A stretch of 37,855 nt of DNA, from contig CALXAO010000122.1 of NCBI GenBank assembly GCA_944386295.1, forward strand, positions 1 to 37,855, in the 5' to 3' direction. Source of the DNA: an uncultured Clostridia bacterium. Its GTDB lineage: Bacteria > Bacillota > Clostridia > Oscillospirales > UBA644. The translations under genes were made by a program, and so were the position numbers. This document shows positions 1-37,855 of the stretch, piece after piece. The notes beneath the pieces are model-generated. The model saw nothing but the letters and a program-made list of their open reading frames with translations. It made no database searches and was not told where the DNA came from. Within the stretch, counting starts at the first letter, position 1, and each line of letters begins with the position of its first letter.

Positions 1-686
1 AGAACCTGGCCAGTCCAAAAATTTCCGGTCTCGCCGGCTAAAAAAAATACCGCCTGAGCCACCTCTTTCGCGGTTCCCATTCTCCCCAGTGGGGTTTCTT
101 GACACAATTCCGCCCGGGCCTGTTCAGATAAAGCATAATTCATCTCAGTATCAATGACACCGGGAGCTACGCAGTTTACGGTAATTCCAGAAGGTCCCAG
201 TTCTTTAGCCAATGCCTTCGTTAGGCCGATCAGTCCTGCTTTGGCCGCCGAATAAGCCACTTCACAGGATGCACCGGTAATCCCCCAAACAGAGGAAATA
301 TTGATAATTTTCCCCTGCTTCCGAGAAATCATGCCTGGAAGTACGGCCTGAATGCAGCGATATGCTCCCGATAAATTCACATTCAGCATCTGCTGCCAAG
401 CCTCTTCGGTTACATCCTGAAACAAACAAAATGAGGAAATGCCAGCGTTATTAACAAGAACGTCAATTCTCCCAAAGGCCTCTTCCGCCTTGCGAATTGC
501 CCGAACAGTTTGTTCCCGATTAGAAACATCGGCTGAAAAGGCTAATGCTCCAGTTTCCTTTGCCAGAGTATCTGCAGCATTATGGGACGAAGCATACAAA
601 AAACAGGTCGGCCAGCCGGCAGCTCGGAAGTTCCGAACAATAGCCGCGCCGATTCCCCGGGACCCGCCGGTCACCAATGCATTCAT
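1..686 (-). CDS. SDR-family oxidoreductase, FabG-like, C-terminus cut by window edge
   Basis: Short-chain dehydrogenase/reductase that probably reduces a 3-oxoacyl or related carbonyl with NAD(P)H in the cytoplasm. The translation starts MNALVTGGSRGIGAAI, giving the TGxxxGIG cofactor motif. It continues with an NNAG motif (VLVNNAG), the catalytic Ser in INISSVWG and the Tyr-xxx-Lys in VAYSAAKAGL, then VNCVAPG. All of these are standard for classical SDRs. About 228 codons are present; a typical family member has about 245, so only the last residues are missing. The start is ATG at 686-684, with AAGGAG about 11 bases upstream. It lies about 150 bases downstream of the HAD gene on the same strand. 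The exact substrate cannot be told from sequence; FabG-like is the best family guess. Confidence 0.9.
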   Translation of the reverse strand, partial: MNALVTGGSRGIGAAIVRNFRAAGWPTCFLYASSHNAADTLAKETGALAFSADVSNREQTVRAIRKAEEAFGRIDVLVNNAGISSFCLFQDVTEEAWQQMLNVNLSGAYRCIQAVLPGMISRKQGKIINISSVWGITGASCEVAYSAAKAGLIGLTKALAKELGPSGITVNCVAPGVIDTEMNYALSEQARAELCQETPLGRMGTAKEVAQAVFFLAGETGNFWTGQV

Positions 687-838
687 AGAAAAAACTTCTC
701 CTTTTTTATTCTATCCATTACCGCAGTCAGATTAAACAATAATCCGGTTCCTGGGAACAGTCTAAAATAACTGAAAAAACAACAAAAGTACAGACATAAA
801 TACCTTTTGCAAGTTTTTGCGCCACAATATCCTTCGAT

Positions 839-1561
839 CTAAAAGGGCTTTACAAAATTATCAATACTGCCCTTTGTAACAATAGGCGGCAACTGCCGCA
901 ATGTCGAAATCTCGAAAGTCGGTCGCAAATTCAAACCGACAGCTGACGCACCCGTCCGGTTGACCCAACAGGTATCAATTCCAGCATTCAACCCACCCTG
1001 AATATCACTGGTCAAAGAATCCCCTACAATCAGAGTTTTTTCCAGACAGAAAGAATCAATGGAAGCAAACACTCGGTCAAAATATTTCCGATTGGGTTTC
1101 TGCGCGCCCAATTGCTCCGAAATAAAAATGTTTTCCATTAAATCGGGAATGGAGGAGAGCGCAAATTTTCCGGTCTGAACACAGGTCATTCCGTTTGTAA
1201 CAATAAACAGCCGAGCTATTGTTTTCAATTGCCGACAAGCGGGAAGAGCATCTTCGAACTCAAAAATCATACGGCTCAAATACCCTTCATAAATTTCCTG
1301 TGTCCATTCTGGGTCCCTCCACAAACCGTGATGAATAAACAGATCTCGGAACCGACATAGTTTCAGCTCGGAAACCGAGACTTCCCCCCGTTCCAGCCTT
1401 TTCCAGTACCCCTGATTCGTCGCGTGGTAATCAGAATAAATTTCTTCAGAAAAAGGAAGCTCCAACACAGAAAATGTCTCACGCAGTGCTTCCCGTTCTG
1501 ATCGATCAAAATCAAACAGTGTTCCGTCGGCATCCAGAAGAACTATATCATACCGGCTCAT
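839..1561 (-). CDS. HAD-superfamily hydrolase, YjjG-like nucleotidase
   Basis: A 240-residue HAD phosphatase, probably a (deoxy)nucleoside-monophosphate or house-cleaning phosphatase of the YjjG type. Motif I is LLDADGTLFDF near residues 8-18 (the nucleophile and acid/base aspartates), motif II is IVTNG, motif III is the Lys in QKPNRKYF, and motif IV is VGDSLTSDIQGG. A helical cap lies between motifs I and II. The start ATG overlaps the stop of the upstream FeoB-associated gene as ATGA, so translation is likely coupled and the gene closes the feo operon. Nothing in it suggests iron chemistry; the link to feo may be only transcriptional. YjjG-type assignment is by overall pattern, and other HAD subfamily IA phosphatases are possible. 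Confidence 0.88.
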   Translation of the reverse strand: MSRYDIVLLDADGTLFDFDRSEREALRETFSVLELPFSEEIYSDYHATNQGYWKRLERGEVSVSELKLCRFRDLFIHHGLWRDPEWTQEIYEGYLSRMIFEFEDALPACRQLKTIARLFIVTNGMTCVQTGKFALSSIPDLMENIFISEQLGAQKPNRKYFDRVFASIDSFCLEKTLIVGDSLTSDIQGGLNAGIDTCWVNRTGASAVGLNLRPTFEISTLRQLPPIVTKGSIDNFVKPF

Positions 1562-1728
1562 CGGGGAGGCAATATCTCCTCATTGTCGTCTTTCTTCTCC
1601 TTACACTCCGAACAGGCAGAGCAGTTTCCAGAACAATCTCCTTTAGAATGGGTGCGTACCACCGATACAATAGCAACCGTAATTAAAAGAATCAATCCTG
1701 CAATAATTACATAATCAACCCAACCCAT
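1558..1728 (-). CDS. FeoB-associated Cys-rich membrane protein
   Basis: A 56-residue protein beginning MGWVDYVIIAGLILLITVAI: one membrane segment (residues 5-24), then a basic stretch and a cysteine cluster C-x3-C-x2-C-x2-C (CSGNCSACSEC, residues 32-42), ending in a charged tail. Small Cys-rich membrane proteins of this kind commonly follow feoB in Firmicutes and are thought to assist ferrous-iron transport, perhaps as an iron-handling partner like FeoC. Its start lies inside the end of feoB (14-base overlap) and its stop overlaps the HAD start by ATGA, so it is coupled on both sides. Its role is inferred from position and cysteines. Confidence 0.85.
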   Translation of the reverse strand: MGWVDYVIIAGLILLITVAIVSVVRTHSKGDCSGNCSACSECKEKKDDNEEILPPR

Positions 1729-3706
1729 GAACAATCAAACCTCCGATCTGATAGACTAAAAAAGCCACGGACCAAGCGGTTGCCGTTTGAAAAATCATCA
1801 TACCTACCGATTTTGGCAGGGAATTGACCTCTCGGCGAATGGCAGCAAAGGCAGCAACACAAGGCATATATAGCAACGTAAACACCAAAAACGTATAGGC
1901 CGCTAAACCAGAAGAAAACAGCCCTGTCAGCGCCACGCCGTCACAAAGCACAGTCAACGTACTGATTACTGCTTCCTTGGCCGTCAGTCCGGTCAGAAGC
2001 GCTGTTACCGCCCGCCAGTCGCCAAAGCCCAGAGGCTGAAACACAGGAGCAATCACCCGGCCCACTGAAGCCAGAACGCTGTCCGAAACATCAGCAACTA
2101 AATTTAGTTGAAAATCCAAATTTTGCAATAGCCATATGGCAACACTGGCAATAAATATAATAGTAAACGCACGTTTCAGGAAATCTGCTGCTTTTTCCCA
2201 CATATGAAGCACAATGGTTTTCAAAGACGGCAGCCGATAGGCAGGCAGTTCCATGACAAACGGCACAGGTTCACCTTTAAAAACCAGTGTTTTTAAAAGC
2301 AATCCAAGTAAAATAGCAACAACCATGCCCAATATGTATAAGGATAGCATTACCAATCCCCCGTATCCCGGAAAAAATGCCTGAGTAATGGCTGCATAAA
2401 TCGGAAGTTTTGCACTGCAGGACATATAGGGAGTCAGCATAATCGTCATCCGCCGATCCCGTTCACTGGGCAGCGTCCGAGTCGCCATAATCGCCGGAAC
2501 AGAACAACCGAAACCGATCAGCATAGGCACAAATGATCGGCCGGATAGTCCGATTTTTCGAAGAAGTTTATCCATGACAAAGGCCACCCTCGCCATATAA
2601 CCGGTATCCTCCAACATAGATAAGAAAAAAAACAAAATTACAATAATGGGCAAAAAAGACAAAACGCTGCCCACACCAGCACAAATCCCGTCAATAATTA
2701 GAGAATGGATAAAGGAATTAATGCCCCAACCGGTTAAAAGAATATCCAGCCGCTGAGTCAAAAACTGAATGCCCAAATCCATCCAATCGCTGAGAACTCC
2801 GCCAAACACCTCAAAGGTCAGAAAAAACACCATACCCATAATTGTAATAAAAATCGGAATGGCCAGATATTTGTGCGTTAGAACGGCATCCATTTTTACC
2901 GACCGTTGCTGTTCTCGCGTCTGACGATTTTGCTTAACAACCGTTCGGGAAACCAGTGCCTCAATATAGGAATACCGCATGTCGGCAAGGGCTGCTTCCC
3001 GATCTGTTCCTAACGCTGCCTCCATATCGTCTACAATGTGCCGAAGGATTTCCTGATCTCCAGCCGAGAGCTGCAGTGACTTCAGCATCACCTCGTCTCC
3101 TTCTACAACCTTAGTGGCAGCAAAGCGAACCGGCGTAGAAATTCGGCGGCAGTCGTTTTCAATAATATGTGCAATAGAATGAATCGCCTTGTGAACCTCC
3201 CCAGTACAAAAATCCAGTCGCTTGGGAGGAGAAAGATGGGATAGCCGGCTGACTAATTCTGCAATTCCCTCATTCCGGCTGGCCGAAATGGGAACAATAT
3301 CGCATCCTAACTGCTTAGATAGGCTGGAAATGTCAATTGTATTTCCCGACGCAGTCACTTCGTCCATCATATTTAAAGCAAGAATCATAGGAATGTTCAA
3401 TTCCATAAGCTGAAGAGACAGATATAGGTTCCGCTCAATATTGGTGGCATCTAAAATATTAATAATCCCATCCGGCTTTTCCCGAATCAAAAAATCCCGG
3501 GTCACAATTTCTTCCGCCGTATAAGGAGAAAGAGAATAAATGCCGGGAAGATCCACCACTGTCATATCCGAATGCTTCCGGATAATCCCTTCTTTCTTTT
3601 CTACTGTTACACCGGGGAAATTCCCTACATGCTGGTTGCTTCCGGTCAGCTGATTGAACAACGTTGTTTTCCCGCAGTTTTGATTGCCGATTAGTGCAAA
3701 AACCAT
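1715..3706 (-). CDS. feoB: Ferrous iron transport protein B
   Basis: Inner-membrane Fe(II) importer of 663 residues, normal length for Gram-positive FeoB. The N-terminal G domain shows G1 GNQNCGKTT (residues 7-15), the switch region GNFPGVTVEKKEG, G3 DLPGIYSL and G4 NMMD. A helical regulatory region follows to about residue 270. The C-terminal half is a polytopic gate/core domain containing typical FeoB stretches such as GYMARVAFVMD and GFGCSVPAIMATRT. The start ATG overlaps the feoA stop (TAATG), and its ribosome site GGAGGTG lies in the last codons of feoA, so the two are translationally coupled. No lesions are seen. Confidence 0.97.
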   Translation of the reverse strand: MVFALIGNQNCGKTTLFNQLTGSNQHVGNFPGVTVEKKEGIIRKHSDMTVVDLPGIYSLSPYTAEEIVTRDFLIREKPDGIINILDATNIERNLYLSLQLMELNIPMILALNMMDEVTASGNTIDISSLSKQLGCDIVPISASRNEGIAELVSRLSHLSPPKRLDFCTGEVHKAIHSIAHIIENDCRRISTPVRFAATKVVEGDEVMLKSLQLSAGDQEILRHIVDDMEAALGTDREAALADMRYSYIEALVSRTVVKQNRQTREQQRSVKMDAVLTHKYLAIPIFITIMGMVFFLTFEVFGGVLSDWMDLGIQFLTQRLDILLTGWGINSFIHSLIIDGICAGVGSVLSFLPIIVILFFFLSMLEDTGYMARVAFVMDKLLRKIGLSGRSFVPMLIGFGCSVPAIMATRTLPSERDRRMTIMLTPYMSCSAKLPIYAAITQAFFPGYGGLVMLSLYILGMVVAILLGLLLKTLVFKGEPVPFVMELPAYRLPSLKTIVLHMWEKAADFLKRAFTIIFIASVAIWLLQNLDFQLNLVADVSDSVLASVGRVIAPVFQPLGFGDWRAVTALLTGLTAKEAVISTLTVLCDGVALTGLFSSGLAAYTFLVFTLLYMPCVAAFAAIRREVNSLPKSVGMMIFQTATAWSVAFLVYQIGGLIVHGLG

Positions 3707-3933
3707 TATTTTACACCTCCGACCTGAATCTTTCCGGCATCTTCCCGGCGAAGCGTCAGCTCATATCCTCGCAACTCTACCTCAATTGGATCGCCCAGTG
3801 GAGCTACCTTCCGAAGCATTACGGTGGTTTTCGGTGTCAATCCCATATCCAACAACCGACGCCGCAGCAAACCTGTGCCACCAACCGATAAAATAACCGC
3901 GCTTTGTCCAATTTTCAACTCATCCAAGGTCAT
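3706..3933 (-). CDS. feoA: FeoA, small SH3-like regulator of ferrous iron transport
   Basis: A 75-residue FeoA-domain protein, standard length. It carries the family pattern of a small beta-barrel: MTLDELKIGQSAVI, then RRRLLDMGLTPKTTV, then DPIEVELRGYELTLRREDA. FeoA is a cytoplasmic partner that binds and modulates FeoB. It is preceded by GGGGAG about 11 bases from the ATG and lies 35 bases downstream of the mrp-like gene. Its stop overlaps the feoB start. Confidence 0.96.
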   Translation of the reverse strand: MTLDELKIGQSAVILSVGGTGLLRRRLLDMGLTPKTTVMLRKVAPLGDPIEVELRGYELTLRREDAGKIQVGGVK

Positions 3934-3968
3934 ACAGTTTCCATCTCCCCATTCGAATTTAAAGCTGA

Positions 3969-4778
3969 TTATTTCTCCAAAGCATCCGCAGCGTTTTCCA
4001 AAAAATCACCTTCAAATAATTCCACCAAACCCTGGTCGCAAGCTCGGGCAAGGTCAGGATCCAACGGAATCCGAGAAAGCACAGGCAGATGATGCCGGCC
4101 CGCAACTTCCTCAATGTGACTCGGGCCAAACACCGGAATCTGTTTTCCGCAATCGGGACAGCGAAGCCAGCTGTAATTTTCAATCAAACCAAGAACAGGA
4201 ATATTCATCTTATCTGCCATGTTCACCGCCTTTTCCACAATCATGGACACCAGATCCTGCGGCGATGTTACAACAACAATCCCATCTACAGGTAAAGACT
4301 GAAATACAGTCAACGCAACATCTCCGGTTCCGGGAGGCATATCCACAAACATATAATCCACATCTGACCAAACTACATCGGTCCAAAACTGAGTAACAGC
4401 GCCGGAAATCATAGCACCCCGCCAAATTACCGGTGTAGTTTCGTCCTCCAGCAAAAGATTAATCGACATAACTGAAATTCCGGTCTTACTCCGAACTGGA
4501 TATAAACCATCCTCATCTCCGCCGGCTTTTTCCTTCAGGCCAAACAGCTTCGGAATCGACGGTCCGGTTACATCCGCGTCAAGAATTGCCACAGTATGCC
4601 CCCGACGAGCCATGGTAACCGCCAACATAGCACTAACGGAAGATTTTCCCACGCCACCTTTTCCACTGACTACACCAATTACCTTTTTGATATGACTCAG
4701 AGGATGAGCAGCCTTTAACAAAGATTCCTTTCCGCACTGAGAACTGCAATTTTTACAATCATGAGAGCACTCGCTCAT
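3969..4778 (-). CDS. mrp: Mrp/NBP35-type P-loop ATPase, iron-sulfur carrier
   Basis: Cytoplasmic ATPase of about 269 residues from the Mrp/ApbC/NBP35 group, which carries or loads Fe-S clusters. The N-terminus has a cysteine cluster (CSHDCKNCSSQC) followed by the deviant Walker A VVSGKGGVGKSSV (about residues 36-48), the DADVTGPS switch, DMPPGTGD and, near the C-terminus, the CPDCG pair (CxxC) used for cluster binding in this family. I prefer the ATG at 4778 (MSECSHDC), which has AAGGA at good spacing, over the ATG two codons upstream, which lies too close to it. Placement directly before feoAB links cluster chemistry with iron uptake. Confidence 0.93.
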   Translation of the reverse strand: MSECSHDCKNCSSQCGKESLLKAAHPLSHIKKVIGVVSGKGGVGKSSVSAMLAVTMARRGHTVAILDADVTGPSIPKLFGLKEKAGGDEDGLYPVRSKTGISVMSINLLLEDETTPVIWRGAMISGAVTQFWTDVVWSDVDYMFVDMPPGTGDVALTVFQSLPVDGIVVVTSPQDLVSMIVEKAVNMADKMNIPVLGLIENYSWLRCPDCGKQIPVFGPSHIEEVAGRHHLPVLSRIPLDPDLARACDQGLVELFEGDFLENAADALEK

Positions 4779-4875
4779 GAACATTCTTCCTTTCTGTGTC
4801 TATCATCAATAAAAAAACAACACTGGTCCTTCTGTGAAACAGGAACCGAAGCTATGCCGAATTCCTATTTCCTCT

Positions 4876-6942
4876 TTAACGAATGACCGAAACACCATTA
4901 TCTTGTAATTTCGCTACATTTTCGTCACTAACTGCCATACCGGTACAATTCACCATATCCAAGGCGCTGCAATTCAGCAACGGAGATAGGTCAGTAGAAA
5001 GATTTCGGCTCAGATCAAGAATATTCAGCCGATACAGCATGGCAAGCCCCCCGATATCGGTAATATAATTGTCGGATATATCCAAGGTTTCAATGCTTGT
5101 CAAGGTGGTAAGAGTGGACACATCCACCAGGAAACATCCAGCAGCACAGAGATGCCGGACACTCTTCCCTCGCAACGGTGTAAAGTCATTTACTGCGGTC
5201 CGACTGACATCCAACGTCGTCAGAGAAGCCATAGGCACTAACGCCGAAAGGTCAGAGACCAGGGTTCCGGACACATTCAAATTCATGAGGGAGGAACATC
5301 CAGAAAGCGGTACAAGAGAAGAAATATCATTTCCTGAAAGATTCAGGGTCTGCAAACGAACAATGGCCGCTAAACTATCAATATTAGTCAGCAGATTTGA
5401 ACTCAAATTCAGATCCGTCAGTAAAGGACAACTGGCCAAGGCGGCCACATCAGTAAGCATATTATCGGACATATCCAAAACAGTGAGATTGGCCAGATTT
5501 CCTATACCGGCAACGCTATTGAGGGCATTCCCTGACAGATTCAGGGATTGGAGACTTCCCAACCCGGAAAGTGATGACAGCGACATAAGCTGATTGTTTG
5601 CTAAGTCCAGTGTCCGTAATCCTGTCAGAGCCGTCAAGAACGAAAGATCGCTGAGACTGTTGTTTTTCAAACTTAAAGAATTCAGCCAAACCAGCGAAGA
5701 CAATGATCCTGCCTTTTCATTGTTCAATCCGCATCCATTGAGGGAAAGCTTGCGCAACTGCAAAAGATTTTTCAGCGGCTCCAGGGAGTCAATGGCATCC
5801 TCCCCATCCAGAATCAATTCTGTCAGGTTTGGCAGTTCATTCAAATCCTTGAGCGTAGTAATCTTGCCTTCTAAAGTAGCCGCCATAGCGCTAGCTGTAC
5901 TCAAAGACGTAACCAGTTCCAGATCTCGGTAATAAATGGTTCCGGTAGTCTTCCCCAACGCCATACGCACCAGCCGCTCTACTTTGGGATCGGCAAACAC
6001 ATAGGACGTGTTATCATTGTAGACCCGATAGGAAACCGAAAACAAATCGCCAATCATGCCATCCTCGGTAATGGCAAATGCACGGATCTGTACACCTCCC
6101 CGCTCCACATAAATGGTATCCCCTTCATTGTACTGAGTAGAATTCAAATTAGGATCGCTTCCATCGGTCGTATAATACACCGTTGTCCCCTCTGGCACAG
6201 AAAGCGTCACATTCACAGGTTCAGAATAGGTACCAGGATCCGGTGCCGAGGAAATCATACTGGGACGCCCATCCTGGAGCTTCACCTGAATATACACTGC
6301 GGAAATGGAGGAAAAATAGTCCATTGCTTCTGTAATCCGGTTTTGCCGAGTCAAAAGCAAAATCATTTGACGGTAATACTCCTCATTGCGAGGTTGCAAA
6401 GAGATACCTTCCTCCAACAGCGTCTGAGCTCCGGAATACCGCCCCTGCTCCATATACAAATCCGTTAGATTCAGTCGGGCGTCGGTATGGGTAGGAGTAA
6501 TTTCCAGGCACCGCAAAAACGAGGTCTCCGCCTTTTGAAGATTGCCCTCTTGCCGTTGTTCCAGCCCAGTTTGATAATACGCCTCCGCATGACCAAAAAT
6601 ATCCGGGTCCTGCTGATACAGGAACCAAAAAATTCCGATCAGGCCAAATACAATAAAAAAACCGGCAAACGCAAAATAAAAATTTCGCACGTAATGATGT
6701 TTCACCCGTACATATGCGCTTTTTCGCGCTTCCTTTTTAGCCAGTCGCTTTTCCTGTCGACGTCTGCGGCGCACAGCAGCCTCACTTTCATTTGTAGGCA
6801 AAGACGCAGAAACCTCCGTTTTAACCGACAATGGCTCTTCCGAGGAAAGCTCCGGACTTTCCTCCGCCAATCTCTCCAAAAAAGATGCAGGATCGGTCTG
6901 TTTCGGTTCTTTTTTCTTTTTTCTGGATGGAATCAGTTTCAT
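4876..6942 (-). CDS. Membrane-anchored TPR / chitobiase-C-like / leucine-rich-repeat protein
   Basis: A 688-residue composite protein of unknown function. In order it has: a basic, Lys/Arg-rich cytoplasmic tail (residues 1-87); one membrane segment (about 88-109, FYFAFAGFFIVFGLIGIFWF); two or three TPR helices pairs (about 117-205); a domain like the beta-hexosaminidase C-terminal/Fn3-like module (about 222-308, with the typical PDPGTYSEPVNVTLS and VYYTTDGSDP); and about fifteen 22-residue leucine-rich repeats of the internalin/SDS22 type (about 355-688, for example LTVLDMSDNMLTDVAALASC). The predicted topology puts everything after the membrane segment outside the cell. ATG at 6942 is chosen because GGAGG sits 9 bases upstream; the TTG nine bases earlier touches the GGAGG. 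It follows citrate synthase by 41 bases. It may bind peptidoglycan or a protein ligand, but no catalytic motif is visible. Confidence 0.85.
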   Translation of the reverse strand: MKLIPSRKKKKEPKQTDPASFLERLAEESPELSSEEPLSVKTEVSASLPTNESEAAVRRRRRQEKRLAKKEARKSAYVRVKHHYVRNFYFAFAGFFIVFGLIGIFWFLYQQDPDIFGHAEAYYQTGLEQRQEGNLQKAETSFLRCLEITPTHTDARLNLTDLYMEQGRYSGAQTLLEEGISLQPRNEEYYRQMILLLTRQNRITEAMDYFSSISAVYIQVKLQDGRPSMISSAPDPGTYSEPVNVTLSVPEGTTVYYTTDGSDPNLNSTQYNEGDTIYVERGGVQIRAFAITEDGMIGDLFSVSYRVYNDNTSYVFADPKVERLVRMALGKTTGTIYYRDLELVTSLSTASAMAATLEGKITTLKDLNELPNLTELILDGEDAIDSLEPLKNLLQLRKLSLNGCGLNNEKAGSLSSLVWLNSLSLKNNSLSDLSFLTALTGLRTLDLANNQLMSLSSLSGLGSLQSLNLSGNALNSVAGIGNLANLTVLDMSDNMLTDVAALASCPLLTDLNLSSNLLTNIDSLAAIVRLQTLNLSGNDISSLVPLSGCSSLMNLNVSGTLVSDLSALVPMASLTTLDVSRTAVNDFTPLRGKSVRHLCAAGCFLVDVSTLTTLTSIETLDISDNYITDIGGLAMLYRLNILDLSRNLSTDLSPLLNCSALDMVNCTGMAVSDENVAKLQDNGVSVIR

Positions 6943-6983
6943 GCAACACAACCTCCTGTCTACCGTTTTTCCGGCGGAAAAGG

Positions 6984-8348
6984 TTACTTCCGCTCATCAA
7001 TCGGCACGTACACACCCATGGGAAATACCGACTTATACGCCGGCCGAATTACACGGGAACCGGATGCAAGTTCCTCAATCCGATGGGCACACCAGCCTGC
7101 AATCCGGGCGATAACAAACAACGGCGTGTACAACTCGGTAGGAATGCCCAGCATCTCATAAATAAACCCGGAATACAAATCCACATTTGCACATATAATT
7201 TTAGTATCTCCCTTTACAGAAGCAAATGCATCCGGTGCCAACCGCTCCACAGCATTAATTAAATGGAATTCCCGAGACATTCCCTTAGTTACCGCCAAAT
7301 CTCCAGCCCGGATCTTGAGTGCTTCCGCTCGCGGATCGGACAAGGTATAAACCGCATGCCCCATCCCGTAAATCAAACCGCTGCCATCCCCAGCTTCCTT
7401 GCGCAAGATTTTGCAAAGGTACGCAAAAACCTCCTGGTCGTCTTCCCAGTCGGAAACATTTTGTTTGATATCGTCCATCATTCGCCGAACCTGAAGATTC
7501 GCTCCGCCATGCCGTGGACCTTTCAGAGATCCGATGGCGGCGGAAATGGCGGCATAGGTATCCGTTCCGGTAGATGAAAGCACCCGGGAAGTAAAGGTGG
7601 AGTTGTTCCCCGCCCCATGTTCAGCGTGCATAATCAGGCAGGCATCCAACAGATGCGCCTCTTCTGAGGTAAATTTCTGATTACTGCGCATAATATGTAA
7701 AAAATTCTCCGCCGAAGAATAATCATCCCTGGGAAAATGGAGATACATACTCTCTTTATCATAATGCCGTTTTTTGATCTGATATGCCTGCACCGCCACC
7801 ATAGGAAGACGGGCAATCAGCTGAATGGACTGCCGGAGCAGATTGGGAAGGGAAAGATTATCCGGATCGCTATCATAAGAATACATGGCAAGCACTGATC
7901 GGCCCATTTTGTTCATCACGTCCCGGGAAGGTGCTTTGATAATCATATCTTCTGTAAAATTATCGGGCATTTCCCGCAAAGAATACAGTAGCGCCGTAAA
8001 GTCATTGAGTACTGACCGGGTAGGCAACTTCCCCATCAGAAGCAAATAGACAACTTCCTCGTAGCCAAACCGTCCCTCCCTCTCATAGCCTTCCAGAAGG
8101 TCATTAACGTCAATGCCGCGATAAAATAACTTTCCGCGAATTGCCTGTTTTTCTCCTTCTTCAATTAGATAGCCTCGTACGCTGCTAATCAAAGTACAAC
8201 CAGCAATTACACCGGTGCCGTCCGGCTCCCGAAGCCCCCGTTTGATTTTATAATTCTCATAATTTTTAGGATTGATGTAATTCTCTTTCAAATAATCCGC
8301 ACAAAGGGACTGAATAAATTCCTGTTGCTGCTGCGTGGTTTCAAACAT
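6984..8348 (-). CDS. gltA: Citrate/2-methylcitrate synthase
   Basis: Condenses acetyl-CoA with oxaloacetate to citrate, supplying 2-oxoglutarate for glutamate synthesis. The protein has about 454 residues with the N-terminal extension usual in clostridial citrate synthases. Catalytic regions are all present: HAEHGAGNNSTF, GPRHGGANLQV and GMGHAVYTLSDPRA (catalytic histidines), with the Asp region near VKGDTKIICANVDLYSG and the C-terminal RIAGWCAHRIEE. I prefer the ATG at 8348 (MFETTQQQ), preceded by GGAG, over the ATG at 8381, which has only a weak site and lies about 17 bases after the predicted transcript start. A consensus promoter lies just upstream. Confidence 0.94.
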   Translation of the reverse strand: MFETTQQQQEFIQSLCADYLKENYINPKNYENYKIKRGLREPDGTGVIAGCTLISSVRGYLIEEGEKQAIRGKLFYRGIDVNDLLEGYEREGRFGYEEVVYLLLMGKLPTRSVLNDFTALLYSLREMPDNFTEDMIIKAPSRDVMNKMGRSVLAMYSYDSDPDNLSLPNLLRQSIQLIARLPMVAVQAYQIKKRHYDKESMYLHFPRDDYSSAENFLHIMRSNQKFTSEEAHLLDACLIMHAEHGAGNNSTFTSRVLSSTGTDTYAAISAAIGSLKGPRHGGANLQVRRMMDDIKQNVSDWEDDQEVFAYLCKILRKEAGDGSGLIYGMGHAVYTLSDPRAEALKIRAGDLAVTKGMSREFHLINAVERLAPDAFASVKGDTKIICANVDLYSGFIYEMLGIPTELYTPLFVIARIAGWCAHRIEELASGSRVIRPAYKSVFPMGVYVPIDERK

Positions 8349-8404
8349 TTCGCATCGTCTCCAAACTTTGAACGCGACCATATGGCGCTTTCTTGTAATG
8401 ATAT

Positions 8405-8433
8405 ATTATAACATATTTTTTAGCGTTCGTCAA
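8405..8433 (-). promoter_or_regulatory. Sigma-A promoter for citrate synthase
   Basis: On the minus strand TTGACG (8433-8428) is followed, after exactly 17 bases, by TATAAT (8410-8405). It points at gltA and, by read-through, at the LRR gene. Confidence 0.85.
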
Positions 8434-8471
8434 TAAGCCAAAAGACTTATTTCGAAAAAAAGGAGGAAAAA

Positions 8472-9458
8472 ATGCGTAAAAATATTCCATTTCTGCTCTG
8501 TATCATCTTTGTTTTCTTATTTTTACCCATGGTTTGCCTATTTTCTGGCGCATCCCAGACAGTTCCCCCTCCGACACCGGATTCCCCAGCTCCCTCTGAC
8601 AGTTCCCAGGAAACTGTGTCGGTTCTGGATCCGGCAACCGGAAAGGTCCGGGTTTTATCCCTGATAGAATACCTCACCGGCGTTACAGCTGCGCAATGTC
8701 TCCCCGACGGGGAACCGGAAGCAATAAAAGCGCTGGTGATCGCCGCCCGTTCCCGCCTGGAATACCGCAAAGCCTGTTCTTCCCATGAAAATGGAGCCGT
8801 CTGCACCGACGGAAATCACTGTGACAGTTTCTGGACCGAAGAAGAAACCAAACAAAACTGGGGAACTTACTGGTTTGGACAATACTATCCGATTCTCCAA
8901 GATGCGGTAGCCCAAGTTGCCGGACAGGTGCTGACCTATGAAGGAAAGCCAGTACTGGCCCTCAGTCACGCTCTCAGCAGCGGGCAAACTGAAACCGCCG
9001 GAGAATTTGGACTGGATCTCCCATGGATTATCGGAACCGACAGTCCTTTTGACATAACCGCAAACAATTATTCCGTTACTGTGCGCTTTTCCGCTGGAGA
9101 ATTTAAGGAACGGATGCTGTCTTCCTTCTCTGACACCGATTGGTCAGCCCCGGAAGAGCAATGGGTCGCTGACATCCAAACATCCTCCGCCGGGGGTGTA
9201 ATTTCTCTGACAGCCGGAGGACGGAACATAACCGGGCAAGAATTTGCCTCCGCCCTAGGATTGCCGTCTAACCATTTTACAACAGAATACAGAGACGGCA
9301 AGCTAATTTTTACCGTAACCGGCATGGGGAACGGATTTGGAATCAGCCGGTACGGAGCCAATGAGCTTGCCAAAAGAGGCTATGATGCCGAAGCAATTCT
9401 CCGGCACTATTTTTCCGTCTGTGAGATTCAGTCATTCCAACGATCGGCGGGATCCTGA
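8472..9458 (+). CDS. spoIID: Stage II sporulation protein D (SpoIID/LytB domain)
   Basis: A 328-residue SpoIID homologue: a membrane-anchored lytic transglycosylase that, with SpoIIP and SpoIIM, thins septal peptidoglycan so that the mother cell can engulf the forespore. It has an N-terminal membrane anchor (residues 5-25, IPFLLCIIFVFLFLPMVCLF), a Pro/Ser linker, and the SpoIID domain from about residue 55 with LSLIEYLTGVTAAQCLPDGEPEAIKALVIAARS, which contains the conserved catalytic-type Glu (GEPEA), and a C-terminal GMGNGFGISRYGANELAKRGYDAEAIL typical of the family. GGAGG sits 5 bases before the ATG. The last 31 bases overlap the 3' end of the convergent spoIIQ-like gene. Confidence 0.93.
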   Translation: MRKNIPFLLCIIFVFLFLPMVCLFSGASQTVPPPTPDSPAPSDSSQETVSVLDPATGKVRVLSLIEYLTGVTAAQCLPDGEPEAIKALVIAARSRLEYRKACSSHENGAVCTDGNHCDSFWTEEETKQNWGTYWFGQYYPILQDAVAQVAGQVLTYEGKPVLALSHALSSGQTETAGEFGLDLPWIIGTDSPFDITANNYSVTVRFSAGEFKERMLSSFSDTDWSAPEEQWVADIQTSSAGGVISLTAGGRNITGQEFASALGLPSNHFTTEYRDGKLIFTVTGMGNGFGISRYGANELAKRGYDAEAILRHYFSVCEIQSFQRSAGS

Positions 9459-10177
9459 TAACTTCCATTTTCCAGCACGGCAAAATGCAGGTGATACCCA
9501 TCTAGGCATTCCGCCTCCGCCGTCGTACCGGTTCGGCCAATCACATCGCCGGCTTTGACCGCCATGCCTTTAATGACCTGGGGATTTTCCTCTAAAGACT
9601 GATAGATGGAAAGACTTCCGTCATCGTGTCGGATTTCCACCGTAACACCCATCAATTCCCCAGTATACACATTTTCTACAATACCATCCGCAACCGCACA
9701 GACATCCTCGGGAGACGGCGTAAAAAAGTCCACACCCTGATGCACGCGCCAATCCTGCATCGTTTCCGAAAATACCGGTGCAGTTCCGGAAAACTCCCGG
9801 TCAACAGCACTGCTTACCGGCCGCAAATACCATACGCGATCTGACGGTTCTTCCTCCGAATCCACATCGGTATCCGAAATGTTCTGTTCAGAATCAGTGT
9901 CGGTGTTCTGCTGTGTGTCGGTATTACTGTCATAAGGAATGCTGGAAATGGTTCCACCTACATCAGTATCCCCGCCGGGATTTTCCTGCAGACTGCTAGT
10001 CGAACCGGTCTGTGTATCCGTATTTCCTTCCAGAGATTCATCCGGGGTCACGGGATAAAACAGCAGTAAGGCTACGCAGCAGAGTACCAGCATACTGACT
10101 GAGAGTACGATAAAAAAGCCGTTTTCCCGAAAAAACGCAGAAGTCGCACTCCGTTTGTTTTTGTAAAACTTGCTCAT
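9428..10177 (-). CDS. spoIIQ: SpoIIQ-like M23 peptidase-domain protein
   Basis: A 249-residue bitopic protein: short cytoplasmic N-terminus, membrane segment (about residues 24-46, GFFIVLSVSMLVLCCVALLLFY), a long Ser/Asp/Thr-rich linker, and a C-terminal LytM/M23 domain. Zinc ligands HQGVD and GYHLHFA are kept (His, Asp, HxH), but the usual Y-x-H-L catalytic His is replaced in IYQSLE. In sporulating Firmicutes SpoIIQ is made in the forespore and forms the channel/zipper with SpoIIIAH; clostridial forms keep the HxH zinc site. Neighbouring spoIID and a sigma-F-type promoter support this over a generic M23 protein. The ATG at 10177 is chosen because GGAGA lies 6 bases upstream; an upstream in-frame ATG lacks a site. 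Confidence 0.87.
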   Translation of the reverse strand: MSKFYKNKRSATSAFFRENGFFIVLSVSMLVLCCVALLLFYPVTPDESLEGNTDTQTGSTSSLQENPGGDTDVGGTISSIPYDSNTDTQQNTDTDSEQNISDTDVDSEEEPSDRVWYLRPVSSAVDREFSGTAPVFSETMQDWRVHQGVDFFTPSPEDVCAVADGIVENVYTGELMGVTVEIRHDDGSLSIYQSLEENPQVIKGMAVKAGDVIGRTGTTAEAECLDGYHLHFAVLENGSYQDPADRWND

Positions 10178-10216
10178 AAAGATTCTCCTTTTCAAGCAGA
10201 ATAATTCCTACAGCCA

Positions 10217-10246
10217 TAGTTTGGCCGAAAAAAAAGCCATTTATAC
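10217..10246 (-). promoter_or_regulatory. Putative sigma-F promoter for spoIIQ
   Basis: On the minus strand GTATA (10246-10242), 15 bases, then GGCCAAACTA (10226-10217). This fits the forespore sigma-F consensus (GYATA ... GGnnAnAnTW) at every defined position. In Bacillus spoIIQ is a sigma-F gene. The match is by eye. Confidence 0.65.
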
Positions 10247-10279
10247 AATGAAAAAACAACGACATTTTTTTTATTCCTC

Positions 10280-10308
10280 TTGACAACCGCATTGCTCCGT
10301 GCTATCAT
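10280..10308 (+). promoter_or_regulatory. Sigma-A promoter for the tcdA-like/SGNH pair
   Basis: TTGACA (10280-10285), 17 bases, TATCAT (10303-10308), placed about 20 bases before the start codon of the ThiF-family gene. Confidence 0.75.
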
Positions 10309-10330
10309 AAAAAAAAGGAAGTGAACGGTT

Positions 10331-11068
10331 ATGAACCCATGGGAACGATCGGAGTTGCTCCTGGGGACCGAGGGAATTGCCCGGCTGCAACAGGTCCATA
10401 TCGCAGTATTTGGTCTGGGAGGAGTTGGCTCTTATGCCACTGAAGGACTGGCACGCAGCGGGATCGGGGCACTGACTCTGATTGACGGGGACTGTTACGA
10501 CGAATCCAATCTGAACCGACAGTTGTATGCGACGTTGGATACACTAGGACAAAAAAAGGTGCAGGCGGCAGCAGAACGGATTTCCCGCGTTTGCCCGACA
10601 TGCACCATAACCCCCCAGTTTTTGTTTTACAATACGGAAACGGCAGCACAGATTGACCTGGGACAATTTGATTTTATAATTGATGCCATTGATACTGTTA
10701 CCTCCAAACTTTTATTAATTGAAAAGGCTATGATAGCCGGAACACCAATTATCTCTTCCATGGGCACCGGCAACAAGTTGGACCCTTCCCGTCTGCAGAT
10801 AACAGACCTGTCCGAAACCCAGACCTGTCCTCTGGCCCGGATTCTGCGGCGGGAACTTCGGAAACGGGGAATCCTGCATCTTCCGGTGGTATTTTCGGAC
10901 GAGCTCTCCCGGAAGCAAACCGTACAGACTCCAAAAGCATCCCGCCACACCCCGGGAAGCATGGTATTTGTTCCGGCCGCAGCAGGGATGCTAATGGCTT
11001 CTTATGTCATTCAAATTTTGACAAAACCAAAAAAGGAGGACAATTTCCATGAATCTATCGGATATTGA
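10331..11068 (+). CDS. tcdA: TcdA-like tRNA threonylcarbamoyladenosine dehydratase (ThiF/MoeB family)
   Basis: A 245-residue E1-like adenylating enzyme. TcdA dehydrates t6A to cyclic t6A in ANN-decoding tRNAs, using ATP. The sequence shows the nucleotide-binding loop VFGLGGVGSYATEGLARSGIG (near residues 28-48), LIDGD, the N-x-x-R-Q motif SNLNRQL, the DAIDTVTSK acid pair, and the family segment ISSMGTGNKLDPSRLQ followed by DLSETQTCPLARILRRELRKRGI. These last two segments distinguish TcdA from MoeB and ThiF. AGGAAG lies upstream of the ATG. It overlaps the SGNH gene by 20 bases. Confidence 0.92.
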   Translation: MNPWERSELLLGTEGIARLQQVHIAVFGLGGVGSYATEGLARSGIGALTLIDGDCYDESNLNRQLYATLDTLGQKKVQAAAERISRVCPTCTITPQFLFYNTETAAQIDLGQFDFIIDAIDTVTSKLLLIEKAMIAGTPIISSMGTGNKLDPSRLQITDLSETQTCPLARILRRELRKRGILHLPVVFSDELSRKQTVQTPKASRHTPGSMVFVPAAAGMLMASYVIQILTKPKKEDNFHESIGY

Positions 11069-12110
11069 CCAAAATTTTAAAATCCCAGAAGTTGTCCACC
11101 GGGAAGATTTAGAATGGATCGACGTTCGAGATTCCCGGTTTTCGATTCACGGACTGTACCACCCCCGGAAAGAGGGCCCCTTTTGTCGTATGCACCCCCT
11201 AGCCGCAGCAAAAGTCAGCCAGGGCGTTTCTTTGCTAAACCGACACACTGCCGGAGGAAGAATCCGTTTTGCCACAGACTCTCCCTATATTGCCATTCGT
11301 GTCCTGATGCATGTGGAACCCCCTATGCCCCATATGACCCTCTGCTGTCAAGCAGGCTTTGATCTGTATCGGCGCGACGAACAGGGACAATACCGACATG
11401 AAAGGACCTTCGTCCCGCCGGTCCGCATGACCGACGGCTATGAATATATTACCGATGTTTCCGGCAAAAATACAGAGTACATGTTCCACCTGCCGCTGTA
11501 CAATGGCATAGAAAAACTGTACATTGGCATTCAAAAAGGGGCTTCCCTGAGACAAGGACAGCCCTACCGGCATCTACGGCCAATAATTTTTTACGGATCC
11601 TCCATTACCCAAGGGGGATGCGCAAGCCGACCGGGCAACGCATATGAAGCCTTGTTATCCCGGGAACTGGACACTGATTTTATTAATCTGGGATTTTCCG
11701 GAAACGCCTATGGGGAACCTGCCATGGCAGAGTATTTGGGCAGTCTGGACATGAGCGTATTTGTCTGTGACTATGATCACAATGCTCCAAATCCGGAGCA
11801 TCTGCAAAACACCCACCGGAATTTTTATGAGATATTCCGGAATAGACAACCGGAACCCCCCATATTGTTTTTGTCCCGTCCAGACTTTGACAACAGTCCC
11901 GACTGTCCCCGTCGCAGAGAAATTATCCTGCAAACCCTAGAATGGGCAAAACAGCAGGGTGATCAAAGGGTGTACTTTGTGGACGGAGCTAAAATGTTTG
12001 GAAAAAAAGACAGGGACGCCTGTACAGTAGACCGTTGCCACCCCACTGATCTGGGCTTTTGGCGTATGGCGCAGGAAATTGGGCCGATTCTGTCCTCTCT
12101 TTTGAAATAA
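11049..12110 (+). CDS. SGNH/GDSL-family hydrolase with N-terminal SGNH_N-like domain
   Basis: A 353-residue cytoplasmic-looking esterase/lipase-fold protein with no signal peptide. The N-terminal half (to about residue 175) is beta-rich and resembles the carbohydrate-binding-like domain found before some SGNH hydrolases. The hydrolase half starts with block I IIFYGSSITQGGCAS (nucleophile Ser near residue 184). It continues with the oxyanion Gly in NLGFSGNAYG, a block-III-like CDYDHNAPNPEHL, and the catalytic Asp-His in DRCHPTDLGFW. The likely substrate is an acylated sugar or glycan, but this is not resolvable. The ribosome site AAGGAGG lies in the end of the upstream gene; the two are co-transcribed. 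Confidence 0.85.
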   Translation: MNLSDIDQNFKIPEVVHREDLEWIDVRDSRFSIHGLYHPRKEGPFCRMHPLAAAKVSQGVSLLNRHTAGGRIRFATDSPYIAIRVLMHVEPPMPHMTLCCQAGFDLYRRDEQGQYRHERTFVPPVRMTDGYEYITDVSGKNTEYMFHLPLYNGIEKLYIGIQKGASLRQGQPYRHLRPIIFYGSSITQGGCASRPGNAYEALLSRELDTDFINLGFSGNAYGEPAMAEYLGSLDMSVFVCDYDHNAPNPEHLQNTHRNFYEIFRNRQPEPPILFLSRPDFDNSPDCPRRREIILQTLEWAKQQGDQRVYFVDGAKMFGKKDRDACTVDRCHPTDLGFWRMAQEIGPILSSLLK

Positions 12111-12131
12111 TAATTACGAAAGGTATTTCTA

Positions 12132-12183
12132 CAGAAAAATATCCCCCGAAAAGAATAAATTCTTTTCGGGGGATATTTTTCTG
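12132..12183. terminator. Perfect 24-bp bidirectional terminator hairpin
   Basis: Arms 12132-12155 and 12160-12183 are perfectly complementary with a TAAA loop. The GC core (CCCCCG/CGGGGG) is flanked by A-rich and T-rich ends, so it can stop transcription from both the SGNH gene and pyk. Confidence 0.92.
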
Positions 12184-12200
12184 CCACAATGCAATTGCAC

Positions 12201-13619
12201 TTAGACAACAAAAGCCCGCAGCATATTGGTACATCCACTGATTCCAAGGGGAACGCCCATGGTTAGAACCACAATGTCCCCGCGGGAAACCAGGCCGGTT
12301 TTCTGAACCAGTTCCAGGGCCAAGTCGCACAATTCATCGGTACTTTCTTTTTTTTCCGTCAGCATGGGGACAACACCCCAGGAAAGAGCAAGCTGCCGAT
12401 AGGTCCGTTCGTTTGGCGTACAGGAAATGATGGGCCGGCCAGGGCGAAACTTGGAAAGCATCCGAGCGGTTTCTCCGGACGTAGTCATTGTCACCAGTGC
12501 GGTAGCCTTCAGGTCCTGTGCCATGGTACAGGTCGCATGGCTGACCGCATCTGTAATTGTTCCTGTCAGTGCGGACGAATCCAAATCCCGCAATGCAGCC
12601 GCGTAATCAATGCACTTTTCCGTCTGTCGAGCAATGGTATCCATGGTCCGCACTGCCATTACCGGATAGGCTCCTACAGAAGTTTCCCCAGAAAGCATAA
12701 TGGCACTGGTTCCATCATAAATCGCATTGGCAACATCGTTGGTTTCCGCACGGGTTGGACGAGGATGGGTAATCATGGATTCCAGCATTTGGGTGGCTGT
12801 GATCACTTTTTTTCCGGCCCATACCCCTTTGCGAATTAAATATTTTTGAATTTCGGGCAATTCCTCAAAAGGAATTTCTACCCCCATATCCCCCCGGGCG
12901 ACCATAATTCCATCCGACACTGCCAGAATTTCGTCCAGATTGTCTACGCCGTCCCGGTTTTCAATTTTGGAAATAATATGAATATCCTCCGCCCCATGCG
13001 CTTGTAATAAGGCCCGAATCTGCAGTACGTCCTCCGCACAGGTAACAAAACTGGCTGCAATATAATCCACACCCTGCTCAATGCCAAACAGAATGTCCTG
13101 CTTATCCTTTTGCGACAGATAGGGCATCGACAGTTTTACCCCCGGAACATTGACCCCCTTTTTAGGTTTGACCATACCGCCAAAAATCACTCGGCACTTC
13201 AGGTCTGTCCCGGTCACATTTTCACAAATCAGATCCAAATTCCCATCGTCAATCAGCAAATGGTTTCCAATTCGCACATCCCGCGGCAGCCCAGCGTAAT
13301 TCACAGGCAGTACAGAAGATGTCCCGATCACATTTCGTGTTGTCAAAACGACTTCAGAACCGGCAATCAGCAACACTCCACCGTTTTCCACTGGACCAAT
13401 GCGAACCTCAGGTCCTTTGGTGTCCAGCATAATTGCCACCGGTTGACACAGCTTTTCTCGCAACTGCCGCAGCTGCTCCATCCGGGCCGCGTGCTCTTTA
13501 TGTTCCCCGTGAGAAAAATTAAACCGGGCGACATTCATTCCGCTTTTGATCATTTCTTCCAGTACACCTTCTGCGTCGGTAGCCGGACCCAGAGTACAGA
13601 CGATTTTTGTTTTCCGCAT
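12201..13619 (-). CDS. pyk: Pyruvate kinase
   Basis: Last step of glycolysis, PEP + ADP to pyruvate + ATP. The protein has 472 residues with no extra C-terminal PEP-utiliser domain. Seen in order: RKTKIVCTLGPA at the N-terminus, VARFNFSHG (substrate/K+ site), MLDTKGPEVRIG, the B domain, ISKIENRDGVDNLDEIL with the catalytic Lys, IMVARGDMGVEIPFEELP, TATQMLESMITHPRPTRAETNDVANAIYDGTSAIMLSGETSVGAYPV, and the allosteric C domain. I use the ATG at 13619 because AGGAAG lies 9 bases before it; the ATG at 13640 has no ribosome site. Confidence 0.97.
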   Translation of the reverse strand: MRKTKIVCTLGPATDAEGVLEEMIKSGMNVARFNFSHGEHKEHAARMEQLRQLREKLCQPVAIMLDTKGPEVRIGPVENGGVLLIAGSEVVLTTRNVIGTSSVLPVNYAGLPRDVRIGNHLLIDDGNLDLICENVTGTDLKCRVIFGGMVKPKKGVNVPGVKLSMPYLSQKDKQDILFGIEQGVDYIAASFVTCAEDVLQIRALLQAHGAEDIHIISKIENRDGVDNLDEILAVSDGIMVARGDMGVEIPFEELPEIQKYLIRKGVWAGKKVITATQMLESMITHPRPTRAETNDVANAIYDGTSAIMLSGETSVGAYPVMAVRTMDTIARQTEKCIDYAAALRDLDSSALTGTITDAVSHATCTMAQDLKATALVTMTTSGETARMLSKFRPGRPIISCTPNERTYRQLALSWGVVPMLTEKKESTDELCDLALELVQKTGLVSRGDIVVLTMGVPLGISGCTNMLRAFVV

Positions 13620-13684
13620 TTGTACAGGCTTCCTTTCCATCGGAAAAATTTATATTTATATAATTCAAAAACTATTTCATTTTA

Positions 13685-13713
13685 ATTATAACACAAATAC
13701 GCAGTTTTGTCAA
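13685..13713 (-). promoter_or_regulatory. Consensus sigma-A promoter for pyk
   Basis: TTGACA (13713-13708), 17 bases, TATAAT (13690-13685) on the minus strand: a full match to consensus. The left terminal repeat of the ISAs1-like element begins only 7 bases upstream of the -35 box. Confidence 0.9.
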
Positions 13714-13719
13714 GAAAAA

Positions 13720-14899
13720 CAGGGTGGAACTACACAGCAACAGCATTTACTTTTTAAGTCCGAAGAGGATGTCCAGAAGCAGCAGCGGATTCAGAGCAGC
13801 CTTGAACATCAATTTTTTCTGCTGATACGCCTATATTTGGCTTTCTCGAGTAAAGCCAAGGTTGTTTTTCGCAAAACATTTATGTTCAGTGGAAAATTGT
13901 CTTTTCTTGCTCGCGCGGCATCTTCACGAAAGATCACATCCAAATTCCAATGAAGTTGGCTTTCAATCGACTAATGTTTCCGGACAGCATCGGCAAATTT
14001 CCCTACATTCGTCAGTGATGTGATGAAATATCGGGTATCCTCTCTGACTATATCTTTCTCGCACACATAGCTTTTAACCATTCCGATTCCATTCAAATTC
14101 GTCCATTTTTTCCGCTCTTCTTCCCAAGAAAGCTCTGTCAGCAGGAAATATGTCCTTCTTTCAAGCCGACCGTGATCTTTTTCCATTGTTTCGCAGGAAG
14201 GAAGTTCGTCGGTCATATTTTGAAAATACAGATCCACATCCCGATACATGGCAGGCTGATTTTCTTTCAGACTGATCACATAATCTGCCTTTTTCTCTGT
14301 AATTTTCTTTGTTATCTCTTTCTGATAACTCATTGCATCTGCTGTTACAATACATTCCTCTACGTTGATCAAATCAAGGAGCGCGGGAACAGCGGTAATT
14401 TCGTTGCTTTTTTCATCCACAACAATCTTTCCGAGTGTGATTTGATTTTCTGCGACAAATGCGATCACCACATGATATGCCTTATGTGCTGCATTTCCGC
14501 TTCCGCATATTGTTTTTCCATCAATTGCTACGGTCGAACGTTCCGTATAACTGTACAGGCATTCCGACAACTCTGCCGGTTCCAATCGCTCAAACAGTCG
14601 CCGAAAGGTATCGCTGTCCGGAATTCCGTTAGGCAATTCTAAAAAGGTTTGCAACCATTCTTCACCTTCACGACCAAACGCCTCCATATCGTTATCATCT
14701 TCTCCGTCGCAAACAATCGTGCACAAGCCTATGATGATTATGTCATCCAACTTATGCCGGATATTCCCATAACTTACTCGCCGTGGTTCTGTTATCTTTG
14801 TTATTGTCTCTTTTAATGTTGTTAGTTTCATGAGTTTATTTTACCATATCTTTTCAAAAAAGTAAATGCTGTTGCCGTGGATGGAACTATTCCACCCTG
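13720..14899 (-). mobile_element. ISAs1-family insertion sequence (inactive)
   Basis: About 1.18 kb. Its ends share CAGGGTGGAA in inverted orientation (13720-13729 and the complement at 14890-14899), and a second inverted match, CAACAGCATTTAC, lies about 20 bases further in on both sides. The transposase inside is broken. I see no convincing target-site duplication, and the right end abuts another decayed IS directly. Confidence 0.82.
13747..14831 (-). pseudogene. ISAs1-family (H-repeat-like) transposase, nonsense plus frameshift
   Basis: DDE transposase of the ISAs1 group: N-terminal RHKLDDIIIIGLCTIVCDGED, the IDGKTICGSG block with the first catalytic Asp, VTADAMSYQKEI with the second Asp, and the Y-x-E-type DHGRLERRTYF. 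The ORF stops at 13971-13973, where TAG replaces the Trp codon of the expected HWSIESQLHWNLDVIFREDA. The same frame continues with that family sequence. Near 13812-13817 a base seems lost from a run of A, shifting the frame; the C-terminus then reads KAALNPLLLLDILFGLKK and stops at 13747-13749. Restored length would be about 361 residues. Two independent lesions mean the element is dead. Confidence 0.85.
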
Positions 14900-14997
14900 C
14901 AGACTGTCGAATAGCTCTGAATTTCAAACGAGATTCAGGGGTATAATTTTCATTTTGACAAAAAACGGATAAAATTAAATTAAGCCGCTGTATAGGC

Positions 14998-15700
14998 AAG
15001 CTCTTTTCCACCTATGGGGTATTGAATTGTTGTATCGGTATAGGGATACCGCGTTGCGTACTTTTCTTTCACATCCGTGAACACTCTTTCAATTGTCTCT
15101 TTTTCGTCGTTCATACAAAGCCTTGTACTTGGGTGTATGCCTGATGTCCTCTACTTTCTCAAATTTTTGGGTTTCCGCCCATATGCCTTTTGCAAACGTA
15201 GTTTTTACCCTTTGGCAGAACTCAGTACTTAGTAACACAGTAAACATATTCATAAGACGAGAAAAAGCCTTTCTTCAGGTAGTTTCCCGTCATCAATGAT
15301 TCTTTTGCTTATCCACGGTGTTTTGTCTCCCCATCGGCTACTTCTGCCCTCGGGATTTTTCTCTGCAAGTCCGTCAATCAGGTACCGTCACATCCGTTTT
15401 TATCACAGCCTGTCTGTGTAGCCGTTCCGCTCTTCGTTCATTTCTTCCATTAACTGCTTCTCAATTGTTTTTTCGGTGTATCTGTGCTTGAAAAGTGCGG
15501 TATCTGCTTGCCCATCAAATCCCCAAAAACCACCTGTACGTATGTTCTTCTCAGTGACAGCAATCCATACAAACGCGGTATCAGCGTCATTTTAAATATT
15601 ACTACCGGATTATGCTTGGACCGCACTGTCTCTTTTCCTCAGTAGATGCTCCTCCGGTACAAATTCTTCTATGCTGAAAAGCTTCATTTGTGCGCGGTTT
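14998..15700 (-). pseudogene. IS1182-family transposase, badly decayed
   Basis: Family blocks are scattered over different frames. The N-terminal MKLFSIEEFVPEEHLLRK is near 15675; NPVVIFKMTLIPRLYGLLSLRRT follows in another frame; and the C-terminal block RHTPKYKALYERRKETIERVFTDVKEKYATRY is near 15050-15140. The last contains the RKxTIERVF motif carrying the catalytic Glu. Frameshifts, stops and a large internal deletion separate them. Confidence 0.78.
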
Positions 15701-15743
15701 ACTCTTTGCTTTACGATTCTTCCTTACTATATATACCATATGC

Positions 15744-15776
15744 AAAAAAAGCCCAGTATAAACTGGACTTTTTTCG
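15744..15776. terminator. Hairpin with flanking A and T runs
   Basis: CCCAGT-ATAA-ACTGG core (about 15752-15765) with A-rich left and T-rich right arms, one mismatch. It resembles an intrinsic terminator at the edge of the IS1182 remnant. Confidence 0.5.
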
Positions 15777-15836
15777 ACAGACTGAGAAAAGTCGGAGATG
15801 TTCGGCTTTTCTTTTACTTAAAAACGGAAAATACAC

Positions 15837-15864
15837 TTGACATTTATGAGTTCCATGATATAAT
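15837..15864 (+). promoter_or_regulatory. Sigma-A promoter before the broken XRE regulator
   Basis: TTGACA (15837-15842), 16 bases, TATAAT (15859-15864). It still reads into the decayed regulator region and perhaps on to the ABC-transporter genes. Confidence 0.7.
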
Positions 15865-15907
15865 ATAAGTATGGAAAGTCAACTTTCCGCAGCAAGGAGT
15901 TGCACCG

Positions 15908-16114
15908 CGAAAAACTGTTTAGATGCAATACGGGAAGAACGGGGATGAAGCAGGAGGAACTTGCCGCTGTACTGGAAGTGTCCCGACAGACCATCGGCTC
16001 GCTGGAAAACGGACGCTACAACCCTTCCATGATATATTGGCGTTTAAGCTTGCACGGTATTTTGATATGAGCATTGAAGAAGATATTTTCATTTATGAGG
16101 AGAATAAGCAATGA
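15908..16114 (+). pseudogene. XRE-family HTH regulator remnant
   Basis: Merging frames gives a small helix-turn-helix regulator of about 67 residues: CLDAIREERG, then MKQEELAAVLEVSRQTIGSLENGRYNPSM, then ILAFKLARYFDMSIEEDIFIYEENKQ. Two frameshifts (near 15947 and 16034) and loss of a start codon make it non-functional. Such regulators usually control the adjacent membrane protein and ABC genes. Confidence 0.8.
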
Positions 16115-16513
16115 GAAAGAAAACGGAAGTGTATCTTGCAATCAGTATTATGGGCATTGCTCTTGCCGCAATGTTTTTTACAGGACTATTCGAGCGATTC
16201 TCAAAGTGGTGTAATGTTCTGCATAGGAGCAGGACTGTTTTGCTATGACATTGCAAAATGGTGTATAGGTCTGTGGGGAAAAAACATTTGATAAATCTGA
16301 ACGAAATTGAGGAAAAAGATGAACGCAATCGGTTTATTCGCAATAAGGCACAGGTAATATTCGGTGAGATATTTCACCGGCTGCTGATGGCAGGCGCTTG
16401 AGTTTGTATTTTTTTACGCACCAATGTGGGTTGTTCTTGTCCTTGTAGGAGTTTTTTCTGTTAAAAACGATATCAGACTTTATTTTAGTGGCGTATTACC
16501 GATTAAGATGTGA
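16111..16513 (+). pseudogene. Small membrane protein remnant, partner of the XRE regulator
   Basis: Starts MRKKTEVYLAISIMGIALAAMFFTG, with a first membrane segment, overlapping the regulator stop as ATGA. It then breaks into other frames: MFCIGAGLFCYDIAKW, INLNEIEEKDERNRFIRNKAQ and finally YAPMWVVLVLVGVFSVKNDIRLYF, ending at TGA 16511-16513. It looks like the two- to four-segment membrane protein often paired with this kind of regulator. Several frameshifts. Confidence 0.65.
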
Positions 16514-16649
16514 TGGAGGATAGCATGAAAAATCACGTTATATACAATATAGGGACGGCATTCCTCTCGCCTTTTTTTGTAAAAGGCAACCGCAGAATCT
16601 GCCGGTTTAATCTCCCCTTCGCCGCTATCGGAGATTTTAATTTCTATTT

Positions 16650-17393
16650 GTGCGATTTTTTAGCGGCAGAGTGGAGATTATTATCAAATTTGTCATTGAG
16701 CATTTGTCAAAAAGCTTTGAGAAAAAAGAAATTCTCAAAGAGATCAGTTTTACCTTTGAAGAAGGAAAAATCTACGGTTTGCTTGGAAGGAACGGCGCCG
16801 GTAAAACAACGCTTTTCAACTGTCTAAATCGTGATCTGAAGGTGGACAGCGGGGATTTCTATATAGTAGATGAAAACGGAGTCCGCCGCGAGGTGGTTGC
16901 AGACGATATTGGGTATGTACTGTCCACCCCTACTGTACCGGAATTTCTTACAGGAAGAGAGTTTCTGAAATTTTTTATGGACATCAATGAGAAGTCCATA
17001 AAAAATCCGAAAAGCATTGACGAATATTTTGACTATATGAGCATTGAGCCGGAGGACAGGGATAAACTGCTTAAGGACTACTCTCACGGCATGAAGAACA
17101 AGATGCAGATGCTCATCAACATCATCGCTCAACCGAATATACTGTTGCTTGACGAGCCTTTGACATCCTTTGATGTGGTTGTGGCGGAAGAAATGAAGCA
17201 ACTACTACGGTCCCTGAAACAGGACCGCATCACCATCTTTTCCACCCACATCATGGATCTGGCTTTGGATTTGTGCGATGAGATCGTACTGCTCAATCAC
17301 GGGGTGCTTGAAGTCATGGAGAAAGCAGATCTGGACAGCAGAGAATTCAAAGATAAGATCATTGCAGCATTGCGGGAGGAAAGAAATGAATAA
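16650..17393 (+). CDS. ABC transporter ATP-binding protein
   Basis: About 235-247 residues, one nucleotide-binding domain. Walker A GRNGAGKTT, a YSHGM signature in place of LSGGQ (as in many ABC-2-type exporters), Walker B ILLLDEPLTSFD and the switch His in STHIM are all present. The start is doubtful: the ATG at 16650 has no ribosome site, and GTG at 16671 lies just before the family-like FVIEHLSKSFEKKEIL. GGAG at 16673 precedes an AAATTT where an ATG would be expected, so the original start codon may be lost. The stop overlaps the next gene. It pairs with the downstream membrane protein; the cargo is unknown. Confidence 0.85.
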   Translation: MRFFSGRVEIIIKFVIEHLSKSFEKKEILKEISFTFEEGKIYGLLGRNGAGKTTLFNCLNRDLKVDSGDFYIVDENGVRREVVADDIGYVLSTPTVPEFLTGREFLKFFMDINEKSIKNPKSIDEYFDYMSIEPEDRDKLLKDYSHGMKNKMQMLINIIAQPNILLLDEPLTSFDVVVAEEMKQLLRSLKQDRITIFSTHIMDLALDLCDEIVLLNHGVLEVMEKADLDSREFKDKIIAALREERNE

Positions 17394-18963
17394 TACGCTC
17401 AAAATTTCTTTTTCCCTGAAAAATACATACCGTGTCAATGGCATTTTGTTTTCCCTGAAGCAAATTCCTCTCTTAAAGCAGTGGCTTCCGGCAACGCTGT
17501 ACAAAGTAAAGGGACTTAAAATTTTTGCGAATATATTGTCTGTGCTATGGGAAATTGTTTCTGCATTTCTCGGCAAGTTCCTTTACTTTATTACGATGGT
17601 ATGCGGTATTGGTATCCTGTATGAAATGCTGCCGGAGAATGAGGTGTTTCTGCATATCCTACTGATTCTCACTGTGATTGGCAGCTTTGTGAACACTCAT
17701 CTTTTTAATCCGACTAAGGATAAGTATTATGCGATGATTCTGATGAAAATGGACGCACGGGAATATACGCTGGTAAACTATTTCTACTCCATCTTGAAGG
17801 TCGTCATTGGATTTTTGCCGTTCACGATCCTGTTCGGTATGGGCGGAGGCGTACCTTTGTGGTTTTGTCTGCTGCTGCCTCTTTGCATAGCGGGTATGAA
17901 ACTGTTTGCGGCGGCTGTTACCCTGTGGGATTATGAGAAAAGGGGCTTTGGATATAACGAAAACAAGCTTTCCAAATATGTTTGGGGGCTAATTGCCCTA
18001 CTTTTAGGTATTGCCTATGCTCCGCCCGCCTTTGGTTTTGCTGTGCCTGCGGTCGTATCAATGGGGATATTTTTGGTGTGTATTCCCCTTGGAATGGCAA
18101 GTATAACAAGGCTGACCACCTTCCGGGACTATTATGCCATCAACAAAGAATTGCTGGCAGGCTTGACAAATCAGATGGACAGCACTGCAAAGACGCTGCT
18201 TGTGAAGCAGGTAAATGAAAAGAAAATATCCACGGATACTTCCATTACAAGCAACCGAAAGGGCTTCGAGTATCTGAATGAGTTGTTTATCAAACGACAT
18301 AAAAAGATACTCTGGAACTCAACGAAAAAGATTTCCTATGTCTGTGCCTTTCTTGTCGCCGTAGTGCTGATTGGGATATATCTGCTGCCGGAAGAAAAAA
18401 GTATCATTAACGAGGTCATAATGACCTGGCTTCCGTACTTCGTGTTTATTATGTATATGATTAACCGTGGCACGGGCTTTACTCAGGCACTTTTTATGAA
18501 CTGTGACCACAGCCTGCTTACATATTCTTTTTATAAACAACCGAAATGTATCCTGTGGCTGTTTCAAATTCGCCTGCGTGAGATCATGAAGATCAATGCT
18601 GTTCCGGCACTGGTTATCGGCGGAGGGCTTGCGCTGATCCTGTTTGCTACAGGAGGGACGGACAATCCGCTCAACTATGCGGTTCTGATTGTTTCCATCC
18701 TGTGTATGAGCCTGTTTTTCTCCATTCATTATCTGACGATTTATTACCTGCTCCAGCCTTACAATGCAGGGACGGAGCTGAAAAGCGGAACATACCGGAT
18801 TGTTTTGACAGTAACCTATTTCATCTGCTTTGGTTTAATGCAGCTTCGTATGCCGATTATGATATTCGGAGTAATGACGATTGTGTTCTGTGTGCTTTAC
18901 AGTATTGTTGCAAGCATCTTAGTATACCGCCTTGCTCCTAAAACATTTAGATTAAGGACATAG
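17386..18963 (+). CDS. ABC transporter permease-like membrane protein
   Basis: A 525-residue polytopic protein with about ten to twelve hydrophobic segments in two halves around a soluble loop (roughly residues 225-325). The N-terminus is amphipathic (MNNTLKISFSLKNTYRVNGI). The ATG at 17386 lies in the end of the ATPase gene (8-base overlap) with GGAGGAAAG just upstream, so translation is coupled. It is probably the membrane subunit of the exporter formed with the preceding ATPase. No specific subfamily is recognised. The reading frame is intact, which stands out among its broken neighbours. Confidence 0.82.
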   Translation: MNNTLKISFSLKNTYRVNGILFSLKQIPLLKQWLPATLYKVKGLKIFANILSVLWEIVSAFLGKFLYFITMVCGIGILYEMLPENEVFLHILLILTVIGSFVNTHLFNPTKDKYYAMILMKMDAREYTLVNYFYSILKVVIGFLPFTILFGMGGGVPLWFCLLLPLCIAGMKLFAAAVTLWDYEKRGFGYNENKLSKYVWGLIALLLGIAYAPPAFGFAVPAVVSMGIFLVCIPLGMASITRLTTFRDYYAINKELLAGLTNQMDSTAKTLLVKQVNEKKISTDTSITSNRKGFEYLNELFIKRHKKILWNSTKKISYVCAFLVAVVLIGIYLLPEEKSIINEVIMTWLPYFVFIMYMINRGTGFTQALFMNCDHSLLTYSFYKQPKCILWLFQIRLREIMKINAVPALVIGGGLALILFATGGTDNPLNYAVLIVSILCMSLFFSIHYLTIYYLLQPYNAGTELKSGTYRIVLTVTYFICFGLMQLRMPIMIFGVMTIVFCVLYSIVASILVYRLAPKTFRLRT

Positions 18964-19001
18964 GCCGCTGGAAATCCATAAAAAAACGGAGGATCTTGTA
19001 T

Positions 19002-19196
19002 ATGAGAATGTGTCTCAGATGCGGAACGGAAATGAAAGAAAACTGCGCTATTAAAGTAGAAGGCGCAGGATACGGAATTGTGATGTCATCAGACGAGAAT
19101 AAGCTGTTTGGCGGCAGGATCGGAAAACCGAAGGTAGCAATTTGCCCGAAGTGCGGCGAAGTTTCCATCTATATTGAAAATGTGGAAAAGCTGTGA
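19002..19196 (+). CDS. Small zinc-ribbon protein
   Basis: A 64-residue protein with CLRCG near the N-terminus and CPKCG near residue 49, a four-cysteine zinc ribbon, plus a conserved-looking middle KVEGAGYGIVMSSDENKLFGG. GGAGG precedes the ATG by 9 bases; the upstream TTG lies inside that spacing. It follows the ABC pair in the same direction. Function unknown, possibly nucleic-acid binding. Confidence 0.75.
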   Translation: MRMCLRCGTEMKENCAIKVEGAGYGIVMSSDENKLFGGRIGKPKVAICPKCGEVSIYIENVEKL

Positions 19197-19202
19197 TATG
19201 AG

Positions 19203-19640
19203 GTGTATACTATAAGCGAAACTATTGCGCTGCTACCGGAATTGGCGTTGAGGATTGCTATAAATGCAAAATTTTTTAAATTAGGTATTGAACAATCCGA
19301 TGATTTATTACAAAAAATTAAAACGGTTGAAAATCCAAATTTTCAGGATGACAACGGAATATCTTATCTTTACAGCGCGTATCAAAGCCATTATTTAGAG
19401 GTAATAAAACTATTATTAACTGGGCGCTTATAATGATAAAGGAGATTTTTCCCCTATTCTAAAGGCAATAGGAAGAATGTATGAACACAACAATATTATT
19501 CTTGAGATGATGATAGCATGGATTAGATTTAGATAAAATGAAGGGAAACATGACATTAAAAGCAAAAATTGAGTCATTCGACGATGACGAAATGAACAAA
19601 ATTGTAAAAAAGTATTATTATAAATCAGTCTCATACTGAT
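19203..19640 (+). pseudogene. Ankyrin-repeat protein remnant
   Basis: The first frame reads NFQDDNGISYLYSAYQSHYLEVIKLLL, an ankyrin-type repeat, and ends at 19433. Other frames continue with YNDKGDFSPILKAIGR, NNIILEMMI and LDLDKMKGNMTLKAKIESFDDDEMNKIVKKYY. At least two frameshifts; no good start codon at the front. Confidence 0.65.
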
Positions 19641-19677
19641 AAAGCCACAAATCCCAATTTGAAAATGAGAGAAAAAT

Positions 19678-20462
19678 ATGTCAGTAAATGCAAGAATAAA
19701 ACAGAGGCCTTTATTTAAAAAGAATGATTTATGGCGTTTGTGATGAAAATTATAGACTTGTTTCAAATGAAATTGCCGACCATACTTTAATTTATGATGA
19801 AAACAGATTTGCCAGAGGAATTGATATTTCATTTGATGGTACTGATATAATATTTCTTTTAAGTTTGCCGAATTCGTCTTCAGAAATACGAACATTTTAT
19901 GAGGTAATAGAGATATGTAATGAGCTAAAAGTAAAAAAAATATATCAGAGAAGAAGAGAGCGTTAGTTTAACGGATAAGGAAAAATTTATTAAATCTGAT
20001 AAACAGGCAAGTATTTTTGGCTTAGAAGATTTACAAGAAAAGATAGGAACAGATGAATATAAAAGATTTGAATTATTTGGCATATTTAATCCGATATCTG
20101 TTGGATTAAAGAAAATAAAAGAAATAGGTAACAGTTTAGATAATCTTGAAAATTATTTTCATAAAATTCAATCATTAGACGTATATTAAACGCCAAGAGT
20201 ATACAGGTTAATGATAAATTGATAGAAATATATGCAATAGGTGCCAATATTCCGAGTGTTGTTCCAACGGAGCTGTACATAGTATTAAATCAAATACAAG
20301 GCATTGAACAATTGTATGTTAAAAGAAGGTAAAACCGTAAGGTATAAAGATCTTATAAATAACGCTAGGGCAAAAGAATATTACAACGCCAGTCATATCA
20401 TTATAACTTTAACTGATGAAGAAATTGATGATATATTAGATAAATGCTTTGTTGAAATATAA
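19678..20462 (+). pseudogene. Unidentified protein remnant, possibly DUF4299-like
   Basis: Three or more frames join to one protein of about 260 residues: MSVNARIKQRPLFKK, then YGVCDENYRLVSNEIADHTLIYDENRFARGIDISFDGTDIIFLLSLPNSSSEIRTFYEVIEICNEL, then SLTDKEKFIKSDKQASIFGLEDLQEKIGTDEYKRFELFGIFNP, then NDKLIEIYAIGANIPSVVPTELYIVLNQ, ending ITLTDEEIDDILDKCFVEI. The start ATG follows a weak site. The family name is only a guess; I cannot give a function. Confidence 0.5.
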
Positions 20463-20504
20463 GAAGGTTAGCTCAAAACTTTTTATCTTAACAAATCCCA
20501 GTTT

Positions 20505-20880
20505 ACGGAGGAGGTACAATCAAAGTTTACACAAAATTTTGGATTTCCCCCTCATAGCATTCGTGGTATAAATTAGTTTCCGTACCTTTTACGGATATTT
20601 GAAGTAAGTGCTTAAGTTCAGCCGGTTATCCCGCCGGGACTGCGAAATCTTGGGATATTTCTTATTCCAATGCTCCGCGAAAACTTCTAAAGTGTTAAGC
20701 GCCGCCTGTTCGGTGGCAGCGGCATAGACTGATTTTAAATCCGCCGTAAGCTCTTTAATATCCTTTTAGGAGACATACTTACTTAAATTTCTCAGTTATG
20801 TGTGTTCTATATCCGATGTTGTCATACCTTTTACATACATTGACAGGATTTTTCTTCTATATCCCTTTGCTATGCACATT
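20505..20880 (-). pseudogene. IS256-family (Mutator-type) transposase fragment
   Basis: The minus strand reads ILSMYVKGMTTSDIE, from the N-terminal part of IS256 transposases. It then jumps to ELTADLKSVYAAATEQAALNTLEVFAEHWNKKYPKISQSRRDNRLNLSTYFKYP, a stop, and VRKLIYTTNAM, all from the C-terminal half. The central catalytic part is deleted. Confidence 0.8.
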
Positions 20881-21600
20881 TTTAACTAAATAAAATTTTT
20901 TAAAAAAGCACTTGACTTTTAATAGTTAGTTATCTTCTTGGAGACAGTACAAGCTATTCTCGTATTGATTTTATTATACGAAAACCTATTATTGCTTTTC
21001 GTGCAAAAGCTGAGACTTTTGCTCCTTTTCAGCTTGTTTATAAGTTTAATCCACATTTTTGTGAATGTCTCTTTTATTTTAAGGTAGTGCTTTTGAAAAC
21101 GCTCTTATATTTGGCTTTGGGTTCTTCGTTTGCCATACAATTTGCTTATTGCTGATACACTATATGAAACGCGGCAAGTCCGCTATTCCATAAGCGTAAT
21201 ACAATATGGGAAAGGGCATTTATTTTGGAAAACAAAAAAGAGCAAAAATAAAACAGCTTTGATTTTCGGCTTTGTTTGTTATCAACTACGGCTTGTTCTC
21301 CGTCTGCTCTTAGTTGGAATTTATTTTCAAATGAACAGACTTTCGGAATGATTAGAGTCTTCTCTTTGTAAATCCCTTCTATTTTCTATGACCGGTCCTG
21401 CTCCCTCATTTTGGAAGCAGGGGGATTTACTTCTTTATCATCACGATAGGAAAATTATCTTTTCGGATTTAAGGAAAGAAAGTCATAAAATAAGGCAAAT
21501 CCTATATGGATTTGGATTTTATCCACGATTTTTTATGCTACCCCTTTTTAATAAAATTCTCCATCATAAATCCTAAGGGGAAGCGTTTTTTTTTTAACGA
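20881..21600. other. AT-rich stretch without a recognisable gene
   Basis: Only short overlapping frames are present. One, 21130-21351, encodes a hydrophobic stretch that resembles nothing I know. An inverted match AAGCTGA/TCAGCTT occurs near 21010-21035. This looks like decayed DNA. Confidence 0.4.
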
Positions 21601-21776
21601 AAATGAATACGGCCATAACGTTAGAAAACGAAACAGTGTCACATGGAATACAAGGTTTGTTCCGTCCATTAATCAGAAAACGGTTATTTCATTGTCCCCA
21701 CATTTAACCCCACTTTATGAAGTGACATCAGAATGGGGGGGATTTAAGCTTTCTCCGAATAAATCTGAAATAATCG

Positions 21777-21805
21777 TTGAACTTATGAGAAAATAGTGGT
21801 ATACT
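21777..21805 (+). promoter_or_regulatory. Sigma-A promoter before the broken hydrolase
   Basis: TTGAAC (21777-21782), 17 bases, TATACT (21800-21805). Confidence 0.6.
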
Positions 21806-21807
21806 AA

Positions 21808-22587
21808 ATGGGATTATTATACATAATGACATTCTTCGGAGGGAGGCAATCTTATATAGAAGAATACGGAAAAAAGAACAGTAGAATAATTGTTATGCTT
21901 CACGGAGCGTATTTTGTTCACGCCCTTGGCAGACAGTATTCACTTGCAAATCAATATCACCTAATCGTTTTCTATATTATGGGATTCGGCAACAATACCA
22001 AACATATTTTTGAGACCGATCTTTGTATCAAAGAACTGACGGGCTATATCAAATCTTTAGATGAAAAAGTAATACTTGTCGATTTCTCTCTCGGGGCACA
22101 GCTTGCTTTTCGGTTGGTTTCGGAACACGAAGAACTGTTTGATTCCGCCATAATTGTAAGCTCATGGTTGATCAAAGTGAAGTCGCTTTTGTCAGAAATA
22201 GAACACGCCAATATTAAACAGCCTCGTTCTTTGCAGATTTATCTGTAATTTTGTTGGGGTTATAAACGGATTTTTCCCGAAAGCAAGAAAAGCGTTTGTT
22301 GCTTAGATGCTAAATGTTAAAGAAGAAACCATCAGAAATATGGTTCATAACGACATCACCATAGAAAGTGTTCCTTCGTCTGCAAAGGCATGTCGGTTCC
22401 CGTCGTTGCTTTTGCAGGCGAAAGGGAACAGAAAGAAGTAACAGACAGCGTCAAAAAAATGGCTTTGATAAACCCGAATTGCATGTATAAAATTTGGGAC
22501 AAAGCCGCACATAATATACCGTCTGTGTTTTATAAAAGGTTCAACCGGCTGATTAGTTCCATGACCGAAAAAATGAGATGCAAATAA
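21808..22587 (+). pseudogene. Alpha/beta hydrolase remnant
   Basis: The first frame carries RIIVMLHGAYFVHALGRQYSLANQYHLIVFYIMGFG and the nucleophile elbow VDFSLGAQLAFRLV (GxSxG with the first Gly changed to Asp). It stops at 22248. A second frame (22390-22587) holds PVVAFAGEREQKEVTDSVKKMALINPNCMYKIWDKAAHNIP, with the catalytic His. GGAGGGAGG at 21838 precedes ATAGAAGAA where an ATG would be expected, so the start codon may be mutated too. Confidence 0.78.
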
Positions 22588-22704
22588 GTTCAAAACAGTG
22601 TTTTGGCATCCGATAAAAAGAAAATAAGTGAAGAGTGAATCCTGTCGGCAGGCAAGATTTTCAAAAGCAGTGTGAGAAAAACAGAATGATTTTGGAGGAT
22701 CGTT

Positions 22705-23340
22705 ATGCATTATACAGTAATCGATCTAAGCAAATGGGACAGGGGAAAATTGTTCCGGTTCTATATTGAGAAAATGAGAATCGTTATGAGCTTGACGGTC
22801 GATATTGATGTGACAAACCTGAGAATATATTCAGAGAAAACCGGAGTCGGTTTTTATCCCTTGATGTTATGGGTCGTATCAAAGGTAATAAATTCTCATG
22901 ATGAATTCAAATACAGTTGGGACAAAGACGGCCACTTGATTCGGTGGGACTATGTCTCGCCGTCTCATACGGATTTTCACGACGAAGATGAAACCTTTAC
23001 CAAGATGGTTACGGAATATTCAGATGACCTGTTTGAATTCTGCAACATGGTCAAAACCGATCAGGAACGATATAAAAATGACCGGGCAGTTTTAGACGAT
23101 CAACCGCTGAATTTCTTTGATGTTTCCTGCCTACCGTGGGTGAAATACAAACACTTTGACGTTCATGTTTTTGATGAGGGCAAATTCCTTGCCCCCGTAG
23201 TGACCTGGGGCAGGTATGAACCGGAAAACGGCAGACTGATTATGCCTCTTACAATGAATATCCATCATGCTGTTGCGGATGGATTCCACTTGTCCAGATT
23301 TTTTAATGAAGTGCAGGATGCGATAACTGTCTTAAAATAA
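22705..23340 (+). CDS. Type A chloramphenicol O-acetyltransferase homologue
   Basis: A 211-residue CAT-family protein of full length. CAT enzymes transfer acetyl from acetyl-CoA to the 3-hydroxyl of chloramphenicol as trimers. The catalytic-His block is present as NIHHAVADGFHLSRFFNEVQ near the C-terminus, and the middle shows PLNFFDVSCLPWVKYKHFDVHVFDEGKFLAPVVTWGRY, where CAT has a similar segment. The N-terminal half is more diverged. GGAGG lies 6 bases before the ATG. Whether it acts on chloramphenicol or another alcohol cannot be told. It is intact, between broken genes. Confidence 0.85.
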   Translation: MHYTVIDLSKWDRGKLFRFYIEKMRIVMSLTVDIDVTNLRIYSEKTGVGFYPLMLWVVSKVINSHDEFKYSWDKDGHLIRWDYVSPSHTDFHDEDETFTKMVTEYSDDLFEFCNMVKTDQERYKNDRAVLDDQPLNFFDVSCLPWVKYKHFDVHVFDEGKFLAPVVTWGRYEPENGRLIMPLTMNIHHAVADGFHLSRFFNEVQDAITVLK

Positions 23341-23346
23341 GTTTCC

Positions 23347-23415
23347 ATTTATTGCGGTACTACCGTTGAGATGGGATTTGAATTCTGCAACAATTGCGGA
23401 AAGAAGCTGCCGTAA
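23347..23415 (+). pseudogene. Zinc-ribbon fragment
   Basis: Reads IYCGTTVEMGFEFCNNCGKKLP and stops, with the CxxC half (FCNNCGKKL) typical of small zinc-ribbon domains. There is no start codon or upstream part, so this is a leftover 3' end. Confidence 0.5.
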
Positions 23416-23454
23416 GACGCAATATAACCACAAAACAAGCTTTGAGAGGGTAAT

Positions 23455-24003
23455 ATGATTATAAGAAAAGAAGAAGCGAGGGACTATGATGAAATATACA
23501 AGGTTATCAAAACTGCCTTTGAACGCGCTGAACACGCCGACGGGAACGAGCAAAATTTGGTAAATGCGCTGCGGGAAAGTGATGCATATATTTCCGAACT
23601 TTCCTTGGTCGCGGAGATAAGTGGAAAAATAGCGGGGCATATCCTGTTTACCAAAGCAACTGTTGGAGAACAAACCGTTTTAACTTTGGCGCCTTTGTCT
23701 GTCCTACCGGAATATCAAAGACAAGGCATCGGTACTTCTTTAATCAAAGAGGGACACCATATTGCAAAGAGCTTGGGCTACGGCTATTCGGTGGTTTTGG
23801 GAAGTGAAAAATACTATCCCAGAGCAGGATATGTACCCGCAGACACTTTTGGGATAATCCCGCCCTTTGATGTGCCGAGAGAAAATTTTATGGCTTGCAG
23901 GCTGTCCGAAAATGTTCCCGCCGTCAAGGGTGTACTGCGATATGCAGAAGCGTTCGGTATTAGTAAATTTGCGGTTAAAAGGCAAGTTAATATCAAAAAG
24001 TAA
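23455..24003 (+). CDS. GNAT-family N-acetyltransferase, YhbS-like
   Basis: A 182-residue GNAT protein. Acetyl-CoA binding motif A is visible as LAPLSVLPEYQRQGIGTSLIKEG (about residues 81-103). It is followed by VVLGSEKYYPRAGYVPADTFGI, characteristic of the YhbS branch. GAGAGGG lies before the ATG. Substrate unknown. The frame is intact. Confidence 0.86.
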   Translation: MIIRKEEARDYDEIYKVIKTAFERAEHADGNEQNLVNALRESDAYISELSLVAEISGKIAGHILFTKATVGEQTVLTLAPLSVLPEYQRQGIGTSLIKEGHHIAKSLGYGYSVVLGSEKYYPRAGYVPADTFGIIPPFDVPRENFMACRLSENVPAVKGVLRYAEAFGISKFAVKRQVNIKK

Positions 24004-24044
24004 ACATTTATATACACATTTATCATAAGAAATCAGGCGTAAAA

Positions 24045-25231
24045 ATGGAACAAAATAAAGGAGAAAAGCATCATGTCAACAACATAATTTTGCTCGGACT
24101 CGTAAGCTGTTTTGCGGATATTTCCGCAGAGATGGTATATCCGATTCTTCCTTTATACCTCACTGCGGTTTTAGGAGCTACTCCCGCCGTAGTCGGTGTT
24201 ATTGAAGGAATTGCAGAAAGCCTTTCAAGCCTTTTAAAAGTGTTCAGCGGATATCTCAGCGATAAATACAAGCGCAAGAAGCCCTTGGCGTTTATCAGAT
24301 ATGCCACCGGAGTTTTGTATAAGCTTTCACTTCTTTTTGCCGGCTCATGGTTAGGTATTTTAATTGCGAGAATTGTAGACCGCTTCGGCAAAGGTATTCG
24401 CACGGCGCCGAGAGATGTTATGGTTGCGGAAAGCGCAGAAAACGGGCATTTGGGCAAATCCTTCGGAATTCACAAAGCATTGGATATGCTCGGTTCTGCC
24501 GTCGGTATACTGCTCTCTTTTCTGATTTTGAAATTCATGGGCGATAACATACATTCCTATAAGATCGTATTTATTGTGTCTCTGATTCCGATTATTATTG
24601 CCCTGTCCTTCTTCCCGATGATTAAGGAGCGCAGGGACGCCCGCACGAATGATCCAAAAGAGAAATTTTGGAAGAACAAGGGAAGGCTTGGCGGACAACT
24701 AAAGCTGTATCTTGTGATTGTCACGCTTTTTACTTTGGGGAATTCCTCAAACTCCGCGCAAATTCTGTGGGAATTAATTCGATAGATGTGATTTTTCTTT
24801 ACTTTGTTTACAATGCCGTCGCTTCGCTTTTTTCCGTTCCAATAGGTAAGCTTTCCGACAGGGTGAGAAGAAAAAATATTTTTGTGTTCGGTTACCTTTT
24901 GTTCAGCGCAATATACCTGCTGTTTGGATTGGCGGATCGCACGGTCACGCTGATTTTGGGATTCGTTTTATATGGAATTTACACAGCCATGATTGCCGGA
25001 GTTGAACGGGCATTTATTGCAGAAATTGCACCCCCTCAAATGAAAGGTACAATGCTCGGACTTCATGGAACATTGGTAGGAATAGCCCTGCTTCCCGCAA
25101 GCGTAATAGCAGGACTTTTATGGGAACATATCGGAACATTTGCGCCGTTTTGTCGGCAATTGCTGCACTACTGTTATTATTCGGCTTAAATCAACAGGCA
25201 TATTTTTCTGAAAAAATTGATAAAACCATGT
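24045..25231 (+). pseudogene. MFS transporter, frameshifted twice
   Basis: The first frame (24045-24785) has the N-terminal six membrane segments, including the MFS loop motif SGYLSDKYKRKKP and RFGKGIRTAPRDVM. The sequence then changes frame near 24745, where a short deletion is likely. It continues as NSVGINSIDVIFLYFVYNAVASLFSVPIGKLSDRVRRKNIFVFGYLLF and VERAFIAEIAPPQMKGTMLGLHG. A second shift near 25140 gives AVLSAIAALLLLFGLNQQAYF and TGA at 25229-25231. It was probably an efflux pump of about 390 residues. Confidence 0.83.
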
Positions 25232-25243
25232 GAGTATATATTT

Positions 25244-26278
25244 ATGAATTTGTTTGATGTGATTGTGATTGGTGCAGGTCCTACCGGAAGTACTGCATCA
25301 AAAATATTAGCCGACAAGGGATATAAGGTATTACTGGTTGAGAAATTCAAAATGCCACGATATAAATCCTGTTCGGGACAGCTTATTAAGAAATCTCTGG
25401 AGCTGGTTCAGCAATACTACGGAGAAGCCGTTCCAATTTCGACAATGTGTGCTCCGACAGAAAACCGAGGTATGATCTTCACGGACGATAAAGGAAAGTC
25501 ATACCGCTTTGAGCAACCCGGACTGAATGTCTGGCGTAGCGAATTCGATAAGTGGCTTGCGGACAAGGCCGCTCAAGCAGGTGTGGAGGTAAGAGACCGC
25601 ACCTCGGCTGTTTCCATTGAGGAACAAAATGGAACGGTGAAAGTAACGCTGAAAGGAGAGAAAACCTACACGGAATATGCACGATATGTCATCGACTGCG
25701 AAGGCGTGATCGGCTCCTTAAAGAAAAAACTGCTTAATTGCCAGCTTCCGTACATAACCACATATCAAACATTCAATCAAGGCAGTATTGATTTGGACTA
25801 TCACTTCTTCTACGCCTACTTACAGCCGGAATTGTCCGAGTATGACGCTTGGTTCAATGTGAAAGACAAGCAACTGGTACTGGGTGTTTCTGTGAAAGAC
25901 AGTGCCAAAACAGAATACTACTATGCCCAGTTTCTTGCCTATATGAAAAAGAGGCACAGATTACGAATTGATAAGCAGCTAAAGGTTGACAAATGGCTAA
26001 TGCCCCACATTCGTCCAGGCTGCACCGTTGATTATGGTGTGGGACGGGTATTCTTTGCCGGTGAAATTGCTGGGTTCCTGAACCCTATGGGTGAGGGCAT
26101 CTCTGCCGCAATGGAAAGCGGTTACTGTATCGCATCCGCTATCGCAAGGAATTTTGATGATTGGGAAACGATATACGCAGATTACAAAACCGGCACATCC
26201 GCATTGTATCATTACATGAAACGGCAATGGAATTTCGTGGCAGGAATGACAGATACTTTTAAGGAAATGAGACTGTAA
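25244..26278 (+). CDS. FAD-dependent oxidoreductase, geranylgeranyl-reductase family
   Basis: A 344-residue flavoprotein. Dinucleotide fold VIVIGAGPTGSTASKILADKGYKVLLVEK at the N-terminus, CSGQLIKK (the Cys region typical of the GGR family), and the FAD-closing motif GRVFFAGEIAGFLNPMGEGISAAMESG near residues 266-292. The family reduces isoprenoid double bonds or acts on related substrates; the true substrate is unknown. The ATG at 25244 is preferred because it begins MNLFDVIVIG; the ATG nine codons earlier overlaps the MFS remnant. Confidence 0.85.
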   Translation: MNLFDVIVIGAGPTGSTASKILADKGYKVLLVEKFKMPRYKSCSGQLIKKSLELVQQYYGEAVPISTMCAPTENRGMIFTDDKGKSYRFEQPGLNVWRSEFDKWLADKAAQAGVEVRDRTSAVSIEEQNGTVKVTLKGEKTYTEYARYVIDCEGVIGSLKKKLLNCQLPYITTYQTFNQGSIDLDYHFFYAYLQPELSEYDAWFNVKDKQLVLGVSVKDSAKTEYYYAQFLAYMKKRHRLRIDKQLKVDKWLMPHIRPGCTVDYGVGRVFFAGEIAGFLNPMGEGISAAMESGYCIASAIARNFDDWETIYADYKTGTSALYHYMKRQWNFVAGMTDTFKEMRL

Positions 26279-26339
26279 ATTCCGGTTCCGCCGATGAGAA
26301 TAATTGTGAAGAAAAATATGAATAAAGGAGACAAATCAT

Positions 26340-26870
26340 ATGAGCACAACAGAAGTTATTTTTAGCAGAAAATCTATCAGAAGCTATACGGGCGAAATGA
26401 TTTCAGACAAAGAACTTCACGCCATATTAAAAGCAGGTATGGCGGCGCCTGTGGGAATGAAGCAGTATGAAACGGTGCATGTTACCGTTATTTCGGATCC
26501 AGAAATGCTTACTAAAATCGAAAACGAGGCCGCAAAATCAATGGGAAATCCGGGCATGAAGTGTTTTTACAATGCACCGATGTATGTGCTTGTTTCTGTT
26601 AAGGTAAATAAGACGATGCCAACCGTCGCGCATTCCAATGCGGCAATGAATGCACAGAATATGCTCCTTGCCGCAACAGAACTCGGCATCGGCGCCTGCT
26701 GTATTTGGGGACCGGTAATCGCCCTTCCGAGATTGCCTGAGCTTATGAATGAACTGCAAATTCCCGAAGGCTTTGTTCCGAGTGCGGGCATTGTCCTCGG
26801 CAAAACAAACGACACCTACGAGCAAAGAGAAATCCCCGATGACAGAATTGCCGTTACGGAGATAAGATAA
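26340..26870 (+). CDS. Nitroreductase-family FMN oxidoreductase
   Basis: A 176-residue nitroreductase. N-terminal IFSRKSIRSYTGEMISDKELHAILKAGMAAPVG is the usual FMN-phosphate-binding start (RxSxRxY), and GIGACCIWGPV is the other FMN-contacting segment. AAGGAG lies upstream of the ATG. It may use NAD(P)H to reduce nitro compounds or quinones. Confidence 0.88.
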   Translation: MSTTEVIFSRKSIRSYTGEMISDKELHAILKAGMAAPVGMKQYETVHVTVISDPEMLTKIENEAAKSMGNPGMKCFYNAPMYVLVSVKVNKTMPTVAHSNAAMNAQNMLLAATELGIGACCIWGPVIALPRLPELMNELQIPEGFVPSAGIVLGKTNDTYEQREIPDDRIAVTEIR

Positions 26871-26903
26871 ATTTGCCGTTTTGTAAAAACCAAGAAGGAA
26901 AAC

Positions 26904-27399
26904 ATGAAAAATCTATATCTTATCGGCGTCCCAATGGGCGTTGGAAAAACAACAGTAGGTCAGCTGTTAAAAAGAACTTTGCCGAGTAGCATATTTCTTG
27001 ACGGAGATTGGTGCTGGGATGCGGAGCCTTTTACAGTAACCGAGTAAACGAAAGCAATGGTAATGGATAATATCTGTTATTTGCTGAACAATTTTTTGCG
27101 TTGTTCGTCCTATGAGAATGTGATTTTCTGCTGGGTTATGCACCGACAGGAGATTTATGGATTTCATTATCTCCTGGTTAACCCTTGCCGAATGTAACGC
27201 CCGCTGCATATCCTTGATTTGTACGCCGGAGGCATTGAAAGAAAGATTGCAAAGGGAGATTGCCGATGGGTGGCGCTCAACGGAAATAATTGAAAAGAGC
27301 TTGTCCTATTTACCCATGTATGAGTTGTTATTTACCAAAAGAATTGATGTATCAAACCTCTCGCCCGAACAAGCTGTGGCAGCGATTGCCGCTATCTGA
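26904..27399 (+). pseudogene. P-loop nucleotide kinase-like protein, broken
   Basis: Starts MKNLYLIGVPMGVGKTTVGQLLKRTLP, with a Walker A, then LDGDWCWDAEPF and VTE followed by a TAA stop (27045-27047) where the reading continues as TKAMVMDNICYLLNNFL. A later frameshift near 27155 leads into DFIISWLTLAECNARCISLICTPEALKERLQREI, ending at 27399. It was probably a 165-residue AAA/adenylate-kinase-like ATPase. Confidence 0.78.
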
Positions 27400-27427
27400 C
27401 TGTTTACGAATAAATCCTTAATAATTG

Positions 27428-27456
27428 TTGAAATTCCGATAAAAAAGTGGTATACT
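27428..27456 (+). promoter_or_regulatory. Sigma-A promoter
   Basis: TTGAAA (27428-27433), 17 bases, TATACT (27451-27456), reading toward the HTH remnant. Confidence 0.65.
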
Positions 27457-27496
27457 GTATTTGTATGATCTACCCATTAGAAAGTAAGGCGCCGTT

Positions 27497-27676
27497 ATGG
27501 ACAAGGATCTTGAAAGATGGCTCTCTATGAAAGAGATAACCGAGTACCTGGGCGTCAGCCGCGACCGTTACTTATGTGGATAAAAAATATCAAATGTCCA
27601 CCTTCTGCATTGGCAGACTGTGGAAATTCAAGCTCAGCGATGTGGACGCTGGATGAAGTTCTGTCAGGCAGTTAAT
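27497..27676 (+). pseudogene. Excisionase-type helix-turn-helix protein, frameshifted
   Basis: Begins MDKDLERWLSMKEITEYLGVSRD, the MerR/excisionase-like DNA-binding start. It then shifts frame to TYVDKKYQMSTFCIGRLWKFKLSDVDAWMKF, the second half of the same domain (xxxVGRLWKFxxSxVDxW). Small proteins of this sort often sit beside mobile or defence genes. Not functional as written. Confidence 0.75.
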
Positions 27677-27715
27677 TCAAATCAGTAATGCCTTGCCACG
27701 CTATGGTACAAGAAA

Positions 27716-27835
27716 ATAAAAAAAAGACCTCCGAAAAGGTCTTTTTTACGCACACGCTGTGCAATCGGCTGAGCCGACGGTTTGAGAATTCTTTTATTTG
27801 AACTCGTAGTGTAATTTATAAGGGATATAAACTAC
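27716..27835 (-). ncRNA. tracrRNA of the type II-A CRISPR system
   Basis: About 120 nt, antisense to the space before cas9. Going 5' to 3' on the minus strand: an anti-repeat (27832-27806) that is a degenerate complement of the CRISPR repeat with one base fewer in the T run; a GAGU bulge (27805-27802); and UCAAAU (27801-27796), which pairs with the first six bases of the crRNA repeat (GUUUGA). Next come a nexus-like hairpin UCGGC-UCA-GCCGA (27777-27765), a second hairpin GCACA-GCG-UGUGC (27762-27750), and the terminator. The GA/GAGU bulge geometry mirrors the known SpCas9 crRNA:tracrRNA duplex. It has its own consensus promoter. Confidence 0.92.
27720..27747. terminator. Terminator of the tracrRNA
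   Basis: Arms 27720-27730 and 27737-27747 (AAAAAAGACCT / AGGTCTTTTTT) with a 6-base loop. It is symmetric enough to stop both the tracrRNA on the minus strand and transcripts from the HTH remnant on the plus strand. Confidence 0.9.
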
Positions 27836-27841
27836 ATACTT

Positions 27842-27870
27842 ATTATAGCATAAAAAGGGGGACTTGTCAA
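27842..27870 (-). promoter_or_regulatory. Consensus promoter for tracrRNA, overlapping the cas9 start region
   Basis: On the minus strand TTGACA (27870-27865), 17 bases, TATAAT (27847-27842). The -35 box ends two bases before the cas9 ATG, and the spacer covers the cas9 ribosome site. Confidence 0.9.
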
Positions 27871-27871
27871 G

Positions 27872-30800
27872 ATGAATAAGAAAAAATATTATCTTGGTTT
27901 CGACATTGGAACAGATTCTGTGGGATACGCAGCAACCGATACACAGTATAATTTAATCAAATTTAAGGGTGAGCCTATGTGGGGGACTGTGCTTTTTGAT
28001 GAAGCACAGCTTGCGGTTGAGCGCAGAAGCTTTCGCACTGCTCGTAGAAGGCTTGACCGCAGACAGCAGAGAGTCCGTTTAATTATGGAGTTGTTTGCCC
28101 CTGAGGTCGGCAAGATAGACGAAGGTTATTTCAGGAGAATAAAAGAAAGCTATTATTATCCTGAAACCGACAACAATAAAATACGCTTGTTTGATACCTA
28201 TAAAGCGCAAAAAGAGTATGATGCCAAGTACCCTACAATTCACCATCTCATAGTTGAATTAATGCAGAGTACCGAAGCTCACGATATAAGACTCGTGTAT
28301 CTTGCCTGTGCTTGGCTTGTTGCGCACAGAGGTCATTTTCTCAACGAGGTAGACAAGCTTAATATAGAGGCGGTTACTGATTTTACGTCTGTGTATAATC
28401 AACTTGTAAGCTTTATTAAACACGATGAATATATGCTTCCATGGAAAGAGGACGTTGATCTCGAAATTGTTCAAAGCGTTCTGAAAAGCAAAACCGGCGT
28501 AACAAAGAAATTAAAAATGTTAAAGGAAGCACTGTTCGGAACAGCGAAAGTGCCCAAGGAAATAAATGAACAATATGAATTTAATTATGAGCTTGTTTTA
28601 AAACTACTTTGTGGCGGAAAGGTCGAACTCAAAGAGCTTTTCGGAAAGGAAGAATATGCTGAACTTGTGGAAAAATCTCTTGCTCTCAATATAGACGACG
28701 AAAAGCTGGCAGATATTATCCAAAGTATCAATGACGATTCTGAGTTGATTTTGGTTTTAAAATCGGTTTACGATTGGGCAATTTTGGTCGATGTTCTAAA
28801 AGGTAAGCGAACCGTCTCCGAAGCTAAAGTCGCAGTTTATGAGCAGCATAGACACGATTTGCAGCTATTAAAGCGGTTTATTAAAAAATATGCCGCAGAG
28901 GAATACAACAATATCTTTCGTTCCGAAGCGGTAAAAAACAATTATGTTGCTTATATAGGTAAAAACAAGGTATCAAATGACAATATCAAGGTAGCAAAAT
29001 CAACTAAAGAGGATTTTTGCAAGTATATTCTTTCTGTTGTAAAAGATATTGTTCCTGACCAAAATGATCGGAAAGATTACGATAATATGATTTCGCGCCT
29101 TGAAATCTTTGATTTTATGCCTAAGCAAGTGAATGGCGATAACCGTGTAATTCCCTATCAGCTTTATTGGTATGAGCTTAATAAAATTCTTGAAAATGCG
29201 AAGGAATATATAACATTTTTAAACAAAGAGGATGAAGACGGCGTTACAGGTGCAGAAAAAATATTGTCTGTATTTGAATTCAGAGTGCCTTACTATGTGG
29301 GACCGTTAAAGGAAAAATCAAATCCTAAGCTTAACCACTGGATGGTACGCAAAGCGCAGGGCAAAATTTATCCGTGGAATTTTGAAGATAAGGTTGACTT
29401 TGATAAAAGTGAGAATGCTTTTATTGCACGTATGACTAATTCATGTACTTATCTGCCGAATGAAGATGTTTTGCCGAAAAACTCGCTTGTATATTCTGCT
29501 TTTGAGGTTTTGAACGAGATAAACAATATAAAAATTAACAGCCGCGATATTCCGGTTTCCGTAAAGCAGGATATTTACAATAATGTTTTTATGCGGCATC
29601 AAAAGGTTACGGTAAAGCGTATAAGGGATTATCTTGTATCACGTAACCTTATTGAGGAAGAGGATATAATAAGTGGGCTTGATGTTACCGTCAAGTCTTC
29701 CCTTAAACCGTTTTTGCAATTCAAAAATCTTGTAAATAACGGATTTCTCAAAGATTCAGATGTAGAGGCTATTATAAGTAGAGCAACGTATTCCGAGGAA
29801 AAAGCAAGGTATTTAAACTGGTTGCGCCGAGAATATTCTTCTTTGCCGGAAACCGAGGTAAAATATATTTCAGGACTGAAATTCAAGGATTTCGGCAGAC
29901 TCTCAAGAAAGCTGCTCTGCGGCATCGAGGGAATAAATAAGGAAACGGGAGAAGCCTTTACCGTTATTCGTGCTATGTGGGAAACAAACTGTAATCTTAT
30001 GCAGCTGCTGTCTGACAAATTCACCTTCAAAGAAAATATAGATGAATATGTCAAGGAATACTACGCCCAAAATCCCAAAAGCCTTTCCGAGCGGCTTGAC
30101 GAAATGTATGTTTCGAATTCCGTGAAACGCCCCATAATTCGCACACTTGATATTTTAAAGGATGTAGTAAAGGTACAAGGCGGTGCGCCTGAGCGAATCT
30201 TTATTGAAATGGCAAGAGGAGCTAATGAAGACCTGAAAGGGAAACGCACAAAAACCAGACTTGCGCAGCTTTATGATCTTTACGATAAAATTGACACCGA
30301 GGAGGTCCGGCATTTAAGCAACCAGCTTGAGGAATGGGGCGATTCCGCACATAACAAGCTCCAAAGTGATAAGATTTACTTATATTTCCTTCAGCTCGGG
30401 AAGTGCCTATATACCGGAAAAAGCATAAATATTGAAACTGTTATCTCAGGCGACGGCACTTATAATATAGAGCATATTTACCCTCGCAGCTTTGTCAAAG
30501 ACGACAGCATTATAAATAACGAGATACTCGTAGACTCAAAGGCTAACGGCGATAAGAGTGACAGTTATCCCATAAGTTCGGATATTCAAACGAAAATGTG
30601 CGGATATTGGAAACAGTTAAATAAACTTGGCTTGCTCAGTGATGAAAAATACAAGCGATTAACCCGGACAACTCACTTTGCAGATGATGAAAAATTTGAG
30701 TTTATTAACCGTCAGCTGGTGGAAACACGCCAGTCCGCAAAGGTGGTTGCGACACTTTTAAAAGAGTTATATTCCAATACGGAGATCGTTTATGTAAAGG

Positions 30801-31954
30801 CAGGACTTGTTTTGGATTTCCGTAAGCAATTTGATTTTCTTAAATCCCGTCAGATCAACGACCTACACCACGCCAAAGACGCGTACCTTAATATAGCCGT
30901 CGGTAATGTTTGGCACTGCAAATTCAGCAGACAATTCTGGCGAAAAGATGCGACCAACAATGCAAAACCCGAGATAGTATTCACCCACCCCGTTATTTGT
31001 AATGGAAAAACGGTTTGGAATGGGGCTGCCGATAAAGACCGGGTAATAAGCATTGCAAAAAAGAACACGGCACATTTGACAAAATATGCTTTCTGCAGAA
31101 AGGGCGGCTTCTTTGACCAAATGCCCGTAAAGGCAGCAAAAGACTTAATTCCTTTGAAAAAAGACCGTCCTACGGAAATTTACGGCGGATACAACAAATC
31201 CACAGCAACATTCTTTGTTTTGGTAAGATATAAGGTTGCAAAAAAGAGCGATGTTGTGATAATGCCGGTCGAGCTTTTATATGCCGATAAATTTATTGCC
31301 GACGATGCATTTGCCGAGGAATATGCAAAACAAACCGTCGGACAAATTCTCAACAAGCCGATAGACAGTGTGGAATTTCTGCTGAATAAAAGAATTATAA
31401 AGGTCAATACAGTTCTTTCATTGAACAGCTTGAGAGTTTGCATTACAGGAAAATCGGGCGGTGGTAGGCAAATCGGCGTTTCGTGCTTAACTGCTTTCAA
31501 GACATCGTCGGAAAATGAAAGCTATATAAAACAACTTGAGTCCTTTGCAAACAAGAAAAAGAAAAACGAAAATATTGTATTCAGCGAAAAACATGACGGC
31601 ATATCCACAGAGAAAAATTCGGCTCTTTATGATCTTTATATTGAGAAGCTGCAAAGCATTCCGTATAAATACCGTCCGGCAAATCCCTGTGATACGCTTG
31701 TTAAAGGGAGAGATAAATTCAATGCGCTGTCCCCTGATAACCAAGTTGCGATTTTGTTGGCAATTCAGGGGTTGTTTGGCAGAGCTGTTAAAGCCGACTT
31801 TACCGCCATCGGCGGCGCAGCGTCTGCCGGTGTTGCCAAATTATCATCTTCCCTGTCAAACTGGAAAAAGAATTATACTGATGTCCGCATTATTGATACC
31901 TCTGCTTCGGGACTGTTTGAAACGGTTTCCGAAAACCTGTTTGATTTGCTATGA
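27872..31954 (+). CDS. cas9: Cas9, type II-A RNA-guided DNA endonuclease
   Basis: A 1360-residue effector that cuts double-stranded DNA matching the crRNA, guided by crRNA:tracrRNA. RuvC-I LGFDIGTDSVGYA puts the catalytic Asp at residue 11. The Arg-rich bridge helix RRSFRTARRRLDRRQQRVR is at 51-69, followed by an alpha-helical recognition lobe to about 755. RuvC-II RIFIEMARG has Glu779. The HNH block NIEHIYPRSF / DDSIINNEIL / ANGDKSD has His868, Asn883 and Asn892. RuvC-III DLHHAKDAYLN has His1000 and Asp1003. The C-terminal part holds YGGYNKSTATFFVLVRY and a PAM-interacting domain ending [14 protein letters not shown]. Catalytic residues are all present, so it should be active. The ATG follows AGGGGG by about 10 bases, and the stop overlaps cas1 as ATGA. 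Confidence 0.98.
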   Translation: MNKKKYYLGFDIGTDSVGYAATDTQYNLIKFKGEPMWGTVLFDEAQLAVERRSFRTARRRLDRRQQRVRLIMELFAPEVGKIDEGYFRRIKESYYYPETDNNKIRLFDTYKAQKEYDAKYPTIHHLIVELMQSTEAHDIRLVYLACAWLVAHRGHFLNEVDKLNIEAVTDFTSVYNQLVSFIKHDEYMLPWKEDVDLEIVQSVLKSKTGVTKKLKMLKEALFGTAKVPKEINEQYEFNYELVLKLLCGGKVELKELFGKEEYAELVEKSLALNIDDEKLADIIQSINDDSELILVLKSVYDWAILVDVLKGKRTVSEAKVAVYEQHRHDLQLLKRFIKKYAAEEYNNIFRSEAVKNNYVAYIGKNKVSNDNIKVAKSTKEDFCKYILSVVKDIVPDQNDRKDYDNMISRLEIFDFMPKQVNGDNRVIPYQLYWYELNKILENAKEYITFLNKEDEDGVTGAEKILSVFEFRVPYYVGPLKEKSNPKLNHWMVRKAQGKIYPWNFEDKVDFDKSENAFIARMTNSCTYLPNEDVLPKNSLVYSAFEVLNEINNIKINSRDIPVSVKQDIYNNVFMRHQKVTVKRIRDYLVSRNLIEEEDIISGLDVTVKSSLKPFLQFKNLVNNGFLKDSDVEAIISRATYSEEKARYLNWLRREYSSLPETEVKYISGLKFKDFGRLSRKLLCGIEGINKETGEAFTVIRAMWETNCNLMQLLSDKFTFKENIDEYVKEYYAQNPKSLSERLDEMYVSNSVKRPIIRTLDILKDVVKVQGGAPERIFIEMARGANEDLKGKRTKTRLAQLYDLYDKIDTEEVRHLSNQLEEWGDSAHNKLQSDKIYLYFLQLGKCLYTGKSINIETVISGDGTYNIEHIYPRSFVKDDSIINNEILVDSKANGDKSDSYPISSDIQTKMCGYWKQLNKLGLLSDEKYKRLTRTTHFADDEKFEFINRQLVETRQSAKVVATLLKELYSNTEIVYVKAGLVLDFRKQFDFLKSRQINDLHHAKDAYLNIAVGNVWHCKFSRQFWRKDATNNAKPEIVFTHPVICNGKTVWNGAADKDRVISIAKKNTAHLTKYAFCRKGGFFDQMPVKAAKDLIPLKKDRPTEIYGGYNKSTATFFVLVRYKVAKKSDVVIMPVELLYADKFIADDAFAEEYAKQTVGQILNKPIDSVEFLLNKRIIKVNTVLSLNSLRVCITGKSGGGRQIGVSCLTAFKTSSENESYIKQLESFANKKKKNENIVFSEKHDGISTEKNSALYDLYIEKLQSIPYKYRPANPCDTLVKGRDKFNALSPDNQVAILLAIQGLFGRAVKADFTAIGGAASAGVAKLSSSLSNWKKNYTDVRIIDTSASGLFETVSENLFDLL

Positions 31955-32820
31955 GTTGGCGTACGGTTATTATAACTTCCCGTTGCAAGCTGGATTATAA
32001 AATGGGTTATATGATAGTTCGTGCCGAGGAGACAAAAAAGATATTTCTTGACGAAATTGCCGTATTACTCATTGAAAATCCAGCTGTGGCGCTGACCGGC
32101 TGTCTGATTGAAGCATTGACGGAAAAGAAAATCCGCGTGATTTTTTGCGATGCAAAACGAACACCCAACGCAGAGCTTGTGCCTTATTACAATTCCTATG
32201 ACTGCTCCCGAAAAATCAAGGCGCAGATTGCGTGGTCAGATGACATTAAGGGAATTGTTTGGGCGGATATTGTAGCGGAAAAAATCAGAAAACAGGCTGA
32301 TTTCCTAAATGATTTACATTGTTGTGATGAGGCTCAGCTGCTGCGCACATATCTTTTTGAGATTACTCCTCACGATACCGCCAATCGTGAGGGACACGCC
32401 GCAAAGGTTTATTTCAATGCTCTTTTCGGAATGGATTTTACAAGAAGCGAGGAAAACATAACCAACGCGGCTCTTAATTACGGTTACGGTATTATTCTGT
32501 CCGCGTTTAACCGAGAAATTGTTGCTCACGGTTATTTGACGCAGCTGGGAATTTTTCACGATAATATGTTTAACCATTTTAATTTGAGCTGCGATTTGAT
32601 GGAGCCGTTCCGGATACTGATAGACCGCAGGGTAAAAGCTATGCGGCTTAATGATTTTTTAAGCGAGGAAAAGCATACGTTGGTTGACGTTTTAAATGAT
32701 ACCGTTACCGTCAATAACAGCCGTCAGACCGTGCTTAATGCAATAAAATACTATTGCAGAAGCGTCTTTGACGCACTGAATGAAGGCGATTTATCGCTGA
32801 TACGGTTCTATTCATTATGA
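31951..32820 (+). CDS. cas1: Cas1 integrase, type II
   Basis: A 289-residue subunit of the spacer-integration complex. Metal ligands are visible: Glu in [12 protein letters not shown] (about residue 147), His in [16 protein letters not shown] (about residue 203) and Glu in [11 protein letters not shown] (about residue 218). The N-terminus ([24 protein letters not shown]) is the usual beta-rich domain of II-A Cas1. Coupled to cas9 upstream and cas2 downstream by 4-base ATGA overlaps. Confidence 0.97.
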
Positions 32821-33137
32821 GTTACAGATTTATGAGAGTGTTGGTGTTTTTTGATCTTCCTACCGAAACGGCAGAAGACAAGCGTGAATACAGAAAATTT
32901 CGGAAATTGCTGATTAAAAACGGATTTTTGATGATGCAGGAATCGGTTTATTGCCGTATGCTTTTAACACCGAGTGCGGGTAGTTTGGTTTTGAATGTAA
33001 TACGAAAGAACCGTCCTGCGCGGGGGATAGTTCAAGTGATGACAGTTACCGAAAAGCAATTTGCAGGTATGGAATACATCACTGGCGAGCATCATAGCGA
33101 AGTGATAGAAAGCGACGAGAGGCTGATTATACTATGA
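32817..33137 (+). CDS. cas2: Cas2, type II
   Basis: A 106-residue protein with the ferredoxin-like Cas2 start [14 protein letters not shown] (Asp of the DLP motif), [25 protein letters not shown] and a C-terminal [15 protein letters not shown]. It bridges two Cas1 dimers during spacer integration. ATGA overlaps at both ends. Confidence 0.97.
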
Positions 33138-33799
33138 AACTGGTGTATAAGGATATGGGGCACATTCTCAGTTTTGACGGCGGATATGTCAATGAATTGG
33201 TAATCGAAAATAAAAAATTGTTTTTCGAAACGGTAAACAGTGTGATTATGCAAACGGATGGTATCCCCGGGAATTGGGTGCTTTCGGTTGCGGATAAGCC
33301 GGTCGAATTACACCAATATGCGGATGTAACGATCCAATTTGCTCCGTTTCAAGTAAACCGAAAAAGTCTGCTAACTAAGCTGTATAACGCTATTGAACAA
33401 AAATCGGTCAACGTAGAAAATTATATAAAAACAAGCACTCTGATTTGTGAATTGGAAAAATATATTTTACAGCTTGCCGAAGATCTCCCGTTTGAGCTTA
33501 ATTGTAAAAATACGGCAATGGGACCGTTAATTCGCGCCCTGGCTCTGGAAATAGAAGAGGCTGATAAAAGTCCTCTTGAAAGGATATTTGCCTATATGGA
33601 GCTGGTACGTGAGCTTGATCGCGACCGACTTTTTGTTATGGTCAATATGCGTTCGTATTTTTCAGATAAAGATATGAATGAATTTACAAAAAGCGCCTGT
33701 CTGCATGATTTCAAAGTGCTTTTGCTGGGTAATGTCTCTGAAACAAGATTAGAAAACGCGAAAAGATATACAGTTGATGCCGATTTATGTGAGTTTTGA
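33134..33799 (+). CDS. csn2: Csn2, type II-A adaptation protein
   Basis: A 221-residue protein, the length of canonical (short) Csn2, which forms a tetrameric ring on DNA ends and is needed for adaptation. Characteristic parts: a beta-rich N-terminus ([22 protein letters not shown]) and a C-terminal [37 protein letters not shown], then [11 protein letters not shown]. Its presence makes the locus subtype II-A. Translation is coupled to cas2. Confidence 0.93.
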
Positions 33800-33800
33800 C

Positions 33801-33829
33801 TTGATTTTCAGGTCATTTTGTTGTATAAT
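33801..33829 (+). promoter_or_regulatory. CRISPR leader promoter
   Basis: TTGATT (33801-33806), 17 bases, TATAAT (33824-33829), just after the csn2 stop and reading into the array. Predicted transcript start is near 33836, about 60 bases before the first repeat. Confidence 0.82.
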
Positions 33830-33897
33830 ATAAGTAAGAAGTCCCAGAGCCCTGCTTTCAGCAATTCGTAGTATTGTTTCTCAAATAGTGATTTGAG
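33830..33897 (+). promoter_or_regulatory. CRISPR leader end with ATTTGAG anchor
   Basis: The leader ends in ATTTGAG (33891-33897), directly touching repeat 1. This is the leader-anchoring sequence reported for streptococcal II-A systems, where it directs new spacers to the first repeat. Here it is also one arm of a perfect inverted repeat CTCAAAT-AGTG-ATTTGAG (33880-33897). Confidence 0.72.
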
Positions 33898-35777
33898 GTT
33901 TGAGAGTAGTGTAATTTTATAAGGGACTTAAACCAAGAACGACCGAATCTGATATTCCAGATAGTTTGAGAGTAGTGTAATTTTATAAGGGACTTAAACT
34001 AGAAACCACGCAAAGCAGCCTAACACTAAGTTTGAGAGTAGTGTAATTTTATAAGGGACTTAAACCAGTCCCGTTAGCATCATACAATGTATAAAGTTTG
34101 AGAGTAGTGTAATTTTATAAGGGACTTAAACGCATCATGAAAAAGTAAGTCAATTCTTCCGGTTTGAGAGTAGTGTAATTTTATAAGGGACTTAAACATA
34201 TCCAAACACTCCCATTAACATTCGTTGGTTTGAGAGTAGTGTAATTTTATAAGGGACTTAAACGTTGATGAAGCGACCTTGTTCGCAGATTGTGTTTGAG
34301 AGTAGTGTAATTTTATAAGGGACTTAAACGGAACATATCAGCTATGCCAATTACCAAAGAGTTTGAGAGTAGTGTAATTTTATAAGGGACTTAAACTGAA
34401 TCAGAGACCTCTTGATATGTACCAGGTTTGAGAGTAGTGTAATTTTATAAGGGACTTAAACAATCGCATCTGTAATGCCGATGCATCATGAGTTTGAGAG
34501 TAGTGTAATTTTATAAGGGACTTAAACTCGGCGATGGACAGACAGCATGGCGGGCAAGTTTGAGAGTAGTGTAATTTTATAAGGGACTTAAACAATGAAA
34601 AAGACCATCACCGCCAATTATGCGTTTGAGAGTAGTGTAATTTTATAAGGGACTTAAACGTTGAGGAACCATGCAAAACAGCCCAACGCGTTTGAGAGTA
34701 GTGTAATTTTATAAGGGACTTAAACAAGAAATCAAAAAAAGAATGACAAAAACGAGTTTGAGAGTAGTGTAATTTTATAAGGGACTTAAACCAAAGTAGG
34801 CGGCATCCTTGCGGCGGGTTTGTTTGAGAGTAGTGTAATTTTATAAGGGACTTAAACGAATACCAAAAGCGATCATTGTTCCTAAGGTTTGAGAGTAGTG
34901 TAATTTTATAAGGGACTTAAACATCCTGTTACAGAACCACGGACTGGATCGCGTTTGAGAGTAGTGTAATTTTATAAGGGACTTAAACATCCGTCCGTTT
35001 ATATGACGGGGGAATATGGTTTGAGAGTAGTGTAATTTTATAAGGGACTTAAACCAGTTCTTTGATTCCGTTGACAAAAGAATGGTTTGAGAGTAGTGTA
35101 ATTTTATAAGAGACTTAAACGAGGACCGATGACATCCTGCATATCCGAATGTTTGAGAGTAGTGTAATTTTATAAGGGACTTAAACCACCCACAACCCAT
35201 CGGTCAACGTCAGCGTGTTTGAGAGTAGTGTAATTTTATAAGGGACTTAAACGTTTCCGATGTGTTTTCCTTCGACACGGAAGTTTGAGAGTAGTGTAAT
35301 TTTATAAGGGACTTAAACGAACACGTACGTGTAACCCTCCCCCAAAAAGTTTGAGAGTAGTGTAATTTTATAAGGGACTTAAACATAGAATTAACGATAG
35401 AAGTCATCGCCTGTGTTTGAGAGTAGTGTAATTTTATAAGGGACTTAAACGACTGAATCGAAAAACTGGGTAAAATAAAGTTTGAGAGTAGTGTAATTTT
35501 ATAAGGGACTTAAACACACCGAGGTGGTTGTCTTGAGTTCTATAAGTTTGAGAGTAGTGTAATTTTATAAGGGACTTAAACAGCTGACCATGGCCATTGA
35601 TCGCTTATGTGTTTGAGAGTAGTGTAATTTTATAAGGGACTTAAACAAAAACAGATCTAACAACTAACGTATCCAAGTTTGAGAGTAGTGTAATTTTATA
35701 AGGGACTTAAACAACAGGCATTACCGTTATATGAACCCATAGGTTTGAGAGTAGTGTAATTTTTTTATGGCTTTAAC
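33898..35777 (+). CRISPR. Type II-A CRISPR array, 29 repeats and 28 spacers
   Basis: Repeat unit is 36 bases, beginning GTTTGAGAGTAGTGTAATTT and ending TATAAGGGACTTAAAC; first copy 33898-33933. Repeats start every 65-67 bases (33898, 33964, 34030 ... 35677, 35743) and spacers are 29-31 bases, mostly 30. All standard repeats look identical except one at 35085-35120 with a single G-to-A change (AAGAGAC). The last, 35743-35777, is decayed after its first 20 bases, as expected at the distal end. Transcription is plus strand from the leader promoter. No spacer was seen to match this window. Confidence 0.99.
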
Positions 35778-35798
35778 AATCCCCCATCATTGTTTTTT
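35775..35798. terminator. Weak hairpin with T run after the array
   Basis: AACAAT (35775-35780) and ATTGTT (35789-35794) followed by T residues. It may end the pre-crRNA transcript; the stem is short. Confidence 0.35.
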
Positions 35799-35833
35799 TG
35801 TGAGAAAATCAAACAATACCGGGCGATTTACTA

Positions 35834-35861
35834 TTGAAAACAGCTTGTCCTATCGTATACT
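35834..35861 (+). promoter_or_regulatory. Orphan promoter-like sequence at the island edge
   Basis: TTGAAA (35834-35839), 16 bases, TATACT (35856-35861), reading toward the 3' end of cotJC on the opposite strand. No plus-strand gene follows, so it may be left over from a gene removed at the junction, or be chance. Confidence 0.4.
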
Positions 35862-35876
35862 TTAATTTTGTTGTAC

Positions 35877-36299
35877 TTACAAGGTCGTGCCCTCGGCTGC
35901 AAGGTCCTCATTTAAGTCTGCAAAAAGGTCTCCTTTGCTGTTAAGCGTTGCCGCAGTGAAGGGCATGCCGGAAGCATCCTGCAGGTAAATTCCAGCGGTG
36001 TGCTCTACAAAATAATCAGAAAAGCCTTCGGCCAACGCTTGTTCCGGTGTCATGTTCCGGGTTAGTTGATATACAATAGTTCCGATCATTTCTAGATGGG
36101 CCAGTTCTTCTGTTCCGATGTCGGTTAGTGTGGCTTTTAGCTCTTCATACGGCATAGAAAAGCGCTGCGATAGGTAACGCATGGCTGCACCAGCTTCTCC
36201 GGAGGGGCCGCCATATTGGCTAATAATAAATTTTGCCATTTTGGGGTTTGTGTTCTTGATTTTAATAGGGTATTGGAGTTTTTTTTCGTATACAAACAT
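35877..36299 (-). CDS. cotJC: CotJC, manganese-catalase-like spore coat protein, C-terminally truncated
   Basis: Spore coat protein with a manganese-catalase fold. The start MFVYEKKLQYPIKIKNTNPKMAKFIISQYGGPSGEAGAAMRYLSQRFSMP is typical, and metal ligands Glu35 and Glu65/His68 (in GTEELAHLEM) are present. The usual protein is about 190 residues and continues ...DLxEDxAAEQKARxTYExIL. Here it reads DLNEDLAAE and then GTTL-stop, giving 140 residues and losing the last helices and the final His ligand. The lost part coincides with the junction to the CRISPR island. It may be a pseudogene or a shortened coat protein. Confidence 0.85.
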   Translation of the reverse strand: MFVYEKKLQYPIKIKNTNPKMAKFIISQYGGPSGEAGAAMRYLSQRFSMPYEELKATLTDIGTEELAHLEMIGTIVYQLTRNMTPEQALAEGFSDYFVEHTAGIYLQDASGMPFTAATLNSKGDLFADLNEDLAAEGTTL

Positions 36300-36314
36300 T
36301 GTTTTTTTCCTTTC

Positions 36315-36560
36315 TCAGCAGTCCCAGGGCCAAGGGTTCCGGACCCAGTTCCAGGTGTCGCTGTTGTCCGGGCTGCTGTGAGTAAGCATTCCGTATTTTT
36401 GACTGTATTCTGCCTGTAGTTGTACTGCAGTGTCCCGGTAGGTCCGAAATGCATTCAGTGCCTGCCGGTCTTCCGGATGTGTGTCCAGATAGAGGGCAAT
36501 TTCATGGGCAGCAAATTGCTGCTGGGAAATTTTTTTCAAAAGAAGTTCGCGTTCGTTCAT
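36315..36560 (-). CDS. cotJB: CotJB spore coat protein
   Basis: An 81-residue CotJB-family protein. It has LLKKISQQQFAAHEIALYLDTHPEDRQAL near the N-terminus and the aromatic end DTWNWVRNPWPWD, which is highly characteristic. Its start overlaps the cotJA stop as ATGA; cotJC follows 15 bases downstream. Part of the cotJABC operon of the inner coat. Confidence 0.93.
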   Translation of the reverse strand: MNERELLLKKISQQQFAAHEIALYLDTHPEDRQALNAFRTYRDTAVQLQAEYSQKYGMLTHSSPDNSDTWNWVRNPWPWDC

Positions 36561-36838
36561 CTTCCGTTCCCTCTCTTTCCCAAAAACGGAAGGTCCAGTT
36601 CCGCAAATAAGGTACCTGCTTCCAATGCTTTTTCCGGCGCATAAAGTTCCCGGAACGTCTGCATGGGGGCATAAGTCATTGCGAGAGGAAAGGCGTTTAC
36701 CGCAGAAAAATTGCAGTTAGCAGTGTTTTCCGAAATTCGGATTCGGGCGGCCGTTTCCTGCGCGGCGTCGGTCTGTGCAGCTGCAAGATCCGGGGACGCG
36801 CTATATTCTTCATTGTTTGTTAAAAAGTCCTTAAGCAA
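36557..36838 (-). CDS. cotJA: CotJA family spore coat protein
   Basis: A 93-residue protein with the CotJA-like region FPLAMTYAPMQTFRELYAPEKALEAGTLFAELDLPFLG. The N-terminal 45 residues are Ala/Asn/Asp-rich. The start is TTG (36838-36836), supported by AAAGGAA 8 bases upstream; no ATG is available until the middle of the domain. First gene of cotJABC. Confidence 0.85.
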   Translation of the reverse strand: MLKDFLTNNEEYSASPDLAAAQTDAAQETAARIRISENTANCNFSAVNAFPLAMTYAPMQTFRELYAPEKALEAGTLFAELDLPFLGKRGNGR

Positions 36839-36893
36839 TGATAATGTTCCTTTCTTTCGGTGATTCAGGAAAGCTCCTAGGCTCTCCTGTTCC

Positions 36894-36902
36894 TATCCTA
36901 TG
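36894..36902 (-). promoter_or_regulatory. Possible sporulation (sigma-E/K-like) -10 element before cotJA
   Basis: CATAGGATA on the minus strand, about 55 bases before cotJA, fits CATAnnnTA of mother-cell sigma factors. The matching -35 is poor. Confidence 0.3.
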
Positions 36903-36999
36903 CGAAGGAGGAGAAAGTGATAATCCTGTCCTTTTTCCTTTCTCGCCTGTAGAAAAATGCAAAAAACGGCTATTTTAAAAATAAAAAAACGGCGGGCTT

Positions 37000-37758
37000 T
37001 CAGCTGCGCCGCCGATACTCGTAAACTGGGTAGGTATGAGAGAAACGATACCCTAATTTTTGTGCCAGGGCCAGGGATTCCAGATTTTGGGCATCCCAGC
37101 TTGGATACCATCCCCGGTCCAAACAGTCGGAAATCAGTTTGGCACAGCATAGGTACGCCAGTCCCTGTCTCCGAAATGCCGGCAGGGTATCCACTTCAAT
37201 TTCAATGCCGCCCTGATAACTGGAATAGGAAGAGGCTCCTGCTCGGATTTCATCTTGATGCAGCATTACCACACCCAGACCGTATTGACGATAAAACGGG
37301 TATTCCGGATATTGCACCACAAAATCCCGGCACCAGGGAAGCTGTAAGCAGCGCTGGTACAGGTCTTTGTCAATTCTTCGCAGTTCATAGCCATCTGGCA
37401 AGGCTTCCAATGCCTTCCGCAACAGCTTGTGCTGAAAGGCAGTCGGGTCTTTTTGTGTGGCATATCGCACCGTGGGACGGATGTGCGGACCGAAGTCCTG
37501 TTCGATTTGTTTTTCCCAGCCGGGATGCTGCGGAACCAGAATCCGGAATTCTCCGGGAAAAAGTTTCATAGGAATCGGTTGGGGCTTCCCCGCAAAAAAA
37601 CAAAAATCGCCCAAACAGGCCATCGCGCAGGAGGGATGTTCGGCCTGGTCAGCATAAATGTTTCCCATAATTCCTTGAAGGCAGGACCACAGCATGGTTT
37701 CTTCCCATCCTGCAAACAGCGTTGCCGCCGCATTGGGATTGGAACGCAGAAGCTGCAT
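37000..37758 (-). CDS. GNAT-family acetyltransferase (GNAT_acetyltran type)
   Basis: A 252-residue protein in two parts: an N-terminal domain (to about 120) and a GNAT fold with GGIEIEVDTLPAFRRQGLAYLCCAKLISDCLDRGWYPSWDAQNLESLALAQKLGY (about residues 185-240), which holds acetyl-CoA motif A (RRQGLA) and the C-terminal WDAxNxxSxxLAxKLGY typical of this group. AAGGAG is 8 bases before the ATG. Substrate unknown. It has its own consensus promoter. Confidence 0.88.
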   Translation of the reverse strand: MQLLRSNPNAAATLFAGWEETMLWSCLQGIMGNIYADQAEHPSCAMACLGDFCFFAGKPQPIPMKLFPGEFRILVPQHPGWEKQIEQDFGPHIRPTVRYATQKDPTAFQHKLLRKALEALPDGYELRRIDKDLYQRCLQLPWCRDFVVQYPEYPFYRQYGLGVVMLHQDEIRAGASSYSSYQGGIEIEVDTLPAFRRQGLAYLCCAKLISDCLDRGWYPSWDAQNLESLALAQKLGYRFSHTYPVYEYRRRS

Positions 37759-37787
37759 ATTGTTTTCTCCTTAAATGAGTTTTTTTT

Positions 37788-37816
37788 ATTATACCATGAT
37801 TTTTTTTCAATGTCAA
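37788..37816 (-). promoter_or_regulatory. Consensus promoter for the GNAT gene
   Basis: TTGACA (37816-37811), 17 bases, TATAAT (37793-37788) on the minus strand. Confidence 0.88.
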
Positions 37817-37843
37817 TGGCAGCGGGGATTTCCCGCTGCCATT
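37815..37843. terminator. Perfect 12-bp hairpin at the window edge
   Basis: Arms AATGGCAGCGGG (37815-37826) and CCCGCTGCCATT (37832-37843). It probably ends a gene beyond the window; it overlaps the -35 box by two bases. Confidence 0.6.
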
Positions 37844-37855
37844 ATTTATTACAGA

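What the first reader, a model, noticed from the sequence alone, without database searches (positions are those of the whole stretch)
34000..34689. Two spacers encode the same peptide with only synonymous differences
Spacer 2 (34000-34029) and spacer 12 (34660-34689) align over 24 bases (34001-34024 and 34664-34687). They differ at four sites, each a transition at a codon third position: AGA/AGG, CAC/CAT, AAG/AAA, CCT/CCC. Both read Arg-Asn-His-Ala-Lys-Gln-Pro-Asn in the same orientation, offset by 3 bases within the spacer. This is what separate acquisitions from diverged homologues of one conserved phage or plasmid gene would give. It also says which strand of the target is coding and offers a bait peptide for finding the invader family.
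Basis: partly seen in the sequence, partly recalled or inferred. Interest (0 to 1): 0.82.

Follow-up and report, generated by a model that had tools for sequence, protein, structure and literature searches.

The report
Two CRISPR memories of one gene

Summary
Spacer 2 (34000-34029) and spacer 12 (34660-34689) match at 20 of 24 bases, and the four differences are third-position transitions in one frame. No other spacer pair in the array comes close. Dinucleotide shuffles match this score in 10 of 20,990 trials, before the codon phasing is counted.

The array is an intact type II-A CRISPR-Cas locus (cas9-cas1-cas2-csn2, tracrRNA, 29 repeats). The best explanation is two separate acquisitions from diverged copies of one coding site. 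Among 28 comparison type II-A arrays, three hold near-identical, non-duplicate spacer pairs whose differences are silent in one frame. A fourth holds spacers from a repeat-rich gene. The phenomenon is therefore recurrent, and a published Legionella case is close.

One inference fails. The opposite strand uses the same wobble columns and reads LGCFAWFL, with five silent changes, so the pair does not show which strand is coding. The bait search also failed: no credible protospacer was found in IMG/VR, GTDB genomes, phages, plasmids, relatives or the host genome. The PAM and invader remain unknown. The one oddity is that the two PAM-side ends differ by exactly one codon.

The parts
34000..34029 (+). 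spacer 2 (newer, second from the leader side); its first 27 bases overlap the homologous site in spacer 12
34660..34689 (+). spacer 12 (older); bases 34663-34689 align with 34000-34026
33898..35778 (+). CRISPR array: 29 repeats of 36 bp (GTTTGAGAGTAGTGTAATTTTATAAGGGACTTAAAC), 28 spacers of 29-31 bp; last repeat (35743) degenerate, repeat at 35085 has one change
33800..33897 (+). presumed leader between csn2 and first repeat
   Evidence: position, with the decayed repeat at the opposite end; inference
27872..31954 (+). cas9 (1360 aa)
   Evidence: TIGR01865 844.6 bits and Pfam REC, PI, HNH, RuvC, bridge helix; closest solved Cas9 9jwk
31951..32820 (+). cas1 (type II)
   Evidence: TIGR03639 293.2 bits
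32817..33137 (+). cas2
   Evidence: TIGR01573 72.3 bits
33134..33799 (+). csn2
   Evidence: TIGR01866 143.3 bits, the type II-A marker
27721..27840 (-). predicted tracrRNA: anti-repeat near 27797-27832, ending at the hairpin and T run near 27721-27749
   Evidence: anti-repeat match, sequence read; ends are inferred

Best explanation
Spacers 2 and 12 are two separate type II-A acquisitions from diverged homologous copies of the same short coding site in related invaders (phage or plasmid). Spacer 12 was taken first. Later a relative with mostly silent changes arrived. Spacer 12 mismatches the spacer-2 version at positions 2, 6, 12, 18, 24 and 27 from its PAM-side end, so Cas9 guided by spacer 12 probably cut it poorly. 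The adaptation machinery (Cas1-Cas2-Csn2 with Cas9) then took spacer 2 from nearly the same place, 3 bases further along. Shown here: the similarity, the codon phasing, the array order and the system type. Inferred: the invader, the failed cutting, and re-acquisition from an escaping relative. The coding strand is undecided.
For: The 20/24 match is unique in the array and rare in shuffles (10 of 20,990). Differences are codon-phased and silent. Spacer ends differ by 3 bases and the outer bases do not match, which argues against a simple copied unit. A complete II-A locus surrounds it. Among 29 II-A arrays with 452 spacers, three other arrays hold non-identical pairs: L119 24/53 (26/31 identical, 5 of 5 differences in one phase), L088 15/18 (28/30, 2 of 2), L083 3/9 (28/29). 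All are silent and open in the crRNA-sense reading. The phase test over the four pairs gives p = 7e-5, and L119 plus L088 alone give 0.0018. Published precedent: Legionella type I-C holds two pairs of spacers against overlapping regions of LME-1 in which the older one mismatches PAM or seed and the newer one is perfect (PMC5071653).
Against: No protospacer was found for either spacer, so no homologous genes have been seen. The two PAM-side ends differ by 3 bases, whereas the comparison pairs share that end, so this pair needs two PAMs 3 bases apart or a one-codon indel. The source could also be two copies within one invader.
Confidence: 0.8

Rival explanations
1. The two spacers come from two paralogous or internally repeated stretches in one and the same invader, not from two related invaders.
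For: This appears to happen in a comparison array: L079 spacers 4, 11, 19 and 21 resemble each other on both strands and read as a repeat such as VSGNAEVYG.
Against: Neither RNHAKQPN nor LGCFAWFL looks repetitive, and only one such pair occurs in the window array.
Confidence: 0.13
2. A spacer was duplicated within the array and then diverged by mutation or recombination.
For: Exact duplicate spacers do occur in comparison arrays (L087, L115, L116, L120, L125).
Against: The two are shifted by 3 bases with unrelated ends, and the differences are codon-phased, which non-coding array DNA has no reason to show. Duplicates elsewhere are exact.
Confidence: 0.03
3. Chance similarity between two unrelated spacers.
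For: 378 pairs in two orientations were available; shuffles reach the score about 5 times in 10,000.
Against: The codon phasing and the mostly transitional changes are independent of the score and multiply its rarity; similar phased pairs recur elsewhere.
Confidence: 0.02

Closest known systems
Overlapping spacers against diverged versions of one mobile element (Legionella pneumophila type I-C versus LME-1, PMC5071653)
   Same: Two spacers in one array target overlapping sites of one element; the older one carries mismatches, the newer one is a better match.
   Different: There the system is type I-C, the element is sequenced and escape of diverged protospacers was tested in a related strain; here the system is type II-A and the element is unknown.
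Primed adaptation in type II-A (Streptococcus mutans P42S, PMC8265633)
   Same: Type II-A; a native spacer with four mismatches to the phage, and new spacers often near earlier targets (about 10% within 500 bp).
   Different: Laboratory infection with a known phage; distances of up to kilobases are reported, not the same site in a diverged relative.
Slipped or shifted spacers in type II-A (PMC10415147)
   Same: Spacers taken from nearly the same place with a shifted PAM.
   Different: A shift of one base in the same genome; here 3 bases, with diverged sequence.
FrCas9 locus of Faecalibaculum rodentium (PMC8931148)
   Same: cas9, cas1, cas2, csn2 with an array, and a tracrRNA upstream of cas9 on the opposite strand; the closest solved Cas9 here is a 1372-aa protein (9jwk) that I believe, from memory, to be FrCas9.
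   Different: Only moderately similar in sequence; its NNTA PAM cannot be assumed here.

Membership tests
Type II-A CRISPR-Cas | cas9, cas1, cas2 and the II-A marker csn2 in one operon | tested here: met
   TIGR01865, TIGR03639, TIGR01573 and TIGR01866 all above curated cut-offs
Type II-A CRISPR-Cas | 36-bp repeats with about 30-bp spacers next to the operon | tested here: met
   29 repeats, 28 spacers
Type II-A CRISPR-Cas | tracrRNA with anti-repeat | tested here: met
   Anti-repeat at 27797-27832 by sequence; expression not tested; Rfam gave no match
Separate acquisitions from diverged homologous protospacers | similar spacers beyond chance with codon-phased silent differences | tested here: met
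Separate acquisitions from diverged homologous protospacers | homologous invader genes carrying each protospacer | tested here: inconclusive
   No credible protospacer for the pair in IMG/VR, GTDB genome contigs, GenBank phages, plasmids, relatives or own genome
Primed (target-guided) adaptation | new spacer acquired because an older, imperfect spacer bound nearby | not testable with these tools
   Needs infection experiments; the order of the spacers is compatible
   Forward 4 silent and 0 replacement; reverse 5 silent and 1 replacement; both frames open

The most novel reading that the evidence does not exclude
Type II-A adaptation returns to the same site when a diverged relative arrives: an older, mismatched Cas9 guide steers new acquisition onto its own imperfect target. 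In 4 of 29 arrays, diverged non-repeat pairs lie on the same strand, three sharing the exact PAM-side end and this one shifted by one codon.
Probability: 0.12. Interest if true: 0.6.

Novelty: new member of a known kind. Interest (0 to 1): 0.3.

Why it matters
Pairs like this record repeated encounters with one invader family without the invader being known, and they carry codon information about an unseen target gene. They occur in about one in seven II-A arrays in this small sample, so they could be mined in bulk to ask whether adaptation re-uses the same sites. This single pair is ordinary.

Tried and rejected
IMG/VR patterns: third-position-degenerate core (6 hits), union pattern (1 hit), reverse peptide LGCFAWFL (4 hits) and forward peptide RNHAKQPN (10 hits). 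I read the hits in context and reject them: wrong frame, no match beyond the core, or not a credible open frame. The ten forward hits are one viral family reading AREIMQNNPML in another frame.

GTDB genome contigs: 7 hits to the 24-base core, all in unrelated organisms and mostly with the wobble frame not the apparent gene.

BLAST of the pair against phages, and of 27 of the 28 spacers (low-complexity spacer 13 left out) against phages and plasmids: no match. Against 394 genomes of the order: best off-target E about 0.02 per genome, consistent with chance across that many genomes; the two examined in detail lie by housekeeping genes. IMG/VR for spacers 1 and 10: none; spacer 25 gave two 19-mer matches that fail outside the 19 bases.

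Positive control, by seeking the L119 pair's target in IMG/VR and the comparison pairs' targets in phages: none. So the collections hold few invaders of these hosts, and missing hits say little.

The regular six-base spacing of the four differences was considered; given one codon phase it is a mild coincidence and was not pursued.

Full report
What is there. The window holds a complete type II-A CRISPR-Cas locus: cas9 27872-31954, cas1 31951-32820, cas2 32817-33137, csn2 33134-33799, identified by curated models. A tracrRNA anti-repeat lies just upstream of cas9 on the minus strand. The array runs from 33898 to 35778 with 29 repeats and 28 spacers; the last repeat is decayed, so the leader is on the csn2 side and spacer 2 is younger than spacer 12 (with the usual rule that new spacers enter at the leader end).

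The observation. Spacers 2 and 12 match at 20 of 24 bases, exactly as described. Over the full 27-base overlap, 21 match; differences are at overlap positions 0, 3, 9, 15, 21 and 25, five in one codon phase and five of six transitions. The pair scores 16, the next best pair 11. Shuffles preserving dinucleotides reach 16 in 10 of 20,990. The phase pattern has p about 0.02 by itself. Combined, chance is very unlikely.

The strand. They do not. On the complementary strand, the frame that shares the wobble columns reads VLGCFAWFL / ALGCFAWFL, with 5 silent differences and one replacement. A third-position transition that is silent on one strand is silent on the other with probability 0.96. Codon-usage likelihoods from this window's own genes differ by less than one log unit and favour the reverse. 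Against that, type II-A spacers show a 59% bias to the template strand, meaning that the crRNA reads as sense (PMC8482600), and the three comparison pairs are all fully silent and open in the sense reading, while their reverse readings carry replacements or a stop.

How ordinary is it? I collected csn2-linked loci from genomes of the same order, class and phylum, fetched the neighbourhoods and extracted arrays: 29 arrays, 452 spacers including this one. Three other arrays hold a non-identical pair well above chance. L119 24/53 match at 26 of 31, with five differences all in one phase, reading SDGSCRIRFF. L088 15/18 match at 28 of 30, both differences in one phase, GEYPDMNYF. L083 3/9 match at 28 of 29, DDYDSLPAL. 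A joint phase test gives p = 7e-5; L119 and L088 without this window give 0.0018. Another array, L079, holds four related spacers on both strands that read as a GNA-type repeat protein, showing how one repetitive gene could also give such pairs. Five arrays have exact duplicate spacers, which are best read as array duplications. So phased pairs are a recurrent by-product of CRISPR memory in this group.

Mechanism. Spacer 12 mismatches the spacer-2 version at positions 2, 6, 12, 18, 24 and 27 from its PAM-side end. From general knowledge of Cas9, mismatches at 2, 6 and 12 together should weaken cutting strongly. A relative carrying the spacer-2 version would thus escape, and a new spacer would be selected. 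The Legionella LME-1 study describes the same logic, with older spacers mismatching and newer ones perfect (PMC5071653). Priming is also reported in type II-A (PMC8265633). Whether the old spacer helped to choose the new site cannot be told here.

The one odd point. In the four comparison pairs, L079 19/21 included, the PAM-side ends coincide (difference 0), while in this pair they differ by exactly 3 bases. Either two PAMs lie 3 bases apart, or one homologue has a one-codon insertion or deletion between the shared core and a shared PAM. Protospacers would decide.

The bait. Degenerate patterns covering both peptide readings and the core were scanned over IMG/VR, GTDB genome contigs, the host's own genome and 197 genomes of relatives, and BLAST was run over phage and plasmid records. 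All matches outside the array look like chance. Other spacers of the array, and the comparison pairs, also had no target, so invaders of these bacteria are poorly represented.

Verdict. The finding is a new example of a known kind.

Noticed in passing
L119 (G589), spacers 24 and 53: A cleaner example than the given one: 26 of 31 identical, five differences all in one codon phase, and transversions that do separate the strands (sense reading SDGSCRIRFF fully silent).
   Followed up: partly
L079 (G286), spacers 4, 11, 19, 21: Four spacers against what reads as a GNA-type repeat protein, taken from both strands; a repetitive gene targeted several times.
   Followed up: partly
L125 (G765), spacers 4-7 and 8-11: A block of four spacers is exactly duplicated in tandem.
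   Followed up: no
24045-25189: A transporter-like gene split into two overlapping open frames (24045-24785 and 24668-25189), which looks like a frameshift.
   Followed up: no
27460-27700: Remains of what looks like a small helix-turn-helix gene (MDKDLERWLSMKEITEYLGVSRD...) with a broken frame, just upstream of the tracrRNA.
   Followed up: no
13971-14831: DDE transposase of the DDE_Tnp_1 family with its associated N-terminal domain, apparently short (286 aa; the Pfam match covers only part of the DDE domain).
   Followed up: no
35085-35120 and 35743-35778: Repeat 19 carries a single change (GGGACT to GAGACT) and the final repeat is decayed in its second half.
   Followed up: yes
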